Source of the DNA: Neobacillus sp. SuZ13
GTDB taxonomy: Bacteria > Bacillota > Bacilli > Bacillales > Cytobacillaceae
Direction: 5' to 3'
DNA length: 64,000 nt
Assembly (NCBI RefSeq): GCF_030123365.1
Contig: NZ_CP126107.1
Coordinates: 1,349,501-1,413,500, forward strand
Position numbers and translations under genes: made by a program. Each line of letters begins with the position of its first letter. The stretch's first letter is position 1. Shown in pieces: positions 1 through 64,000 of this stretch. The notes under the pieces were generated by a model. That model saw nothing but the letters and a program-made list of their open reading frames with translations. It did not search any database and was not told the DNA's origin.

Positions 1-19
1 CAAGTTAAGGGGGTCTTTT

Positions 20-640
20 TTAATAAGTAATCCCTACTCGTGAACCGATAAATTCATTGCTAAATAGCTGATTATAGGCAAAATCCGCTGTATCGTAAAT
101 AGAGATAGAAGAAGGATCATCAGGAAGGAAATCTTTTTCATATCTGTAATGTCCTATTCTCTCCCCAATAGGAAGGTATGTCGGACATACAACTGTCCAT
201 TCGAGCCCTGAATCTCTTAATAATAAAAAGGCGCGTAAATGTTCCTCCGCATCACGGGTGCTTTTCCTTTTCGACTCAGACGATTGAAACCGATATAAAT
301 GTGGTGCAGATCGAGCCTGTAGAATTCCAGCAGTTCCAATCGTAATAATCCGGTGTATTCCTTGGGCTTTCATATGTTTAATAATAAAGGGCATCGAGTC
401 AGACAGTACCGTGGTACCCGCTGTATTTAGAGAACTAATCACTACATCCGATCCTGTTAAACTACTCGCAATGTCCGTTTCATTTAGTACATTACCTTCC
501 TTAACAAGAAGGCCATCTCTTTTAATGTTTAGTTTACTGCTATCCCTCACCAGTACTCGGACGGAATGTTGATTGGATAAAGCATTTTCTAATATAACCG
601 ACCCAACTCTGCCCGTTGCTCCAAAAAGGGTAATGTTCAC
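20..640 (-). CDS. NAD(P)-binding (atypical SDR / NmrA-like) protein
   Basis: 206 aa. The N-terminus carries the Rossmann dinucleotide-binding glycine motif GATGRVG at residues 8-14, followed by alternating beta/alpha segments typical of the NAD(P)H-binding, NmrA/YwnB-like branch of atypical short-chain dehydrogenases. This group binds NAD(P) and often acts as a redox sensor or reductase; the substrate cannot be read from the sequence. The start is a GTG at 640, preceded by a strong CAGGAGGTG ribosome binding site. The gene stands alone, transcribed leftwards, with a T-rich run just after its stop. Confidence 0.75.
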   Translation of the reverse strand: MNITLFGATGRVGSVILENALSNQHSVRVLVRDSSKLNIKRDGLLVKEGNVLNETDIASSLTGSDVVISSLNTAGTTVLSDSMPFIIKHMKAQGIHRIITIGTAGILQARSAPHLYRFQSSESKRKSTRDAEEHLRAFLLLRDSGLEWTVVCPTYLPIGERIGHYRYEKDFLPDDPSSISIYDTADFAYNQLFSNEFIGSRVGITY

Positions 641-745
641 AAAAAGTTCACCTCCTGATCAATAAAGTGTAATATTCGTCACTTGCAAACCCGACAGCCT
701 ATGATATTTTAAAAATGTTTAAGTATTTACTATTATAGGGGTGGG

Positions 746-835
746 ATGTATATGTCAGAGTATTCAGTTGTGCTTTTGATTGGTAGTTTTTTAATCCTTT
801 CTTATTATATCGGATATACAATCATTAAACATTAA
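746..835 (+). CDS. Tiny single-helix membrane peptide (29 aa)
   Basis: A 29-codon ORF preceded by a G-rich ribosome binding site (GGGGTGGG) and followed within 10 bp by a strong terminator, so it looks like a complete transcription unit. Residues 8-26 form one hydrophobic helix and the C-terminus is short and basic (IIKH). It resembles in size the tiny transmembrane peptides of spore-forming Bacilli but lacks the GYGAGFAL motif of the YjcZ family seen at 23493. An in-frame ATG at 752 is an alternative start. Function unknown. Confidence 0.5.
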   Translation: MYMSEYSVVLLIGSFLILSYYIGYTIIKH

Positions 836-841
836 TTTGGT

Positions 842-872
842 AACTGCAGACAAGTGTCTGCAGTTTTTTTTT
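842..872 (+). terminator. Rho-independent terminator of the tiny ORF
   Basis: Perfect 10-bp stem (AACTGCAGAC / GTCTGCAGTT) with a 4-nt loop followed by a run of T residues. Confidence 0.85.
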
Positions 873-956
873 GATTACCACCCTCATTGCTTTAATAAAA
901 TGGATAGGAATGGGTATATATATTGAAGTATATGAATTTGTGAGGTGTGTTGATAA

Positions 957-2339
957 GTGGAGAATTATCGAATTGAAAAGGATACACTTGGTGAGGTTCG
1001 TGTGCCCATTGATAAATATTGGGGTGCTCAAACACAACGGAGCAAGGAAAATTTTAAAATTGGCTCAGAGAAGATGCCATTGGAATTAATATATGGTTTG
1101 GTCTTTATTAAAAAGGCAGCAGCCATAGTAAATTTCCAATTAGGAAAGCTCAGTGAAAATAAAGTGAAGGCCATCCAAAAAGTATGTGATTCTATTCATG
1201 CCGGAGATATGGATGAACATTTTCCACTGGTGGTCTGGCAAACAGGTAGTGGTACTCAATCCAACATGAACGTAAATGAAGTGATAGCCAATAAGGCAAA
1301 TGAATATTTAAAGGATTGGGGTGCTGCACATGAAAAAATTCATCCAAATGATGATGTCAATATGTCACAAAGTTCTAACGATACCTTTCCAACAGCCATG
1401 CATATTGCTGCATATCAAAAGATCGTAGTAGAACTTCTTCCGGCATTATCAGAACTTAAAGATACTCTCCTGCAAAAGGAAAAGGATTTCTCTAAAGTCA
1501 TTAAAATCGGAAGGACACATTTACAGGATGCAACTCCACTGACATTGGGACAAGAAATCAGCGGATGGCGGTGGATGCTTGAAAAATGTGAAAAGATGAT
1601 AAAGGAGGCAAGCCAATATCTACTTGATTTAGCGATCGGAGGGACGGCGGTTGGGACAGGAATCAATGCACCCCCTTTGTTTGGTGATAAGGTCGCTGAG
1701 CAAATTTCCATATTTACCGGATACCCATTTCGGTCCTCAGAAAATAAATTTCATGCTTTAACAAGTCACGATGAGATTGTCCATGTTCATGGTGCGCTTA
1801 AAGCTTTGGCCGCTGATTTAATGAAAATAGCTAATGACATCCGTTGGCTGGCAAGTGGACCGCGTAGTGGGATTGGAGAGATTAGTATCCCGGCGAATGA
1901 GCCTGGGAGTTCCATTATGCCCGGAAAGGTAAATCCAACTCAAAGCGAAGCATTGACGATGATAACATGCCAGATATATGGAAATGACGCTGCAATTGCT
2001 TTTGCAGCGAGTCAAGGAAATTTCGAGTTAAATGTCTTTAAACCAGTTATTATTAATAATTTTATTCAATCGGTTAGACTCCTCTCAGATGGAATAAGGT
2101 CCTTTAATAAAAATTGTGCCGTAGGTCTTCAGGCAAATGACGAGGTTCTTAAAGAACATTTGAATCGCTCATTGATGCTTGTTACAGCATTAAATCCTCA
2201 TATTGGCTATGAAAAGGCAGCAGAAATTGCCAAATTAGCTTTCAAAGAAAATGGTTCCTTAAAGGAAGCAGCGATAAAATTAGGTTATCTTACTGAAGAG
2301 CAGTTTTCCAAATGGGTTAAGCCAGAGAATATGATTTGA
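957..2339 (+). CDS. fumC: Class II fumarate hydratase
   Basis: 460 aa, the usual length of iron-independent homotetrameric fumarase of the TCA cycle (fumarate + water to L-malate). The superfamily signature [11 protein letters not shown] lies near residue 317, and substrate-binding segments such as GSGTQSNMN and the [11 protein letters not shown] stretch are present. The start is a GTG at 957 with a GAGGTG ribosome binding site about 10 nt upstream; no in-frame ATG fits. It is flanked by terminators and therefore monocistronic. Aspartase and argininosuccinate lyase share the fold, but the sequence fits FumC (B. subtilis CitG) closely. Confidence 0.96.
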
Positions 2340-2345
2340 AATTGA

Positions 2346-2371
2346 AAGCCCCTTCCAAATGGAAGGGGCTT
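2346..2371. terminator. Hairpin between fumC and the SASP gene
   Basis: 11-bp perfect stem AAGCCCCTTCC/GGAAGGGGCTT with a 4-nt AAAT loop located between convergent genes. Neither side has a long T tract, so it may serve both genes weakly. Confidence 0.6.
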
Positions 2372-2411
2372 AGCCATAATATTTATTTGTATTTACTTGG
2401 ATTACTTAAAA

Positions 2412-2615
2412 TTAGCGTTGGAATCCGCCAAGTTGAGACTCAGCCATTGCTACTAGACGTTTTGTAATTTCTCCACCAACAGATCCGTTGGCACGTGAAG
2501 TAGTGTCTGCACCAAGATTTACACCAAATTCTGAAGCAATTTCATACTTCATTTGACTAAGAGCTTGCTCGACGCCTGGTACTAGAAGTTGATTAGAGTT
2601 GTTGTTACTTGCCAT
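2412..2615 (-). CDS. Alpha/beta-type small acid-soluble spore protein
   Basis: 67 aa. It contains the GPR protease recognition segment YEIASEFGV (residues 24-32) and the conserved DNA-binding stretches [14 protein letters not shown] and [13 protein letters not shown] of the SspA/B/C/D family. These proteins coat forespore DNA, force an A-like helix and protect against UV and heat; they are degraded after germination as an amino acid source. The ribosome binding site AAGAGGAGTG precedes the ATG at 2615. Expression in the forespore by sigma-G is expected from the family, but I could not place a convincing sigma-G promoter. Which paralog (sspA-D) it matches is not decidable here. Confidence 0.95.
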
Positions 2616-2645
2616 AGTTGAATAACACTCCTCTTAATAAGTTTG

Positions 2646-2704
2646 GGGTCAGTATGGAGTTGAACCATAATGGAGATTAAACCATTGCCGCCTAGGCCTA
2701 ACCC
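2646..2704 (-). other. tRNA-like fold in the SASP leader region
   Basis: Read on the minus strand, a 59-nt element closes with a 7-bp acceptor-like stem (GGGTTAG/CTGACCC, one G-U pair). Stacked directly on it is a 5-bp stem TATGG/CCATA whose 7-nt loop TTCAACT fits the T-loop consensus. A central ATGG/CCAT hairpin and a GCCTAGGC palindrome fill the rest. It is too short for a canonical tRNA and has no convincing anticodon arm, so it may be a tRNA relic, a leader structure of the SASP mRNA, or chance. Confidence 0.35.
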
Positions 2705-2774
2705 ATGCTATCAATAATACTTTGATAAACTTTCTACAAATTGGAGATACATTCATAAAACTTTGGTTTTGGCT

Positions 2775-2820
2775 GGATGAGTCGGACTTGCACCGGCTAT
2801 TACCCTTCTTGGTTTCATCC
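2775..2820 (-). other. Second tRNA-3'-half-like hairpin
   Basis: On the minus strand GGATGA pairs with TCATCC to enclose 34 nt. The 3' side contains a T-arm-like segment GGTGCAAGTCC and is followed by AGCCA. It lies about 70 nt upstream of the element at 2646-2704 on the same strand. The intervening 70 nt hold a 6-bp AT-rich hairpin (TATCAA/TTGATA). No known RNA family was recognised. Confidence 0.25.
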
Positions 2821-2973
2821 ATCGTGTTGTTGAATGGTTGCTTGCTTTGTAATACTTATTATGATTAAAACGGAAAGACTTATTCGAGAAATTAATTAGT
2901 AATTTATTCCATTACATATGGCATGTAAGTTAACACAAACTAAGGTTATCAAATAAACAAAAGGGTGAATGGA

Positions 2974-3216
2974 ATGTCTGAATGCCCAGTATGTAATGGT
3001 TTTCGTGAAGCCTATTTATTATGTACAAATTGCGGTGAGCCTATGATGGAAAGTGGTCGTCTAATGGATTTTTATGATGATTATAGTCCATATATGGAGA
3101 TAGACTTAATGAAAATGGAAGATGGATATCCTGATACAAATTTAGGTCATAAGTGTCCCCATGTGTATCGATGTCCTGCTTGTCATCTTGAAGAAGTATT
3201 TTTTATAAAAGAATAA
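2974..3216 (+). CDS. Small cysteine-rich (zinc-ribbon-like) protein
   Basis: 80 aa with three Cys pairs: CPVC near the N-terminus, CTNC at about residue 20, and a C-terminal cluster (CPHVYRCPAC), suggesting binding of one or two zinc ions. The centre is acidic (MDFYDDYSPYMEID). ATG 2974 is chosen because AAGGGTG lies 7 nt upstream; an in-frame GTG at 2965 would leave no spacing. It is monocistronic with its own terminator. It looks like a conserved Bacillaceae protein of unknown role. Confidence 0.75.
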   Translation: MSECPVCNGFREAYLLCTNCGEPMMESGRLMDFYDDYSPYMEIDLMKMEDGYPDTNLGHKCPHVYRCPACHLEEVFFIKE

Positions 3217-3238
3217 GCCCCGCTAAGAAGCAGGGCTT
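3215..3238 (+). terminator. Terminator after the cysteine-rich gene
   Basis: AAGCCC-GCT/AGC-GGGCTT interrupted stem with an AAGA loop overlapping the stop codon. Confidence 0.65.
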
Positions 3239-3251
3239 ATTGGTCCATATT

Positions 3252-3280
3252 CTCTGAATCCAGTTGCAGCGCCCAGCGGC
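3252..3280. repeat. Fragment of the 'CTCTGAATCCAG' interspersed repeat
   Basis: 29 bp nearly identical to the internal start of the longer repeats at 30184-30513 and 43434-43637 (CTCTGAATCCAG followed by CAGCGCCCAGCGGC). The remainder of the element is absent, so this is a remnant. Confidence 0.6.
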
Positions 3281-3298
3281 GTTTCCACCTTTAATATA

Positions 3299-4399
3299 TT
3301 AAGGGCGGATTCTTGATTCTGTTTCTTCATCAAAGAAATGTGCTTTATTCATGTCAAATGCTAATTCTAATGTATCGCCTGGATGGATATCACCACGAGA
3401 ATCAACGCGAGCCACAAAATCTTGACCGCCAATGCTTGAATAAATCATTAATTCTGCACCAGTTAACTCGGCAACATCTACCTGAGCTTTAATTTTTGAT
3501 CCAGCAGATGCATCAATGAAAACTGGTTCATCATGAATATCTTCTGGACGAGTACCTAGGATGATTGATTTTCCAACATATCCTTGTTCGCGTAAATATT
3601 TCATTTTTCCTTCTGGAACAGAAAGAGCAGTATTTCCAATTACGAATTTTCCATCCTCTAATTTTCCGTTAAAGAAGTTCATCGCAGGAGATCCGATAAA
3701 GCCGCCGACAAAGACATTCTCAGGCTTTTCATAAACTTCTTTAGGCGAACCTACTTGCTGTATAATCCCATCTTTCATAACGACTAGACGTGTTGCCATT
3801 GTCATCGCTTCTGTTTGGTCATGAGTAACATAGATTGTAGTAGTATCTAAGCGGCGGTGAAGTTTAGCGATTTCCGCACGCATTTGCACACGAAGCTTTG
3901 CATCAAGGTTTGATAATGGTTCATCCATTAAGAATACTTTTGCATCACGTACAATTGCACGGCCTAATGCTACACGCTGGCGTTGTCCACCTGAAAGAGC
4001 CTTAGGTTTACGAGTTAAGTAAGATTCTAAACCAAGTATTTTTGCTGCGTCTTTTACCCGACGGTCAATTTCATCTTTTGGGAATTTACGAAGTTTTAAA
4101 CCAAACGCCATGTTATCATATACAGTCATATGTGGATAAAGGGCATAGTTTTGGAAAACCATCGCAATATCACGATCTTTTGGAGCTACATCGTTTACTC
4201 TTTTACCATCAATGTAGAAATCTCCTTTTGAAATATCTTCAAGACCAGCAATCATTCGAAGTGTCGTAGATTTTCCGCACCCTGATGGTCCTACAAAAAC
4301 GATAAATTCTTTATCTTCAATATGTAAATTGAAGTCTTGTACAGCTGTTACTTTATTATCATAAATTTTATAAATATGATCTAATTTTAACTCTGCCAT
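3299..4399 (-). CDS. msmX: Multisugar ABC transporter ATP-binding protein (MsmX/UgpC type)
   Basis: 366 aa cytoplasmic ATPase of the MalK/UgpC class, close in length and sequence to B. subtilis MsmX, which energises several carbohydrate importers. Walker A GPSGCGKST is at residues 37-45, the ABC signature LSGGQ at 135-139, and Walker B VFLMDEP ends at about 161; the C-terminal 130 residues form the regulatory TOBE/OB domain. No permease or binding-protein gene adjoins it, which agrees with a shared ATPase working with transporters encoded elsewhere. It lies downstream of the PucR-type gene, as yxkF precedes msmX in B. subtilis. A possible cre site lies upstream at 4479. Confidence 0.9.
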   Translation of the reverse strand: MAELKLDHIYKIYDNKVTAVQDFNLHIEDKEFIVFVGPSGCGKSTTLRMIAGLEDISKGDFYIDGKRVNDVAPKDRDIAMVFQNYALYPHMTVYDNMAFGLKLRKFPKDEIDRRVKDAAKILGLESYLTRKPKALSGGQRQRVALGRAIVRDAKVFLMDEPLSNLDAKLRVQMRAEIAKLHRRLDTTTIYVTHDQTEAMTMATRLVVMKDGIIQQVGSPKEVYEKPENVFVGGFIGSPAMNFFNGKLEDGKFVIGNTALSVPEGKMKYLREQGYVGKSIILGTRPEDIHDEPVFIDASAGSKIKAQVDVAELTGAELMIYSSIGGQDFVARVDSRGDIHPGDTLELAFDMNKAHFFDEETESRIRP

Positions 4400-4478
4400 T
4401 CTAATTCCTCCCTTTATCTTGTTAGTAATAGTTTACAAGCGGCAGAAGAAAATAGGTATGGACAGACTGCACAAAGAA

Positions 4479-4492
4479 TGAAAACGCTTTTT
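4479..4492. promoter_or_regulatory. Possible CcpA (cre) site upstream of msmX
   Basis: TGAAAACGCTTTTT matches 12 of 14 positions of the cre consensus TGWAANCGNTNWCA, failing only in the last two. It is 80 bp upstream of the msmX start. Catabolite control would be sensible for a sugar ATPase, but this rests on a partial match only. Confidence 0.3.
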
Positions 4493-4503
4493 TGGGCACT
4501 TTG

Positions 4504-5418
4504 TTACCTTTTTTGACTTTGTTCAAAAAGGAGACAAGCTAAAAAGACTGTAAAGGCTCCATAAAAATCCTTTAATTGGATTCCAGACTTATCGATAAAT
4601 TTATCAATTCGATATTGAAGTGTATTTCGATGGATGTATAACTTTTTTGCCGTCAAACTGGCATTTAAATTATTCTCAAGAAAAACTTTAATGGTCGAAT
4701 ACATCTCAGGATCATCATTAAAAACTTCGAATATTCCTTGATGAATCTTAGGTTTTAAATCCATCGGCAAGTGAAAAGCCACATATGCAGGAAGAACCCG
4801 TTCAAATGTAAAAATATTCATAAGGGAGTCAAGATTGGTCAGACCGAAGGAAAAATATTCCTTTTCAAGCAGGAACTTTGACCGAAGTTGGTCGTTAAAG
4901 GAATTGAACTTTCCAATAAAAAAAGCGATTTTGACATAAAAGTCACTTTCTATGGTTTCTGACATGGAAATCAATTCTTCTTCTGTAAGTAAGTCTATGG
5001 TGTCCTCTTCAATAATAACGCCTCGTCTTTTGTTCTCCCAGATGATGATGATTCCTTCAGTAAAGAACCCTTTTAATGCTGACTCAATCTCAAGTTGATT
5101 CGTATCATCACCGTTAATTTGAAATTGAATGAACCGAAGATTTGACTTAGCATGATAAGTGGGAGGAGGCCCATCATCTAATAAGTACGCATCCCATCCC
5201 TTGGTAGCAGAGTTTCGGATTGTTGGTGGATGTTCAACTAATTGATAAATCGTTTGGAGGAGGGTTAATTCCTTTTCAGAAACTTTAGATTTAGGAATGC
5301 CAATCCATTCGTTGTCCATCTCGCTAAAAAATATGTAAAACTGTTCCGAAAGTGTCATTGGTTGATCGGGAAATAGAATGGAATTTTCGTAAATAGACAA
5401 TAATTTTCTTAGCATCAT
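4504..5418 (-). CDS. yxkF: PucR/CdaR-type transcriptional regulator (YxkF-like)
   Basis: 304 aa from the MMLRK start at 5418. The last ~55 residues form the PucR C-terminal helix-turn-helix (NNLNASLTAKKLYIHRNTLQYRIDKF), diagnostic of the PucR/CdaR family; the rest shows no recognisable ligand-binding domain. The open frame runs 71 codons further upstream, but that stretch crosses the terminator hairpin of the preceding gene (5496-5522), so the later start with a GGGGAAA site is preferred. It sits just upstream of msmX on the same strand, matching the yxkF-msmX pair. The regulated genes are unknown. Confidence 0.75.
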   Translation of the reverse strand: MMLRKLLSIYENSILFPDQPMTLSEQFYIFFSEMDNEWIGIPKSKVSEKELTLLQTIYQLVEHPPTIRNSATKGWDAYLLDDGPPPTYHAKSNLRFIQFQINGDDTNQLEIESALKGFFTEGIIIIWENKRRGVIIEEDTIDLLTEEELISMSETIESDFYVKIAFFIGKFNSFNDQLRSKFLLEKEYFSFGLTNLDSLMNIFTFERVLPAYVAFHLPMDLKPKIHQGIFEVFNDDPEMYSTIKVFLENNLNASLTAKKLYIHRNTLQYRIDKFIDKSGIQLKDFYGAFTVFLACLLFEQSQKR

Positions 5419-5495
5419 TGATTTCCCCGTTTGAAAAATATTTTTTATAACTTCTAATATTATAACAGTAGTTACTAAACCTAATAAATCAAAAA

Positions 5496-5522
5496 GGCTA
5501 GCCAAGGTTAAATCGGCTAGCC
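5496..5522 (-). terminator. Terminator of the 63-aa ORF
   Basis: GGCTAGCC inverted repeat with an 11-nt loop, followed on the minus strand by TTTTTGATTT. Confidence 0.8.
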
Positions 5523-5542
5523 TCTTATTTTGGAAATTCACA

Positions 5543-5734
5543 TCAATCGCATTCATAGGGCGGTTGTTCTTCTTGAAGGTCACGGGCTTCTTCGATATTA
5601 GTTGACTCCTCGCGTGAATGCACTGAACCACCAGACATGCCTTCGTTAATCATTCGGTCAACATCCATAAACACCTTATCTCTGCCTTCATATGCAGAAC
5701 CTGAATCTGTTCCTAAGTTTTTTCCTTTTTCCAT
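5543..5734 (-). CDS. Small acidic hydrophilic protein, unknown function
   Basis: 63 aa, rich in Glu, Asp, Gly and Ser, with no hydrophobic segment, so probably soluble and largely disordered. The C-terminus ends EEQPPYECD and holds the only cysteine. The start ATG at 5734 follows a GGAAAGGAATG-type site. It has its own terminator and lies between YheE and the PucR-type regulator. I do not recognise the family; small size and neighbourhood would fit a sporulation-associated protein, but that is only inference. Confidence 0.6.
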   Translation of the reverse strand: MEKGKNLGTDSGSAYEGRDKVFMDVDRMINEGMSGGSVHSREESTNIEEARDLQEEQPPYECD

Positions 5735-5817
5735 AACTAATCATTCCTTTCCCAAAACTATATTTAGTTTTACGGAAAGAGAAAGTTTTCATGCACTCGG
5801 GTCATCCAAATTTTAGA

Positions 5818-6027
5818 TTATTCATATACATGATAAAGCATTAGTTCATGGATTTGGCTTGATAATGCCTCGATCTCATCCTGTTCAGGCACATTTGTTG
5901 TCCATTCTATTTTCCCTGTTTGGTGGTAAATTCCCGTCACCCGCTGCTTTTTATGATAAAAGGAAAAATTCCAGCCAGGAATATTTTTATTTTCAAATAA
6001 TGGTTTAAATTGAAAGTGCATGATCAT
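5818..6027 (-). CDS. yheE: YheE family protein
   Basis: 69 aa. The sequence matches the B. subtilis YheE pattern (HFQFKPLFE...IPGWNFSFY...GIYH..GKIEW...HELMLYHVYE). No transmembrane segment. The ATG at 6027 follows AAAGGAGG. It follows the YheC/YheD ATP-grasp genes on the same strand, the same neighbourhood as in B. subtilis. Function is not established; association with the spore genes comes from context. Confidence 0.85.
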   Translation of the reverse strand: MIMHFQFKPLFENKNIPGWNFSFYHKKQRVTGIYHQTGKIEWTTNVPEQDEIEALSSQIHELMLYHVYE

Positions 6028-6101
6028 AGTGAAATCCTCCTTTTAATATTCTTACTAATAGCTTAACTGGTTTAGGAGAATATTTAAATATGAATTTTCT
6101 G

Positions 6102-7148
6102 TCAGTTTTCATAATCGGAGAGTTGGAGGAAAATACGGCAAAGTTGCTCCATTTTCTTCTCTTCAATTTCCTCTTCATCAAATCTCATTGGTTTGGAATT
6201 TACCTCATAAATATAGTGATGGCCAGTCATACTTACCCCGGCATCAATAGAAAACTCTCCGAAATAGCCATATCGATCAGACAGTGCCATCCCTATTTCA
6301 GGAACAATGGCTTCAATAAAATTATCATGCTCGTTAGTTTGCAAAATTTCATATGGCAGGAGTCTGCCGCCGGATGGAATATGGGTTGTAATATCTTGTG
6401 TCTGAGATTGCCGAATTCCAACTCCTGTTACAGTGTAACCTTTATCTTCACCGTGGGCGAGGATACGAAAATCGAAGCGATTTCCCTTATACTTTGCCGA
6501 TTTTATTTCCACTTGTGCTAAGTAGTTTTTTGTCAATAATTCCACGCCGTATTTTTCCCAAAAATGATCAAAGGATTTAAAAAGTTCATGCTGGTGTATC
6601 CCGTCTAATTGAAGTTCGGCAGCATCAGTTAACCTTAAGCGAAGTATCCCTTTTCCTTTAGAAGATTGAGTAGGTTTTAAATAAATGCTTTTATGCTCTT
6701 TTTGAAATAAGAACAAGTCCTTCTTTCCTTCGATAAGGATGGTTTCTGGCAAGAACGTTTTCAGAAACGAATGTCTTTTAAACAATTCATAGAGCTCAAA
6801 TTTATCAATAAAACATGGATTGAAATAAGGGATATTCTTCTCATTTAAAATGGTAAAGAATTGTTGGCATTGTTCGCTTTGTTCCGACTTTCGGAAGGGG
6901 ACCCGGTTATATACAATGTCTGGGTAGCGAAATTTTTCCTTTTTCCAGTGATTTTGTTCAGGTAAAAAAGTATAGCCCATAATATGGTCTATACCTGCAT
7001 CCTCTGGTATAAAAACAAAACTTTTTCCATCAAGTGAAATAAGCTTTTTTTGCAATGCTATAAACAGGGGGCCATTTCCAGCGATGGAACCATCTGCTTT
7101 TCTTGCTGATAGAATTCCAACCAGAGGACCTGGATGATTGGTTTTCAT
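6102..7148 (-). CDS. yheC: YheC/YheD ATP-grasp spore-coat-associated protein, copy 1 (YheC-like)
   Basis: 348 aa, close to the size of B. subtilis YheC. The N-terminal ~110 residues form the paralog-specific domain containing PDIVYNRVPFRKSE. The ATP-grasp portion follows, with KPTQSSKGKGILRL as the nucleotide-binding loop, FDFRILAH, and the C-terminal metal-binding motif EFSIDAG..YEVNSKP. YheC and YheD are described as endospore coat-associated. The start overlaps the stop of the next gene upstream by 4 nt (ATGA) and has an AGAGGAG site, so the genes are translationally coupled. Confidence 0.85.
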   Translation of the reverse strand: MKTNHPGPLVGILSARKADGSIAGNGPLFIALQKKLISLDGKSFVFIPEDAGIDHIMGYTFLPEQNHWKKEKFRYPDIVYNRVPFRKSEQSEQCQQFFTILNEKNIPYFNPCFIDKFELYELFKRHSFLKTFLPETILIEGKKDLFLFQKEHKSIYLKPTQSSKGKGILRLRLTDAAELQLDGIHQHELFKSFDHFWEKYGVELLTKNYLAQVEIKSAKYKGNRFDFRILAHGEDKGYTVTGVGIRQSQTQDITTHIPSGGRLLPYEILQTNEHDNFIEAIVPEIGMALSDRYGYFGEFSIDAGVSMTGHHYIYEVNSKPMRFDEEEIEEKKMEQLCRIFLQLSDYEN

Positions 7149-8509
7149 TGGATTAACTCCTCTGGGTGTAATAAGGATTGCTCGGTAAGAAAGACGGCAA
7201 ATGCGATTGATAATTTTCGGGTTAGCAAATCAAATTCTTTTAATTCAGGATGAGTAAAGATGGTTCTTCCAGGTTTGGAATTTGCTTCAAAGAGCCAAAC
7301 TTCTCCATTTCGGTCGATACCTAAATCAAAGCCAATCTCACCAATTATTCCTTCTACATGCCGATCCATTGCGCTGCTTAAAAGCAATGCGGCATCGGAG
7401 AGTCTCTGGGAATAAAGTGAACATTCCTCATTGGGGAATGTTTCCTCGATTGTCTTAATATCTCCACCGCTTCTTGAATGGGTAGTCACGCTGCCAGGCC
7501 CTGCTATCTTCGCAGCAATCGCAGATACATGCCAATTTCCCATGTCATCTTTGTTGGTGTGGACTCTAAAATCAATGGAGCGGGATTCGGTTCGGAGTAG
7601 ATTAATCCCTTGCTGTACTAGCATTTTTTCAAGGGATTGATTGGCAAATACGTTTCCCATCAAGCTTTCTAAACTAGAAAATTTCCTCAGACGGTTTACA
7701 TTACTTGTATCTTGGAATCGGCAGTAATATACATCGCTGTGTTTGTCGTAAATAATTTGGTGAACACCTATGCCGAGACTGCCATTTTTAGGTTTGATAA
7801 AAACATGGCCATAGGTGGAAAGCATCGTTTCGATTGAGGAAAAGGATGTAAATGGTAATGTATCTGGAAGGAATTTAGACACGGTTTCATCTTGAATAAG
7901 CCTTTCATGAATTTCAAGTTTGTTAAAAAATCCAGGATTGTACCAAGGGATAAGATATTCTTTCTGCAATCGCTCTCTCACTTTAATTAACCTTGGGTTA
8001 TTTTCACTTCTCCGATTCGGAAGCCGATCATAAATAACATTCGGAAAGGGGATTTCAACCGTTTCCCAACTGTTATTATGATAAAAATACCCTTCAATGG
8101 TTCCTAGATCCCAATCAATTTGCTGTTCTCCAAACACAAATGGTAAGGCGCCGACCATTTTATTAACAGAAAGGAGTTTCGAGAAAAACTGTGTTCGATC
8201 ACCAAACGGTTCTAATGGCAAGGAGGTAAATCCTGCTGTAAAAATACCTACAAGTGGACCGATTATTAGACTTTGGTTAGCGCAGAAAACATGAAGTGGA
8301 ATGTTGAAGCTAGGATATTGAAGTGCTTGTTGAATTTCCCTGCTGATTGAAATCCGATCATCTTGATCAGGATGTGGGATAAAATCGACTTCTATCGACC
8401 TTGAACCAAAGGCAATTCGTTTTAACTCTTTTTCTTTTAGTATTGCAGGAGGACAGAATACTACTAATTGATCATTTTGAGCAACTTCAATGAGATAATG
8501 TTTTCTCAT
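7145..8509 (-). CDS. yheD: YheC/YheD ATP-grasp spore-coat-associated protein, copy 2 (YheD-like)
   Basis: 454 aa from ATG 8509 (site AAAGGAAG), matching YheD length. It has an extra ~90-residue N-terminal domain, then NVIYDRLPNRRSE, the ATP-grasp loop KPKNGSLGIGV, DFRVHTN, and the C-terminal EIGFDLG...FEANSKPGR. The conserved ligase-type residues are retained, suggesting real ATP-dependent chemistry on an unknown carboxylate substrate. The start lies 23 nt inside the preceding gene. Confidence 0.87.
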   Translation of the reverse strand: MRKHYLIEVAQNDQLVVFCPPAILKEKELKRIAFGSRSIEVDFIPHPDQDDRISISREIQQALQYPSFNIPLHVFCANQSLIIGPLVGIFTAGFTSLPLEPFGDRTQFFSKLLSVNKMVGALPFVFGEQQIDWDLGTIEGYFYHNNSWETVEIPFPNVIYDRLPNRRSENNPRLIKVRERLQKEYLIPWYNPGFFNKLEIHERLIQDETVSKFLPDTLPFTSFSSIETMLSTYGHVFIKPKNGSLGIGVHQIIYDKHSDVYYCRFQDTSNVNRLRKFSSLESLMGNVFANQSLEKMLVQQGINLLRTESRSIDFRVHTNKDDMGNWHVSAIAAKIAGPGSVTTHSRSGGDIKTIEETFPNEECSLYSQRLSDAALLLSSAMDRHVEGIIGEIGFDLGIDRNGEVWLFEANSKPGRTIFTHPELKEFDLLTRKLSIAFAVFLTEQSLLHPEELIQ

Positions 8510-9590
8510 AATAGCTCTTCCTTTCATTTTGAGCCATTTGACTTAGGTGCTTCCCATAAAGCAAAGGGGCAAGGGTTAAAGTCTCCTTTATGTCTGGCTG
8601 TGTATGAAGGAGGACTTTTCGACCAGGCTTTGAATTGATATCTAGAATCCAAATGGAGCCGTTTTTCGCTATTCCAATATCGATGCCAATTTCGAATAAT
8701 GGTAAAAAAGCATTTTCAAGAATAGGGGGAAGATTAGAGAGAATATATTCTAATTCCTGATTAATGTAATCCCTTTTAGCGGGCAGGAAAGACGAAGACC
8801 AATCATCATAATTAGTGATGAAACCACCAGCACTTAAATTGGAAAGGATTCCCCCCGTGCTCCCCACTCGAATACCCCTGCCCATTTCTCCCCATTTCCC
8901 ATCGATCCCTTTCTGTAAGAGGATTCGAATGTCAAATGGCTGCAGGTCATCATTTGATAATTCTAAATACGGCTGCATAAGGTAGGGACGCTTGCTAATA
9001 AGTGGTTGCAGCCAACTATTAAGTTTGGTTTCATTTGGGAAAATTCTTGAGATAATATTCTTGTTTTTTTCTGTTTTAACATGGAAGGATTTGTTGTTTT
9101 TTTTCAAATAGTAAATGCCATTTCCTTGAGAGCCATTAATTGGCTTTAAAATCATTCTTTTTTTGGCAGTTAATTCATTTAACACGATGCTAGTATCGGA
9201 AACCGACTGAGAAAGGGGCAAGTAAGCTGATAAAACAGTACTTTTTAATACTTCATAGAGTTCCAGTTTATTAGGCAGTCCATAGCCTAAAAAGGTTATT
9301 TCGGGTCTGTTCTTCAGCCAGGATACAATCGGAATACACTGCTTGGAATGGTCATCATCCCCGTAAAAACAACGATCATAAATAAGATCTGGAATGGGGA
9401 AATCTTTGTCAACCCAGGATTTTGTTTGTGACATGAATTTTTTTCCTTTTACTTGTAATGTAAGTGGATTTACATTGGCAGGGGTGAAGCGAAAACATTC
9501 CATCCCACAGGGTTCTGCAAGGTTTGCAATGTCGTTGATATAGGACTGCTCACTGTCAAAATTTATAGTCATTATTCCAAAGGCAATCAA
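8487..9590 (-). CDS. YheC/YheD ATP-grasp protein, copy 3
   Basis: 367 aa paralog of the flanking genes. PDLIYDRCFYGDDD replaces the usual NR(X)RSE segment, followed by the ATP-grasp loop KPINGSQGNGIYYL, FDIRILLQ and the C-terminal EIGIDIG...LDINSKPGR. The start is TTG at 9590 with a strong AAAGGAGG site. It is the most divergent copy in the substrate-proximal N-terminal part. It has no clear single ortholog in the two-gene B. subtilis arrangement, so it is an extra duplication. Confidence 0.85.
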   Translation of the reverse strand: MIAFGIMTINFDSEQSYINDIANLAEPCGMECFRFTPANVNPLTLQVKGKKFMSQTKSWVDKDFPIPDLIYDRCFYGDDDHSKQCIPIVSWLKNRPEITFLGYGLPNKLELYEVLKSTVLSAYLPLSQSVSDTSIVLNELTAKKRMILKPINGSQGNGIYYLKKNNKSFHVKTEKNKNIISRIFPNETKLNSWLQPLISKRPYLMQPYLELSNDDLQPFDIRILLQKGIDGKWGEMGRGIRVGSTGGILSNLSAGGFITNYDDWSSSFLPAKRDYINQELEYILSNLPPILENAFLPLFEIGIDIGIAKNGSIWILDINSKPGRKVLLHTQPDIKETLTLAPLLYGKHLSQMAQNERKSYYEKTLSH

Positions 9591-9594
9591 TTTA

Positions 9595-10977
9595 CTAGTC
9601 CTCCTTTACAAAAGTCGAATCGAATGCAAGTAGTGTACAAAATTGAATAAGTGCCTTCGCAGATGGTCTGATTTTTCCTAATCCATCTTCAAAGTTTTTC
9701 GAGGGTTTAGAGTTTACTTCAATAATCCATGGCTTTCCGTCCTGGTCAACTCCAATATCGATGCCAAGTTCACCAGTTATCCCTGTTTGAGAGTTACTAA
9801 TAATTGATGCTGTTTCCACTGCTAATTCTTTCATATGTGTAAGCACCTCTAAAGCATTTTTAGGTCCAAGACAAGTTCGCAGAACCTTTAACGGTCTAAG
9901 CATCTTTCCACCTCTTGCAATGTTGGAAACAAACTCATTCTTTGCAGCTATCCTTGCCACTATTGAGGTTACTTGCCAATGGTTGTTCAGATTTTTGTGA
10001 CATAATACCCTAAAATCCATGGAACATGAGTCATACGACATTAATTTAATTCCTTGTTGAATTATAAAAAATCGATTATGGAGAATAGGCTTGATTAGGT
10101 TGTGTATTACGTCTAAGTGGTAATGAGAGCTAGAGTTTTCGCTAAGTGATGCAATCGAGGTTTGTAAAGTGTAGTGGATTTCATCTTCTTTTTTCAACTT
10201 GATTATATTTCTTCCTTGGCTGCCATGAACCGGCTTTATAAATACCGTTTCATATTCGTCGGTAAGTTCATACAGATGCTCTTTCGTGTATATTTTTGTT
10301 TTTGGTAAGAAGGGGAGGAGATTTTTTTCTTGAAATAGTTGATTATATACTTCCCATTTTGATAGGAAGCGTTCATTAAACAAAGGAATCATCATGGTTT
10401 CAAGTCTTTTACGAAATTGCTTAAAGGGGACAGATTGTTCAAGTTTACGGGAATGGATACGATTGTAAATCACATCCGGTATTGGATGTTCAAAGGATTT
10501 CCATTTCCCATTTAAAAGGTAATAGCCTTGATTTAAAAATTCCTCATATGAAAAAACATAGAAAAAGCCACCAGTTTCAGTAATTCCATGATGAAGTTCC
10601 TCGCAAAAAGTATGAATAGAACGAAAGTGTGGTTCTTCCTGTTTAGTGGAAGAGAAATCAGTTACTAGTCCAATCACAGGTCCGAGTTCGAGTGTTAGAA
10701 GTTCATCCCGAAAGATGGCTTGAAAATTAAAACTCTGGGTAGGCAGGCAAAAATTCTTGAGAATATTTTCAGGAAAAAGCATCAAATTTTGGGGTTCCAG
10801 ATCTACTGGTTGAACCACTGTTTGTATTGCTTTTTTTCCTAACTTAATATTTAATTGAAGATTATTCTTATTTAATCCCAAACTAGTAAACAAATGGTTG
10901 GATATTTGCACCATGCTGTCATTCTTATTTTTAGGTTTTATTGCTTCGATGGTAACCTGAGTTAATGGTAAAGACAT
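9595..10977 (-). CDS. YheC/YheD ATP-grasp protein, copy 4 (first gene of operon)
   Basis: 460 aa from ATG 10977 (TTGGGGAA site); the frame extends to 11079 but the upstream codons lack a site. Like copy 2 it has the extra N-terminal domain, then PDVIYNRIHSRKLE, the loop KPVHGSQGRNIIKL, DFRVLCH and ELGIDIG...IEVNSKP. It heads the four-gene run and is divergent from yheA, so the operon promoter should lie between 10977 and 11156. A YheD-like second copy. Confidence 0.85.
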   Translation of the reverse strand: MSLPLTQVTIEAIKPKNKNDSMVQISNHLFTSLGLNKNNLQLNIKLGKKAIQTVVQPVDLEPQNLMLFPENILKNFCLPTQSFNFQAIFRDELLTLELGPVIGLVTDFSSTKQEEPHFRSIHTFCEELHHGITETGGFFYVFSYEEFLNQGYYLLNGKWKSFEHPIPDVIYNRIHSRKLEQSVPFKQFRKRLETMMIPLFNERFLSKWEVYNQLFQEKNLLPFLPKTKIYTKEHLYELTDEYETVFIKPVHGSQGRNIIKLKKEDEIHYTLQTSIASLSENSSSHYHLDVIHNLIKPILHNRFFIIQQGIKLMSYDSCSMDFRVLCHKNLNNHWQVTSIVARIAAKNEFVSNIARGGKMLRPLKVLRTCLGPKNALEVLTHMKELAVETASIISNSQTGITGELGIDIGVDQDGKPWIIEVNSKPSKNFEDGLGKIRPSAKALIQFCTLLAFDSTFVKED

Positions 10978-11155
10978 AAACATTCCCCAATTTCTATCTA
11001 AATTGGAACCATTATTTCTTATGGGCATTAGTTGATATAGTAATGTATGTAACACGAATCTAGATGGTGATTTTAACATTCTCGCATTTTGGTGAATAGT
11101 TTGTTATAGTTGATTCGGATTACAAAAGCGTTTGATTAAAAAGGAGTGTTTACCA

Positions 11156-11503
11156 ATGGCAATTAATTTATATGATTCCGCCTATGCGTTAGAAACAGCT
11201 ATTCGTCAAAGTGATGAATACACACAACTTCAACAGGCCTATAACGAAGTAAATGCGGACCCAGCAGCGAAACAAATGTTTGATCAGTTCCGCAAAATCC
11301 AAATGGACTTGCAACAGAAACAGATGATGGGGCAGGATATCTCTGAACAAGAAATAGCGCAAGCACAATCATCTGTAGGACTTGTTCAGCAAAATGAAAA
11401 AATTGCTAGGTTAATGCAAGCAGAACAACGGATGAGCATGGTTATTGGCGAGTTAAACAAAGTAATTATGAAACCTCTAGAAGACCTTTACGGAAAAATG
11501 TAA
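11156..11503 (+). CDS. yheA: YheA (YlbF/YmcA-fold, UPF0342) protein
   Basis: 115 aa, almost all helical and rich in Gln, consistent with the YlbF/YmcA superfamily fold. The sequence (NLYDSAYALE..IRQSDEY, MFDQFRKIQMDLQQKQM) matches UPF0342 protein YheA. YlbF and YmcA (with YaaT) stimulate RNase Y processing and sporulation/competence; YheA is a paralog whose own role is unsettled. ATG 11156 with AAGGAGTG upstream is used. Confidence 0.9.
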   Translation: MAINLYDSAYALETAIRQSDEYTQLQQAYNEVNADPAAKQMFDQFRKIQMDLQQKQMMGQDISEQEIAQAQSSVGLVQQNEKIARLMQAEQRMSMVIGELNKVIMKPLEDLYGKM

Positions 11504-11515
11504 ATTGAAATACAT

Positions 11516-11545
11516 GCCTTCGGTATAAACCGAAGGCTTTTTCTT
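11516..11545 (+). terminator. Terminator of yheA
   Basis: GCCTTCGGT/ACCGAAGGC 9-bp stem, ATAA loop, then a T-rich run. Confidence 0.9.
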
Positions 11546-11623
11546 TTTTGCTCTGTTCTACAAATGCCTAAAAAATCATAAAAGTTTATAAAGGCTATTT
11601 CACCAAGAACAGGGGGCAACGGA

Positions 11624-12493
11624 ATGATTTATCGCTTGCTTGCTTTAAATATTGATGGCACGCTTCTTCAAACAAACGGAAAAATTCATAAATCAACAAA
11701 AGAAGCTATTGAATATGTTCAGCAAAAAGGAATTTATGTCACACTTGTCACATCGAGGAGCTTTCCTTCCACAAGAAAAGTAGCCAAGGCTTTAAAAATA
11801 AAATCCCCCCTCATTACACATCAAGGGGCATTTATTGCAAGTTCTGAGGACAAACCAATTTATGTGAAAAGGATTAATGAACAAATTACTTATGATACAG
11901 TCAGCTTTTTAGAGGCGCTGCCATGTCAAATTCGTCTTGTTCATGAACAATTTTCATTAGCCAATAAGTTCAAATTGAATAATAATTTATTGGCTAAGAC
12001 AGTTTTTACCTCAGGAGATCCGGTGTTCTATTCACAGCAATTCGTGTCTTCACTAACTGGGTATCTACATGACCAGCCAGTGAGCCCTCCGAAGATAGAA
12101 GTTTATTTTGAAGAAGAAAGTGACCTTCAGGATGCAAAAAAGGCACTTCAAAAAATGTATAATGAGATTGAATTAATTCAACTAGATACTTTACGGTTGG
12201 ATATTGTCCCAACGGGTGTATCAAAATTATCTGGGTTATCATACCTTGCAAGCCAATTAGGGATTCAAAGAAAAGAAATGGTTTATATCGGCGATTGTCT
12301 AGATGACATTCCTTTGCTTGAAGCTGTAGGTCTAGGTGTTTCAATGTGGAATGCCGATTTCGAAGTGAAAAAAGCATCAGATTGGGTGACACGATCACAG
12401 AACGAACAAGGTGTTGCCTATATGGTAAAAGAACACTTTAGAAAACAACAGCCAATTGAGTTTTTAAGAAGGATGAATATTATTAAAAAGTAA
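11624..12493 (+). CDS. yhaX: HAD-superfamily Cof-type protein, YhaX-like
   Basis: 289 aa Cof-type (IIB) HAD fold, the size of B. subtilis YhaX. Motif IV GDCLDD is intact near residue 223, and the cap domain fits the family. In motif I the expected DxDGT is NIDGT (Asn9, Asp11), so the residue that normally forms the phospho-aspartate is Asn. The protein may therefore lack ordinary phosphatase activity. YhaX is described as a stress or sporulation-associated protein. Monocistronic, with a terminator directly after. Confidence 0.87.
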   Translation: MIYRLLALNIDGTLLQTNGKIHKSTKEAIEYVQQKGIYVTLVTSRSFPSTRKVAKALKIKSPLITHQGAFIASSEDKPIYVKRINEQITYDTVSFLEALPCQIRLVHEQFSLANKFKLNNNLLAKTVFTSGDPVFYSQQFVSSLTGYLHDQPVSPPKIEVYFEEESDLQDAKKALQKMYNEIELIQLDTLRLDIVPTGVSKLSGLSYLASQLGIQRKEMVYIGDCLDDIPLLEAVGLGVSMWNADFEVKKASDWVTRSQNEQGVAYMVKEHFRKQQPIEFLRRMNIIKK

Positions 12494-12502
12494 CCTAAAA
12501 AA

Positions 12503-12537
12503 GACATCAACAGTAAAGTGCCGTTGATGTCTTTTTT
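12503..12537 (+). terminator. Terminator of yhaX
   Basis: GACATCAAC / GTTGATGTC stem followed by TTTTTT. Confidence 0.9.
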
Positions 12538-12641
12538 GAATCAACGGGTAGAAAATTCACTATTTTTAAAAAACTTTCATATATTTCTGTCCTCAATTCC
12601 ATATATAATAGAATTGATTCAAATGGATGGGAGGGTTTCAC

Positions 12642-13433
12642 GTGTCGATAAACTTTATAACAGATAAGGTGAATGTAAAAGTTATAGGGCGTGTGGCGAC
12701 AATAGAAATGAACAGACCTGAGTCATTAAATGCCATGGACTCAGAAATGATTAGGGGGCTAGTCTGTAAGCTAAAGGAAATTAGTGAATCGGATGAAATC
12801 GATATTGTCGTTCTCAGAGGAAAAGGAAGAGCCTTTTCAGCTGGGGGCGATATTAAATCCATGCTTTCAAACATGACCGAAAACGACTTTTATCCTGTTA
12901 TGGACAGTATTAGCGAACTAATTGTTACTCTTTATAGCATGCCTAAACTAACTATTAGTGCTATTACAGGTGCAGCGGCTGGCTTGGGGTTCAGTTTCGC
13001 GCTAGCAACTGACCATATTATTGCTGAAAAAAATAGTAAACTAGCAATGAATTTTATCGGGATCGGTCTGATTCCAGATGGAGGGGCCCATTTCTTTTTA
13101 GAGAAAAAATTGGGAGAGTCAAAAGCTAAACAGGTAATCTGGGACGGAAAAATGATGGATGCTGATGAAGCTTTTGCGTTAGGTTTAATCGAAGAAGTAG
13201 CGGAAGCTAATCTTCAGGAGGCATTAGATGCTAGAATTTCAGATTGGTTAAGCAGACCGGTTCAGGCGATGATTAAAACGAAAAAGATATTAGCCGATAT
13301 GCACCGTCCATACTTATTAAAAATCTTAGAATTAGAAAAACATTCACAGCAAAAAATGCGCGAAACCATTGATCACCAAGAAGGAATAAAGGCATTTATC
13401 GAAAAAAGACAACCCAAATTTATAGGTAAATAA
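12642..13433 (+). CDS. yhaR: Enoyl-CoA hydratase/isomerase family protein (YhaR-like)
   Basis: 263 aa crotonase-fold protein. NRPESLNAMD and the oxyanion-hole segment GRAFSAGGDIKSM are present, followed by SAITGAAAGLGFSFALATDHI. In classical hydratases two catalytic Glu residues lie in this region; here the second segment reads IGLIPDGGAHFFL, so the precise reaction is uncertain. The start GTG 12642 follows GGGAGGG; the in-frame ATG at 12627 lies upstream of that site. Monocistronic with a terminator. The position in the yha block suggests YhaR. Confidence 0.82.
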   Translation: MSINFITDKVNVKVIGRVATIEMNRPESLNAMDSEMIRGLVCKLKEISESDEIDIVVLRGKGRAFSAGGDIKSMLSNMTENDFYPVMDSISELIVTLYSMPKLTISAITGAAAGLGFSFALATDHIIAEKNSKLAMNFIGIGLIPDGGAHFFLEKKLGESKAKQVIWDGKMMDADEAFALGLIEEVAEANLQEALDARISDWLSRPVQAMIKTKKILADMHRPYLLKILELEKHSQQKMRETIDHQEGIKAFIEKRQPKFIGK

Positions 13434-13437
13434 ACAA

Positions 13438-13465
13438 AGAAGCACGCGGCTTCTTTTTTTTTTTG
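13438..13465 (+). terminator. Terminator of the enoyl-CoA hydratase gene
   Basis: Short AGAAGC/GCTTCT stem followed by a long T tract. Confidence 0.8.
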
Positions 13466-13503
13466 CTATTTCAAACCTATCCACATTTACAGCGCTTTCA
13501 TTT

Positions 13504-13689
13504 TTAAGAATGAAAGAGTAATAGCTTTCCGCTTGGTGAAGAGCATCGATGTGTACGTTCTAATAAGTTTTTTTCTGCCAACAATTTTTGACCTAATTCT
13601 TTTGCCGCATCATCATGCTCAGCCTGGAAGGATTCATCTAAAACCTTTTCCCCATTGGATTCAAATGCAGTTAATTTATAAGTCTTCAT
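13504..13689 (-). CDS. yhzD: YhzD-like small protein
   Basis: 61 aa, soluble, with KTYKLTAFESNGEKVLDESFQAE at the start (beta-rich) and THRCSSPSGKLLLF at the end. Size, sequence style and position in the yha block fit B. subtilis YhzD, of unknown function. The ATG at 13689 follows AAGGGGGT. A short inverted repeat (TTTCATT/AATGAAA) overlaps the stop and probably terminates transcription. Confidence 0.75.
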   Translation of the reverse strand: MKTYKLTAFESNGEKVLDESFQAEHDDAAKELGQKLLAEKNLLERTHRCSSPSGKLLLFHS

Positions 13690-13813
13690 TTTAACAACCC
13701 CCTTAAAAGAATCTAGTTTTTATCTATTTTCACATAATTTATAAAATTGTGCAAAAAGAAAATGAAACCAAAATATGCCAAATTCGTATGAAAGATGGAG
13801 AGGAGTGTGTGCA

Positions 13814-14713
13814 ATGGTTCTGAAACTTGAACATGTCACGAAACGGTTCGGAAATTTTATTGCTGTGGATGATTTATCTTTAGTGATTCCTGAAAAAGAA
13901 ATGTTTGGCTTTTTAGGGGCTAATGGTGCAGGGAAAACAACGACCTTCCGAATGATCTTAGGGCTGCTGGACACTAGTGGTGGTAAGATTACTTGGGACG
14001 GGAACCCGATTGACTATTCCACCAGTCATTTGGTCGGCTATCTCCCTGAAGAGAGAGGTTTGTATCCGAAGCTAAAGGTTCGGGACCAAATCGTCTATTT
14101 AGCCAGATTAAGAGGGATGCAAAAATCTCAGGCTCTTACGGAATTAAAATCATGGCTTGTGCGCTTCAAAATTCCTGAGTATGAAAATAAAAAAGTTGAG
14201 GAGCTTTCCAAAGGGAATCAACAAAAAATCCAATTCATTGCTGCCGTTGTCCATAAACCAAAATTACTAATCTTGGATGAGCCATTTAGCGGTCTTGACC
14301 CAGTAAATGTGGAAATGCTAAAAGAGGCTGTGCTATCTCTGAAAGAAGAGGGGGCGACTATCGTTTTCTCAAGTCATAGAATGGAGCATGTCGAGGAAAT
14401 GTGTGAACATCTTTGTATCTTGCACAAAGGAAGCCCTGTCGTCCATGGTTCATTAAAAGAAATCAAGCGTTCCTTTGGGAAAAAGAACCTTGTAATCCAT
14501 GCCGATTTTCCATTAGATTTCTTAAAAAATTATCCTGGAGTCGTAAGGTCAAAACCAACTATGGAAGGAATTCATCTGCAAATTGAAGGAGAGTACATAG
14601 CTGAAAAAATACTTAAGGAGATAGTCAATCAAGGGTTTATCCGGAAGTTTGCTCTTGAAGAACCATCATTAAATGATATTTTTATTGAAAAAGTAGGTGA
14701 TTCCTATGAATAA
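13814..14713 (+). CDS. yhaQ: ABC transporter ATP-binding protein YhaQ
   Basis: 299 aa. Walker A GANGAGKTT is at residues 35-43, the signature is a relaxed LSKGNQQK, and Walker B is LLILDEPFSGLDP. The C-terminal ~80-residue extension matches NatA-type sodium/drug-export ATPases. It pairs with YhaP, whose start overlaps the last codons of this gene. ATG 13814 with GGAGAGGAG is used. The transported substrate is unknown; the NatAB system it resembles extrudes sodium. Confidence 0.9.
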   Translation: MVLKLEHVTKRFGNFIAVDDLSLVIPEKEMFGFLGANGAGKTTTFRMILGLLDTSGGKITWDGNPIDYSTSHLVGYLPEERGLYPKLKVRDQIVYLARLRGMQKSQALTELKSWLVRFKIPEYENKKVEELSKGNQQKIQFIAAVVHKPKLLILDEPFSGLDPVNVEMLKEAVLSLKEEGATIVFSSHRMEHVEEMCEHLCILHKGSPVVHGSLKEIKRSFGKKNLVIHADFPLDFLKNYPGVVRSKPTMEGIHLQIEGEYIAEKILKEIVNQGFIRKFALEEPSLNDIFIEKVGDSYE

Positions 14714-15959
14714 TTTTTGGATTATTCTGTTCCACACTTATTTAAACAAATTGAAAACAAAATCCTTTATCATAACAACCCTTTTAACAGTTGTAATTGT
14801 CTTGGTCTTAACTAACTTAACTAATATCATTGATGTCTTCGATAAAAATAATGGGAAAGAAAATGTGGCTGTGCTTGATGAAACAGGTCAACTGTTTGAT
14901 CCATTCAAAAAACAAGTTAGCACAATTAATAAAGATATTAACTTAACACTTTTCCAAGGCAGTGAAGCAGCGGCAGAAAAAGCAATTGAAAAAGGAACTT
15001 ACCAAGGAATTGTTCTACTAGGTTTAAATGATGAAAAACTTCCGTTGGCTACTTATAAAGCAAAAAGTATTGCTGATTCATCCTTGTATACTGATCTTCA
15101 AACGAGTCTTCAGCAAGTCAAAACTATGCTGGCTGCTTCACAAATTCAGTTGACGCCAGTTCAGCTCGAAAAGCTCTATGAACCAGTGTCTTTTAAGAAA
15201 ATTGCTCTTGAGAAGAATGCAAAAACGGAAGAGGAACTGAATCAGGCACGTGGTCTGGTTTATGTCTTGCTCTTTATCATATATTTTTCAGTAATTATGT
15301 ACGCTAATATGATTGCGATGGAAGTAGCAACAGAAAAGTCGTCTAGAGTGATGGAAATTTTAATTTCAAGTGTCTCTCCAATTAAACAGATGTTTGCAAA
15401 AATAATTGGAATCGGTTTATTAAGTCTGACACAGCTCGCTGTTTTTCTGTCAGTGGGATATTTCTCTCTCAAACAAAATATGGAATCTTTAAATGAAGGG
15501 TTTTTCGGTGTTTATGGTTTTAGTGATATTCCACTGGGAACGATTATTTATGCAATTGTTTTCTTTATTCTTGGCTATTTTCTTTATGCCACACTTGCAG
15601 CATTTCTCGGGTCACTTGTCAGCAGAATTGAAGATGTGCAACAAATGATTACACCAATGACTATGCTCGTAGTTGCTGGGTTTATGATTGCTATGTTTGG
15701 CTTAGGAAAGCCGGATGCTCCGTTCATAACGGTGACATCTTTCATCCCGTTCTTTACACCAATGATCATGTTTCTGCGGGTTGGAATGTTGACAATTCCG
15801 GTCTGGGAGGCAATGGTAGGAATTGCTATCTTAGTGGCAACAATTGTTTTCTTAGCAACATTTGGCGCACGAGTTTATCGTGGTGGTGTCTTAATGTATG
15901 GACAATCGAATTCCTTTAAAGATATTAAAAAAGCATTACAGCTGACAAAGAACGAATAA
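14706..15959 (+). CDS. yhaP: ABC transporter permease YhaP (NatB-like)
   Basis: 417 aa. One N-terminal helix (about residues 15-38) is followed by a ~135-residue extracytoplasmic domain and then five or six helices from about residue 175, the ABC-2/NatB permease layout. The ATG at 14706 lies inside the end of yhaQ with a GTAGGTGA site, so translation is coupled. The two make an exporter; the substrate is unknown. Confidence 0.9.
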   Translation: MNNFWIILFHTYLNKLKTKSFIITTLLTVVIVLVLTNLTNIIDVFDKNNGKENVAVLDETGQLFDPFKKQVSTINKDINLTLFQGSEAAAEKAIEKGTYQGIVLLGLNDEKLPLATYKAKSIADSSLYTDLQTSLQQVKTMLAASQIQLTPVQLEKLYEPVSFKKIALEKNAKTEEELNQARGLVYVLLFIIYFSVIMYANMIAMEVATEKSSRVMEILISSVSPIKQMFAKIIGIGLLSLTQLAVFLSVGYFSLKQNMESLNEGFFGVYGFSDIPLGTIIYAIVFFILGYFLYATLAAFLGSLVSRIEDVQQMITPMTMLVVAGFMIAMFGLGKPDAPFITVTSFIPFFTPMIMFLRVGMLTIPVWEAMVGIAILVATIVFLATFGARVYRGGVLMYGQSNSFKDIKKALQLTKNE

Positions 15960-15973
15960 GGTAGTAAAAGATA

Positions 15974-16012
15974 GTGTCCCAAAAGTATAACTTTTAGGGC
16001 ACCTTTTTTTTA
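15974..16012 (+). terminator. Terminator of yhaQP
   Basis: GTGTCCC...GGGCAC stem with a nested AAAGT/ACTTT extension, then a T-rich tract. Confidence 0.8.
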
Positions 16013-16030
16013 TCGTTCTTTTAAATTAGT

Positions 16031-16163
16031 CTGTTGATTTGCTCTCCAGGCGCTTCGCTTTCCGCGGGCGTGCCGGGGAGCCTCCTCGTCGCTGCGCTCC
16101 TGCGGGGTCTCCCCTGCCCCGTACTCCCGCAGGAGTCTTCGCGCCTTCCGCTCCAATCAACAG
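16031..16163. repeat. GC-rich interspersed repeat A, copy 1
   Basis: 133-bp element bounded by the inverted repeat CTGTTGATT...AATCAACAG. The interior is very GC-rich compared with the surrounding DNA (CTTTCCGCGGGCGTGCCGG, then GAGCCTCCTCG and CCCGCAGGAGTC). The same family occurs at 16379-16510 in opposite orientation and at 49033-49165. No ORF of its own was supported. Confidence 0.9.
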
Positions 16164-16378
16164 GTGTAACAATGTAGACCCTTAACACTCAATAAATAAT
16201 AAAAAAAGTGGTGAATTCAATGTTTAAGCAAAAGACTCAATCCAAAGTGAATATGATTTTTTGTTTCTATTGATTAATGACAGGCTCTACTTAATGCGTC
16301 CTGCTAAAATTTAAAAAGGTTTCAACATATTTAGCTAGAGTAGCTAAAGTGTGTGGTAATACTTAGTTGATTTGTCCC
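16164..16378. other. Gene-free spacer between two repeat A copies
   Basis: About 215 bp of AT-rich DNA between oppositely oriented repeat copies. No ORF, promoter or structured element was recognised. Confidence 0.6.
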
Positions 16379-16510
16379 CTGTTGATTGGAGTGGAGGGCA
16401 CCGACTCCTGCGGGATAGAGAGGTCACGGGAGACCCCGCAGGCGCCAAAGCGCCGAGGAGGCTCCAGGACCTCCCCGCGGAAAGCGAGTGCCCGGAGCGG
16501 AAATCAACAG
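16379..16510. repeat. GC-rich interspersed repeat A, copy 2 (inverted)
   Basis: Same element as 16031-16163 but in the opposite orientation, again with CTGTTGATT and AATCAACAG ends. Interior divergence from copy 1 is clear, so the copies are not a recent perfect duplication. Confidence 0.9.
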
Positions 16511-16558
16511 GTCCATTAGCAGAAACATTCAATTAAATATAACCCTCCTCGACAATCT

Positions 16559-16592
16559 GAGTATTTACCAAGCGGTAAATGCTCTTTTTTTT
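16559..16592 (+). terminator. Terminator-like hairpin upstream of yhaO
   Basis: GAGTATTTACC / GGTAAATGCTC stem with a short AAGC loop and eight T residues. No gene directly precedes it; it may insulate yhaO from transcription arriving through the repeats. Confidence 0.75.
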
Positions 16593-16670
16593 CAATAAAT
16601 ATCTGACAAGAACGTGCATTCGTATTTCTGTGGTGCTACAATGAAGAAAAGAAGTGGAAAGGAATGTCTT

Positions 16671-17891
16671 ATGAAAAGAATATCATTCATTCATGCAGCG
16701 GACCTGCACTTGGATAGCCCAATGGTCGGATTAAAGTATTTGCCTCAAGACATCTTTACCCGAGTAAAAGAGAGCACCTTTACGGCTTTAAAAAAGGTTA
16801 CGGAGGCCGCGATTCATCATCAGGTTGACTTTGTTATTCTAGCAGGCGATTTATTCGACGGAGAGGATCGCAGCCTGCGGGCACAATCCCGGTTTCGGAC
16901 AGAGATGCTTAAGTTGGCAGAAAACAAGATTCATGTTTATGTAATCCACGGCAATCACGACCATTTAAACGGATCATGGGTACATCTTAATATGCCAGCA
17001 AATGTTCATGTGTTTAATAGCAAGGTAGAAACCAAAGTTTTACATACAGAGAACGGTGAGATTGTCCATCTATATGGTTTTAGTTATCCAACACGACATG
17101 TCTATGATAGAAAAATAGATGAATATAGGAAGAAAGATGGCGCTGACTTTCATATTGGGATACTCCATGGAAATGAAAGCGGAGGGGTAGATCATGATAA
17201 CTATGCCCCTTTTTCAGTTAGTGATTTACATAAGAAAGAATTTGATTACTGGGCTTTAGGTCATATTCATAAACGAGCTGTCTTATCAGAATCCCCGCCG
17301 ATTATTTATCCAGGTAATATTCAAGGCAGGAATAAGAAAGAAAAAGGTATGAAGGGTATCTACCATGTAACATTGACAGATTTTGATAAGAAAATAAATT
17401 TTTTAGAAACAGCCGATATTATTTGGGAAGAAACAGTAATTGATGCTGCTTCGGCCAAAAACTTCTATGATGTTTTACAATTATGCCAAACAACCATTAA
17501 TAGTTTTCGGAGGGAACAAAAAGGAACGTTATTAACACTTTCCTTGAAAAATATTGTACTAGCAGATGAGCGTGAACAAAAAAGCTTGAAGGGCGAACTG
17601 TTAGAACTTCTTTTAGAGAATGAAAAAGAAGAGGAATCCTTCGTATGGATTGTTGACTTAACTGTTATTGAAGGGCAGCTAATAGATAAGGAACAGTTGA
17701 AAAGAGACGCAAACTTTTATGCTGAACTTTTTGAAACGATTGAAAATTATGCAGATGTCGACCTAGCCTTAGCTCCCCTATTCGAACATCAATTAGGGAG
17801 AAAATATATCAACCAGTTATCAACTGCAGATCAAGAAGAGATAATCAACAAAGCAGAGAAATTGCTGCTCGAATTACTTTATCAATCATAG
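16671..17891 (+). CDS. yhaO: DNA repair exonuclease family protein YhaO (SbcD-like)
   Basis: 406 aa from ATG 16671 (GGAAAGGAATG upstream). The calcineurin-like metallophosphoesterase signature is complete: D11-x-H13, LAGDLFD, GNHDH and ALGHIHKR. The family (Mre11/SbcD) cuts DNA ends together with an SMC-like ATPase. The partner YhaN follows 18 bp downstream, so the pair probably forms an SbcCD-like complex. Confidence 0.92.
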   Translation: MKRISFIHAADLHLDSPMVGLKYLPQDIFTRVKESTFTALKKVTEAAIHHQVDFVILAGDLFDGEDRSLRAQSRFRTEMLKLAENKIHVYVIHGNHDHLNGSWVHLNMPANVHVFNSKVETKVLHTENGEIVHLYGFSYPTRHVYDRKIDEYRKKDGADFHIGILHGNESGGVDHDNYAPFSVSDLHKKEFDYWALGHIHKRAVLSESPPIIYPGNIQGRNKKEKGMKGIYHVTLTDFDKKINFLETADIIWEETVIDAASAKNFYDVLQLCQTTINSFRREQKGTLLTLSLKNIVLADEREQKSLKGELLELLLENEKEEESFVWIVDLTVIEGQLIDKEQLKRDANFYAELFETIENYADVDLALAPLFEHQLGRKYINQLSTADQEEIINKAEKLLLELLYQS

Positions 17892-17909
17892 AGGAAGGAG
17901 TGAAGAGTT

Positions 17910-20900
17910 TTGAAAATTCTTGAGCTGCATATATATGGATTTGGCCAATTAGAGAATGTTGAAATTATTGACCTTCACGATTTTCAAGTTTTCTATGGAG
18001 AAAATGAAGCTGGGAAGTCTACGATTATGGCCTTTATCCATGCAATTATTTTCGGCTTCCCTACAAAACAACAGACAACCGAACTACGCTATGAGCCAAA
18101 ACACAGTACTAAATATGGTGGTAAAATCCGAATTTTACATGAAAAACATGGCGGTGCTGTAATCGAACGAGTAAAGGGAAAAGCTGCGGGTGATGTTAAG
18201 GTCTTTATGGATAATGGCAAGATGGGTGGCGAAGAACTTCTTAAGGAATTAACAGGAAACTTTGATAAAAGCCTATTTCAATCTATTTTTTCTTTTAATT
18301 TGCAGGGATTACAAAATATTCATCAGATGAAAAGCGAAGAGATTGGTAAATTTCTGTTTTCCGCGGGGACATTAGGAACAGAAAGGTTGTCAAAAACCGA
18401 AGCTGCTCTACAGAAAGAGCTCGATGCTCGTTTTAAGCCATCTGGGAAGAAACCCTTATTGAATGAAAAGTTACAAGCAATCCATGAAATAAATAAAGAA
18501 TTGAAAGCAGCAGAAGCAAAAAATAGAGATTATACAATCTTAGTAGAAAAGAAAGAAACGCTCGAAATGGAAATGAAGGCAGTAAACCATTCGTTGCAGG
18601 AAATAAGAGAAAAAATAGAAAAACTTAATGAATGGAAAAGAATCGAATCCATAGTCAAAGATGAAAAGTGGACAAAGAATGAACTTAATGAATTAGGTAA
18701 CATTGAATTCCCTGTACGTGGGATTGAAAGAATCGAAAAGATAAATCAGCTCATCCACCCCTACAAGGCAGAGATTAAAAGCATTTCCGAAAGAATTGAA
18801 AATTTGCAAGAAGAAGCAGCGGGGATTCAACCTAATCTTTCGTTTCTAAAAAATGAACCTGCTCTCTTAGCTTTGCTGGATCAAGTTTCTCTCTACGACC
18901 AATTAAAGCAGGAAAGACTGCAATGTGAAACAAAACTTTTAGCATTTGAAGAAGAGTTGTCGATTACTAGGGAAAAACTTCATTTAAATATTGATGAAGA
19001 AGAAATCTTTGCATTAAATACAAATATTTATATGAAAAATCAGGTTGAAGTAGTATCACAGAAAATACAAAAGCTAAACGAAGTTAAGGAAGAGTTAGAG
19101 AATCAGTATCAAGAAGAAAAAGGCAGATTAGAGGAAATAGAAAAAGAGGTTCGGTCTTCAGAGAGACAAGTTCTTACAAAACAGGAACGGCTTGCATTGG
19201 AAGAGAAGGTAAATTCGAGCGCTGATAAAGAGAACATAGAAAGGGAATTAAGGACTCTACGTGACAAAATAGACTTTTATCAACAGTTCAATGAACGTGA
19301 TAAAGCAGCAGTGGAAAGGGAAGGGAAGCAAAAGAAACTTCAGTATTTACTTTTTGAGGTTATTTTAATTGCCTTAACAGTTTATGGGATAGCTACAAAG
19401 CAGTGGTTTTTATTCACGATAGGTGTTCTCAGTTGTATATTACTTGTCGTCCTGATGACAAAAAAGAACAAGCTGCCGAAGGATGCTGAGCTAAATCAAA
19501 CGATAAAAGGCTTAAAAGAAAAGGAAGAGCAGTTAATGCAAAAACTGCAATCAGCCCAATATATTGAAATCTCAAAGCTAGAAGAACAATTAGCCTTGGA
19601 TAATCAGAGGAGAGCAGAGCTTCAGACAGTAAAAATGAAGTTGAAACATCAACAAACTCAATATGAAAAGATCATTGCTAAATTTGAACAATGGGAGTTG
19701 GAGAACGCCCAAACGAATGAAAAGCTTGCTTCCATTAGTCATGAACTACGAATACCTGAGTATATTGCAAAGTCCTTCTTACTAGAAGCATTCAAACTGA
19801 TTGAACAGTTTAAGTTGATCAGTAGAGAGAAAAAACAATATCAGTTAAGACTTCAACAAATAGAGCAGCACCAGGAAAAAATAGTAAAAGGATTAAACAA
19901 CTTTTCAAACCTTTATTTAAATGAAAAGGGCTTAGACTTGTATAACGCTGCCTATTTACTGCGTAATAAGTTAAAGGAGGAGCATGGTAAGCAAATCGTG
20001 AGTCAGGAGCGAAAGGTGAAACTTAGCGACCTTGAAGCCGATTTAAGGCAAAAAGTACAAGCGTTTAAGCATCTCCAAGCGGAATTTCAAACCCTTATCT
20101 CATCAGCAAAAGTGGAAACAGAACAACAATTTTACGAACTTGGTGCAAAAGCAGAAAAGCAGGGACAACTGTTAGAAAGACTTAACTCACTACAGAGTCA
20201 ACTGCAATACTCTAATCTCTCAGAAGTAGAAAGGGAAAATTTTCTCCAAATGCGTCAAAGCACAGAATTAGTGGCCGAATGTAACCTGCAGGTTCATGAA
20301 TGGGAAGTTAAACTTAAGGAACTTCAGGAAAAGCATGCTTCCATCAAATACGAGATACAAATATTAGAAGAGGGCGGTATATACTCAGATATACTCCATT
20401 ACTACAAACAGAAAAAATTTGAACTAGAAGAAGCAGTAAAGGAGTGGTCTGTCTACTGTATCGCGCAAGATATCCTCTCTAATACGATTGAAACGTATAA
20501 GAACATACATTTACCTAGAATGATCTCAAAAGCGGAAGAATATTTGTTGTTTCTCACCGATGGAAACTATCAAAGAATCCATTTACAAAATTCTGGTTCA
20601 GGATTCTTAGTTGAGAGAAGGGATCATACCATATTTGAAGCAAATGAACTAAGTCAAGCAACAACCGAACAGTTATACGTGGCCATTCGGCTTGCCTTTG
20701 CTGTTACAGTATATGAAAAATATCAGTTTCCAATTATTATCGATGATAGTTTTGTTAATTTTGATGCGAAAAGGACGGAAAAGGTGTTAGAACTTCTTAA
20801 AGGGCTGAAAAGAAATCAACTATTATTTTTTACTTGTCATAAGCATTTGCTAACCTTTTTTGAAAGGGAAAATGTTCTTTTTTTAGAAAAAGGTGCTGTT

Positions 20901-20915
20901 CAGATAATTTCATAG
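17910..20915 (+). CDS. yhaN: SMC-like ATPase YhaN (SbcC/Rad50-type)
   Basis: 1001 aa, starting at a TTG with GGAAGGAG upstream. Walker A GENEAGKST is at residues 30-38; long Glu/Lys-rich coiled coils fill most of the protein; the C-terminal ATPase half has the Walker B stretch FPIIIDDSFVNFDAKR. Unusually for the SbcC class, a hydrophobic double segment near residues 480-515 (LLFEVILIALTVYG, then LFTIGVLSCILLVVLM) looks like two membrane helices in the hinge, so the complex may be membrane-attached. Slightly longer than the B. subtilis protein. Confidence 0.92.
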   Translation: MKILELHIYGFGQLENVEIIDLHDFQVFYGENEAGKSTIMAFIHAIIFGFPTKQQTTELRYEPKHSTKYGGKIRILHEKHGGAVIERVKGKAAGDVKVFMDNGKMGGEELLKELTGNFDKSLFQSIFSFNLQGLQNIHQMKSEEIGKFLFSAGTLGTERLSKTEAALQKELDARFKPSGKKPLLNEKLQAIHEINKELKAAEAKNRDYTILVEKKETLEMEMKAVNHSLQEIREKIEKLNEWKRIESIVKDEKWTKNELNELGNIEFPVRGIERIEKINQLIHPYKAEIKSISERIENLQEEAAGIQPNLSFLKNEPALLALLDQVSLYDQLKQERLQCETKLLAFEEELSITREKLHLNIDEEEIFALNTNIYMKNQVEVVSQKIQKLNEVKEELENQYQEEKGRLEEIEKEVRSSERQVLTKQERLALEEKVNSSADKENIERELRTLRDKIDFYQQFNERDKAAVEREGKQKKLQYLLFEVILIALTVYGIATKQWFLFTIGVLSCILLVVLMTKKNKLPKDAELNQTIKGLKEKEEQLMQKLQSAQYIEISKLEEQLALDNQRRAELQTVKMKLKHQQTQYEKIIAKFEQWELENAQTNEKLASISHELRIPEYIAKSFLLEAFKLIEQFKLISREKKQYQLRLQQIEQHQEKIVKGLNNFSNLYLNEKGLDLYNAAYLLRNKLKEEHGKQIVSQERKVKLSDLEADLRQKVQAFKHLQAEFQTLISSAKVETEQQFYELGAKAEKQGQLLERLNSLQSQLQYSNLSEVERENFLQMRQSTELVAECNLQVHEWEVKLKELQEKHASIKYEIQILEEGGIYSDILHYYKQKKFELEEAVKEWSVYCIAQDILSNTIETYKNIHLPRMISKAEEYLLFLTDGNYQRIHLQNSGSGFLVERRDHTIFEANELSQATTEQLYVAIRLAFAVTVYEKYQFPIIIDDSFVNFDAKRTEKVLELLKGLKRNQLLFFTCHKHLLTFFERENVLFLEKGAVQIIS

Positions 20916-20966
20916 AGTAATATTAGGATATGTTATACTCTTACTAATGGGAAGGACGTGAATATA

Positions 20967-21911
20967 ATGGGTAAAGGAATATTAAAGCATGAAATTGGAG
21001 AGCAGGTAGAATTATTTCTATTAATAAAGAATTCAACAAAAGGGATTGCAAGCAACGGCAAACCTTTTTTAACACTGATTCTTCAGGATAAAAGCGGGGA
21101 AATCGAAGCAAAACTTTGGGATGTTAATGAAGAGGATGGAAAGAGTTATGCTCCACAAAGTATTGTGAAAATACTGGGTGAGGTACAAAATTATCGGGGG
21201 AAAAGTCAATTGAAAATTCGTCAAATTCGACGAACAGGTCCATCTGACGGCGTAAAGTTAGATGACTTTTTGGAGACCGCCCCAATTAGCCAGGAAGAAA
21301 TGGCTGGCAAACTTACACAATATATTTTTGATATGAAAAATCCCAATATCCAAAGAATAACACGCCATTTAATTAAAAAGCATCAGAAGGCTTTTTTAGA
21401 GTTTCCTGCAGCAACAAAAAATCACCACGAGTTTGTCTCGGGGCTTGCCTTTCATGTTGTAAGTATGCTTGATTTGGCTAAATCCATTGCCAATCTTTAT
21501 CCAAGTCTTGATAAGGATTTGCTCTATGCAGGGGTTATATTACACGATATGGGGAAAGTACTGGAACTTTCAGGTCCGATTTCAACTGTATATACCATTG
21601 AAGGAAATTTACTGGGGCATATTACGATTATGGTTAACGAAATTGGCAAAGCAGCGGAAGAACTAGGTATATCTGGTGAAGAAGTACTAATCCTCCAACA
21701 TCTTGTGCTTAGTCATCATGGAAAAGCGGAATGGGGAAGTCCAAAACCTCCAATGATTAAAGAAGCAGAAATCCTTCATTATATCGATAATCTTGATGCG
21801 AAAATGAATATGCTTGACCGTGCCTTGGAAAGAGTGAAGCCAGGTGAATTCACAGAAAGAATTTTTGCATTGGAGAATCGTTCCTTTTATAAGCCGGTGT
21901 TTCATAAGTAA
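20967..21911 (+). CDS. yhaM: 3'-5' exoribonuclease YhaM
   Basis: 314 aa, exactly the usual length. An N-terminal OB-fold (about residues 12-90: [24 protein letters not shown]) is followed by an HD domain with [17 protein letters not shown] and LSHHGK supplying the metal ligands. YhaM degrades RNA, and also single-stranded DNA, from the 3' end with Mn(II) or Co(II). The start ATG 20967 has GGAAGGACGTG upstream. It closes the yhaO-yhaN-yhaM run and has its own terminator. Confidence 0.95.
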
Positions 21912-21942
21912 AATAACCTCCTTTTGAGGTTATTTTTTTTGT
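21912..21942 (+). terminator. Terminator of yhaONM
   Basis: AATAACCTC / GAGGTTATT stem with a CTTTT loop and T8. Confidence 0.92.
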
Positions 21943-22019
21943 GTAACAGTTCATAATTTCCTATTAAACGAATATGATTTAGTAAAAGTGGACAACCACT
22001 ATGAAGGGAGCAAGATAAA

Positions 22020-22208
22020 TTGACTATTCCTATTTGGGTATATGCAGTTGTGGTTGGTATTGTGATAAGTGCGCTAATGGCGATAAAGACAGGAAGAGAA
22101 GAGCGGCAATTAGAGATGGAAAACATTGAGCAGGAAGGCGAAATCTATATGAAACGCCTTGAACGAGAAAAAGAAAAACGGGAAGAAATTGGAGCAACAG
22201 GAGAATAA
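22020..22208 (+). CDS. yhaL: Sporulation protein YhaL
   Basis: 62 aa. One N-terminal membrane helix (IPIWVYAVVVGIVISALMAI) is followed by a charged helix rich in Glu, Arg and Lys (KRLEREKEKREE). The TTG start at 22020 follows AAGGGAGCAAG. Position between yhaM and prsA is the same as B. subtilis yhaL, which is annotated as a sporulation gene. Function beyond that is unknown. Confidence 0.82.
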   Translation: MTIPIWVYAVVVGIVISALMAIKTGREERQLEMENIEQEGEIYMKRLEREKEKREEIGATGE

Positions 22209-22210
22209 GA

Positions 22211-22330
22211 AAAGCGGAAGCGCCTCGTTCAGGGGCGACAGGCATAAGTCGAGCCGGCGTGAAGGTTGTTTTTGACCTTCATGACGGATTGGCTTATGAC
22301 CCCGAGCCCCTAGGCGCTGGAGCTAGACAG
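22211..22330. repeat. Interspersed repeat C, copy 1
   Basis: 120-bp element starting AAAGCGGAAGCGCC and ending GGCGCTGGAGCTAGACAG, with CATAAGTCGAGCCGGCG and GACCCCGAGCCCCTAGGCGC inside. Its ends are partly complementary (GCGCC / GGCGC) and it folds on itself through ATAAG..CTTAT and AAGGT..ACCTT. An inverted copy lies at 30327-30452 inside another repeat. Confidence 0.85.
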
Positions 22331-22365
22331 TAATCTAAGTTCAAAAACTTATCTTCTTATCATTT

Positions 22366-22404
22366 AAAAAAGCGGAAGCGCCATTAATGGCGTTTCCGCT
22401 TTTT
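22366..22404 (-). terminator. Terminator of prsA
   Basis: Long stem AGCGGAA-CGCCAT / ATGGCG-TTCCGCT with T tracts on both sides, so it can act in both directions. Confidence 0.9.
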
Positions 22405-22411
22405 GTTCTAA

Positions 22412-23284
22412 TTACTGTGGAGCAGCTTCTGTTCCGGTTTGAGGAGTAAGCGCATCCTTTAAGTCCTTGTCGCTAACTTTAACATCTGCAGCTTCAAGTT
22501 CACGCTTCATAGCTTTATTAATTTCTTCTGTTGTCAATTTTGAAGTTTTTACTTGGGTTTCGATTTCGGCCTTCATTTCAGCATATGGTTTCTTTTCTTT
22601 TTTGTCAGTTAATTGAATGATATGATAACCAAATTGCGACTTAACTGGACCGCTAATTTCATTTACTTTTAGAGCATATGCTGCTTTTTCAAAGTCTGGA
22701 TCCATCTTACCAGTACCAAACCAGCCTAAGTCCCCGCCGTTTGCTTTAGAACCCTCATCTGTTGAATATTTTTTTGCCACATCTTCAAATTTTTCACCTT
22801 TATCAAGCTTGCTCTTCACTTCTTTTGCTGTTTTTTCATCGGCAACAAGAATGTGTCGAGCTTTAATTTCTGGCTGGTACGTATCATAGTAATCCTTTAA
22901 TTCCTTTTCAGTTACCTTAACGCCTTTAAGGGCAGCTTTTTCCTGCATCATGCCTAATTTCATTGTTTTCTTCAAATCATCTTCGCTTTTATAGCCGTAC
23001 TGTGCGAGGGTAGTTTCAAAATTTGCACCTAGATCTGTTTTTAATTGATCAATTTTTGCATTTAATTCCTTATCTGTCACCTTGTATTTCTTAGATAGAA
23101 CTTTTTCATATACTAGTTGCTGAAGGGCTTGATCACCATACTTTTCCTTCATTGTATTGTAGAGTTCTTCTTGTGTAACATTACCCACTTTGCTCTCTGC
23201 CACTGTATCAGAACCACTTTGGTTACATGCACTTAATGCAAGTACTCCACCGGCTAATGTAAGGGCTAATATCCATTTTTTCAT
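22412..23284 (-). CDS. prsA: Foldase lipoprotein PrsA (parvulin-type PPIase)
   Basis: 290 aa from ATG 23284 with AGGAGAG upstream; the extra upstream codons are not needed. The signal peptide ends in the lipobox LSAC (Cys20), giving a membrane-anchored lipoprotein on the outer face. The central parvulin rotamase domain runs from KARHILVAD to QFGYHIIQL (about residues 130-220), flanked by the chaperone regions. PrsA assists folding of secreted proteins after Sec translocation. Monocistronic. Confidence 0.96.
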   Translation of the reverse strand: MKKWILALTLAGGVLALSACNQSGSDTVAESKVGNVTQEELYNTMKEKYGDQALQQLVYEKVLSKKYKVTDKELNAKIDQLKTDLGANFETTLAQYGYKSEDDLKKTMKLGMMQEKAALKGVKVTEKELKDYYDTYQPEIKARHILVADEKTAKEVKSKLDKGEKFEDVAKKYSTDEGSKANGGDLGWFGTGKMDPDFEKAAYALKVNEISGPVKSQFGYHIIQLTDKKEKKPYAEMKAEIETQVKTSKLTTEEINKAMKRELEAADVKVSDKDLKDALTPQTGTEAAPQ

Positions 23285-23492
23285 GATGAAATCTCTCCTA
23301 AATAGTATATTCTTGTCCACAAACTCTACTATAACATAAATGGTAACTCCTGCAAAAATAATAACTATGTTTATTATTTGAAATTTTCCACAAAAGGTAA
23401 ATTGAACTTTTCAAAAAAAAATGGGAAGTGCCTAAACGAAATGACCAGTCGTTGAATAGTATATCGTAGAAAATGAAAAAGGAGGTATTACG

Positions 23493-23582
23493 ATGAGCCA
23501 TGGTTATGGAGCGGGCTTTGCTCTAATTGTAGTACTTTTCATACTATTAATTATTGTTGGAGCTTCTTGGTGTTGGTGTTAA
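23493..23582 (+). CDS. YjcZ-family tiny sporulation membrane peptide, copy 1
   Basis: 29 aa with a textbook GGAGG site upstream. The pattern GYGAGFALIVVLFILLIIVGASW is that of the tiny transmembrane YjcZ family of Bacillus. It differs from its neighbour by a C-terminal WCWC ending with two cysteines. Confidence 0.85.
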   Translation: MSHGYGAGFALIVVLFILLIIVGASWCWC

Positions 23583-23621
23583 TTTCCTCAAAAAAGACCA
23601 TTAATGAATGGAGGTAAATTT

Positions 23622-23714
23622 ATGTCTGGTGGAGCAGGTTACGGCGCAGGATTTGCGTTAGTGGTAGTTCTATTCATCTTATTAATAATCATCGGCGCTT
23701 CTTGGGTTTATTAA
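23622..23714 (+). CDS. YjcZ-family tiny sporulation membrane peptide, copy 2
   Basis: 30 aa tandem paralog, 39 bp after copy 1, with its own GGAGG site. GAGYGAGFALVVVLFILL and GASW are conserved, but it ends in WVY. Both probably share a transcript ending at the hairpin at 23731. Confidence 0.85.
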   Translation: MSGGAGYGAGFALVVVLFILLIIIGASWVY

Positions 23715-23730
23715 TAAAGTCACAAACTAA

Positions 23731-23757
23731 AAGCGATGAGAAATACTCTCATCGCTT
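23731..23757 (+). terminator. Hairpin after the YjcZ-family pair
   Basis: AAGCGATGAG / CTCATCGCTT perfect 10-bp stem with a 7-nt loop; only a weak T tract follows. Confidence 0.65.
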
Positions 23758-23805
23758 CTATGTGTTAATTATACATATCCTTTTTCGCTTGGAGCTCTAG
23801 TTGGA

Positions 23806-23985
23806 TTATGTATATAAAATTTCCAAGTATGATGATATCAGAAGAATCGTAATGAGGATATTAATTGTACGAAATACCTTATGTTGGTTTTCTTCAGGGA
23901 TTTCCTTTTGCATACAAAGTGAATTGGTCATTTTATTTACATAAAACAAGATAAAAATAGCGAAGACAATAAAAATGGAGATCAT
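23806..23985 (-). CDS. Small two-helix membrane protein, unknown
   Basis: 59 aa with hydrophobic segments at both ends (ISIFIVFAIFILFYV and INILITILLISSYLEIL) joined by a short charged loop holding the only cysteine. ATG 23985 is 8 nt after GGGAGGG; a TTG directly before it is the alternative. Not recognised; flanked by sporulation-type genes. Confidence 0.6.
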   Translation of the reverse strand: MISIFIVFAIFILFYVNKMTNSLCMQKEIPEENQHKVFRTINILITILLISSYLEILYT

Positions 23986-24229
23986 CAATGATTCCCTCCC
24001 TGATGTTCGTATTATGTTTATTACAATATCAAAAATTACAAAAAAAAGATAGTCATAAAGAATGGAAGAGTTTTAGGTTTTAAGGGATTTCCATGAACCC
24101 AATTTATTTTTGGAGGATATTTCTTCAAAAAAATTTTTCCTGTTTTAAGTTAAAATGGTTTACCCCATCTTTTAAAAGGTTAATAATAAATATATAAAAA
24201 TGTAAAAGTTCTGAAAAGAGGCCTAGTGA

Positions 24230-24565
24230 ATGACTGAAAATGAATTGATGGAAAGAATAAACCTTCTTGAATATCATCAAAAGCTATTATTAAAGTTACT
24301 CAACAATCCGAAGCTCGAATTATATAAACTTATTATTGAAAATGGAATTACAGAACAGGAAGCAGGACAGTTTTTTTCTTTATGTGACAAAATGAACTTA
24401 AAATTAGAAGAACAAAAAGCGGAAGGGTACGTAAACTTCCATCCGCTTTTTCATGAATTATCATCATCATTACCGTCATCTTTAAAGATTAAAGACGTTA
24501 TCAATGCTTGTTTAAAACAAAAGATTTGCTTGTCCCTTTTTCAAGAGTTGGAAAAATACTTATAA
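24230..24565 (+). CDS. yhaI: YhaI (DUF1878) protein
   Basis: 111 aa, helical and Leu-rich, with no membrane segment. ERINLLEYHQKLLLKLL and the position next to hpr match B. subtilis YhaI. It faces hpr convergently with only 6 bp between stops and no clear terminator. Function unknown. Confidence 0.85.
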   Translation: MTENELMERINLLEYHQKLLLKLLNNPKLELYKLIIENGITEQEAGQFFSLCDKMNLKLEEQKAEGYVNFHPLFHELSSSLPSSLKIKDVINACLKQKICLSLFQELEKYL

Positions 24566-24571
24566 TACTGA

Positions 24572-25147
24572 TTAAACCAGCTCTTGCTCAGGATTTTGTG
24601 ATTTTCTTAGCTTCCCATCTTCTTCAACGAAGCGACTTTCAATATTATGAAAAGAACGCTCGAAGATTTCCATAAAATCTTCACCATAAATATTGCGGAC
24701 GATCGCCATCATTTCAACAATTTCTGGAAACTTACCATATAATTCACGAAGGGGCAAAGCACCAGAAAAAACCGCATTGCCATTTGGCTCATAGGTTTCC
24801 ATTAGTTGAAGTAAGATACTTTCTCCTGCTTCAGTTAGCTGAATATACGTATTGCGTTTATCATTTTCCTTTTTAGAAAACTGCAGCAAACCTCGTTCTT
24901 CTAACTTTTTCGAAAAATTAAATGCTGTTGAAACGTGCATGACGCCAAACTTAGCCACATCCGAAATGGAAGCACCGTTTAAGTGATAGGCAATCCATAA
25001 AATGTGATGTTCGTTAATATTTAAATCAAAAGGCTTAATCCATTGCTGCCAGTCTTTCTCAATCGCTTTCCATAAGGCTTTACTTAGTTGAGCAACTCTC
25101 TGAGTAAAGATCATCGCTTCTTTCATTGAATATTGTTTCTCAGTCAT
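24572..25147 (-). CDS. hpr: Transition-state MarR-family regulator Hpr (ScoC)
   Basis: 191 aa from ATG 25147, chosen because it is 9 nt after AGGTG; two in-frame starts lie just upstream. The winged-helix core is very close to Hpr: [30 protein letters not shown], then [20 protein letters not shown] and [15 protein letters not shown]. Hpr represses extracellular proteases, sporulation genes and peptide permeases during growth. The acidic tail is shorter than in B. subtilis. Confidence 0.95.
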
Positions 25148-25470
25148 CCCCATTTTCACCTACTTTTATATTTCTCTATTTTCATTATGCCAATAAAATA
25201 AAAATTAATAAAGAAAAAATTCACAAATTTTTTAAAAATTAGAATAATAATCTATTGGAATTTTAAAAAAAGTGAAATTATTATAATTAAACCATAAAAT
25301 TTACCTTTTGGTATCCACTGAATAATAACAACTTTTAGAAAATTAAAATTAAAAAAAACGATTGATCTCCCTAATTACATTTATACCTGTTCATAGGAAT
25401 GGACGGGTAAACATATAAATAGTTACAACGTTCAGTCGAACTTTTGAAACAAAATAGGGGGACAAGGAAG
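25148..25470. other. AT-rich spacer upstream of hpr
   Basis: About 320 bp between divergent hpr and the 63-aa ORF. It must hold both promoters, but no promoter match was strong enough to place. No ORF or RNA element recognised. Confidence 0.5.
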
Positions 25471-25662
25471 ATGAAAATTGCTGCCATCATTTTTTTTATC
25501 TTTAGTGCTATCCTTTTATTGGGTGCAATTAAATATTTAATCGGATTAACAAGACCAGGTGTTTATCCACCTAAACAAATTTTAAGAAAAAAAGCTGCTG
25601 CTTTATTTGGGGGTGGAGGGATCTTTCTATTAATTGCTTTATTGATCTCTAAACTTATATAG
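25471..25662 (+). CDS. Small two-helix membrane protein, unknown
   Basis: 63 aa. Two hydrophobic helices (AAIIFFIFSAILLLGAIKYLI and LFGGGGIFLLIALLISKLI) are separated by a basic/proline loop (TRPGVYPPKQILRKK). ATG 25471 follows a GGGGG...AAGGAAG site; the earlier TTG at 25444 lies before it. It has its own strong terminator. No family recognised. Confidence 0.7.
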   Translation: MKIAAIIFFIFSAILLLGAIKYLIGLTRPGVYPPKQILRKKAAALFGGGGIFLLIALLISKLI

Positions 25663-25671
25663 AGGAATATT

Positions 25672-25701
25672 AAGAAAAGAACCCCGCTGGGTTCTTTTCT
25701 T
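25672..25701. terminator. Bidirectional terminator before trpP
   Basis: Perfect 13-bp stem AAGAAAAGAACCC / GGGTTCTTTTCTT with a CGCT loop between convergent genes. Confidence 0.9.
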
Positions 25702-25717
25702 AATTAAGTCCCGTCGT

Positions 25718-26245
25718 TTATTTTTGAATGACGGAAGGTGTTGTTAATTTAGTTCGTTTCACTATGGATAGGGCTACAGGATACAAAATAATCATAATAA
25801 CGGTATTTAGTGCGATAGCCGGCAGAACTCCTGCAGCAAATAGTGCAGTGAATGATGCAGGTAAACCAACTAAAAAGAATGCTGCTGTTAAAAAGATTGT
25901 TCCTGAAACAAGGGTTCCAATGGCAGTTAAAACGCCAACACTAACAATCGAATTTCGGTATTTTTTTAAAGCTAAAAATAACCCAAGAAAAACTAAAGCA
26001 GTGATGGGTTTATCAATGATATTTGGAATTTGTCCGCCAGGAAAACCGGTGGTTAATGCTGACAATACTCCAGTTACAATGGCCAAAAGCATCACACTCT
26101 TTAACTCAGGAATTAGGATGATTCCCAAAAACATCATTGCAAGCATCATGTCAGGTTTAATTCCAAGAAAACTAGGCATTACCGTATGCAAAACTACCCC
26201 AATCCCAGCTAATAGTGCTAAAACTACAATGTTCTTCGTATTCAT
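25718..26245 (-). CDS. trpP: Probable tryptophan transport protein TrpP
   Basis: 175 aa integral membrane protein with five or so helices (VVLALLAGIGVVLHTVMP, MLAMMFLGIILIPEL, etc.) and the GFPGGQIPNIIDKP loop, as in B. subtilis TrpP (YhaG). It probably imports tryptophan. Its leader carries a regular set of NAG triplets overlapping the ribosome binding site (26248-26285), the signature of TRAP control, which strongly supports the assignment. Confidence 0.93.
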   Translation of the reverse strand: MNTKNIVVLALLAGIGVVLHTVMPSFLGIKPDMMLAMMFLGIILIPELKSVMLLAIVTGVLSALTTGFPGGQIPNIIDKPITALVFLGLFLALKKYRNSIVSVGVLTAIGTLVSGTIFLTAAFFLVGLPASFTALFAAGVLPAIALNTVIMIILYPVALSIVKRTKLTTPSVIQK

Positions 26246-26247
26246 TT

Positions 26248-26285
26248 CTCTTCTCTCCTCTGCTATACTAATCTATTTGATTCTC
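26248..26285 (-). promoter_or_regulatory. TRAP binding site over the trpP ribosome binding site
   Basis: On the mRNA strand six NAG triplets (UAG, UAG, UAG, GAG, GAG, GAG) are spaced by exactly 2 nt and end 2 nt before the AUG. A further GAG lies in the same 5-nt register one repeat upstream, with one non-matching triplet (UCA) between. The last three include the Shine-Dalgarno AGAGGAGAG. Tryptophan-bound TRAP would block translation, as is established for B. subtilis trpP. Confidence 0.88.
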
Positions 26286-26392
26286 CTGCAGTGCACTCAT
26301 TGCCTGCAGCGAAAAACCTGTTTTCATTATAACATAATAATTTAATAATAAAAAAGATATAATTTTCAGATAATTGAAAATTCCGTATAAAT

Positions 26393-26812
26393 TTATACTT
26401 GTTTATTTATATTTTCAGCCATTTCCTGTAATAATTCAAAAGAATACTCATTTTGATTACTTTTCCATACGGCCCCAAACCCATCTCCTTTTCCATAACG
26501 CGGAATTAAATGCATATGATAATGAAAGACAGATTGCCCCGCATGTTCGCCATTATTATTTACAGTATTTAATCCAATGGGATTAAATTCTCTTTTTAAA
26601 GCATTAGCAATGGTAGGAACTACTTCAAAAATATTCCTTGCGATTTCTGGAGTTAATTCAAATACGTTTTCCTTATGTACTTTTGGAATAACCAACGTAT
26701 GTCCCTTTGTTACTTGGGTAATATCTAAAAAAGCTAAAACATGTTCATTCTCGAAAACCTTGGCAGAAGGAATTTCACCATTAACAATTTTACAAAAAAT
26801 ACAATCGCTCAT
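26393..26812 (-). CDS. hit: HIT-family nucleotide-binding protein Hit
   Basis: 139 aa. The histidine triad HYHMH occupies residues 97-101, followed by LIPRYGKGDGFG; CIFCK at residues 4-8 supplies the zinc-site cysteines. The family hydrolyses nucleotide phosphoramidates or dinucleoside polyphosphates. ATG 26812 is 8 nt after GAAGGGA; the GTG two codons earlier overlaps that site. Divergent from ecsA, as in B. subtilis, with an unusual 590-bp gap between. Confidence 0.94.
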   Translation of the reverse strand: MSDCIFCKIVNGEIPSAKVFENEHVLAFLDITQVTKGHTLVIPKVHKENVFELTPEIARNIFEVVPTIANALKREFNPIGLNTVNNNGEHAGQSVFHYHMHLIPRYGKGDGFGAVWKSNQNEYSFELLQEMAENINKQV

Positions 26813-26866
26813 ATACACTGTCCCTTCAATATTGTTTGTATTATTTTACCATACAAACGAAAAAAA

Positions 26867-26897
26867 GAAAAAGGCAGGATCCGCATGGAATCCTGCC
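26867..26897 (-). terminator. Strong minus-strand terminator of an unassigned transcript
   Basis: GGCAGGAT / ATCCTGCC 8-bp stem followed on the minus strand by TTTTTCTTTTTTT. No protein gene lies upstream of it on that strand, so it should end the transcript of the structured element at 26901-27282. Confidence 0.85.
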
Positions 26898-26900
26898 CTC

Positions 26901-27282
26901 TCGAAGGGGAATTGCTTCAAAAGGTACGTTCATTAGGAGTGTTCTTTGATAAACACCTCATTTTTTATAGAGTGTTTTTATAAAGAAACATTATTGTTCA
27001 AGCTGACCATCCCCTATGGTGTTTTTATATGTTTTCCCAACTTATAAAAACAGGTAGCGATCTGCGGTAAACACCTCATTTAATGTTTATTTTTTTAAGA
27101 TAAACAATTACTTGGTGTTACTAGAACTCAAAATGGTTAAAATGCACGCTGTACAAAACAACCATCCCCTTATCTGAAACGAATTGGAAGCTCACTTATT
27201 TGAAATGTTAATTGTCTTTGACAGACACCTCATCTCAAGTTTTAATGAATCACTTCATTGAAGTAAGTTGTTTCCCCTTCGA
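26901..27282 (-). ncRNA. Candidate large structured non-coding RNA between hit and ecsA
   Basis: 382 nt closed by a perfect 11-bp inverted repeat (TCGAAGGGGAA at 26901-26911; TTCCCCTTCGA at 27272-27282), with a terminator directly 3' on the minus strand. Inside, ATGAGGTGTTT (or a close form) occurs three times (complements at 26951, 27069, 27223) and AGGGGATGGT twice (27006, 27161). Further helices: 27252-27256/27260-27264; 27213-27217/27223-27227; 27070-27075/27114-27119 enclosing 27085-27090/27100-27105; and 26952-26959 can pair with the identical heptamers GAGTGTT at 26937 or 26970. No coding ORF is supported. No known family was recognised; it could alternatively be a leader acting on ecsA. 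Confidence 0.5.
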
Positions 27283-27404
27283 ATATTATGATAACCAATC
27301 TGAAAAGTAATATACAAAAAAAGTGATAAAAATTTGAAAACTATTTTTATCAACAACAATTTGTTAAAATAAAAAGATAATCCTGCTTAGGAAGGACGTT
27401 GCAA

Positions 27405-28145
27405 ATGTCTTTATTAACGATTGAAAATCTTGTTGGCGGCTATACCAGAAACCCTGTTTTAAAAGATATTTCTTTTGAAGTAAATGAAAAAGAACTGGTC
27501 GGTTTGATTGGTTTAAATGGGGCAGGCAAAAGTACAACCATAAAACATATTATTGGATTAATGGAACCGCACAAAGGTGCAGTTAAAATAAAAGGACAAA
27601 CCTTTACTGAAAATAAAGAAGCCTATCGAAAATTGTTTACGTTTGTTCCAGAAACCCCGGTTTTATATGAAGAATTGACTCTTGAGGAGCACTTAAGACT
27701 TTCAGCGATGGCTTATGGCCTTGATGAAACCACCTATAAAGAGCGTGTTAATCCATTACTGAGAGAATTTCGAATGGAAAAGCGTTTAAAGTGGTTTCCT
27801 GCCCATTTTTCTAAAGGTATGAAACAAAAAGTAATGATTATGTGTGCCTTTTTAATTCAGCCATCCTTATACATAGTGGATGAACCTTTTGTTGGACTGG
27901 ATCCACTAGGGATTCAATCCTTGCTTGATTTAATGAAAAAGATGAAAGATAACGGAGCAGGCATCTTAATGTCTACTCATATACTTGCGACAGCTGAAAA
28001 ATATTGTGATCGATTTGTGATCTTGCATGAGGGGCAAATTCGGGCAAAAGGGACATTAGAAGAGTTGAGGGAGCAGTTCTCAATGCCTGCTGCTTCTTTA
28101 GATGATTTGTATATTCAATTAACAAAGGAAGAAAACTATGTTTGA
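27405..28145 (+). CDS. ecsA: ABC transporter ATP-binding protein EcsA
   Basis: 246 aa. Walker A GLNGAGKST is at residues 36-44, followed by a modified signature FSKGMKQKV and Walker B LYIVDEPFVGLDP. The Ecs exporter affects secretion, competence and regulated intramembrane proteolysis in B. subtilis; the substrate is debated (peptide export is proposed). ATG 27405 follows GGAAGGACG. The stop overlaps ecsB by 8 nt. Confidence 0.95.
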   Translation: MSLLTIENLVGGYTRNPVLKDISFEVNEKELVGLIGLNGAGKSTTIKHIIGLMEPHKGAVKIKGQTFTENKEAYRKLFTFVPETPVLYEELTLEEHLRLSAMAYGLDETTYKERVNPLLREFRMEKRLKWFPAHFSKGMKQKVMIMCAFLIQPSLYIVDEPFVGLDPLGIQSLLDLMKKMKDNGAGILMSTHILATAEKYCDRFVILHEGQIRAKGTLEELREQFSMPAASLDDLYIQLTKEENYV

Positions 28146-29349
28146 TGATAAAAAGCTTTGGAAGGAACGAGCAAGCGGTCGTGTTAAGGATTTAGGAAGG
28201 TATTTGCGCTATATTTTTAATGGACATCTTGTTGTTGTCTTATTGTTCTTAATTGGGACAGCTTCATTTTATTACCAACAGTGGATTGAAAATCTGCCTG
28301 CTGGCTTTCCAGTTGAAATAGTGATTGCAGTTGTTATTGGATTTTTGCTTACTTACAGCCCAGTGTACAATTTTCTACTTGAAGCAGATCAGGTATTTAT
28401 CCTACCCCTTGAGGATAAATTAAAAGGGTATTTCCTTCGTTCTGGGATTGCCAGCCTTGTTTTTCAGGGATACCTACTGCTCATGGTTTTAGCTGTCCTA
28501 ATGCCAATGTATGCACATATTAGTAATCATGGGTTTCGATCATTTTTACCTTTTTTTGTGATTCTCCTCTTTATAAAAGCATGGAACTTAGCAGCAAGCT
28601 GGCGGATAGATTATTTTGTCCAGTCAACAGTCCATAGGTGGGACCTGACTGTACGCTATTTTATTAATGCTACTTTTACTTTTTTGTTATTTAAGCAGGC
28701 GAGCCTGTTTATGTTGTTAGCCATTGTGGTGGTTTGTGCACTATATTATCGTACTTTTTATGTTCAGACTAAAAACATGGGGCTTAAATGGGATAGACTA
28801 ATTAATCAAGAAGAGAAAAGAATGGCTTCATTTTACCGACTTGCTAACATGTTTACCGATGTGCCTAAGTTAAGGGATACTGTAAAAAGAAGAAAATGGC
28901 TGGATTTATTCCTTAACAGAATTTCATTCTCACGAGAAAATACATATCTTTATTTGTTTTCAAGAGCCTTCTTACGTTCATCCGATTATCTGGGACTCTT
29001 TGTACGTTTAACTATCATTGGCGCTCTCGCGATTTATTTTATTTCTTTTGGTATGGGCCAAATTTTACTCGGAATTTTATTCTTATATTTAACAGGCTTT
29101 CAACTGCTGCCGCTTTGGAACCATCATCAAAACAAACTATGGGTGGATTTATATCCAGTGGAAAGAAGATTTAAAACAGCAGCCTTTTCCCAATTATTAA
29201 TGACCATCTTAACTATCCAAACGAGTATCTTTACTTTGCTTATTTTAGTAAAAGGCGAGTTAATGATTTCCGGTTTGAATTTATTTGCTGGCCTTGCATT
29301 TACCTTTATTTTTGTTTATTTTTACGCGAAAAATCGAATAAAAGCGTAA
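28138..29349 (+). CDS. ecsB: ABC transporter membrane protein EcsB
   Basis: 403 aa with about six to eight membrane helices (VVLLFLIGTASFYY, IVIAVVIGFLLTYS, LGLFVRLTIIGALAIYFISFGMG, near-C-terminal LFAGLAFTFIFVYFYA). The start lies within the end of ecsA. Length is close to B. subtilis EcsB. A terminator follows, partially separating ecsC. Confidence 0.94.
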   Translation: MFDDKKLWKERASGRVKDLGRYLRYIFNGHLVVVLLFLIGTASFYYQQWIENLPAGFPVEIVIAVVIGFLLTYSPVYNFLLEADQVFILPLEDKLKGYFLRSGIASLVFQGYLLLMVLAVLMPMYAHISNHGFRSFLPFFVILLFIKAWNLAASWRIDYFVQSTVHRWDLTVRYFINATFTFLLFKQASLFMLLAIVVVCALYYRTFYVQTKNMGLKWDRLINQEEKRMASFYRLANMFTDVPKLRDTVKRRKWLDLFLNRISFSRENTYLYLFSRAFLRSSDYLGLFVRLTIIGALAIYFISFGMGQILLGILFLYLTGFQLLPLWNHHQNKLWVDLYPVERRFKTAAFSQLLMTILTIQTSIFTLLILVKGELMISGLNLFAGLAFTFIFVYFYAKNRIKA

Positions 29350-29356
29350 TCTCCAC

Positions 29357-29387
29357 AATCCCCTTTTGCATGAAAGGGGATTTTTTC
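29357..29387 (+). terminator. Terminator after ecsB
   Basis: AATCCCCTTT / GAAAGGGGATT stem with a TGCAT loop and T6. Confidence 0.9.
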
Positions 29388-29444
29388 TGAAACTATTGGG
29401 CGGAAAATTCGTATATATGCATAAAATTATAGTGGGGGTGGCAT

Positions 29445-30170
29445 ATGAACGAGTATGAGTTAAAGGTGTATGATGAGATCGAAGAGTGGAAGCGAAAATT
29501 AACTAGACGTTCGGGGATGATGAACCGAATATCGAAAAAAGCGCAAGGAAAAATTAATGAATTAATACCTGATAAAGTTCATGAGGTAATGACAGAAAGT
29601 ATCAAAGCCATGGTCAAGGCCACTTTATTTGGATCACAAATGACCACGAATAAGGACCAGGCGCGAGGGTTAAGTCTAGCAGAAAGAGATGAATTGGCCG
29701 TTAAAAAGATTGCTGCTTTTCAGAAGACAGCGATGATTGAAGGCGCAGGGACAGGGGCAGGTGGAATATTGCTTGGACTGGCTGACTTTCCTCTTCTCCT
29801 TTCGATTAAGATGAAATTTCTATTTGATGCTGCTTCCATCTATGGTTTTAATACAAAGGAGTATGCCGAGAGACTATTTATCCTTCATGTTTTTCAACTA
29901 GCGTTTTCGAGTGAAGATATTCGTAAGAATACATTAGCTGAAATTGAAAATTGGGAAAAACGCAAAGAGACCCTCGTGGAAATGGATTGGCGTAAATTCC
30001 AGCAAGAGTACCGGGACTATATCGACCTTGCAAAAATGCTCCAGCTTGTACCGGGGATTGGTGCGTTTGTTGGTGCATATGCCAATAACAACCTCCTCAA
30101 GCATCTAGGAGAAACAGCCATGAACGCCTATCGATTAAGATTGCTGCAAAAATCCCCTGACCCAATTTGA
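29445..30170 (+). CDS. ecsC: EcsC family protein
   Basis: 241 aa. The glycine-rich hydrophobic segment GAGTGAGGILLGLADFPLLLSIKMKF-type stretch and the C-terminal LVPGIGAFVGAYANNNLL are the recognisable EcsC features. It probably associates with membranes peripherally. GTGGGGGTGGC precedes ATG 29445. The function of EcsC is unknown. The stop codon lies in the loop of the terminator hairpin. Confidence 0.93.
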   Translation: MNEYELKVYDEIEEWKRKLTRRSGMMNRISKKAQGKINELIPDKVHEVMTESIKAMVKATLFGSQMTTNKDQARGLSLAERDELAVKKIAAFQKTAMIEGAGTGAGGILLGLADFPLLLSIKMKFLFDAASIYGFNTKEYAERLFILHVFQLAFSSEDIRKNTLAEIENWEKRKETLVEMDWRKFQQEYRDYIDLAKMLQLVPGIGAFVGAYANNNLLKHLGETAMNAYRLRLLQKSPDPI

Positions 30171-30186
30171 GGCCAGGGGATTTCTT
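30151..30186 (+). terminator. Terminator of ecsC
   Basis: AATCCCCTG / CAGGGGATT stem spanning the ecsC stop codon, followed by TCTTATTGT; a moderate T tract. Confidence 0.7.
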
Positions 30187-30513
30187 ATTGTATTGAAAAT
30201 TATAAAATAATTAATTGTGGATAAATTGAAATAGTTCTCTGAATCCAGCTCCAGCGCCCAGCGGCTAGTGTACTTCGCTCTCCACCCTACGATAAGTCAA
30301 GCACGAATGCGCTATCGCTCTTCGTGATGTCTAGCTACAGCGCCTAGGGGCTCGGGGTCATAAGCCAATCCGTCAAGAAGGTTAAAGAGCAACCTTCTCG
30401 CCGGCTCGTCTTATGCCTGTCGCCCCTGGGCAAGGCGCTTCCGCTTTTCTGCTTTCCTTTATCTCGGTTGGAGCGCTCCAGTCCATACGCCGCTAAACGG
30501 GCGCTTACGCTTT
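30184..30513. repeat. Interspersed repeat B, copy with nested insertion
   Basis: 330-bp element directly after the ecsC terminator. Its flanks match 43434-43637 almost throughout (ATTATAAAATAAT, CTCTGAATCCAGCTCCAGCG, GATAAGTCAAGCACGAATGCGC, ATCTCGGTTGGAGCGCTCCAG, AACGGGCGCTTA). It is 126 bp longer because a repeat C copy sits inside at 30327-30452. Its end overlaps the last 2 bp of the amidohydrolase gene. Confidence 0.88.
30327..30452. repeat. Interspersed repeat C, copy 2, nested in repeat B
   Basis: Inverted counterpart of 22211-22330: GTCTAGCTACAGCGCCTAGG through CGCCCCTGGGCAAGGCGC and TTCCGCTTTT. It interrupts repeat B between TTCGTG and TTTCCTTTATC, which are adjacent in the copy at 43434-43637. 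Confidence 0.85.
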
Positions 30514-31693
30514 ATTCTTCATTTCTATGGACGTTAACTGCTGCGACACCTAATGTTTTAGCTGCAATTAACATTGCTTTTTCATCAATATCGAATTTAG
30601 GATGGTGATGTGGGTAGCCAATCTCGGAACTTGTAGGTTTTGCACCGGTAAAGAAGAACGTACCAGGCACATATTGCAAATAATAAGCGAAATCTTCGCC
30701 GCCCATTTGCGGCTCAGTTTCTTCAATGTTTATTACTTCAGCTACTTGCTCTGCACAGGCTGCCAAAAATGCTGTTTCATTTGCATGATTGACTACTGCT
30801 GGATAGCCACGCTCATAACTAAAATGATAAGAACTTCCAGTCATAGCACACGTGCCTGAAATAATTCTGTCCATTTCATCTTCTATAAATTGGCGGACGT
30901 CATCATTGAAGGTACGAACAGTGCCAATAAGTTGGGCTTTGTCCGCGATAATGTTAAAAGCATTTTGAGCAGTGAAAGAGCCGACAGTGACAACAGCAGA
31001 ATCAATCGGATTCACCCTTCGACTGACAATCTGCTGTAGATTTAAAACAAGCTGGGATGCTATAACGATGGCGTCCTGGGTTTTATGTGGCTGCGCACCG
31101 TGCCCGCCTTTACCTTGAATATCAATTTCAAATCGGTCTGCTGCCGCCATGATCGGCCCGGTTCGATATTGTATAGTTCCGGTAGGTTCACTTGCCCATA
31201 AATGAGTCCCAAAAATCACATCAACACCCTCTAAGCAGCCATCTTCAATCATTGAAATTGCACCACCTGGGGCGTACTCCTCTGCATGTTGATGGATAAA
31301 AACATAAGTGCCCTCTAATTCCTCTTTAAAGTCATTTAGTGTTTTTGCGAGGACTAGGAGTGTCGCTGTATGTCCATCATGGCCACAAGCGTGCATTACC
31401 CCTGGAACTAATGATTTATAGGGCACATCCTTCTCGTCCTGAATAGGAAGAGCATCAAAATCTGCCCGTAATGCCACGGTTTTACCTGGTTTTTTTCCAT
31501 GAATCTTCGCAACAACACCATTTCCGCCAACATTACCCTTGACTTCAATTTGGAGTTTTTCATAAAATGATTGAATGTACTTTGCCGTATTATATTCTTG
31601 AAAAGATAATTCCGGATGCTGATGCAAATAACGGCGAATAGCAACCATTTCGTCATAGGAACTTTCAAGTGCAGTAAACAGTTTGTTTAACAT
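30512..31693 (-). CDS. yhaA: M20-family amidohydrolase (YhaA-like N-acyl-amino acid deacylase)
   Basis: 393 aa from ATG 31693 with a GGGGGA site. Metal ligands characteristic of the M20D/amidohydrolase family are present: MHACGHDGH, HQHAEEYAPGGA and GGEDFAYYLQ, plus the dimerisation/lid domain GKGGHGAQPH. The family removes acyl groups from N-acyl or N-acetyl amino acids with two divalent metals. Position after ecsABC fits YhaA. Confidence 0.87.
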   Translation of the reverse strand: MLNKLFTALESSYDEMVAIRRYLHQHPELSFQEYNTAKYIQSFYEKLQIEVKGNVGGNGVVAKIHGKKPGKTVALRADFDALPIQDEKDVPYKSLVPGVMHACGHDGHTATLLVLAKTLNDFKEELEGTYVFIHQHAEEYAPGGAISMIEDGCLEGVDVIFGTHLWASEPTGTIQYRTGPIMAAADRFEIDIQGKGGHGAQPHKTQDAIVIASQLVLNLQQIVSRRVNPIDSAVVTVGSFTAQNAFNIIADKAQLIGTVRTFNDDVRQFIEDEMDRIISGTCAMTGSSYHFSYERGYPAVVNHANETAFLAACAEQVAEVINIEETEPQMGGEDFAYYLQYVPGTFFFTGAKPTSSEIGYPHHHPKFDIDEKAMLIAAKTLGVAAVNVHRNEE

Positions 31694-31840
31694 CTCTAAT
31701 CCCCCAAACATTTCAGAAATGAAGAAAGTATTTTCAAACTATTTTAACACTTTTATATTATAAAGTAGATTTTTATATTCTTTTTAATTATACTTTTACT
31801 AGAATTTTTATTAGATGAGAAAGAAGAAAGGGTTTGGAGG

Positions 31841-32476
31841 ATGGAACGAAAGAACAAAAGAAGTTTTTCCTATCTATTTATTATTTTTGCTGTTTTATGC
31901 GCAGTGTTTATATCTATAAAGGTCGCAATGAGCAGCCACTTTTGGATAGATGAAAAGGTTGCAGGGCTATTTTCACATGTACCTGAGTCAGTCATTCCAT
32001 TTTTTATTCAAATAACAGAAATGGGAGATAAAAAAGGGATTGGGGTTGTAGCTTTACTTGCGCTTGCCTGGCTTTTATTAAGAAAGAGGAACTATGTTGG
32101 TGCCGCTGTCTTGGCTTTATCGGTTGCCATCGGAAATGAAGTAAGTAAATTAATAAAAGATCTTTTTGAGCGCCCTAGGCCAGACCTTGAGCATCTTGTT
32201 GATGTGAAAAGTTATAGCTTCCCGAGCGGCCATGCCATGGTGGGATTAATTGTTTATTTTATGATTGCCTATCTTATCATGGAAGATGTAAAATCTAGAG
32301 CGGGGAAAATAATTATTGCCGTCATTACTGCCATCTTACTTTTATTGATTGGTGCAAGCCGAATTATTTTACAAGTTCATTATCCTACGGACGTACTGGG
32401 CGGCTATGCATTTGGTTATCTCTGGGTAGTTATTTGGATTCTATTATACAATTATTTTAAGAAACGAATAAACTAA
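31841..32476 (+). CDS. PAP2-family membrane phosphatase
   Basis: 211 aa with five to six helices. All three PAP2 motifs are seen: KLIKDLFERPRP, PSGHAM and SRIILQVHYPTDVLGG, with the catalytic His in the last. Members dephosphorylate phosphatidylglycerophosphate, phosphatidate or undecaprenyl pyrophosphate on the outer face; which applies here is not clear. ATG 31841 after GGTTTGGAGG. Monocistronic. Confidence 0.87.
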   Translation: MERKNKRSFSYLFIIFAVLCAVFISIKVAMSSHFWIDEKVAGLFSHVPESVIPFFIQITEMGDKKGIGVVALLALAWLLLRKRNYVGAAVLALSVAIGNEVSKLIKDLFERPRPDLEHLVDVKSYSFPSGHAMVGLIVYFMIAYLIMEDVKSRAGKIIIAVITAILLLLIGASRIILQVHYPTDVLGGYAFGYLWVVIWILLYNYFKKRIN

Positions 32477-32511
32477 GCAAAGAGGCTGGTCAGAGATCAG
32501 CCTCTTTGCTT
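32475..32511. terminator. Bidirectional terminator
   Basis: Perfect 14-bp stem AAGCAAAGAGGCTG / CAGCCTCTTTGCTT between convergent genes. Confidence 0.9.
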
Positions 32512-32514
32512 AGA

Positions 32515-33918
32515 TTAAATGAGGAACATTGCAACAATCGTTGTAACAACAAGACCAATCACAACTGGCAGAAGGTTTCGTCTTGCTAGTTCAAAGGGGT
32601 CGACATTACAGATGGCGGCTGCTGGGATTAACGCCCAAGGTACGAGTGTACCTCCGCCTATCCAGATGGCAGCAATTTGCCCAAGGGCTGTCAATGTGGC
32701 TGCACCTTTGCCGATGGCAACTGCAAAGAGGCTTGCTACCGACCCTGCAAGAGAAATTCCTGAAAAGCCTGAACCATCTAATCCAGTGATGGCCCCAACT
32801 GTAGTCAGGGTAATTGCCCCAACTTCTTTACTTAACGGTACAATACTTGCAAGGGACACACCTAAGTCATTAACAATTCCTTGCGATGCTTTAGGTAAAA
32901 AGTCGCCAATAATTTTCCCAAATCCGGCATCACCCAAATAGAAGAATGCAGCAATTGGGATAACAGGTCCGAACACTTTAAAACCAAATTGGAATCCTTC
33001 AATTAGATACTGGGTTGTTTTCTCTAAGCCCTTATTTTTATGGCTAGTTAAAGTAATTAAAAGGAGAATTAATATTGAGGTACCACCGATTAAAGCGGTT
33101 GCATCTCCACCAGCTAAATCAAGGACTGACATAGCGGCAACGTCCGCTGCAAATAAAAGCGGTACTAAAAAAGCAAAGAAACGTTTTTGCCCAATTGATA
33201 AAAGCGCAGGTTGATCGGTGGTGGTTCCTTCAGCTGGATGATTCTCACTGACAGAGCTTGTAGTAGTGAGTACACCGCGCTTCATATCTCTTCTCAAGAA
33301 GTAGAAGGCAGCAACGGTTGTAACTAGCCCCATGATAAACACTAACGGAATACTGGCATTAATGACATCTTGTATGGGAATACCAGCTGCATCGGAGGTT
33401 AGCTTGGGAGCAGCTTGAATGACGAAGTCACCGGATAAAGCGATTCCATGACCAAACAAGTTCATTGCCATGGCAACGCCAAGAGCAGGAAGTCCGGCAC
33501 GAATCGCAACAGGGAGAAGAACCGCACCTAATAATGCAACAGCAGGGGATGGCCAGAAAAACCAAGAGATTATCATCATTAGAATCCCAATGGTCCAATA
33601 CGCTAGAGTTGGATTACGTATCAGCTTTCGAAAAGGTGATATCATTACATCATTTATTCCTGTTACGGTTAATGTGTTGCTCATTGCAACAATAATGGAA
33701 ATAACAAGAATAGTAGATAATAATTCTGTAATAGCATAACTAAAACTGTTGAAAATACTGCTAATTGAATGACTTAACGAGCCTGTTGCTGTAATAGCAA
33801 TTAGGAAAATACCGACAATACATACAATCGACGTGTCCCTTCTCATGACCATAAATCCAATAATAAGGACAATAAACGTCACATAGATCCAATGAAGTGC
33901 AGTAAGCTCGACAATCAT
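32515..33918 (-). CDS. yhfA: YhfA-like integral membrane permease
   Basis: 467 aa from ATG 33918 with GAAAGGAGGG; the open frame extends upstream without a site. Eleven or twelve hydrophobic helices, glycine-rich loops (ALGVAMAMNLFGHGIALSGDF, GDATALIGGTSILI) and a central charged cytoplasmic loop near residue 230 suggest a secondary transporter. The location upstream of hemE is the B. subtilis yhfA position. The substrate cannot be told from sequence. Confidence 0.7.
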   Translation of the reverse strand: MIVELTALHWIYVTFIVLIIGFMVMRRDTSIVCIVGIFLIAITATGSLSHSISSIFNSFSYAITELLSTILVISIIVAMSNTLTVTGINDVMISPFRKLIRNPTLAYWTIGILMMIISWFFWPSPAVALLGAVLLPVAIRAGLPALGVAMAMNLFGHGIALSGDFVIQAAPKLTSDAAGIPIQDVINASIPLVFIMGLVTTVAAFYFLRRDMKRGVLTTTSSVSENHPAEGTTTDQPALLSIGQKRFFAFLVPLLFAADVAAMSVLDLAGGDATALIGGTSILILLLITLTSHKNKGLEKTTQYLIEGFQFGFKVFGPVIPIAAFFYLGDAGFGKIIGDFLPKASQGIVNDLGVSLASIVPLSKEVGAITLTTVGAITGLDGSGFSGISLAGSVASLFAVAIGKGAATLTALGQIAAIWIGGGTLVPWALIPAAAICNVDPFELARRNLLPVVIGLVVTTIVAMFLI

Positions 33919-34219
33919 ATCATTTTCCCTCCTTTCAATCACCCAGGGGGCTATAGCCCTGTTGGATGTAATACAGAATATGAAAATTGCCCCAAGTGGT
34001 GAGAGGAAAAAGTGAAAAAATATTGTAAGCAACCTGCCGAATTTAACAATTTTTTTAACGTAAAAACGACTTTTTTTTGACAGTTAATATCGTTAGCTAT
34101 ACACAAATAGGATAAATAGTTATAGTAAATACAGTTTAGAAAGAATCAGTAAGTTTTAAATTCATGATATATATATTAAAATGGACAACAGACACGTCTT
34201 TGAAAGGTGGACTATAGTA
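33919..34219. other. Intergenic region upstream of hemE
   Basis: About 300 bp between divergent yhfA and hemE. TTGACA at 34078 and TATACA at 34098 resemble sigma-A boxes but are only 14 bp apart, too close to be convincing. B. subtilis has pbpF near here; no such gene is present. Confidence 0.4.
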
Positions 34220-35266
34220 ATGACAAGACCGATTAATGAAACATTTTTAAAAGCAGCAAGGGGCGAGAAAACAGATCATGTACCTGTATGGTATATGCGT
34301 CAAGCAGGAAGATCACAGCCAGAGTATAGAGCAATTAAAGAAAAGTACTCTCTTTTTGAAATCACCCACCAGCCTGAGTTATGTGCGTATGTAACGCGCT
34401 TGCCTGTTGAGCAATATAACGTTGATGCAGCGATTTTATATAAAGATATCATGACTCCTCTTCCTGCGATTGGCATGGAAGTAGAAATAAAGGGAGGAAT
34501 TGGGCCCGTAATAGACAATCCCATTCGTTCTTTAGCAGATGTGGAAAAACTAGGTGAAATTAATCCAGAAGAAGATGTTCCTTACGTGTTAGACACCATT
34601 AAATTATTAACTCAGGAGCAGTTATCTGTGCCATTAATAGGTTTTTCGGGTGCACCTTTTACACTTGCAAGTTATATGATCGAAGGCGGTCCTTCTAAAA
34701 ATTATAATAAGACTAAAGCTTTTATGTACACGGATCCAAAGGCCTGGTTTGCATTAATGGACAAACTTGGCGATATGATTATTACATACGTAAAGTCGCA
34801 AATCAAAGCCGGTGCAAGGGCAATCCAGATTTTTGATTCATGGGTGGGAGCGTTAAATGTGGAGGATTATCGTTACTTCATTAAGCCTATCATGAACCGT
34901 ATCTTTACTTCATTAAAAGAGGAAAATGTTCCGTTAATTATGTTCGGTGTGGGTGCGAGTCATCTTGCATTAGAATGGAATGACCTTCCGCTTAATGTGG
35001 TTGGGTTAGATTGGCGTTTACCAATTCACAAAGCAAGAGAAATGGGTATTGATAAAACAGTACAAGGTAACCTTGATCCTGCTATTTTGTTAGCCCCATG
35101 GGAAGTAATTGAAGAAAGAGCAAAAGCTATTTTAGACCAGGGAATGGCACGGGATGGCTATATCTTTAATTTAGGTCACGGTGTATTCCCTTCTGTAAAT
35201 CCAGAAACCTTAAAGAAATTAACCTCATTTGTCCATGAGTATTCAGCCTCCCAATTAAGTCGTTAA
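34220..35266 (+). CDS. hemE: Uroporphyrinogen decarboxylase
   Basis: 348 aa. The signature [11 protein letters not shown] (about residues 25-35) and the substrate-binding stretch [16 protein letters not shown] are intact. It decarboxylates uroporphyrinogen III to coproporphyrinogen III in the cytoplasm. ATG 34220 follows AAAGGTGG; the frame runs 13 codons further without a site. First gene of the hemEHY set. Confidence 0.96.
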
Positions 35267-35426
35267 ATTCCCATCATAAGTTTTAAAATTGGTAAGGAGT
35301 CCAATTTTTTGGCACAATAAGATGGGTGCTTTAAAATGGGTCATTAAGGGCTTCGGAGCATTTAATGACCTAGCCCAAACATTTTTAATGGGTAAAGGGA
35401 ACAGATTTAATAAACGAGGTGCGAAC

Positions 35427-36362
35427 ATGACAAAAAAGAAAATGGGGTTGCTGGTAATGGCTTATGGAACCCCATATACATTAGATGATTTAGAGGGATA
35501 CTATACCCACATTCGACATGGCCGGAAGCCCACTCCAGAAATGATCGAAGAACTTCGAAGCCGGTATGAGGCCATTGGAGGGATTTCCCCTTTAGCTAAG
35601 ATTACCCTTCTGCAAGCAGAAAAGCTCGAGGAACATTTAAATAGTGTTCAACAGGACATAGAATTCAAAATGTATCTTGGTTTAAAACACATTACCCCCT
35701 TTATTGAAGATGCAGTGAAACAAATGCATGATGACGGAATCGAAGAAGCTATTAGTATCGTTCTTGCTCCTCATTATTCAACTTTCAGCATAAAATCCTA
35801 TAATGGAAGAGCAATAGATGAAGCAAAAAAATTAGGTGGTAAGCTAAAAATTAGAGCCATAGACAGTTGGTATCAGGAACCAAAGTTTATTGATTATTGG
35901 GTTGACAAGGTAAAGGAAGTATTTACAGGAATGTCTCAAGTTGAGAGGGATCATTCTGTTCTGATTGTTTCCGCACATAGTCTGCCTGAAAAGATTCTCC
36001 AGTTCGGCGATCCTTACCCAAGCCAACTTCAAGAAACTGCAGACCTCATTGCAAAACAGGCAGGAATAAAAAATTATGTGGTAGGGTGGCAAAGTGCTGG
36101 GCAAACGCCAGAACCATGGCTTGGTCCAGATGTTCAGGATTTAACTAGGGATTTATACAATGACCATCATTATAAAGCGTTTGTATATGCACCAGTAGGG
36201 TTTGTATGTGAACACCTTGAAGTGCTGTATGATAATGATTTTGAATGTAGAAAAGTGACGGAAGAATTAGGTGCAAGTTATTATCGCCCAGAAATGCCTA
36301 ATGCTAAGGAAGAATTTATTGATGCATTATCGACCGTCATCCTTAAATTGACTGCAGAATAG
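35427..36362 (+). CDS. hemH: Coproporphyrin ferrochelatase
   Basis: 311 aa, the size of the monomeric Gram-positive enzyme (HemH/CpfC). [25 protein letters not shown] at the N-terminus, the catalytic-His segment [13 protein letters not shown] and the [10 protein letters not shown] segment are present. It inserts iron into coproporphyrin III in the coproporphyrin-dependent pathway. The 160-bp gap after hemE contains no recognised gene. ATG 35427 follows ACGAGGTGCG. Confidence 0.95.
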
Positions 36363-36396
36363 GCTTCAAAATGTGTGTTGAAGGAAGGTGACCACC

Positions 36397-37821
36397 GTGA
36401 CGGAAGAAAAACAAAAAATCATTATCATTGGGGGAGGGATTGCTGGGCTTACCTCAGCATTCTATCTTCAAAAAGCGATTCAGGAAGAGAATCTCCCTTT
36501 TGAGTTAAAACTTATCGAAGCATCCCATCGTCTCGGCGGCAAAATGCAAACCGTTATCAGGGATGGCTTTACAATTGAGAGAGGGCCGGATTCGTTTTTA
36601 GCCCGGAAATTGAGTATAAGCAGGCTTGCAAAGGAAGTAGGGATGGATGATCAATTAGTCCATAATTCCACAGGTAAATCATACGTTTTAGTTAATGAGA
36701 AACTTCACTCTATGCCCGGTGGTTCGATTATGGGAATCCCAACCGAAGTTGGACCTTTTCTCACAACTGGTCTTTTTTCCATTCCCGGTAAATTAAGAGC
36801 AGCAGCGGATTTCATTCTACCAAGGTCGGAAAGTGGAAAAGACCAATCCTTAGGTGAATTCTTCAGGAGAAGACTTGGAGATGAAGTTGTTGAAAACTTA
36901 ATTGAACCGTTATTGTCTGGAATTTATGCGGGGGATATTGATCAATTAAGTCTCATGTCTACTTTCCCTCAGTTTTATGAAGTAGAACAGAAATACAGAA
37001 GCCTGATCATTGGTATGAAAAAATCCACTCCTTCCCAACCGAAAACTCCTGTTAATAAGGAAAAAGCAAAAGGTGCCTTCTTAACTTTTAAAACAGGATT
37101 ACAATCGTTCGCTGAAGCCATAGAAGCAAAAATAGATCCCAAAACCATCTTAAAAGGTCATCGAGTTGATAAAATTACTAAGAACGGCAATAAATATGAT
37201 GTATATCTCAATAATGGAGAAACTTTAGTGGCAGATAGCATTATAGCAGCGACTCCTCATAAGATAACACAGTCGATGTTTGGGGATTATCGCTTTTTTG
37301 ATCCATTTAAAGAAGTCCCTTCGACATCAGTAGCCACCGTGGCTTTAGCTTTTCCTGAAGAAGCTGTGAAAAATGATATTGAGGGAACTGGGTTCGTCGT
37401 TTCTAGAAACAGTGATTATTCAATTACTGCATGTACTTGGACACACAAAAAGTGGGCACATTCAACACCAAAAGGTAAAGTACTTTTACGTTGTTATGTT
37501 GGACGAGCAGGAGAAGAAACCATCGTCGACCTCTCTGATGATCGAATTATCAAGATTGTCTTGGATGATTTGAAAAAGACCATGGATATCACAATGAATC
37601 CTGATTTTTCAATTATTTCACGTTGGCAAAATTCAATGCCTCAATATACCGTTGGACATAAACAGCGTTTAACGGACATCTTAGACCATATGAATGCTGA
37701 ACTGCCTGGGGTATTTTTAGCAGGGGCTTCTTATGGCGGTGTTGGACTCCCAGATTGCATTGATCAAGGTGAGGCAGCCGTCCAAAATGTATTAAATTAT
37801 TTAAAAAAAGAAAATTCCTAA
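36397..37821 (+). CDS. hemY: Coproporphyrinogen III oxidase (HemY/CgoX)
   Basis: 474 aa. FAD-binding GGGIAGL lies near the N-terminus (about residues 12-18) followed by the ERGPDSFL segment; the C-terminal GVGLPDCIDQGEAA closes the FAD site. In Gram-positive bacteria this oxygen-dependent enzyme makes coproporphyrin III for HemH. GTG 36397 is favoured over GTG 36388, which overlaps the AAGGAAGG site. Confidence 0.94.
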   Translation: MTEEKQKIIIIGGGIAGLTSAFYLQKAIQEENLPFELKLIEASHRLGGKMQTVIRDGFTIERGPDSFLARKLSISRLAKEVGMDDQLVHNSTGKSYVLVNEKLHSMPGGSIMGIPTEVGPFLTTGLFSIPGKLRAAADFILPRSESGKDQSLGEFFRRRLGDEVVENLIEPLLSGIYAGDIDQLSLMSTFPQFYEVEQKYRSLIIGMKKSTPSQPKTPVNKEKAKGAFLTFKTGLQSFAEAIEAKIDPKTILKGHRVDKITKNGNKYDVYLNNGETLVADSIIAATPHKITQSMFGDYRFFDPFKEVPSTSVATVALAFPEEAVKNDIEGTGFVVSRNSDYSITACTWTHKKWAHSTPKGKVLLRCYVGRAGEETIVDLSDDRIIKIVLDDLKKTMDITMNPDFSIISRWQNSMPQYTVGHKQRLTDILDHMNAELPGVFLAGASYGGVGLPDCIDQGEAAVQNVLNYLKKENS

Positions 37822-37824
37822 ACC

Positions 37825-37856
37825 GAAGCTGTACATTGCTGGCAGCTTCTTTTTTC
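37825..37856 (+). terminator. Terminator of the hem genes
   Basis: GAAGCTG / CAGCTTC stem with an 11-nt loop and T6. Confidence 0.85.
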
Positions 37857-37992
37857 TGCTTGCATTCGGTTCAAGGCTTTAAGGCTGTTATATCAAATGG
37901 TGACATTTATTTTCGGCTGTTTTTTTTTTATAATAAAGTGATATGGTTTTTTAGCATTGTAGGAACTAACACTATGAAGTGGAGGCGTTATT

Positions 37993-38727
37993 TTGAAACT
38001 TACGATTATTGGTTATTGGGGTGGATATCCTAAGCAAAATGAAGCAAGTTCTGGTTATCTGCTTGAACATGATGGCTTTCAATTATTAATTGATTGTGGA
38101 AGCGGGGTACTTTCTAAGTTACAAAATGTTACCAAGCCTGAGGAACTAGATGCGGTAATCCTTTCGCATTACCATCCTGACCATATTGCAGATATTGGCG
38201 TCTTACAGCATGCAAGATTAATCCAAGGCTTTTTAGGAAAGAAGACCCGAACATTGCCTCTATATAGTCATGATTTGGATCAATATGAATTTAGCAAATT
38301 AACCTATAAAGATATAACAAAAGGAGTTGCCTATAACCCTAGTGAGGTTCTCACCATCGGTCCATTTCATGTTTCTTTTCTGAGAACAGATCACCCGGCC
38401 CCGTGCTATGCGATGAGAATAGAAGCAGCTGGAAAAGCAATTGTCTATACTGGTGATAGTTCGTATAAAGAGGAGTTTATTGAGTTCAGTCGAAATGCTG
38501 ATTTACTGCTTTGTGAATGTAACTTTTATGGACATCAAAATGGAAAATCAGCTGGGCACATGAACAGTATTGACGCTGGAAGGTTTGCACATAAAGCAAA
38601 AGTGAAGCAATTAATTCTAACTCATTTGCCTCACTATGGATCATTACCTCAGTTAATTACTGAAGCATCAAGTGAGTTTACTGGTATTATTAGGCTTGCA
38701 AAAGAATTTCAATCTATTTCAATATAA
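37993..38727 (+). CDS. yhfI: Metallo-beta-lactamase-fold hydrolase YhfI
   Basis: 244 aa. The MBL metal motif SHYHPDHIAD and further ligands (YTGDSSY, AGHMNS, LTHLPHYG) are in the RNase Z-like order. TTG 37993 is preceded by GGAGGCG. It lies 17 bp upstream of lplJ with which it is probably co-transcribed, as in B. subtilis. The substrate is unknown. Confidence 0.87.
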   Translation: MKLTIIGYWGGYPKQNEASSGYLLEHDGFQLLIDCGSGVLSKLQNVTKPEELDAVILSHYHPDHIADIGVLQHARLIQGFLGKKTRTLPLYSHDLDQYEFSKLTYKDITKGVAYNPSEVLTIGPFHVSFLRTDHPAPCYAMRIEAAGKAIVYTGDSSYKEEFIEFSRNADLLLCECNFYGHQNGKSAGHMNSIDAGRFAHKAKVKQLILTHLPHYGSLPQLITEASSEFTGIIRLAKEFQSISI

Positions 38728-38743
38728 GAAGGGGCCATCAACT

Positions 38744-39733
38744 ATGTTATTTATTGATAATAAAGGAGTCACTGATCCACAGATAAATTTGGCAATTGAG
38801 GAGTACGCTCTGAAAAATCTTGATATTAATGAAACGTATTTATTATTTTACATAAATGAACCATCGATCATTATTGGGAAGAACCAAAATACAATTGAAG
38901 AAATTAATACAGAGTATGTGGAAGGTAACGGCATTAAAGTTGTTCGCAGGCTGTCCGGCGGCGGTGCGGTCTATCATGATCTTGGTAATTTAAACTTTAG
39001 TTTTATCACTAAGGATGACGGAGAAAGTTTTCATAATTTCCGTAAATTTACTGAACCTGTTGTGACTGCATTAAAAAAATTAGGGATAAACGCGGAATTA
39101 AGCGGCAGAAATGACATTGAGGTTGGAGGCAGAAAGATTTCTGGAAATGCCCAATTTTCAACCAAGGGTAGAATGTTTAGCCATGGGACGTTAATGCTGA
39201 ATTCAGAAATAGAAAATGTCGTCTCGGCGTTAAAAGTGAAAAAAGATAAAATTGAGTCTAAAGGAATTAAATCTGTCCGCAGCCGGGTTGCTAATATTTC
39301 TGAGTTTCTTACTGAAAGGATGGAAATTGGTGAATTCAGATCCTTACTGTTAAAGAATATTTTTGAGGGGCAAGAAGAAATTCCAGAATATATTCTCACG
39401 AAGGAGGATTGGGAAAAAATTCACCAACTTTCAAAAGAACGCTACCAAAACTGGGACTGGAACTATGGAAGATCGCCTAAATTTAATTTACAACATTCTC
39501 ACCGCTTTCCTGTAGGCAGTATTGATGTTCGGTTAGAGGTTAATAAGGGCGTCATTGAAAATTGTAAAATTTATGGCGACTTTTTTGGTGTAGGTGATGT
39601 AAGTGAAATAGAGGAGAAGTTAACGGGGACACGTTATGAAAAAAATGAAATCGAAAAGGCACTTGCAGACATTGACACAACCCATTACTTTGGAAATATT
39701 TCAAAGGAAGATTTTTTTAATTTATTATATTAA
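38744..39733 (+). CDS. lplJ: Lipoate-protein ligase LplJ
   Basis: 329 aa. The biotin/lipoate transferase core has VVRRLSGGGAVYHDLGNLNFS and GRKISGNAQ, and the C-terminal accessory domain follows. It adenylates free lipoate and loads it on E2 and GcvH domains. ATG 38744 follows AAGAAGGGG. Length matches B. subtilis LplJ (YhfJ). Confidence 0.94.
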   Translation: MLFIDNKGVTDPQINLAIEEYALKNLDINETYLLFYINEPSIIIGKNQNTIEEINTEYVEGNGIKVVRRLSGGGAVYHDLGNLNFSFITKDDGESFHNFRKFTEPVVTALKKLGINAELSGRNDIEVGGRKISGNAQFSTKGRMFSHGTLMLNSEIENVVSALKVKKDKIESKGIKSVRSRVANISEFLTERMEIGEFRSLLLKNIFEGQEEIPEYILTKEDWEKIHQLSKERYQNWDWNYGRSPKFNLQHSHRFPVGSIDVRLEVNKGVIENCKIYGDFFGVGDVSEIEEKLTGTRYEKNEIEKALADIDTTHYFGNISKEDFFNLLY

Positions 39734-39740
39734 GAGGCGG

Positions 39741-39775
39741 GGCACAGCGTTTTCAAATGCTGTGCCATTTTTTTA
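39741..39775 (+). terminator. Terminator of yhfI-lplJ
   Basis: GGCACAGC / GCTGTGCC stem, 10-nt loop, then ATTTTTTTAT. Confidence 0.9.
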
Positions 39776-39852
39776 TTTGAATTTCCAAGTATTATACTTG
39801 AATAGGTTCTTTTCTTTTAATATAATATGTTTAGAAAATTGCTACTATTTTG

Positions 39853-39870
39853 TGAATGAACGTTCATTCA
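39853..39870. promoter_or_regulatory. FadR operator upstream of lcfB
   Basis: Perfect 18-bp palindrome TGAATGAAC/GTTCATTCA, matching the Bacillus FadR (YsiA) box TGAATGA...TCATTCA. It sits 16 bp upstream of the lcfB start, overlapping the expected promoter, so fatty-acid-relieved repression is likely. Confidence 0.85.
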
Positions 39871-39886
39871 ACTAAGGGGGAGAAAT

Positions 39887-41449
39887 ATGAATCTTTTATC
39901 AAAGTTTGAAGAATCAGCGAAGAACTTTGCTGCTAAACCAGCCTATTATTTTATGAACCAATCATGTACTTATGCTGAATTAGATGGTGCAATTACTCAA
40001 TTTGCATCAGGTTTAGAAAAATTAGGGGTAAAACCAGGAGATCATATTGCATTATTGTTGGGGAACTCGCCGCACTTTGTAATAAGCTTATATGGGGCAT
40101 TACGTTTGGGGGCAACTGTTATTCCCGTGAATCCCATATATACTGCTGATGAGATTGGCTACATATTAAATAATGGTGACGTTAAAGCAGTTATCGGGCT
40201 TGACCTGGCGATCCCATTAGTTGAAAAAATACACACCTCCCTTTCCAAAATAGAGCACTATATTATTTGTGAAACCACACCAACTAGCAATGTAGAATCG
40301 AAGATTGAGAACCTATCATGCTCTTCGAAAATGAAATCGTTTTCAAAGGTGATTGCTGCTGGAGACTTAACCTTTAAAGGACCTGAGCTCCAAGACGATG
40401 ATACGGCTGTCATTCTTTATACTTCCGGTACTACAGGCCAACCAAAGGGTGCGATGTTAACCCATAAAAATTTATATAGTAATGCTAAAGATGTTAGTGA
40501 GTATTTGAAAATGAATTCCGAAGATAAAGTAGTAACGGTTCTTCCTATGTTCCATGTTTTCTGTTTGACTGTTGCCTTAAATGCACCATTATTAAGTGGC
40601 GCAACGCTATTAATAGCCTCAAAATTTAGTCCAAAAGAAATTTTTGAACTAATTAAAGAAAATAAAGCTACGGTCTTTGCGGGTGTCCCAACCATGTATA
40701 ATTTCCTTCTTCAATATCCAGATGGAAATCCTGAAGACTTAAAATCTTTACGCCTATGTATTTCAGGAGGGGCTTCCTTACCTGTAGCCCTCTTAAAGAA
40801 TTTTGAACAAAAATTTAGTGTTGTCATTTCTGAAGGCTATGGGTTGTCTGAGGCTTCTCCTGTTACCTGCTTTAATCCGCTTGACCGCCCGCGTAAGCCA
40901 GGATCGATCGGTACATCCATCCTCCGTGTTGAAAATAAAATCCTGAATGAGCTTGGTGAAGAAGTCGCTATTGGTGAAGTAGGAGAATTGGTTGTAAGAG
41001 GTCCTAATGTCATGAAGGGGTACTATAAAATGCCTGAAGAAACAGCAGCAATTATTAGAAATGGCTGGCTTCATACTGGTGATCTGGCCAGAATGGATGA
41101 AGATGGGTATTTTTATATTGTCGATCGGAAAAAGGATCTCATCCTAGTGGGCGGCTATAATGTCTATCCGCGTGAAGTGGAAGAGGCTATTTATACCCAT
41201 TCAGATATTGTCGAGGTGGCTGTTCTCGGCGTTCCAGACCCGAATCTTGGGGAGGCTGTAAAAGCTTTTGTGGTCAGCAAGAATCCTGAGCTAACAACTG
41301 AACAATTACTTGATTATTGTAAGGAGCGTTTAGCCAAATATAAAATTCCATCTTCTATTGAATTCATTGAAGAACTTCCAAAGAATACAACCGGGAAAAT
41401 CTTAAGACGGGCACTAAAGACACAAGTAGCCCAAACTGTCAGTAACTAG
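39887..41449 (+). CDS. lcfB: Long-chain fatty acid CoA ligase LcfB
   Basis: 520 aa ANL-family enzyme. The AMP-binding motif LYTSGTTGQPKGAMLTH, the GYGLSEASPVT segment, the hinge GWLHTGDLARMDEDGYFYIVDRKKD and the C-terminal Lys in PKNTTGKILRR are all present. It activates fatty acids to acyl-CoA for beta-oxidation. A FadR box immediately upstream supports the assignment to lcfB (YhfL). ATG 39887 follows AAGGGGGAG. Confidence 0.94.
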   Translation: MNLLSKFEESAKNFAAKPAYYFMNQSCTYAELDGAITQFASGLEKLGVKPGDHIALLLGNSPHFVISLYGALRLGATVIPVNPIYTADEIGYILNNGDVKAVIGLDLAIPLVEKIHTSLSKIEHYIICETTPTSNVESKIENLSCSSKMKSFSKVIAAGDLTFKGPELQDDDTAVILYTSGTTGQPKGAMLTHKNLYSNAKDVSEYLKMNSEDKVVTVLPMFHVFCLTVALNAPLLSGATLLIASKFSPKEIFELIKENKATVFAGVPTMYNFLLQYPDGNPEDLKSLRLCISGGASLPVALLKNFEQKFSVVISEGYGLSEASPVTCFNPLDRPRKPGSIGTSILRVENKILNELGEEVAIGEVGELVVRGPNVMKGYYKMPEETAAIIRNGWLHTGDLARMDEDGYFYIVDRKKDLILVGGYNVYPREVEEAIYTHSDIVEVAVLGVPDPNLGEAVKAFVVSKNPELTTEQLLDYCKERLAKYKIPSSIEFIEELPKNTTGKILRRALKTQVAQTVSN

Positions 41450-41463
41450 TATTTATTTCGGAG

Positions 41464-41488
41464 GGCAGGTTGTGTTAACCTGTCTTTT
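41464..41488 (+). terminator. Terminator or attenuator after lcfB
   Basis: GGCAGGTT / AACCTGTC stem (one G-U) with GTGTT loop and T5. Read-through to the following enoyl-CoA hydratase gene may be partial. Confidence 0.7.
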
Positions 41489-41499
41489 TAAGGGGGAGC

Positions 41500-42279
41500 A
41501 TGGTGGAGTCAATTTTGCTGGAATTTAAAAATCATGTGGCAGTTGTCACAATTAATCGGGCCGATTCTCTAAATGCGTTTAATTATGAAACCTTACTGGT
41601 CTTACAGAAAAAGGTCGAAGAAATTCGAATAAATCCAGAAGTTCGGGCAGTTCTTTTTATTGGTGCCGGTGAAAGGGCATTTAGTGTGGGGGCTGACTTA
41701 AAGGAACGAAAAACATTAACGGATGAACAAGTGAAGCGAAATCTTTATAAAATTAATGAAGTTTTTACAGCGATTGATAGTCTGCCTCAACCGACTATTG
41801 CCGCGATAAATGGGTTTGCGTTTGGTGGGGGAATGGAGTTAGCTTTGGCTTGTGATTTCCGCTTTGCAGCTAAAGAAGCACTAATGGGGTTAACGGAAAC
41901 GAGTCTTGCCATCATTCCTGGTGCAGGGGGGACACAACGTTTACCGCGCTTGATTGGTCAGGCTAAGGCATTAGAACTCATTTTAACTGCACGGCGCTTG
42001 TCCGCAGATGAGGCTTTTATCTATGGACTGATAACAAAAGTTGTGGAGCGGAAGGAATTAATGACAGAATGTTTAGCTTTTTGTTCGCAATTACTGGCAA
42101 ATGGCCCAATTGCCGTGCAACAGGCTAAGTTTGCCATAAAGAATGGGATGAATACGGACCTAAACACAGGATTACAAATTGAACGTAAGGCATACGAGGT
42201 AACACTCCCAACAGAAGACCGAATCGAAGCATTGCAGGCCTTCGCTGAAAAAAGAAAGCCTGCCTTTAAAGGGAAATAA
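41500..42279 (+). CDS. Enoyl-CoA hydratase/isomerase
   Basis: 259 aa crotonase family. NRADSLNAFN, the oxyanion-hole GERAFSVGADLKERK, and NGFAFGGGMELALACDFRFA are followed by ETSLAIIPGAGGTQRLPRLIG; both glutamate-bearing loops are present, so active hydratase is likely. ATG 41500 almost touches the GGGGGAG site; GTG 41503 may be the real start. Next to lcfB, it suggests fatty-acid or branched-chain beta-oxidation (family also includes methylglutaconyl-CoA hydratase). Confidence 0.88.
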   Translation: MVESILLEFKNHVAVVTINRADSLNAFNYETLLVLQKKVEEIRINPEVRAVLFIGAGERAFSVGADLKERKTLTDEQVKRNLYKINEVFTAIDSLPQPTIAAINGFAFGGGMELALACDFRFAAKEALMGLTETSLAIIPGAGGTQRLPRLIGQAKALELILTARRLSADEAFIYGLITKVVERKELMTECLAFCSQLLANGPIAVQQAKFAIKNGMNTDLNTGLQIERKAYEVTLPTEDRIEALQAFAEKRKPAFKGK

Positions 42280-42281
42280 AG

Positions 42282-42311
42282 AAACATGGTGCCTTGGCGC
42301 CATGTTTTTTT
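42282..42311 (+). terminator. Terminator of the enoyl-CoA hydratase gene
   Basis: ACATGG-GCC / GGC-CCATGT stem followed by T7. Confidence 0.88.
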
Positions 42312-42381
42312 ATTCTATTTTTACTGAAAATTTGCTATTATTTAATTTTAAATGGGTAAGTGCAACAAGGGGGGAATAGAG

Positions 42382-43110
42382 TTGGCGGATCTAGCATTTA
42401 GTAAAGAATCGTCGGAATTTAAAAAAGGGATTCAAGCCGGGATAAGTATCGGAATTGGCTATTTTCCAATTGCGCTGACCTTTGGTCTTCTCGCTAAGAC
42501 TTCGGGACTATCTCTATATGAAACGGTGTTAATGAGCTTAATTGTATTTGCTGGTGCATCCCAATACATATCACTGAGCCTGATCGCCTATGGTACAGGA
42601 ATATTTGAAATTATTTTAACAACGTTTATCGTAAATATTCGTCATTTCCTAATGAGTACATCCCTGAATGAAAAGGTAGAAGAGGACCATCTTCTTAATA
42701 AGTTGATTTATTCATTTGGGATAACCGATGAAACATTTTCAGTGGTTGCTACAAAAGAAGGACCGGCGGCAACCGGTTTTTTATTCGGTGTTATCTCGGT
42801 ATCATATTCTAGTTGGGTAGTTTTTTCTGGACTGGGTCATTTGATTGGAGCTAACCTGCCTCAAACCCTACAGGAAAGCATGGGGGTCGCGCTATATGCC
42901 ATGTTTATTGGACTTCTAGTCCCATCTATGAAAAAGAGCATAAAGGTAGTATTTCTGGCAGTACTAGGTGCGATATTTAATTCGATTTTTACCATTGGAA
43001 ACCTTATGGCTCAAGGCTGGGCCATTGTTAGCGCCACCCTTTTATCAGCCATCATTATCGAATCAGTTGAAGTAATTAAAAGAAATCGGAGTGTAAGACA
43101 TGAAAACTGA
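42382..43110 (+). CDS. azlC: AzlC-family branched-chain amino acid exporter subunit
   Basis: 242 aa from TTG 42382 (AAGGGGGG upstream). Contains the family sequence GISIGIGYFPIALTFGLLAK and multiple helices; FIVNIRHFLMS is a typical AzlC segment. With AzlD it makes a two-component exporter of branched-chain amino acids or azaleucine. The 11-nt overlap with azlD indicates coupling. Confidence 0.87.
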   Translation: MADLAFSKESSEFKKGIQAGISIGIGYFPIALTFGLLAKTSGLSLYETVLMSLIVFAGASQYISLSLIAYGTGIFEIILTTFIVNIRHFLMSTSLNEKVEEDHLLNKLIYSFGITDETFSVVATKEGPAATGFLFGVISVSYSSWVVFSGLGHLIGANLPQTLQESMGVALYAMFIGLLVPSMKKSIKVVFLAVLGAIFNSIFTIGNLMAQGWAIVSATLLSAIIIESVEVIKRNRSVRHEN

Positions 43111-43408
43111 AATCGTTTGGATGATTCTTGGAATGGGTTTGGTTACATATATTCCACGTATGATGCCTTTTGTTTTATTCAAAGGAAAAGAACTGCCTCC
43201 CTTTATTCAAGGAGTATTAAAAAATGTTCCGTATGCCACACTGGGGGCACTAATTTTCCCTGCAATAATTTTTATCCAAAAGGATGATATCTGGTATGGG
43301 GTATTAGGGGCTGCCGCTGCTTTTATTGCTGCTTTTTTAGGAGCTAATGTTATTTTAGTAGTGCTTGGTTCTATCGCTGTCCTATCCATTTATTCGTATC
43401 TTATGTAA
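43100..43408 (+). CDS. azlD: AzlD-family exporter subunit
   Basis: 102 aa with three hydrophobic helices and the conserved VTYIPRMMPFVL near the N-terminus. Always paired with AzlC; here the start overlaps azlC. The stop is immediately followed by a terminator. Confidence 0.87.
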   Translation: MKTEIVWMILGMGLVTYIPRMMPFVLFKGKELPPFIQGVLKNVPYATLGALIFPAIIFIQKDDIWYGVLGAAAAFIAAFLGANVILVVLGSIAVLSIYSYLM

Positions 43409-43435
43409 GTCGGTATTTAAATACCGGCTTTTTTT
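43409..43435 (+). terminator. Terminator of azlCD
   Basis: GTCGGTATTT / AAATACCGGC inverted repeat with essentially no loop beyond the central bases, then T7. Confidence 0.88.
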
Positions 43436-43637
43436 ATTGTATAGGAAATTATAAAATAATCTATTGTGGATAAATTCAAATGGCTCTCTGAATCCAGCTC
43501 CAGCGCCCAGCGGCTAGTGTACTTCGCTCTCCGCCCTACGATAAGTCAAGCACGAATGCGCTCCGCTCTTCGTGTTTTCCTTTATCTCGGTTGGAGCGCT
43601 CCAGTCCATACGCCGCAAAACGGGCGCTTAAGCTTTT
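43434..43637. repeat. Interspersed repeat B, uninterrupted copy
   Basis: 204-bp element directly after the azlCD terminator, matching 30184-30513 without the 126-bp nested repeat C. Hallmarks are CTCTGAATCCAGCTCCAGCG, CCCTACGATAAGTCAAGC and GGAGCGCTCCAGTCCATACG. Both full copies start at a terminator T tract. The 109 bp that follow, up to yhfN, hold no recognised feature except the yhfN promoter region. Confidence 0.88.
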
Positions 43638-43746
43638 TGTTCTTGTCTAGGCTCAAGCACGGAGGCACTTGCATTTTAATTGTTCTAATTTGTCCTTTTT
43701 TAACTAAACTAAGTATAGAGAGTTTGTACAAGAAGGGGGACAAATC

Positions 43747-45018
43747 ATGGCGAGAAAAATGGGAGTCTATGCGGTTGTGGGCTACATTCTATATGGATTG
43801 TTTTTTTATTGGTATTTATTTTATTTTGCTGACTCAAGCCTTCCTTTCGAATATGAAGGATCGAAGGCTGACCCGGCCACCTTTTTGAATGGCAGGGAAC
43901 TTATGCTGAGTGAGGAGTACTCTAAAATAAGAAATTTATTATTTTTCTTATCTACTCCCTTAGAATGGCTTATTTACTTCTTAATATTATTATTCGGCTT
44001 ATCTAAAGCAATTAAGAATTGGGCTGAAAACTCCTCTAGGTATAAACTGCTCCAAACAGCCATTTATCTGCTTTGGTTATCTGTTTTCGCTTATTTGGCG
44101 ACATTTCCATTAAGCTATATTAGTTTTAAATTATCAAAAACGTATCATATTTCGACCCAGTCGTTTGCTTCTTGGATGAAAGATGAGTTAATAGATTTTT
44201 GGATTAATTATGGGACGTGGCTGATCATTGTCCCGGTATTATACTGGTTGATGAAGAAAAGTCAGAAACGCTGGTGGCTGTATGGGTGGCTTTTATCCAT
44301 TCCATTTACATTATTTATGATGTTTCTCCAGCCAGTTGTGATTGACCCGCTTTATAATGACTTTTATCCTTTAAAAAATAAAGCATTGGAAACAAAAATC
44401 TTGACCTTGGCCGAAAAGGCTCAAATTCCAGCTACTCATGTATTTGAAGTGAATAAGTCAGAAGAAACGAATGCTTTAAATGCCTATGTTACGGGGATTG
44501 GTTCTAATGCTCGGATTGTCCTGTGGGATACTACCTTAAATAAACTATCGGATAATCAAATCTTATTTATAATGGCTCATGAAATGTGCCATTATGTTGA
44601 AAAACATATTTATTTTGGAATAGCTGGCTACTTGCTAATATCACTGCTCGGTTTGTATTTGACCTATAGGATTATGAATTGGGCAACTAGACGATGGGGT
44701 AACGAATTGAAAATCTCCGATGTAAGAGATATCCGTTCACTGCCATTATTTTTTATGATTCTTTCGATGCTTCTGTTTGCTGCCAGTCCATTTACCAATT
44801 TTACTTCTCGTTATCAGGAAACTCGGGCTGACAAATATGCGATTGAAATGACAAAAAATCCAGAAGCAGCAATTACATCTTTTCAGGAATTAACTCGTTC
44901 CGGTTTAAGTCAAGTAAATCCGCCGTTATTAGTAAAAATCTTCAGGTATACCCATCCTTCCATGCTTGACCGGATATCGGCGCTTGAAGAGTACGAATTG
45001 AAGCATAGAAATAAATAG
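43747..45018 (+). CDS. yhfN: M48-family (Ste24/CAAX-type) membrane metalloprotease YhfN
   Basis: 423 aa. HEMCH at residues 278-282 is the HExxH zinc site, with the third ligand in the downstream SRYQETRADKYAIEM. Six or seven helices, including two before and three after the catalytic region, match Ste24-type proteases. Length matches B. subtilis YhfN. The start ATG 43747 follows AGAAGGGGGA. The natural substrate is unknown. Confidence 0.92.
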   Translation: MARKMGVYAVVGYILYGLFFYWYLFYFADSSLPFEYEGSKADPATFLNGRELMLSEEYSKIRNLLFFLSTPLEWLIYFLILLFGLSKAIKNWAENSSRYKLLQTAIYLLWLSVFAYLATFPLSYISFKLSKTYHISTQSFASWMKDELIDFWINYGTWLIIVPVLYWLMKKSQKRWWLYGWLLSIPFTLFMMFLQPVVIDPLYNDFYPLKNKALETKILTLAEKAQIPATHVFEVNKSEETNALNAYVTGIGSNARIVLWDTTLNKLSDNQILFIMAHEMCHYVEKHIYFGIAGYLLISLLGLYLTYRIMNWATRRWGNELKISDVRDIRSLPLFFMILSMLLFAASPFTNFTSRYQETRADKYAIEMTKNPEAAITSFQELTRSGLSQVNPPLLVKIFRYTHPSMLDRISALEEYELKHRNK

Positions 45019-45036
45019 GCACAAACCTAAAATGGG

Positions 45037-45070
45037 CACAGACATCGTTAGACGTCTGCAGCCTTTTTTT
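45037..45070 (+). terminator. Terminator of yhfN
   Basis: CAGAC...GTCTG stem with T8 a few bases downstream. Confidence 0.75.
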
Positions 45071-45088
45071 TGGGTGGAAAATAAAAAA

Positions 45089-45106
45089 GCCGTCAGTCAT
45101 GACGGC
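45089..45106 (-). terminator. Terminator of the IDEAL-domain gene
   Basis: GCCGTCA / TGACGGC stem followed on the minus strand by TTTTTT. Confidence 0.85.
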
Positions 45107-45118
45107 AGTTAAAAGTAA

Positions 45119-45355
45119 TTACGTTCCAAACTTTTTGTTGATTTCCTTAAGTTTACCGGATAACTGGAGAAATGACTTTTTGTCTCGAGAATCAATGGCG
45201 GCATCGATTTTTTGCAGTAATTTTTCTCTTTCGACTGTTAGCTGAATTTCGGACAGCAGCATTTCGATGTATAAATCCTGGACAAAGTTCTCTTTCAAGC
45301 GAGTGCGTTTCATGGCACCAAGTTTCATTAATTCCGTGTATGATTTTTCATTCAT
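45119..45355 (-). CDS. yhzC: IDEAL-domain protein YhzC
   Basis: 78 aa. The short IDEAL domain is visible towards the C-terminus (LLQKIDAAIDSRDKKSFLQLSGKL). It lies divergently next to comK, the position of B. subtilis yhzC. ATG 45355 follows GAGGTG. Some IDEAL proteins affect competence or protein stability, but the role of this one is unknown. Confidence 0.8.
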   Translation of the reverse strand: MNEKSYTELMKLGAMKRTRLKENFVQDLYIEMLLSEIQLTVEREKLLQKIDAAIDSRDKKSFLQLSGKLKEINKKFGT

Positions 45356-45515
45356 GAAAATCACCTCTGATACTTTTTAAAATTATATGGATTTTTTTGA
45401 AGAATATCATTGGTTTTTATAATTTTCAGATAAATATTTATTTAGCCTAAATTTTGTGAATAATTTAGGAACAGTTCAGAAAAGTAAGGGAATAAAAAAC
45501 AAGGAGTGTTAAGAT

Positions 45516-46118
45516 ATGATGGATAAGATGAAAAAGGAGTTGAATGGATTGAAGCAAACCGAGATCGAAGATTATGAAATCAATTCACGTACGATGTTTG
45601 TAGAACCAGTGGTATATGGTAGTAAAATTTACTCGCGTGTAGTGGAAGTAGAAGATGAATTCTTGTTACCCTTTAAACCCTTGGATCTAATTAAAAAAAG
45701 TTGCAATTATTATGGTGTCGATTACGAAAGCAGGAAAAGAGGAACACGGCAACTAATTGGTTATTTCCGAAAACTCTCAATCATCATTGAACCAACTTAC
45801 CACATCTATTTTTTTCCTACAGTTTCGCCGCTTAAACCTGAGTGTATATGGATAGCATTTGAACATGTGGAATGTTATCGCCGCGTAGCCGCACAAAAGA
45901 CAATGATCACTTTCCGTAACAAAAAATCACATATACTTCAAGTTCCAGTAAGTACAATAGAAGTACAGATGTTAAGAACTTCATTATTAAAAACAAAGCT
46001 CATGCAAAGAATAGAAAGTAATGGGAGAAAGTTCTTTAATAAGGCAAATGGACCCCAGTTGATAAATGCATCGGAAAGCTCCCTAGAATACGATGCCTAT
46101 TCGAAGGATCCAAAGTAA
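45516..46118 (+). CDS. comK: Competence transcription factor ComK
   Basis: 200 aa. Sequences such as EDYEINSRTMFVEP, SCNYYGVDYESRKRGTRQLIGY and PTVSPLKPECIWIAFEH are typical of ComK, which binds paired AT-boxes (K-boxes) and switches on DNA uptake genes. The C-terminal ~20 residues are a variable tail. AACAAGGAGTG precedes the start. I did not see a clear K-box pair in the AT-rich upstream region. In B. subtilis ComK is controlled by MecA/ClpCP degradation. Confidence 0.92.
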   Translation: MMDKMKKELNGLKQTEIEDYEINSRTMFVEPVVYGSKIYSRVVEVEDEFLLPFKPLDLIKKSCNYYGVDYESRKRGTRQLIGYFRKLSIIIEPTYHIYFFPTVSPLKPECIWIAFEHVECYRRVAAQKTMITFRNKKSHILQVPVSTIEVQMLRTSLLKTKLMQRIESNGRKFFNKANGPQLINASESSLEYDAYSKDPK

Positions 46119-46137
46119 GGTTGCTTATTTCTAACAA

Positions 46138-46503
46138 TTAACGGGACAGATGTTTTTTTAATAAATAGGCATCCATTATTTCTTGGACCTTATTTCGTAT
46201 CCTTGGGTTAAAGTAATTATGGTTTTCTTCGTAGCCTTTATAGATAAACCTGTATAAAGTAAAAGCATCGTCCCGTTTTGTTTCAATTACCTGAAGTTTA
46301 TTTTTTTTCATATAATGTTTTACTTCCGTCAATTCCTTCTGTATTTCCTTCATCGTTTCCTCAATCAAATCTAAATAGGGTTGTTTTAATTTAAAAGGGC
46401 TGTTTTCGACAACGGTTAAATCCCGGTTTAAGATAATTAGAACCATTGGCAAATACATTGCCTTCTCCATTATGTCTCGATCATCTTCGGGGATTCTGGT
46501 CAT
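46138..46503 (-). CDS. yhjD: YhjD-like protein
   Basis: 121 aa from ATG 46503, placed 8 nt after AAAGGTGTG (an earlier ATG at 46524 lacks a site). Helical and charged with no membrane span; PEDDRDIMEKAMYLPMVLIILNRDL start and position after comK fit B. subtilis YhjD, listed as sporulation-linked. Function unknown. Confidence 0.7.
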   Translation of the reverse strand: MTRIPEDDRDIMEKAMYLPMVLIILNRDLTVVENSPFKLKQPYLDLIEETMKEIQKELTEVKHYMKKNKLQVIETKRDDAFTLYRFIYKGYEENHNYFNPRIRNKVQEIMDAYLLKKHLSR

Positions 46504-46600
46504 TTTTTTAGTCACACCTTTCATAGTAATGAGAACAAACGTTCTTCTTCATTTTACAAAAAAGGAACATTAAAAGCAATAGGACTTAACATAAACAAAA

Positions 46601-46624
46601 CTCGTCATTTGGCGAGCTTTTTTT
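46601..46624 (+). terminator. Terminator-like hairpin
   Basis: CTCG-C / G-CGAG interrupted stem followed by CTTTTTTTATT, located 480 bp after comK and before the LCP gene. Which transcript it serves is unclear. Confidence 0.55.
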
Positions 46625-46773
46625 ATTGAAATAATCAGTTATTATATGAGAAAGTTTTTATTAATAGAAGGATATCTGATAGGGGAAAATGAATTAAATG
46701 AAGAAACCCCTAAAGAGAAAAAACGGTCATATAAATAGGAGCATAAAAAACATGGATGAATAGGTGATAATCA

Positions 46774-47709
46774 ATGAGATCTGATAAACATCAAGTGAAG
46801 AAAAAGAGACGATGGCCATCCGTTTTACTAGTATTCCTACTGCTAATTGGGGCGGTAGCGGGCTATGCTTATTATCAATACAAGCAAGGAGTTAACCAAT
46901 CACTAAAAAAAATTGATAAAAAGGCTTCAAATGTTGTCTATACTTTCGAAGGGCAAAAGGATCAGTATGGGGGAACGAATATCCTTTTGCTTGGAAGTGA
47001 TGCAAGAGGGAAAGAAAAGTCTCGAGCAGATACAATCATGATTGTTCATTATAATGAAGACAAAGGAACCTTTAAACTAACTTCAATTATGAGGGACAGT
47101 TACCTTGAGCTTCCAGGACATGGTAAACATAAGGTTAATTCAGCATTTGCACGCGGTGGACCAGAATTAATGAGGCAAACGATTAAGCAAAATTTTGATA
47201 TTGACCTTCAATACTATGTCATTGTCGATTTTCAAGGCTTTGTGCAACTTATTGATGAAGCATTCCCTAATGGGGTAGAGATCGATGTAGAGAAAAAAAT
47301 GTCAAAAAATATTGATGTAACTTTAGAGCCAGGTCTGCAAAAATTAAATGGAGAGGAAATGCTTGGTTATGTCCGTTACCGTCATGATGCTATTGGGGAT
47401 TTTGGAAGGGTAGAACGTCAACAAAAGGCGGTTAAGGCTATCGGGGATCAATTGATGGGACTGCAAACGATTCCAAAGCTCCCTAAACTGATTGGAGTGG
47501 TGACGCCTTACGTAAATACAAATATGAAAACTTCAGACATAACATTTATGGCAAAGGATTTCTTTTCAAGTGATCGTGGAAATATTGATACGTTACGAAT
47601 TCCTGTTGAAAATAGCTATTCGGATGCGCGTATAGCTGGGGAAGGAGCCGTATTAGATATCAATGTTGAAAAGAATAAAGAGGCACTTCATCAATTTATC
47701 ACAAAGTAA
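46774..47709 (+). CDS. LytR-CpsA-Psr (LCP) family protein
   Basis: 311 aa. A basic cytoplasmic N-terminus (KKKRRW) and one signal-anchor helix (residues 16-35) precede the LCP domain, recognisable by NILLLGSDARG, RADTIMIVHYN, SIMRDSYLELPGHG.HKVNSAFARGG and GYVRYRHD..GDFGRVERQQ. The conserved Arg and Asp residues for pyrophosphate/lipid binding are present. LCP proteins attach teichoic acid or polysaccharide to peptidoglycan. TagT/TagU/TagV-type assignment is not possible from context. Confidence 0.9.
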   Translation: MRSDKHQVKKKRRWPSVLLVFLLLIGAVAGYAYYQYKQGVNQSLKKIDKKASNVVYTFEGQKDQYGGTNILLLGSDARGKEKSRADTIMIVHYNEDKGTFKLTSIMRDSYLELPGHGKHKVNSAFARGGPELMRQTIKQNFDIDLQYYVIVDFQGFVQLIDEAFPNGVEIDVEKKMSKNIDVTLEPGLQKLNGEEMLGYVRYRHDAIGDFGRVERQQKAVKAIGDQLMGLQTIPKLPKLIGVVTPYVNTNMKTSDITFMAKDFFSSDRGNIDTLRIPVENSYSDARIAGEGAVLDINVEKNKEALHQFITK

Positions 47710-47752
47710 TCATTGGCATTGCTAATTCGTAAAAATAATGAGGAGAAATAGG

Positions 47753-48418
47753 ATGGACATTGAATCATTAAGAGCTTGGTTTACGCTTGAACATATAATG
47801 AATCTAATTCGGGAATATCGAGCCCTTGGCCCCATACCTGGCATAATGCTTATTGTCATTGAAGCATTTTTGCCATTTCTCCCATTGTTTTTATTTGTAA
47901 TGGCTAATGCCAGTGCTTTTGGACTTTGGTTTGGATTTTTATATTCATGGCTAGGAGCCTGTATTGGGGCGATACTCGTATTTTTACTAGTCAGAAGGTA
48001 TGGGCAGCAAAGGTTATTATCTTTTTTGCCAAAGCACCCGCAGGTTCGTAAATTGATGGATTGGCTGGATTGTCATGGATTCGGCCCCCTCTTTTTATTG
48101 CTATGTTTTCCATTTACCCCCTCAGCTGTAGTGAACATAGTTGCAGGTCTTTCTAAAATTCGTCTTGCCCAATACATGTTAGCTGTGTGTATCGGGAAGA
48201 TGGTGATGATATTCACAATTAGTTTTGTGGGCTATGATATCCAGTCATTGCTGACGAAGCCTCTTCGGACTGTTGTAGTATTGCTTATTATATTCATTCT
48301 TTGGTTTGTTGGTAAAAGAATTGAAGGCCGAATGAATAAGAGCACGGAAACTGACCATAATGGTGAAATAGATAGAAACTATAAGCAGGAGAAACGGAGG
48401 AGCGTTAATGAAGATTGA
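47753..48418 (+). CDS. yhjE: TVP38/TMEM64-family (DedA-like) membrane protein YhjE
   Basis: 221 aa from ATG 47753 (AGGAGAAATAGG upstream). Contains the family core GAILVFLLVRRYGQQRL and FPFTPSAVVNIVAGLSKI with six helices and a charged C-terminal tail. The family is linked to phospholipid scrambling or C55-P flipping. The stop overlaps the signal peptidase start, the same pairing as B. subtilis yhjE-sipV. Confidence 0.87.
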   Translation: MDIESLRAWFTLEHIMNLIREYRALGPIPGIMLIVIEAFLPFLPLFLFVMANASAFGLWFGFLYSWLGACIGAILVFLLVRRYGQQRLLSFLPKHPQVRKLMDWLDCHGFGPLFLLLCFPFTPSAVVNIVAGLSKIRLAQYMLAVCIGKMVMIFTISFVGYDIQSLLTKPLRTVVVLLIIFILWFVGKRIEGRMNKSTETDHNGEIDRNYKQEKRRSVNED

Positions 48419-48962
48419 ATGGAAAAAGGAAGGCATGGAGTGGGCTAAGGCTTTTGCGATTGGAATCATTATTTTTGCTTTTATTCGTACATTTTTCTTT
48501 TCAAATTATGTAGTCGAAGGCGAATCAATGATGCCAACGCTCCAGGATGGAAATAAGCTGGTAGTTAATAAGCTGGGTTATCAAGTGGGGGAATTGAATC
48601 GATTCGATGTGATTGTTTTTCATGCCAATGAAAAAGAGGATTTTGTAAAACGGATCATCGGCCTGCCGGGAGACAAGATTGAATATCGAGATGACCTATT
48701 GTATATTAATGGGCATAAGTATGATGAACCATTTTTAAATGTGTACAAACAAAAATCCCCTGGAATAAGGATTACTGGTGATTTCAGTTTAAAAGAAATT
48801 ACCGGTGAAAATACTGTCCCTGACGGAAAGTTATTTGTCCTTGGTGATAATCGATTAGGAAGTTGGGACAGCCGACAATTTGGTTTTATATCGGCAAGTC
48901 AAGTCGTTGGTAAAGTTGATTTACGCTACTGGCCATTAAATGAAATGGACGTCCATTTTTAA
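48408..48962 (+). CDS. sipV: Type I signal peptidase (SipV-like)
   Basis: 184 aa, S26 family. One N-terminal membrane anchor (residues 13-32), then the catalytic Ser40 in GESMMPT, Lys81 in FVKRIIGLPGD, and box E GDNRLGSWDSRQFG. It removes signal peptides of secreted preproteins at the outer membrane face. A few residues longer than SipV. AGAAACGGAGG precedes ATG 48408. Confidence 0.93.
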   Translation: MKIEWKKEGMEWAKAFAIGIIIFAFIRTFFFSNYVVEGESMMPTLQDGNKLVVNKLGYQVGELNRFDVIVFHANEKEDFVKRIIGLPGDKIEYRDDLLYINGHKYDEPFLNVYKQKSPGIRITGDFSLKEITGENTVPDGKLFVLGDNRLGSWDSRQFGFISASQVVGKVDLRYWPLNEMDVHF

Positions 48963-48983
48963 ATATTGAGATGAAGGCACTTA

Positions 48984-49010
48984 CACGATGAAGAATCGTG
49001 TTTTTTTTTG
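48984..49010 (+). terminator. Terminator of yhjE-sipV
   Basis: CACGAT / ATCGTG stem, GAAGA loop, T9. Confidence 0.9.
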
Positions 49011-49014
49011 TTTT

Positions 49015-49200
49015 AGGCTGTGTTAAACTTGTCTGTTAATTTCCGTTCCAGGCACTTCGCTTTCCGCGGGCGTGCCGGGGAGCCTCCTCGTCGCTTTGCT
49101 CCTGCGGGGTCTCCCCTGACCCGTACTCCCGCAGGAGTCTTCGTGCCTTCCACTGCAATCAACAGAGTGCCAAAATCAACATTAACCTTTAACACAGCCT
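49015..49200. repeat. GC-rich interspersed repeat A, copy 3, inside an outer inverted repeat
   Basis: The core (49033-49165) matches repeat A at 16031-16163 closely, with CTGTTAATT...AATCAACAG ends. Around it is a second perfect 13-bp inverted repeat, AGGCTGTGTTAAA (49015-49027) and TTTAACACAGCCT (49188-49200). That outer pair is not found around copies 1 and 2. No transposase or ORF of its own. The remaining ~130 bp to addB contain no recognised feature. Confidence 0.85.
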
Positions 49201-49331
49201 TGTCTTAAAACCGTAGAATTTACCAATTATGGCTTGAATCTGTACATGGGTATTCCAAACGTTTGTGCTTATTTTATGATAGAATGGGAGATATAAAATT
49301 TAAGAGTGGTTGTGGAAAGCGAGGTTTTTAC

Positions 49332-52300
49332 ATGTCATTAAGAATGGTAATCGGGCGTTCAGGAAGCGGAAAGACAGCAATGTTTATAGAAGAAATAAAG
49401 GAGCGGCTTCTGGAAAAACCAGAAGGCACACCGATCATTTACATCGTTCCTGAACAGATGACTTTTTTATCTGAATATCGCTTGGCAACAGACCCAGCAA
49501 TCGGCGGAATGATCCGCGCTCAAGTATATAGTTTTTCACGACTAGCGTGGCGGATCTTGCAAGAAACAGGCGGGATTAGCCGAATCCATTTAAGCAGTGT
49601 AGGGATGAGCATGCTCATTCGCAAAATTATTGAAGAGCAAAAGGAGCAGCTAGGGCTTTTTCAGCGTGCTGCCGATAAGACTGGATTTATCAAACAGCTT
49701 GAGCAAATGATCACTGAATTTAAACGATATTGTATTAGACCAGAGGAGTTAATTCAAAGCGCATTCCAATCTAATGGTGATGCAACAGCGGCCAATGCCT
49801 TAAATGATAAAATTAAAGATTTAGAAATTATTTATAAAAGGTTTGAGGATGAAATTTTTGGTAAATATATCGATTCAGAGGATTACTTTACACTCTTAGC
49901 GGAGAAAGTGTCCCATTCAACCTATTTAAAAGATGCAGAAATATATATTGATGGTTTTGATAGTTTTTCACCACAGGAATATCGGGTAATGGTGGAATTA
50001 ATGAAACATTGCCAAACTGTTTCAATTGCACTAACAACCGATCACTTATCATTTGATACAGCCCCTGATGAACTTGATTTGTTCCGTTTGGCTGGTGGAG
50101 CATGCTTTTCTATTTATGATATAGCCAAAGCAAATGGGATCAAGATGGAATTGTCAGTCATTTTAAAAGAGCAAAAAAAATGGGCTGAGCCATCATTGCG
50201 TCATCTGGAAGAAAAATTTGATACGCGGCCAGTAGTACCATATTTGAATAATTCCCAAATTAATATTTGCCAAGCAGTAAACCGTAGAGCAGAGATTGAA
50301 GGGATTGCCAGAGAGATTCGTGATTTTGTCAGAACAAAGGGTTTCAGGTACCGGGATATCGCATTGTTAATCAGAAATGGGGGGGACTACCATGAGATTG
50401 TTGAACCAGTTTTCAACGATTATCAGATTCCCTATTTTATTGACCAAAAAAGGACGATGCTTAACCATCCTTTAATTGAATTAATTCGATCCAGTCTTGA
50501 GGTGATTAATTCTTACTGGCGCTATGAACCGGTATTTAGAGTGATTAAGACAGAATTATTATTCCCCCTTCAGGAAAATACCGCTAAAATGCGCGAGAGA
50601 ATGGACAAACTAGAAAATTATTGTCTAGCATACGGAATAAACGGAAGTAAATGGACGAAAAAAGATCGTTGGAGCTATCGACGCATTAGAGGGCTGGAAT
50701 TAGAGGTTAACTCTCAAACCGATGCGGAAAAAGAGATGGAACAAGAGTTAAATGAATTAAAACTGATGATTACTGCGCCGTTATTACGTCTATCAAGAAG
50801 GTTGAAAAAAGCCGATTCAGGACGAAAACTCTGCGAAGCCATCTATTTATTGCTAGAAGAATTGGATGTCCCAGCCAAGCTTGAAAAGTGGAAGGCAGAT
50901 GCCGAGGAAAAGGGTAATTTGGTAAATATGCGTGAGCACGAACAAGTCTGGAATGCTGTCATCGATCTTCTCGATCAATATGTTGAAATACTTGGGGATG
51001 AGCCAGTCCCATTAAAGGCATTTGCGGCGGTGTTAGAGTCAGGTTTTGAATCCTTACATTTTTCACTTATTCCACCTGCACTTGACCAGGTTTTGGTTGG
51101 GGATTTAGAAAAATCAAGGCTGAATGAAATAAAAATTGTCTTTGTGGTGGGTGTCACTGAAGGAATATTGCCTGCAAAAATATCGGATGAAGGGATCCTC
51201 TCGGATGAAGACAGGGAAATGCTTTTGGCAGCTGGGGTCAATATCGCACCAAGCAGCAGGACACGCTTGCTCGATGAAAACTATCTAGCCTATAAAGCTT
51301 TTACTGCACCATCTGAAGTCCTTTTTGTGTGTTATCCACTTGCGAATGATGAAGGAAAAGCGCTAATTCCTTCTTCGTATATTAAGAGACTAAAAGATAT
51401 GTTTCCAGAGGCAAATGAGCTTTTCTACGTTTCAGATCCATCACAAGTTTCGGAACGGAGTCAACTAAGTTTTATTTCAAATTTTACAACTACGTTGTCT
51501 TACCTCAATTCCCAACTGCAATGGAAAAAACGAGGTTACCCTATTTCTGATCTTTGGTGGGATGTTTATAACTACTATCTTGAGAGTTCAGGGAAGGACA
51601 AGGCCCAAAAAGTGTTTTCTAGCCTGTTTTATACGAACCCAACGGTAAAACTTTCTAAAGAGACAGCAGATGAATTATATGGCGAAGCAATTCAAGCTAG
51701 TGTTTCCAGAATGGAACTATATAACTCCTGTGCTTTTTCTCATTTTGCCGGGCATGGTTTAAAGCTCCGGGATCGCCAAGTATATCGGTTAGAGGCTCCT
51801 GATATCGGAGAGTTGTTTCATGCTGCCCTAAAACAGATTGCGGATATTGTCAATGAACAAAACCTTTCATGGGCTGAGCTTTCAAGGAAACAATGTGAAG
51901 AGCTTTCGAAAGAAGCCGTCATGACATTAGCTCCTAAACTGCAAAACGAAATATTATTAAGCTCAGAGCGACATCATTATATTAAAAGGAAATTAGAACA
52001 AATTATTACCCGTGCTTCTGTTGTTTTAAGTGAGCATGCTAAAGTGAGTGGTTTTTCACCGATTGGTTTGGAATTAGGATTTGGACCAAATGGAAAACTG
52101 CCGCCATTATCATTCTCATTGAAAAATGGGAAACGTATGGAGTTAGCTGGTAGAATTGATCGAGTCGATCAGGCAAAAGCAGCAGATGATAGCGTCTTTT
52201 TACGAGTAATTGATTACAAGTCAAGTGAAAAGGATGTCAATTTTAGTGAAGTGTATTATGGTCTTGCGCTGCAAATGTTAACATATCTTGATATTGTCAT

Positions 52301-52823
52301 GACACATTCAAATGAATTGGTAGAGATGAAAGCCAGTCCCGCAGGTGTTCTCTATTTCCATGTTCATAATCCTTTTATTAATACAACCAAAATGTTGACG
52401 ATCGATGAAATCGAAAAGGAAATGATGAAAAAATTTAAGATGAATGGATTAATGGTAAGTGATCAAAATGTAATCCGGCTTATGGACAAAACACTTGAAT
52501 CGGGTGATTCACAAATTATTGCGGCTGGCATAAAAAAAGATGGGAATTTATCTAAAAAATCAAAAGTTGCCAGTCTATCAGAGTTTGATGACCTGAAAAC
52601 TTATGTCCGTAAAATATATCTAAAAACAGGTAACGCTATAATTGATGGTCAGATTGATATAGCACCATATAAATTAAAGGATAAAACACCTTGTACATTT
52701 TGTTCTTATAAATCAGTTTGTCAATTTGACGAGGCCATTGAAACTAATCAATTCCGTGTTCTCACACCACACTCGAAGGAAGATGTACTAGAGTTGATTA
52801 GAAAGGAGGTTCGAGAATCATGA
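49332..52823 (+). CDS. addB: Helicase-nuclease subunit AddB
   Basis: 1163 aa from ATG 49332 (GAGG upstream), matching the usual 1166. Walker A GRSGSGKT is at residues 8-15. The C-terminal RecB-type nuclease has VIDYKSSEKD, and iron-sulphur cysteines are seen in YNSCAFSHF and CTFCSYKSVC. AddAB processes double-strand breaks until a Chi site and loads RecA. The stop overlaps addA by 4 nt. Confidence 0.97.
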   Translation: MSLRMVIGRSGSGKTAMFIEEIKERLLEKPEGTPIIYIVPEQMTFLSEYRLATDPAIGGMIRAQVYSFSRLAWRILQETGGISRIHLSSVGMSMLIRKIIEEQKEQLGLFQRAADKTGFIKQLEQMITEFKRYCIRPEELIQSAFQSNGDATAANALNDKIKDLEIIYKRFEDEIFGKYIDSEDYFTLLAEKVSHSTYLKDAEIYIDGFDSFSPQEYRVMVELMKHCQTVSIALTTDHLSFDTAPDELDLFRLAGGACFSIYDIAKANGIKMELSVILKEQKKWAEPSLRHLEEKFDTRPVVPYLNNSQINICQAVNRRAEIEGIAREIRDFVRTKGFRYRDIALLIRNGGDYHEIVEPVFNDYQIPYFIDQKRTMLNHPLIELIRSSLEVINSYWRYEPVFRVIKTELLFPLQENTAKMRERMDKLENYCLAYGINGSKWTKKDRWSYRRIRGLELEVNSQTDAEKEMEQELNELKLMITAPLLRLSRRLKKADSGRKLCEAIYLLLEELDVPAKLEKWKADAEEKGNLVNMREHEQVWNAVIDLLDQYVEILGDEPVPLKAFAAVLESGFESLHFSLIPPALDQVLVGDLEKSRLNEIKIVFVVGVTEGILPAKISDEGILSDEDREMLLAAGVNIAPSSRTRLLDENYLAYKAFTAPSEVLFVCYPLANDEGKALIPSSYIKRLKDMFPEANELFYVSDPSQVSERSQLSFISNFTTTLSYLNSQLQWKKRGYPISDLWWDVYNYYLESSGKDKAQKVFSSLFYTNPTVKLSKETADELYGEAIQASVSRMELYNSCAFSHFAGHGLKLRDRQVYRLEAPDIGELFHAALKQIADIVNEQNLSWAELSRKQCEELSKEAVMTLAPKLQNEILLSSERHHYIKRKLEQIITRASVVLSEHAKVSGFSPIGLELGFGPNGKLPPLSFSLKNGKRMELAGRIDRVDQAKAADDSVFLRVIDYKSSEKDVNFSEVYYGLALQMLTYLDIVMTHSNELVEMKASPAGVLYFHVHNPFINTTKMLTIDEIEKEMMKKFKMNGLMVSDQNVIRLMDKTLESGDSQIIAAGIKKDGNLSKKSKVASLSEFDDLKTYVRKIYLKTGNAIIDGQIDIAPYKLKDKTPCTFCSYKSVCQFDEAIETNQFRVLTPHSKEDVLELIRKEVRES

Positions 52824-55800
52824 GTAAGATTGCTATTCCGCCCAAGCCAGAAAATGTAACATGGACTGATGACCAATGGAAGGCAATAATGGCAAAAGAT
52901 AGAGACATACTCGTCGCGGCAGCGGCTGGTTCCGGAAAGACGGCTGTCCTCGTGGAAAGAATCATTCAAAAAATTCTTTCAAAGGAAGATCCGATTGATG
53001 TTGATGAATTATTAGTAGTGACCTTTACGAATGCATCGGCAGCTGAGATGCGGCATCGAATAGGGGAGGCGCTAGAAAAAGCTATTGATGCGGACCCAAG
53101 TTCTCGCCATTTAAGAAAACAGCTCAGCTTATTAAACAAAGCATCTATTTCAACTCTTCACTCCTTTTGTATGGAAGTCATCCGAAAATATTATTACTTA
53201 ATCGACGTAGACCCAGGGTTTCGAATTGCTGATGAAACAGAGGCGCAATTAATCCGAGATGAAGTGATGGACGAGTTATTTGAAGAAGAATATAGCCAAA
53301 AAGATAATGAAACCTTTTTTAACCTGGTGGATTCATTCACTAATGACCGCAGCGATGCTGCTTTAATGGATATTGTTCGGTCTATTTACGATTTTGCTAG
53401 CTCAAATCCAGAGCCAGATCAATATTTACGGTCAATAATAAATATGTATGATGTTTCATCGATTCATAATATAGAGGACCTTCCCTTTATACAGGACCTG
53501 CTTTTTGATATTGAACTACAATTAGAAGCGGCTAGAGAAATGATAAACCGGGGGCTGGAAGTAACGAAGCTCCCAGGCGGACCAGCTCCAAGAGCCGAAA
53601 ATTTTCTAGATGATTTAATGGTAATTGATACTCTTCTACTTGCGAAAAAGGACTCTTGGGAAACACTTTATCAAGCATTAATGACCTGGTCTTTTTCACG
53701 GGCAAAACAAGTGAAAGGTGATCACTTTGATAAAGAACTAACGGAGAAGGCCCAAAAACTCCGCGATAAAGCAAAGAAAAAAATTCAAGATATAAAAGGG
53801 GAATTATTCTCTCGAAAACCTGAGAGCTTTTTACGTGATATGGAAGAGATGCGGCCATTAATAGAAACATTGGTTCATCTTGTGAAGGAATTTTCCCAGC
53901 GGTTTGCAAAGGTGAAAAGAGAAAAAGGACTTGTCGATTATGCAGATTTAGAACATTACTGCCTTGGCATTTTGACAAAGGAAATCTCAACCGAGGGTGA
54001 ATTTCTTCCATCGGAAGCGGCTCTCGCATACCAAAGGCATTTTAAAGAAGTCTATTGTGATGAATATCAAGACACAAATATGGTGCAGGAAACCATCCTG
54101 AAACTTGTAACGAAGAAAGAAGAGCACAATGGAAATATGTTTATGGTCGGAGATGTTAAACAGTCCATTTACCGCTTTCGATTGGCCGAGCCAAACCTTT
54201 TCTTAGGCAAGTATACCCGCTTTAAAGTTGACGGAGAGTCAACGGGATTACGTATTGATTTAGCACGAAATTTCCGAAGCAGAAGTGAAGTACTCGATGC
54301 TACCAATTATTTATTTAAACAAATTATGGGTGTCAAGGTTGGTGAAATCGAATATGACGAGGCGGCAGAGTTACGTGCAGGTGCACCCTATCCCGAAGAT
54401 GAACCCTTTCCGGTTGAACTTCTGCTTATTAACCAAAACGTTGAAGAAAGGGAATCATCAACTGAGACATCTGAAAGTGAGGCAGGTGCACAGGAGGAAC
54501 TGGAAGAATTTGATGCAGTTGGACTGGAACAATCCCAACTCGAAGCAAGGGTTATTGCATCTAAAATTAAGGAATTAGTAGCTACTGGAGCACCAGTATA
54601 TAATCCAAAAACGAAATCTACTCGGCCGCTCATGTATCGGGATACAGTTATACTGCTCCGTTCGATGACATGGGCGCCGCAGATCATTGAAGAATTTAAG
54701 CAGCAAGGGATTCCCGTATATGCCAGCCTCTCAACGGGGTACTTTAACGCAACGGAAGTAGCCATTATGATTTCACTCCTGCGTGTTATTGATAATCCAT
54801 TCCAAGACATCCCCCTTGCGGCTGTATTACGGTCCCCCATCGTTGGGTTGAACGAGGAGGAACTATCAATAATCCGCATTCATCAGAAACGAGGCTCATT
54901 TTGGGAAGCAGTTTCTGCATTTTGTAAGAGTAAACAAGCTGAAAATACGGCTGGATTTTACGAAAAACTGCGCCGCTTTTATGACTTTTTAACAGAATGG
55001 CGCTCTATGGCAAGACAGGGATCTTTGTCTGAGTTAATTTGGCAGTTATACAGAGATACCCAGTTTTATGATTTTGTCGGAGGCTTACCGGGAGGAAAGC
55101 AGCGACAGGCAAACCTGCGTGCACTATATGATAGAGCACGGCAATATGAACATACTTCTTTCCGTGGTCTGTTCCGGTTCCTACGGTTTATTGAACGAAT
55201 GATGGAAAGAGGAGACGATCTCGGGGCTGCAAGGTCACTTGGAGAGCAAGAGGACGTTGTCCGAATTATGACTATTCATAGCAGCAAAGGGCTTGAATTT
55301 CCCGTCGTATTCATGGCAGGAATGGCTCGAACCTTTAATATGGCTGATATACGTAAACCATATATGTTGGATAAAGAATATGGATTTGCTTCTAAGTATG
55401 TAAATGCAGAAAAAAGAATTTCGTACCCTTCCTTACCACAAATTGCTTTTAAGCGAAAAAAGAAAATGGAAATGCTCGCCGAAGAAATGCGTGTCTTATA
55501 TGTAGCGATGACTAGGGCTAAGGAAAAACTTTACCTAACCGCAACATTAAAAGATGCGCTGAAAAAAATTGATCAATGGAATGATGTTGCAGCTAATACA
55601 GAATGGCTGTTGAAAGATTACGAACGGGCAGCAGTTTCAAGCTATATTGATTGGATTGGTCCTGCCCTTGTTCGCCATCAAAACAGTAACGAATTAAGGG
55701 TTAATGAAACAATAAATCCCCTTATACCTGAGGAAATCACAAATCACCCTTCCGTATGGAAAATTTCTTTGCTAAGTGCTGAAGAGGTGAAGCAGAATGA

Positions 55801-56614
55801 AACAGAAAAAGATATAGAAGAAAATCAACTACTTGAACGTGTGCAAAAAGGTGAACTTGTCGAGACTACGTCACCATTCGCTGAAGAAATTAAGTCCCGC
55901 TTAGATTGGGAATATTCTTTTACGAATGCAGCAAGCCATCGTTCGAAACAATCGGTTTCTGAAATAAAGCGCCAAAGGGAAATGGCAGATGAACAAAGTG
56001 GGACCGACCTTGTAAACCATTTAAAAAAATCAATCGTAAAACGACCTAAATTTATGCAGGAAAAGCAATTAAGCCCGGCCGAACGAGGCTCTGCTATGCA
56101 TATGGTCATGCAACACGTTGATTTAACTAAACCAGTGAATCAGGAATCGCTTCAGGAACAATTAACATGGATGATCAATAATGAATTATTAACCCCCGAA
56201 CAGGCTGCAGTAATCGATAAAAATTTGATTATTCAATTTTTTGATTCCAATTTGGGGCAAAGGTACTTTACTGCTAAAACAATCAACAGAGAAGTTCCAT
56301 TTACACTTTCCATGCATGCTCGTGATGTGTATCCTAATTGGAACGAGGAAGATGAATCTGTGTTTGTCCAAGGGATTATTGACTGCATCTTAGAGGATGA
56401 AGATGGGCTGGTTTTGGTGGATTATAAGTCAGATCGGATAACTGATCGCTATAAAGGCGGGTTTGAACAAGCTAAGATAATTCTTGAAAACCGCTACAAG
56501 ATGCAAATTAACTTATATACCCGTGCAATTGAACAAATCTGGAAAAGAAAGGTCAATGAGAGGTATTTGTTTTTCTTTGACGGGGCTCATATTTTGAAGG
56601 TTGAGAAGGATTAA
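52820..56614 (+). CDS. addA: ATP-dependent helicase/nuclease subunit AddA
   Basis: 1264 aa UvrD-like superfamily 1A helicase with Walker A AAGSGKT at residues 35-41, motif Ia TFTNASAAEMRHRI, DEYQDTN (Walker B), and RVLYVAMTRAKEKLYL (motif VI). The C-terminal nuclease has VLVDYKSDR. It is about 30 residues longer than B. subtilis AddA, mainly in an acidic insert near residue 550. Start ATGA coupled with addB. Confidence 0.97.
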   Translation: MSKIAIPPKPENVTWTDDQWKAIMAKDRDILVAAAAGSGKTAVLVERIIQKILSKEDPIDVDELLVVTFTNASAAEMRHRIGEALEKAIDADPSSRHLRKQLSLLNKASISTLHSFCMEVIRKYYYLIDVDPGFRIADETEAQLIRDEVMDELFEEEYSQKDNETFFNLVDSFTNDRSDAALMDIVRSIYDFASSNPEPDQYLRSIINMYDVSSIHNIEDLPFIQDLLFDIELQLEAAREMINRGLEVTKLPGGPAPRAENFLDDLMVIDTLLLAKKDSWETLYQALMTWSFSRAKQVKGDHFDKELTEKAQKLRDKAKKKIQDIKGELFSRKPESFLRDMEEMRPLIETLVHLVKEFSQRFAKVKREKGLVDYADLEHYCLGILTKEISTEGEFLPSEAALAYQRHFKEVYCDEYQDTNMVQETILKLVTKKEEHNGNMFMVGDVKQSIYRFRLAEPNLFLGKYTRFKVDGESTGLRIDLARNFRSRSEVLDATNYLFKQIMGVKVGEIEYDEAAELRAGAPYPEDEPFPVELLLINQNVEERESSTETSESEAGAQEELEEFDAVGLEQSQLEARVIASKIKELVATGAPVYNPKTKSTRPLMYRDTVILLRSMTWAPQIIEEFKQQGIPVYASLSTGYFNATEVAIMISLLRVIDNPFQDIPLAAVLRSPIVGLNEEELSIIRIHQKRGSFWEAVSAFCKSKQAENTAGFYEKLRRFYDFLTEWRSMARQGSLSELIWQLYRDTQFYDFVGGLPGGKQRQANLRALYDRARQYEHTSFRGLFRFLRFIERMMERGDDLGAARSLGEQEDVVRIMTIHSSKGLEFPVVFMAGMARTFNMADIRKPYMLDKEYGFASKYVNAEKRISYPSLPQIAFKRKKKMEMLAEEMRVLYVAMTRAKEKLYLTATLKDALKKIDQWNDVAANTEWLLKDYERAAVSSYIDWIGPALVRHQNSNELRVNETINPLIPEEITNHPSVWKISLLSAEEVKQNETEKDIEENQLLERVQKGELVETTSPFAEEIKSRLDWEYSFTNAASHRSKQSVSEIKRQREMADEQSGTDLVNHLKKSIVKRPKFMQEKQLSPAERGSAMHMVMQHVDLTKPVNQESLQEQLTWMINNELLTPEQAAVIDKNLIIQFFDSNLGQRYFTAKTINREVPFTLSMHARDVYPNWNEEDESVFVQGIIDCILEDEDGLVLVDYKSDRITDRYKGGFEQAKIILENRYKMQINLYTRAIEQIWKRKVNERYLFFFDGAHILKVEKD

Positions 56615-56630
56615 TTCAATAAAAAATGAC

Positions 56631-56662
56631 ATAGACCATCTTGTGGTTTATGTCATTTTTTT
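56631..56662. terminator. Bidirectional terminator between addA and gerPF
   Basis: AAATGACATA-ACCA / TGGT-TATGTCATTT stem between convergent genes, with T tracts on both sides. Confidence 0.88.
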
Positions 56663-56879
56663 AATTATTACCCACAATTGGCTGATCGACTACTTTCGTA
56701 TCAAGTACATTTGTACCACTTAATCCCGAATTCGTCACGATGAATCCACCGGTATTAAATGCACCTGAGCCTGCATTTGCCTTAGAGGCACTCTTTGGAG
56801 AGATATACACCGTATCGCCAAATTGCACAATACCGCCACCTACGTTAACAATTTGGACGGGACCGATAATCGCTGGCAT
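56661..56879 (-). CDS. gerPF: Spore germination protein GerPF
   Basis: 72 aa, starting MPAIIGPVQIVNVGGG, with the typical GerPA/PF signature NTGGFIVTNSGLSGTN near the C-terminus. Last gene of the operon. ATG 56879 has AAAGGATG upstream. GerP proteins let germinants pass the spore coat to the receptors. A homolog of GerPA in the same operon. Confidence 0.93.
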   Translation of the reverse strand: MPAIIGPVQIVNVGGGIVQFGDTVYISPKSASKANAGSGAFNTGGFIVTNSGLSGTNVLDTKVVDQPIVGNN

Positions 56880-56933
56880 ACCAAACATCCTTTTTAGTAA
56901 ACTTAGTTATATCCTTAAGAGTAACTTATGCAT

Positions 56934-57341
56934 TTATTGTTGTCCTTGTTCTCCTTCGTCTTCTTCATTTCTAGGACTTGGACCTAACTGTCGAATATGC
57001 TTAATTCTAGCTTCCATGGAAACATGACGGCTGCTCCCAACGTGCAAGAGGGAAGATGAAGATATCCCCGTAATATCAATTCGGCCAACCTTAATTAAAG
57101 GGTTTGGATTTTGACGGGAGTATGTGAAAGATTCATTAATAGGAAGAAAAGGTATTGGTTCAGAATAGACTCTGTAAGGGGATAAATTCCCTTCATTTCC
57201 ATAGAACACTTCTTCCTCCCTTTGGACCGCGAGTGCTCTAGAAAGACTATTTATAATACAGGAATCCCCTAACTGTACCGTAGAGGAAAAAGAGACGATT
57301 TTAATATTAATCGTGTCTACACAAGAGGTTCTCTGCAGCAT
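56934..57341 (-). CDS. gerPE: Spore germination protein GerPE
   Basis: 135 aa from ATG 57341 (GGAG 8 nt before); a GTG at 57350 overlapping the gerPD stop is the alternative. RTSCVDTINIKIVSFSSTVQLGDS and GRIDITGISSSSLLHVGSS are GerPE-like. The tail is acidic/Gln-rich (NEEDEGEQGQQ). Fifth gene of the gerP operon. Confidence 0.92.
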   Translation of the reverse strand: MLQRTSCVDTINIKIVSFSSTVQLGDSCIINSLSRALAVQREEEVFYGNEGNLSPYRVYSEPIPFLPINESFTYSRQNPNPLIKVGRIDITGISSSSLLHVGSSRHVSMEARIKHIRQLGPSPRNEEDEGEQGQQ

Positions 57342-57346
57342 GTTGT

Positions 57347-57523
57347 TCACTCCACTGATAGCGGAACAAAAGGACCAATAATTAATGATTCCGCAGGGGT
57401 ATCAAAAGTAGAGGCTAACTGGATTGTCTCTGTATCGCCTACCATTACTAACGAGGAACTTGACACCCCAGTGATTTTTATGTTTTGGACAAAGAGTTCG
57501 CGGTTATAAACTACAAAGTTCAT
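57347..57523 (-). CDS. gerPD: Spore germination protein GerPD
   Basis: 58 aa, starting MNFVVYNRELFVQNIKITGVSSSSLVMVGDTETI, which is typical of GerPD. It overlaps gerPC by 4 nt and reaches the start of gerPE. It falls below common ORF-length cut-offs but its frame is intact and its context decisive. Confidence 0.92.
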   Translation of the reverse strand: MNFVVYNRELFVQNIKITGVSSSSLVMVGDTETIQLASTFDTPAESLIIGPFVPLSVE

Positions 57524-58134
57524 TCCGTATGCATCCCTTTCAGGTTATCAGGTAAATTACTAAAAAAAACCATTACCCCATTTTGAATTTCCTTCTTTAA
57601 TGCTTCAATAATTAAATCATCTGACGGGGCATCTTCAATCGTGCGATTGTCCGAGGATTTGGTGTTTAAATGATGTTCGATCCTACTCGGAAGCTGTTTA
57701 ATGATGTCTTGTTTTATGAATGCTAAATACTCGTCATTTGGTAGAACGTTCAATTCTCTCTGAGTAGCTTCCACGATCGGTGGTAAATCCGATTCTAAAT
57801 ATCTATAAATGGCTTCCTCAATTTTCATTGATCTTTGCATTTGATGTTTTGGTGAGATTGGGGTGGATAAGGATTGATTTTGGACCGCAAAATCTTCAAT
57901 TCCTGCTAATTCGGATGGATTTAGACCAATGTTTAACGTTCCTTCAAGTGTCTCTACCTTTAGTTGATCAAATTTATATTCAATTTTGTCTACATGGATG
58001 GCCTGTTTTTCACATAATTGTTTGATTTCTGCTTGCATTTTTTGGAGAGTGCTCTCTAAAGATAGAATTCTCTGCTCCTGAGCTTGAATACACATCTGTA
58101 GCCATTGAAGATATTGGGAATAATCCTGATACAT
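57520..58134 (-). CDS. gerPC: Spore germination protein GerPC
   Basis: 204 aa. An N-terminal coiled coil (YLQWLQMCIQAQEQRILSLE and onward) is followed by DKIEYKFDQLKVETLEGTLNIGLNP, the GerPC signature. The only GerP protein of large size and probably structural. ATG 58134 is preceded by TGAGGTGATTAC. Confidence 0.93.
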   Translation of the reverse strand: MYQDYSQYLQWLQMCIQAQEQRILSLESTLQKMQAEIKQLCEKQAIHVDKIEYKFDQLKVETLEGTLNIGLNPSELAGIEDFAVQNQSLSTPISPKHQMQRSMKIEEAIYRYLESDLPPIVEATQRELNVLPNDEYLAFIKQDIIKQLPSRIEHHLNTKSSDNRTIEDAPSDDLIIEALKKEIQNGVMVFFSNLPDNLKGMHTE

Positions 58135-58192
58135 GTAATCACCTCACAATTATTTCGCCAATAAACGTATCGATTTTCATAAGATAGGCGGC

Positions 58193-58423
58193 TTATTTAT
58201 CCGGTTTTCTTACCGAGGCTTGTAGGGGGACTGCTGGTGTCCCTAATAAAGAGCCCGAAGATTTGATTGTTTGTGGTGCAGGTCCAGTAAATCCGCCAGT
58301 ATTATATAAATGAGCCGTAGGTTTAATAATCCCAGCACTGCCTATTTGTAAGACTGAGGAATTGGTAATCCCGCCAATTTTAATGAAATTAATCTGAATG
58401 GACTGCTGGATATAAAAGTTCAT
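58193..58423 (-). CDS. gerPB: Spore germination protein GerPB
   Basis: 76 aa, starting MNFYIQQSIQINFIKIGGI and containing SSVLQIGSAGIIKP and NTGGFTGPAP as in GerPB. Second gene of the operon, 17 bp after gerPA. Confidence 0.93.
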   Translation of the reverse strand: MNFYIQQSIQINFIKIGGITNSSVLQIGSAGIIKPTAHLYNTGGFTGPAPQTIKSSGSLLGTPAVPLQASVRKPDK

Positions 58424-58440
58424 TTAAAATCACCCATTCA

Positions 58441-58662
58441 TTAAGCATTTAGTGCAATCCCTTGATCGTAAACATCTGAATCAGTTGTGTTGGTGGAACT
58501 TACATTATTTTGAAGCTGTAAGCTATCCCCAGTGTTAAAGGAACCAGCGCCAGAAAATGTTTTTGCGGTAGAAAATGGCATGATTTTATATACATCGCCA
58601 ATATGGAAAACAGAACTGCTGCCAAGTGTAATGACCTGCGCAACTCCAACAATTGCTGGCAT
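58441..58662 (-). CDS. gerPA: Spore germination protein GerPA
   Basis: 73 aa, MPAIVGVAQVITLGSSSVFHIGDVY... with SGAGSFNTGD, the GerPA pattern and length. ATG 58662 follows AAAGGGTG. First gene of gerPABCDEF, which is expressed late in the mother cell. Confidence 0.94.
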   Translation of the reverse strand: MPAIVGVAQVITLGSSSVFHIGDVYKIMPFSTAKTFSGAGSFNTGDSLQLQNNVSSTNTTDSDVYDQGIALNA

Positions 58663-58694
58663 TTTCAACACCCTTTTTTTCATAGTATCTTCTA

Positions 58695-58721
58695 CATCCT
58701 ATGTATAGGCAAAGGTAATGT
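58695..58721 (-). promoter_or_regulatory. Possible sigma-K promoter of gerP
   Basis: On the minus strand CATAGGATG resembles the sigma-K -10 box CATANNNTA (one mismatch), with an AC dinucleotide 16 bp upstream as the minimal -35. gerP is known to use sigma-K in B. subtilis. The match alone is weak. Confidence 0.35.
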
Positions 58722-58894
58722 GATTGATTCGCCTAAATAAATTGAAATCAGTAGTTATTTATTTTGTAAGAAAATAAGCGAAAATAGTTATAAATAACTA
58801 TTACTTTCGTCAAAAAATGATATATTGGTAGGATTTTCGATAATTGAAAAAGGGACTATTATAGGATTAAGAGATCAGTCGGAAATAAACACTG

Positions 58895-58990
58895 TTTCTC
58901 GATAAAGGCAAACCTGATGAAAATCAGTGACGCAAAGCTAAAGGGGCTAAGGTGCATGTGCACTAAGCCAGCCAGTTACCGAAAGATTAG
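58895..58990 (+). ncRNA. Cyclic-di-GMP-I riboswitch (GEMM-I)
   Basis: All core parts are visible: AAAGGCAAACC, a CTGAT-GAAA-ATCAG hairpin with a GNRA tetraloop (58914-58927), the joining GACGCAAAGC, a second helix GGCT..GGTGC / GCAC..AGCC with the tetraloop-receptor side, and CAGCCAGTTACCG at the end. AAACAC at 58885 can pair with GTGTTT at 58991 to close the element. It faces the CpaF-type ATPase, 190 nt downstream. Confidence 0.88.
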
Positions 58991-59061
58991 GGTGTTTCAT
59001 AATGGTTATTCTATGTGTGCATAGGTGTTCTATGTATCTATGGATAATCTATGAATTTTAT

Positions 59062-59083
59062 CCCCCCTTTGGTAAAGGCGGGG
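59062..59083 (+). terminator. Hairpin in the riboswitch expression platform
   Basis: CCCCCCTTT / AAAGG-CGGGG stem with a bulged C followed by a poor T tract (CTATTTCTATTT). It could be the regulated terminator of the riboswitch, or a remnant. Confidence 0.5.
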
Positions 59084-59178
59084 CTATTTCTATTTCGCGG
59101 AGGTGAAGACTAATCGACTGCTTAACCTGTTTTGGACCCATAAATCCCCTTATTTTAGATGAAGATGTTTCAGAGGTT

Positions 59179-60201
59179 ATGGTAAATGGACCTAACCAGG
59201 TGTACTGTGAACGAAAAGGGAAATTGGTATTAACATCAGTACAATTCCGTGACAATGAACATGTCATGGCTATGATCGACAGAATTCTTACCCCGCTTGG
59301 ATGGAGAATCGATGAAAGTTCGCCAATGGTAGATGCTAGGCTGCCTGATGGCTTACGTGTTAATGCAATCATTCCTCCCCTTGCATTAAATGGACCAGCC
59401 GTTACTATCAGGAAGCTTTCAAAGTATCCCTACCAAATTGAAGATTTAATCAACTTTGGGACAGTGACAGAGGAAATGGCATTTTTTCTAGATGCATGCG
59501 TGAAAGCCCGGTTGAATATGTTTGTTAGCGGTGGCCCGGGGTCTGGTAAAACAACCACTCTGAATGCCCTTTCTAATTTTATTCCAGATGAAGAAAAGAT
59601 CGTAACCGTTGAGGATGCAGCCGAGATTCAGTTGGGACAGGAGCATGTAATATCACTAGAGCTACGACCTTCCGAAATAAAAGGTAAAAGAGCCATTTCG
59701 ATTCGGGAGCTTCTCAAGAGATCGTTACGAATGAGACCTGACCGTGTTATTCTCGGAGAAGTCCGTGGTGGAGAAGCGCTTGATATGCTTCAGGCAATGA
59801 ATTCTGGCCATGATGGTTCACTTGCTACAGGGCACTCATATAGTCCAAGGGATATGATTAGCCGTTTGGAAACAATGGTCCTTTTAGCAGGAATGGATAA
59901 TTCGATTAAAGCCATACGAGAGCAAATTGCCGGTGCAATCGATGTGATTATACAGCAAACCCGTTTAATGGATGGAACAAGGAAAATTATCAATATTACT
60001 GAAGTTCAAGGAATGGAAGGAGACAATATCGTTCTGCAAGACATCTTTTCCTTTAAACAAAAAGGACTTAATTCTGAGGGGAAAATTATTGGACAACTTA
60101 TACCGACTGGTGTCCGCCCAAAATTTTATGATCGCCTAGAGGCATCAGGGATTCATATTCCGGCGTCATTGTTTAAAGAAAATAAAGTGCAATGGCATTA
60201 A
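59179..60201 (+). CDS. CpaF/TadA-type secretion ATPase, N-terminally shortened
   Basis: 340 aa from ATG 59179. Walker A GGPGSGKTTT is at residues 118-127; the Asp box RVILGEVRGGEALDML and His box MNSGHDGSLATGHS are intact, so this is a VirB11/CpaF-type traffic ATPase for tight-adherence pili. Homology seems to continue upstream in frame (FGPINPLILDEDVSEV) to a stop at 59104, but no start with a good site exists there; the ATG used has only GAGG 2 nt before it. About 100 N-terminal residues normally present are missing, and no TadB, TadC or pilin gene follows. It may be a relic or a shortened functional ATPase. Confidence 0.65.
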   Translation: MVNGPNQVYCERKGKLVLTSVQFRDNEHVMAMIDRILTPLGWRIDESSPMVDARLPDGLRVNAIIPPLALNGPAVTIRKLSKYPYQIEDLINFGTVTEEMAFFLDACVKARLNMFVSGGPGSGKTTTLNALSNFIPDEEKIVTVEDAAEIQLGQEHVISLELRPSEIKGKRAISIRELLKRSLRMRPDRVILGEVRGGEALDMLQAMNSGHDGSLATGHSYSPRDMISRLETMVLLAGMDNSIKAIREQIAGAIDVIIQQTRLMDGTRKIINITEVQGMEGDNIVLQDIFSFKQKGLNSEGKIIGQLIPTGVRPKFYDRLEASGIHIPASLFKENKVQWH

Positions 60202-60217
60202 TTTATGAATACTTAAG

Positions 60218-60255
60218 GGCTGAATTCCTATTGGATATAGGGTTCAGCCTTTTTT
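60218..60255 (+). terminator. Terminator of the CpaF-like gene
   Basis: GGCTGAA / TTCAGCC stem with an 18-nt loop and T6, confirming that no pilus gene follows in the same transcript. Confidence 0.8.
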
Positions 60256-60396
60256 AATAAAGTTAAATCCATAATTGATAGATTGTGTTCCTATGTTTGT
60301 TACTATATTTGACTTACTTTTTTTCGTGTTTATTAACTGTTTATGGTATGATAAGGTTCGAATTAAATGAAATTTCATACATAAGGAGGAACTATA

Positions 60397-60753
60397 TTGA
60401 TTCACGGTCATATTACGGCATGGCTTTTAGCATTAATTCTATTTGTTGTGGCACTTTTTTTACATAAGGGTGGAAAAGAAAAAGGTGCAAAAGTTGTTAA
60501 AATGATTTTACGAGTATTATATTTGCTTATTATTGCAACAGGTGCAGGGCTTTTATTTTCGGTTTACAAAATTGATGTTTGGTATGTTTTAAAAGCGGTT
60601 GTCGGACTTTGGGTAATCGGATTATTCGAAATGATTCTTAGCCGTGTGGCTAATAACAGAAGAACTTCTGTATTTTGGATTCAGTTTGTTGTTGCATGGG
60701 TTCTTGTTTTATATCTAGGTGGAAGATTGCCAATGTCATTTTTACACCCATAA
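60397..60753 (+). CDS. yisL: UPF0344 membrane protein YisL
   Basis: 118 aa with four helices (AWLLALILFVVALFL; MILRVLYLLIIATGAGLLFSV; VLKAVVGLWVIGLFEMIL; FWIQFVVAWVLVLYLGG). TTG start at 60397 after AAGGAGGAAC. Position near gerP matches B. subtilis yisL. Function unknown. Confidence 0.9.
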   Translation: MIHGHITAWLLALILFVVALFLHKGGKEKGAKVVKMILRVLYLLIIATGAGLLFSVYKIDVWYVLKAVVGLWVIGLFEMILSRVANNRRTSVFWIQFVVAWVLVLYLGGRLPMSFLHP

Positions 60754-60773
60754 TTTTAATGTTATCTTGTAAA

Positions 60774-60800
60774 GGCTGTCGAACAATTCGACAGTCTTTT
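60774..60800 (+). terminator. Terminator of yisL
   Basis: GGCTGTCGAA / TTCGACAGTC stem with a CAA loop followed by TTTTATATT. Confidence 0.88.
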
Positions 60801-60882
60801 ATATTCGCAAGAATAATAAACAACGTGACAACTGCTAAGTTTGGTTTTAATATTGAAATTAGTAGAGAGGAGAGGGATCCAT

Positions 60883-61155
60883 ATGCTTGTAAAAGTGTTT
60901 GCTAATCTCCGGCAAATTTGTGGTGGAGTAACGGTTGATGTTCAGCCTGATGGTGAAAGAGTAATAGATGTACTGGATAAAATGATAGAGATGTTTCCGT
61001 CTTTAAGAGATGAAATCTTTACAGCAGAAAAGGAACTGCTTCCATTTGTTCATGTCTATGTAAATGGGAGAAATATTATCCATCTCGACGACTTAGAAAC
61101 GAAAGTGGATGAGAAGGATCAATTTGCTCTATTTCCGCCAGTAGCTGGTGGGTAA
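60883..61155 (+). CDS. MoaD/ThiS-family sulphur carrier protein
   Basis: 90 aa beta-grasp protein ending in the double glycine PPVAGG that is adenylated and thiocarboxylated by an E1-like enzyme. VFANLRQICGG and FVHVYVNGRNI fit the MoaD group. ATG 60883 follows AGAGGAGAGGG. The adjacent aldehyde ferredoxin oxidoreductase and ThiF/MoeB genes suggest a dedicated MoaD for the tungsten-pterin cofactor. Confidence 0.87.
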   Translation: MLVKVFANLRQICGGVTVDVQPDGERVIDVLDKMIEMFPSLRDEIFTAEKELLPFVHVYVNGRNIIHLDDLETKVDEKDQFALFPPVAGG

Positions 61156-61156
61156 T

Positions 61157-61429
61157 ATGGAAATAAGAGATTTAGAATTTCGTGGGATAAAGATTGAACA
61201 TCTAGGTATGTATTTTGAAGAATTAGGTGCCAAACAAGTGACTGACAAGTTCCCTTACATTTATGAAGCGGAAAACTGGAGGGGATATATACTTTCGGAA
61301 GAGGAAATTTCATTTACTTCAATTTTTAAAGTTAATACAGTCAAAGTTCGTTTTTGTGCAAATGAAGCTCAAACTCTTGATGAATTAATCAAAAATTACC
61401 GCTATAAAACAACGAGAATAGGGGGGTAA
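61157..61429 (+). CDS. Unknown protein of the AOR locus
   Basis: 90 aa, starting 1 bp after the MoaD-like stop, so certainly co-transcribed. It is predicted mixed alpha/beta and soluble (FRGIKIEHLGMYFEELGAKQV; ENWRGYILSEEEISFTSIFKVNTVKVRF). No motif recognised. Its place between MoaD and the oxidoreductase suggests a role in cofactor or enzyme assembly. Confidence 0.75.
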   Translation: MEIRDLEFRGIKIEHLGMYFEELGAKQVTDKFPYIYEAENWRGYILSEEEISFTSIFKVNTVKVRFCANEAQTLDELIKNYRYKTTRIGG

Positions 61430-61440
61430 CCTCTATCAAC

Positions 61441-61472
61441 AAAGCTTCTGCGCCTTTATGGGCAGAAGCTTT
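61441..61472. terminator. Bidirectional terminator
   Basis: Perfect 11-bp stem AAAGCTTCTGC / GCAGAAGCTTT between convergent genes. Confidence 0.9.
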
Positions 61473-61485
61473 ATTAATATTTTTC

Positions 61486-63318
61486 TTAGACTGTTTGCTT
61501 TACTTCAGGATCGATAATACCCAATTCACGAAGTTTCTCATCTGTGACGAGGCCGTCTTTCCAGCCGCGGACTTGGTAATATTCTTCAAGCATGATATCC
61601 ATTCGGCTTACATGACCTGCACTGTTTCCAGATGCTGGTTCTTCCGTAAAACGTTTTGGTAGGAAGTCGTCCTCGCGTTTATTAAATCCAGCTAGGTTAT
61701 TGTAATACCGTTCAAGATTATAGATTCTCTCCCCAGCCTTCATTACATCCTCAGCAGTAAGCTGATTTCCTGTCATTGCACTATATTGCTCAGCATAATG
61801 CTCTGCGTTTTCTGAGAAGGAGGAGAACTTACAAATATTCATTGAATCGGAGAATGCTAGCATGTCTTGGAATACCTTTAATAATTCGCCTTTTCCTTCT
61901 GGCTTTAAGCGGTCAGTTGGTTCAGGGATACCGGCAATTTCACTGGCAACTGTGTATCCGCGCAGATGGCAGGCACCGCGGTTACTTGTTGCATAACCAA
62001 GTCCAATACCTTGAATTCCACGTGGGTCATATGCAGGGATTGACTGACCTTTAACAGACATGGACAGTTCAGGTTTTCCCCAAGATGCTGCTGCACGTGC
62101 TGGTCCTTCAGCAAGAATCCCTCCGAAGCCTTCACGGTGTGCAATCTTCTTGGTTAATTCAATCATAGAATCGGCATCACCCCAGACTAATTCCTCTGAA
62201 ATGATTCCTTTCTCATAAGCTTCCATTGTAACAGAGAAGCAGTGACCCAGTTCAATTGTATCTAGACCATACTCATTACAACGGTCGATCATATATGAAA
62301 TCGCTTCCGCATCACTTAGTAAACAGTTCGAACCAAGTGACCAGGCAGATTCAAATTCAATACTTTCTACACGAGTTTTGTATTTGCCATCTTTTACTTC
62401 TACTTCGATTTTACAGCCAACTGGGCAGGCATGGCAGGTATTATTGGCTACACGTAAATTCGTGTTATAATATTCACCGCTATGTTTCTCTGCTTCATCC
62501 CAGTGTGTTAGTTGGGAATTCTTAGTTGGAAGCGCTCCCACCTCATTGATTAAGTTAGTTAATACATTTGTTCCATAGACGGATAAACCACCTTTATTAG
62601 GTGCAGTTAAGCCCCCATCAAGGATTGCTTTGACGGCTTTTTTATTGGCATCTTTGTAATCAGTATCCAATTTTGGCTGCGGCATATTGCCTTTTTGAGG
62701 AGCTTTAATAACAATCGCTTTTAACTTTTTAAAGCCTGCAACTGCAGCAGTACCACCGCGGCCAGCTGCCCGGTCATGTTCATTAATAAATGAGGCAAAG
62801 CGTACAGTGTTTTCACCCGCTTGACCAATAGTCATTACACTTAGATCTGATTCTCCATGTTCATCTTTCATTGCTTGGATAAAAGCTCTAGTGCTAGTTC
62901 CCCATAAGTTAGATGCATCCCGAAGCACTGCTTTGCCATCTTCAATAAATAGGTATACGGGCTTGTCGCTTTTTCCTGAAAAAATAATATTATCCACTCC
63001 AGCCCACTTTAGACGTGCTGCTGTCCATCCACCAATGTGAGAATCTGTAACTGTACCAGTTAAAGGTGATTTTGTGACAACACAAAGGCGTCCGCTCATG
63101 GAAGAACGTGATCCTGTGACAGGACCTGTCATGATACATAGGATGTTTTCCGCAGATAATGGCTCGACTTCAGGGCCGTTATCTAACACATACTTAACTC
63201 CAAGGCCGCGGCCGCCTATGTATTTTTTTGCATCTTCTTCATTGATGGCCCGATAATTTATTACCCCATTTGTTAAATCGACCAAGACTTCTTTGTTTTT
63301 AAAACCGCCTAGATTCAA
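61486..63318 (-). CDS. aor: Aldehyde ferredoxin oxidoreductase (tungsten-pterin)
   Basis: 610 aa from TTG 63318, chosen for its strong GTGGAGGGG site; an ATG at 63360 would add 14 codons but has only a weak site. The N-terminal domain has GGRGLGVKYVLD, MTGPVTGSRSSMSGRLCVVTKSP and HIGGW; the 4Fe-4S cluster site CHACPVGC and its fourth Cys in MNICKFSSFS are present. It oxidises aldehydes to acids, with ferredoxin as acceptor; the real substrate in Bacilli is unknown. Divergent from the ThiF/MoeB gene. Confidence 0.9.
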   Translation of the reverse strand: MNLGGFKNKEVLVDLTNGVINYRAINEEDAKKYIGGRGLGVKYVLDNGPEVEPLSAENILCIMTGPVTGSRSSMSGRLCVVTKSPLTGTVTDSHIGGWTAARLKWAGVDNIIFSGKSDKPVYLFIEDGKAVLRDASNLWGTSTRAFIQAMKDEHGESDLSVMTIGQAGENTVRFASFINEHDRAAGRGGTAAVAGFKKLKAIVIKAPQKGNMPQPKLDTDYKDANKKAVKAILDGGLTAPNKGGLSVYGTNVLTNLINEVGALPTKNSQLTHWDEAEKHSGEYYNTNLRVANNTCHACPVGCKIEVEVKDGKYKTRVESIEFESAWSLGSNCLLSDAEAISYMIDRCNEYGLDTIELGHCFSVTMEAYEKGIISEELVWGDADSMIELTKKIAHREGFGGILAEGPARAAASWGKPELSMSVKGQSIPAYDPRGIQGIGLGYATSNRGACHLRGYTVASEIAGIPEPTDRLKPEGKGELLKVFQDMLAFSDSMNICKFSSFSENAEHYAEQYSAMTGNQLTAEDVMKAGERIYNLERYYNNLAGFNKREDDFLPKRFTEEPASGNSAGHVSRMDIMLEEYYQVRGWKDGLVTDEKLRELGIIDPEVKQTV

Positions 63319-63521
63319 ATTTTTCCCCTCCACTTCTAATTTTAAGGAATAGATATGCATCTCTTATAATATTAGAAAATGATATAAGAGATTCCTTCCA
63401 AAATTATACTTAAACCTATTTTTATTATATAACTTTTTGAATACTTTTAAAATTAGTAAATTATAAACAACACAAATTAATAATTTGGTAAAATAATAGT
63501 AGTTTGGAAAAGAGGTGTAAT

Positions 63522-64000
63522 ATGAGTGAAATTGAACGCTATTCAAGACAGATTCTTTTTCAACAGATAGGGAAGACAGGTCAAATAAAATTATTGAATA
63601 GCAAAGTGGCCATTGTGGGAGTAGGAGCACTTGGTACGGTGATTGCTAACCATCTTGTCCGTTCAGGGGTGGGCTATATCCGTTTAATTGATCGGGATTT
63701 GGTTGAACTTTCAAATCTGCAGCGTCAGACGCTCTTTGATGAAGAGGATGCAAGCTTACAGCTTCCAAAAGTCATCGCTGCCCAAAAAAGGTTAAATAAA
63801 ATTAATTCATCTGTTACCATTGATGCACATATCGCTGATATAAACCTTGATAATGCAGAAGAATTATTAACAGGTATGGATTGCATCGTAGATGGTACCG
63901 ATAATTTTATGACACGCTTCTTAATCAATGATGTGGCTGTTAAGTATCGAGTTCCCTGGGTTCATGGGGCAGCTGTAAGCTCTAGAGGGATGTTTACTTC
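63522..64000 (+). CDS. ThiF/MoeB-family adenylyltransferase (partial, runs off the end)
   Basis: The first 159 codons are in the window, starting at ATG 63522 after AGAGGTG. YSRQILFQQIG, the nucleotide loop GVGALG (residues 33-38), DRDLVELSNLQRQTLF and DGTDNFMTRFLINDV are diagnostic of E1-like enzymes that adenylate MoaD or ThiS. It is probably the activator of the MoaD-like protein at 60883. Whether it is MoeB or ThiF cannot be told without the rest. Confidence 0.9.
   Translation, partial: MSEIERYSRQILFQQIGKTGQIKLLNSKVAIVGVGALGTVIANHLVRSGVGYIRLIDRDLVELSNLQRQTLFDEEDASLQLPKVIAAQKRLNKINSSVTIDAHIADINLDNAEELLTGMDCIVDGTDNFMTRFLINDVAVKYRVPWVHGAAVSSRGMFT

Follow-up and report, generated by a model that had tools for sequence, protein, structure and literature searches.

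The space between the divergently oriented genes hit and ecsA in the window (by which we mean the whole stretch of 64,000 nucleotides of Neobacillus sp. SuZ13 DNA that was analyzed) raises the question of whether it holds an RNA gene and, if so, to which family such an RNA belongs and what role it may have. The original prediction, which was made from the letters alone, proposed a structured minus-strand RNA of about 400 nt ending near 26867, and this proposal is now backed by folding, conservation and covariation. Judged by these three lines of evidence, the minus-strand RNA located between ecsA and hit is a real and strongly conserved structured RNA gene. The features of the locus are collected in Table 1, in which the name ecsA is taken from the original prediction and from published gene order.

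Table 1. Features at and around the RNA gene, in window coordinates
Feature	Position	Strand	Remarks
hit (HIT-family protein) ORF	26393..26818	minus	outside RNA
Promoter-like element before hit (TATGGTAAAATAATAC)	26838..26853	minus	downstream of RNA terminator
RNA gene, ~416 nt	26868..27283	minus	basis: fold z -5.75, conservation, covariation
RNA 3' end	in T-run 26868-26872	minus	
Intrinsic terminator	26868..26902	minus	helix 12, 99.8% of cells paired
P1 closing helix, 3' strand TTCCCCTTCGA	26901..26911	minus	covariation
Module M3 (ATGAGGTGTTTATCAAAGA)	26943..26961	minus	
Motif R2 (AGGGGATGGTCAG)	27003..27015	minus	
Hairpin UUUUUAUAAGUU...AACAUAUAAAAA	27022..27050	minus	helix 10
Module M2 (ATGAGGTGTTTACCGCAGA)	27061..27079	minus	
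Motif R1 (AGGGGATGGTTG)	27159..27170	minus	
Long-range CGUU	27176..27184	minus	pairs with AACG at 26925-26931, helix 6
Long-range GCUU	27186..27193	minus	pairs with AAGC at 26910-26918, helix 5
Module M1 (ATGAGGTGTCTGTCAAAGA)	27215..27233	minus	
P1 closing helix, 5' strand TCGAAGGGGAA	27272..27282	minus	covariation
RNA 5' end	near 27283	minus	placed from promoter position
RNA promoter-like site GTATA - 17 nt - TATCATA	27287..27315	minus	sigma-G/sigma-F type
ecsA (ABC transporter ATPase) ORF	27399..28145	plus	divergent neighbour

Extent and fold of the RNA

The minus strand folds with an energy of -121 as compared with -88.7 +/- 5.6 for 100 shuffles, and the plus strand folds less well (z -3.93). 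Each feature named in the original prediction can be located in the sequence. The perfect 11-bp closing inverted repeat described there is present as helix P1, with its arms separated by a loop of 360 nt; a perfect 11-bp inverted repeat whose loop measured 300 nt or more arose in 6 of 2000 mononucleotide shuffles. The strong minus-strand terminator that was said to adjoin this repeat was also located. It directly follows P1 and is the sole terminator-like site in 26700-27500, where 0.3 would be expected, and the hit-side promoter-like element lies past it. The latter element is present in many relatives and is separate from the promoter of the RNA. Several ORFs of at least 30 aa overlap the RNA stretch; the one frame tested, which starts at the AUG that recurs in the modules, is not coding-like.

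A search of the window stretch against Rfam gave nothing above the gathering cut-off. SIB_RNA (21.3 bits versus a cut-off of 56), mir-7360 (22.2 bits versus 47) and LhrA (14.5 bits versus 100) all fell below threshold and were taken as chance. Seven homologous loci gave no Rfam match at E <= 0.1, and a plasmid search for the RNA gave no match. The earlier statement that no known family applies is therefore correct with respect to Rfam, but not with respect to the literature, where the counterparts ncr1670/S357 and Bvs196 have been published.

Covariation was scored in 42 family sequences of less than 90% mutual identity that were drawn from 60 extracted of 67, leaving out two that were tandem or odd and five without delimitable ends. 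The consensus structure was written from one member, namely the window sequence, and comprises 74 pairs with 92.5% of cells paired across the 42 sequences; 16 of these pairs changed on both sides. The covariation score of 0.109 was not reached by any of 500 shuffles (0.085 shuffled), nor by slid structures (<=0.049), a control in which a structure written from a single member has an advantage. Helices that are supported include P1, the 5' hairpin, the outer helix of M1, GCUU/AAGC, CGUU/AACG, the AU-rich hairpin at 27022-27050 and the terminator. For example, one pair of the AU-rich hairpin is UA in 19 sequences and CG in 17. Module M1 forms a hairpin (UGUCU-GUCAA-AGACA) within its outer helix (UUGAGA/UUUCAA), and this hairpin has 97.6% of cells paired with no double-sided change.

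Two details of the fold require further comment. The two identical AACACTC heptamers, which had been thought to offer the 3'-most module alternative folds, are indeed present at 26937-26943 and 26970-26976, and the alternative pairing is possible on paper. However, helix 11, in which the 3'-most module pairs with the upstream heptamer, pairs least well of all helices with more than one pair (85.0% of cells), and none of its pairs changed on both sides across the 42 sequences. A conserved alternative-fold switch is thus not supported, since the upstream-heptamer helix, the one that was counted, is devoid of compensatory changes. The second detail concerns P1 outside of the family, where 6 or 7 of 7 pairs can form in each of the 20 gaps shown (11 distinct sequences), with strands that were picked by eye and are thus biased towards pairing. 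L080 and L082 were dropped from this set, as both strands were not located, and L098 was added. An automatic comparison of end duplexes gave a mean of -25.8 for native versus -23.4 for swapped ends, and the native duplex was better than every swap in 0 of 21 cases, in a run where the end segments were misplaced in several RNAs as judged by eye. RNAalifold gave P1 when run on our own alignment, and with alignment A1 it paired motif R2 with the 3' strand of P1 and not with the 5' end. We prefer P1 over the R2 pairing because P1 exhibits compensatory changes, and R2 may pair conditionally with the 3' P1 strand.

Repeated modules and their distribution

Comparison shows that this RNA is made up of several copies of a single motif that hardly varies. 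The three copies of ATGAGGTGTYT and the two copies of AGGGGATGGT that had been noticed in the gap correspond to modules M1 to M3 and to motifs R1 and R2, respectively. The module consensus is AAAUGAGGUGUYURUCRMAGA, with the near-invariant module consisting of AAAUGAGGUG followed by UYURUCRMAGA. Two to six copies per gap are found in 116 of 116 RNA-bearing gaps (two copies in 14 gaps, three in 81, four in 14, five in 5 and six in 2), although this count comes from a biased sample because most gaps were collected by similarity to the RNA or to the module; unbiased counts are those from the g35 and g68 samples described below. The reverse strand has a module in 1 of the 116 RNA-bearing gaps, and 22 RNA-less gaps have none. 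Among 101 non-redundant units, the search pattern itself fixes ATGAGG, the next G and the AG close to the end. Outside of the pattern, the two A residues that precede the module are conserved in 94 and 95 units, and position 9 is a T in 94 units. In L098 the RNA is duplicated in tandem, and the six modules of L043 make the same likely there.

Conservation in relatives, as judged by DNA searches, is extensive. Of 61 genomes in the genus, 60 gave a strong match (E 1.5e-70 or better), with the remaining genome, G005, having a best E of 0.04 that was taken as no RNA match. In the family, 180 of 193 genomes representing 24 of 25 genera matched at E <= 1e-4, and in the order 61 of 397 drawn genomes matched at E <= 0.001, some with short matches. 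Among 70 loci fetched from the genus and family, 66 lie between hit and ecsA in a shared orientation with no exception flagged, and four (L054-L057) are ectopic. The ectopic copies are short but keep P1, two modules, one R motif and the terminator, and the stretches fetched around them contain no hit and no ecsA; in L055 the apparent start of a resolvase-type ORF was noted by eye a few hundred nt downstream of the copy.

The strict module pattern (GAGGTGTNTRNCRMAGA) extends this range, as it occurs in 99 of the 397 order genomes and 38 of 135 genera, versus 10 of 397 genomes for a reversed control. Thirty loci were returned with this pattern, of which 23 are located in the hit-ecsA gap; the other seven lie inside ORFs away from hit-ecsA and were taken as chance. 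Module-bearing gaps were confirmed in families f1, f11, f13, f23, f28, f32, f42 and f44, and on this evidence the RNA spans at least eight families.

The genera g35, g68 and g31 were sampled via Hit or EcsA, regardless of the RNA. The RNA is present in 16 of 16 g35 genomes and in all 10 genomes drawn from g68 (family f44), and no module is present in 22 of 22 hit-ecsA gaps of g31 (family f7), where the gap measures 147-162 nt in the six listed. All 32 genomes in which SASP genes were looked for have them, G005 and four genomes of g31 among these, and loss of sporulation was therefore rejected as the cause of RNA absence. As the RNA is absent in g31 and undetected in G005 while SASP genes are kept, it appears to be dispensable for having a spore programme. 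A g31 genome (G198) also has csfG. G005, with five SASP matches, is yet the sole one of 30 relatives without csfG. The window itself has a SASP (PF00269) match at about 2430-2594 of the minus strand (C1:1351930-1352094).

Promoter type and relation to published forespore RNAs

Promoters recognized by sigma-G have the consensus GHATR-N17/18-CATNHTA. The promoter-like site of the window RNA has one mismatch (T for C) to this consensus. The strict form is present in the forward direction in 39 of 74 non-redundant gaps and in reverse in none (mononucleotide-shuffle mean 1.2), and in the full set of RNA-bearing gaps it is found in 58 of 116 forward versus 1 of 116 reverse. With one mismatch allowed, these values become 110 and 27 of 116; the window, being a one-mismatch case, is weaker evidence because this relaxed pattern also arises by chance, as in the 27 reverse strands. 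Promoters of sigma-F and sigma-G are described as alike, with the -10 region having an upstream G for sigma-F and a downstream A for sigma-G (PMC3789822). The sequence GACATCATAAT, which is common among the gaps, has both.

An RNA with these properties has been described in B. subtilis and B. velezensis. According to PMC9147052, Bvs196 of B. velezensis is a 294-nt RNA within a 490-bp hinT-ecsA gap that is forespore-specific and sigma-F/G dependent, with a promoter just upstream and a rho-independent terminator, and a northern blot identified it as an independent RNA of ~300 nt. The same paper gives Bvs196 as homologous to B. subtilis S357 (printed once as S547 in the discussion), reports that spores of the deletion strain are less resistant to heat and UV and more resistant to formaldehyde, and proposes spo0A and sspN-tlp as targets. 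In other work, ncr1670 has been placed in hinT-ecsA with a weak Hfq enrichment (ratio 2.77; PMC3574147), and ncr1670 and S357 are given as one RNA (PMC4410918).

We conclude that the window RNA is very probably a long local form of the S357/ncr1670/Bvs196 forespore sRNA, and as such a forespore RNA gene, because place, strand, promoter type and motifs agree. Like its counterparts, it is located in the hit(hinT)-ecsA gap on the hit strand, it has a promoter of sigma-F/G type just 5' of the RNA (with one mismatch in the window copy), and it ends in its own rho-independent terminator. The homology rests on copies in g68. This is probably the genus of B. subtilis, given that its Hit proteins share 79-99% identity with PDB 1Y23, the Hit protein of B. 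subtilis. Repeated AUGAGGUG modules are found in 10 of 10 g68 gaps, and P1 is kept in L143, L145 and L148, the three g68 copies examined. There are also differences. The published form of Bvs196 is 294 nt versus ~416 nt for the window RNA, and the latter has two AGGGGAUGGU motifs that were seen in none of the nine g68 copies listed. The loops of Bvs196 are called variable in PMC9147052, and the sections of it that were consulted carry no mention of a repeated module. No description of the repeated module or of the multi-family range was found in the literature searched, which consisted mostly of papers outside subscription, and within that literature the modular build and the span over families are apparently undescribed. 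Forespore-only expression and a role in spore resistance are published for Bvs196 only, and would extend to the window RNA by analogy.

CsfG (RF00516, ylbH motif, other strand) is similar in that it is a forespore RNA under sigma-F/G that is conserved among spore formers. It differs from the window RNA in its locus (C1:1686534-1686652 in the same genome) and in its CU-rich conserved core, and no module shared by the two was seen. We rejected the identification of the window RNA as CsfG, as the RF00516 covariance model has no match at the window and csfG is found as a separate gene elsewhere in the genome. By eye, in a comparison involving window 27272-27283 and L171, the 5' strand of P1 with its flank, GGGGAAAC, is complementary to the CsfG loop GUUUCCCC, which may be chance because P1 varies outside of the family.

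Possible roles of the repeated modules

Under the mechanism that we propose, the RNA would probably be transcribed inside the forespore by sigma-G, and to some extent by sigma-F, from its own promoter, and its transcript would stop at its own terminator before hit. Helix P1 ties the 5' end to the 3' end, and the RNA presents several near-invariant modules. These repeated modules would be docking sites for one invariant partner, either a protein or the ribosome, so that the RNA would serve the maturing spore as a trans-acting multivalent platform or sponge and would depend less on its variable linkers. The promoter type, P1, the modules, the terminator and the conservation are seen in the sequence, while expression in the forespore and the influence on resistance of spores to heat and UV come from the published counterpart. 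We give the docking step itself an even chance.

The same gene may instead act as a trans-acting antisense sRNA whose loops pair with a few mRNAs, with the modules having only a structural role. PMC9147052 reports in vitro binding (Kd of 73.87 nM for sspN-tlp and 3.57 uM for spo0A) that is lost on mutation, as well as changed mRNA levels in the Bvs196 deletion strain, and the weak Hfq enrichment of ncr1670 fits as well. However, the published pairing region (nt 74-131 of 294) would map in the homologue L145 between M1, near +33 to +51, and M2, near +150 (counted by hand, with the start placed 4 nt past the -10), and this linker differs in length and sequence between genera. The best-conserved parts of the RNA recur almost without change, as a site that tracks a changing mRNA would not. 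Location of the pairing region in a variable linker thus speaks against antisense pairing as the function that is conserved, a model we consider rather unlikely, while it may hold in B. velezensis.

Returning to the docking of an invariant partner, a fuller version would have an order-wide modular RNA that docks the ribosome or a protein in the developing spore, with modules that park the translation machinery or a spore-specific RNA-binding protein. In this version, to which we attach a low probability, the two to six AAAUGAGGUG modules would be imperfect Shine-Dalgarno mimics that act as the forespore goes dormant, g35 would be helped by an 18-nt 16S-antisense hairpin, and the reported mRNA targets would be secondary. 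Taken separately, the idea that the modules mimic Shine-Dalgarno sequences and so retain idle 30S subunits via the 16S 3' tail seems improbable. A hand count gives 9 possible pairs over 10 positions between AAAUGAGGUG and the 16S tail CACCUCCUUU, and the 21-nt module duplex of -10.3 kcal/mol is matched by 2.0% of shuffles. However, the decamer alone reaches -8.9, which is matched by 9.5% of shuffles, versus -17.0 for a true Shine-Dalgarno sequence. Constancy of the mismatched U carries no weight as its position is fixed by the search pattern, GGUGU sits in helices of the consensus structure, and the R motifs and P1 pair with the 16S tail no better than shuffles (13-21%). All 16 of 16 g35 genomes do have an extra 18-nt stretch antisense to the 16S rRNA of the window organism (with one G-U in some), but its core occurs in g35 only among 138 gaps, and both this stretch and the Shine-Dalgarno match of the module were spotted after the fact.

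The 16S-antisense stretch, TCGTTGYGGGACTTAACC, is contained in an extra hairpin, GTTGYGGGACTTAACCG...CAAC, of the g35 hit-ecsA gaps (L101-L116). The genome of the window organism has three partial 16S rRNA matches outside of the window (C1:9264-10000, 354313-354949 and 3867555-3868191), with 15 full matches elsewhere.

A very improbable explanation is that the RNA constitutes the 5' leader of hit, a riboswitch-like attenuator that switches the terminator, as might be supposed of an RNA on the hit strand that is directly 5' of hit with a strong terminator at its end. In many relatives a promoter-like element (TATGGTAAAATA) lies between the terminator and hit, the distance from the RNA match to hit is 206-275 nt in L009, L010, L016 and L065 versus 33 nt at the window locus, the four ectopic copies are found without hit or ecsA in the fetched stretch, and the northern blot of Bvs196 cited above detected an independent RNA. 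Finally, the modules are almost certainly not short coding units for MRCLSK-like peptides, for while they start with AUG, vary in a manner that looks partly synonymous and give MRCLSKT in 16 of 101 units, 3 of 101 units have UGA as the third codon, all three positions of codon 5 are variable, stop positions are scattered and a Shine-Dalgarno-like sequence lies within 22 nt upstream in 3 of 101 units.

Little is understood of how genes are controlled after transcription while the spore matures, and the counterpart of this RNA affects resistance to heat and UV. For a family that has no Rfam match here, an alignment and a consensus are now supplied. The analysis also shifts the focus from the variable linkers, where the published targets would map, to the near-invariant module, which offers a concrete bait in the search for a partner.
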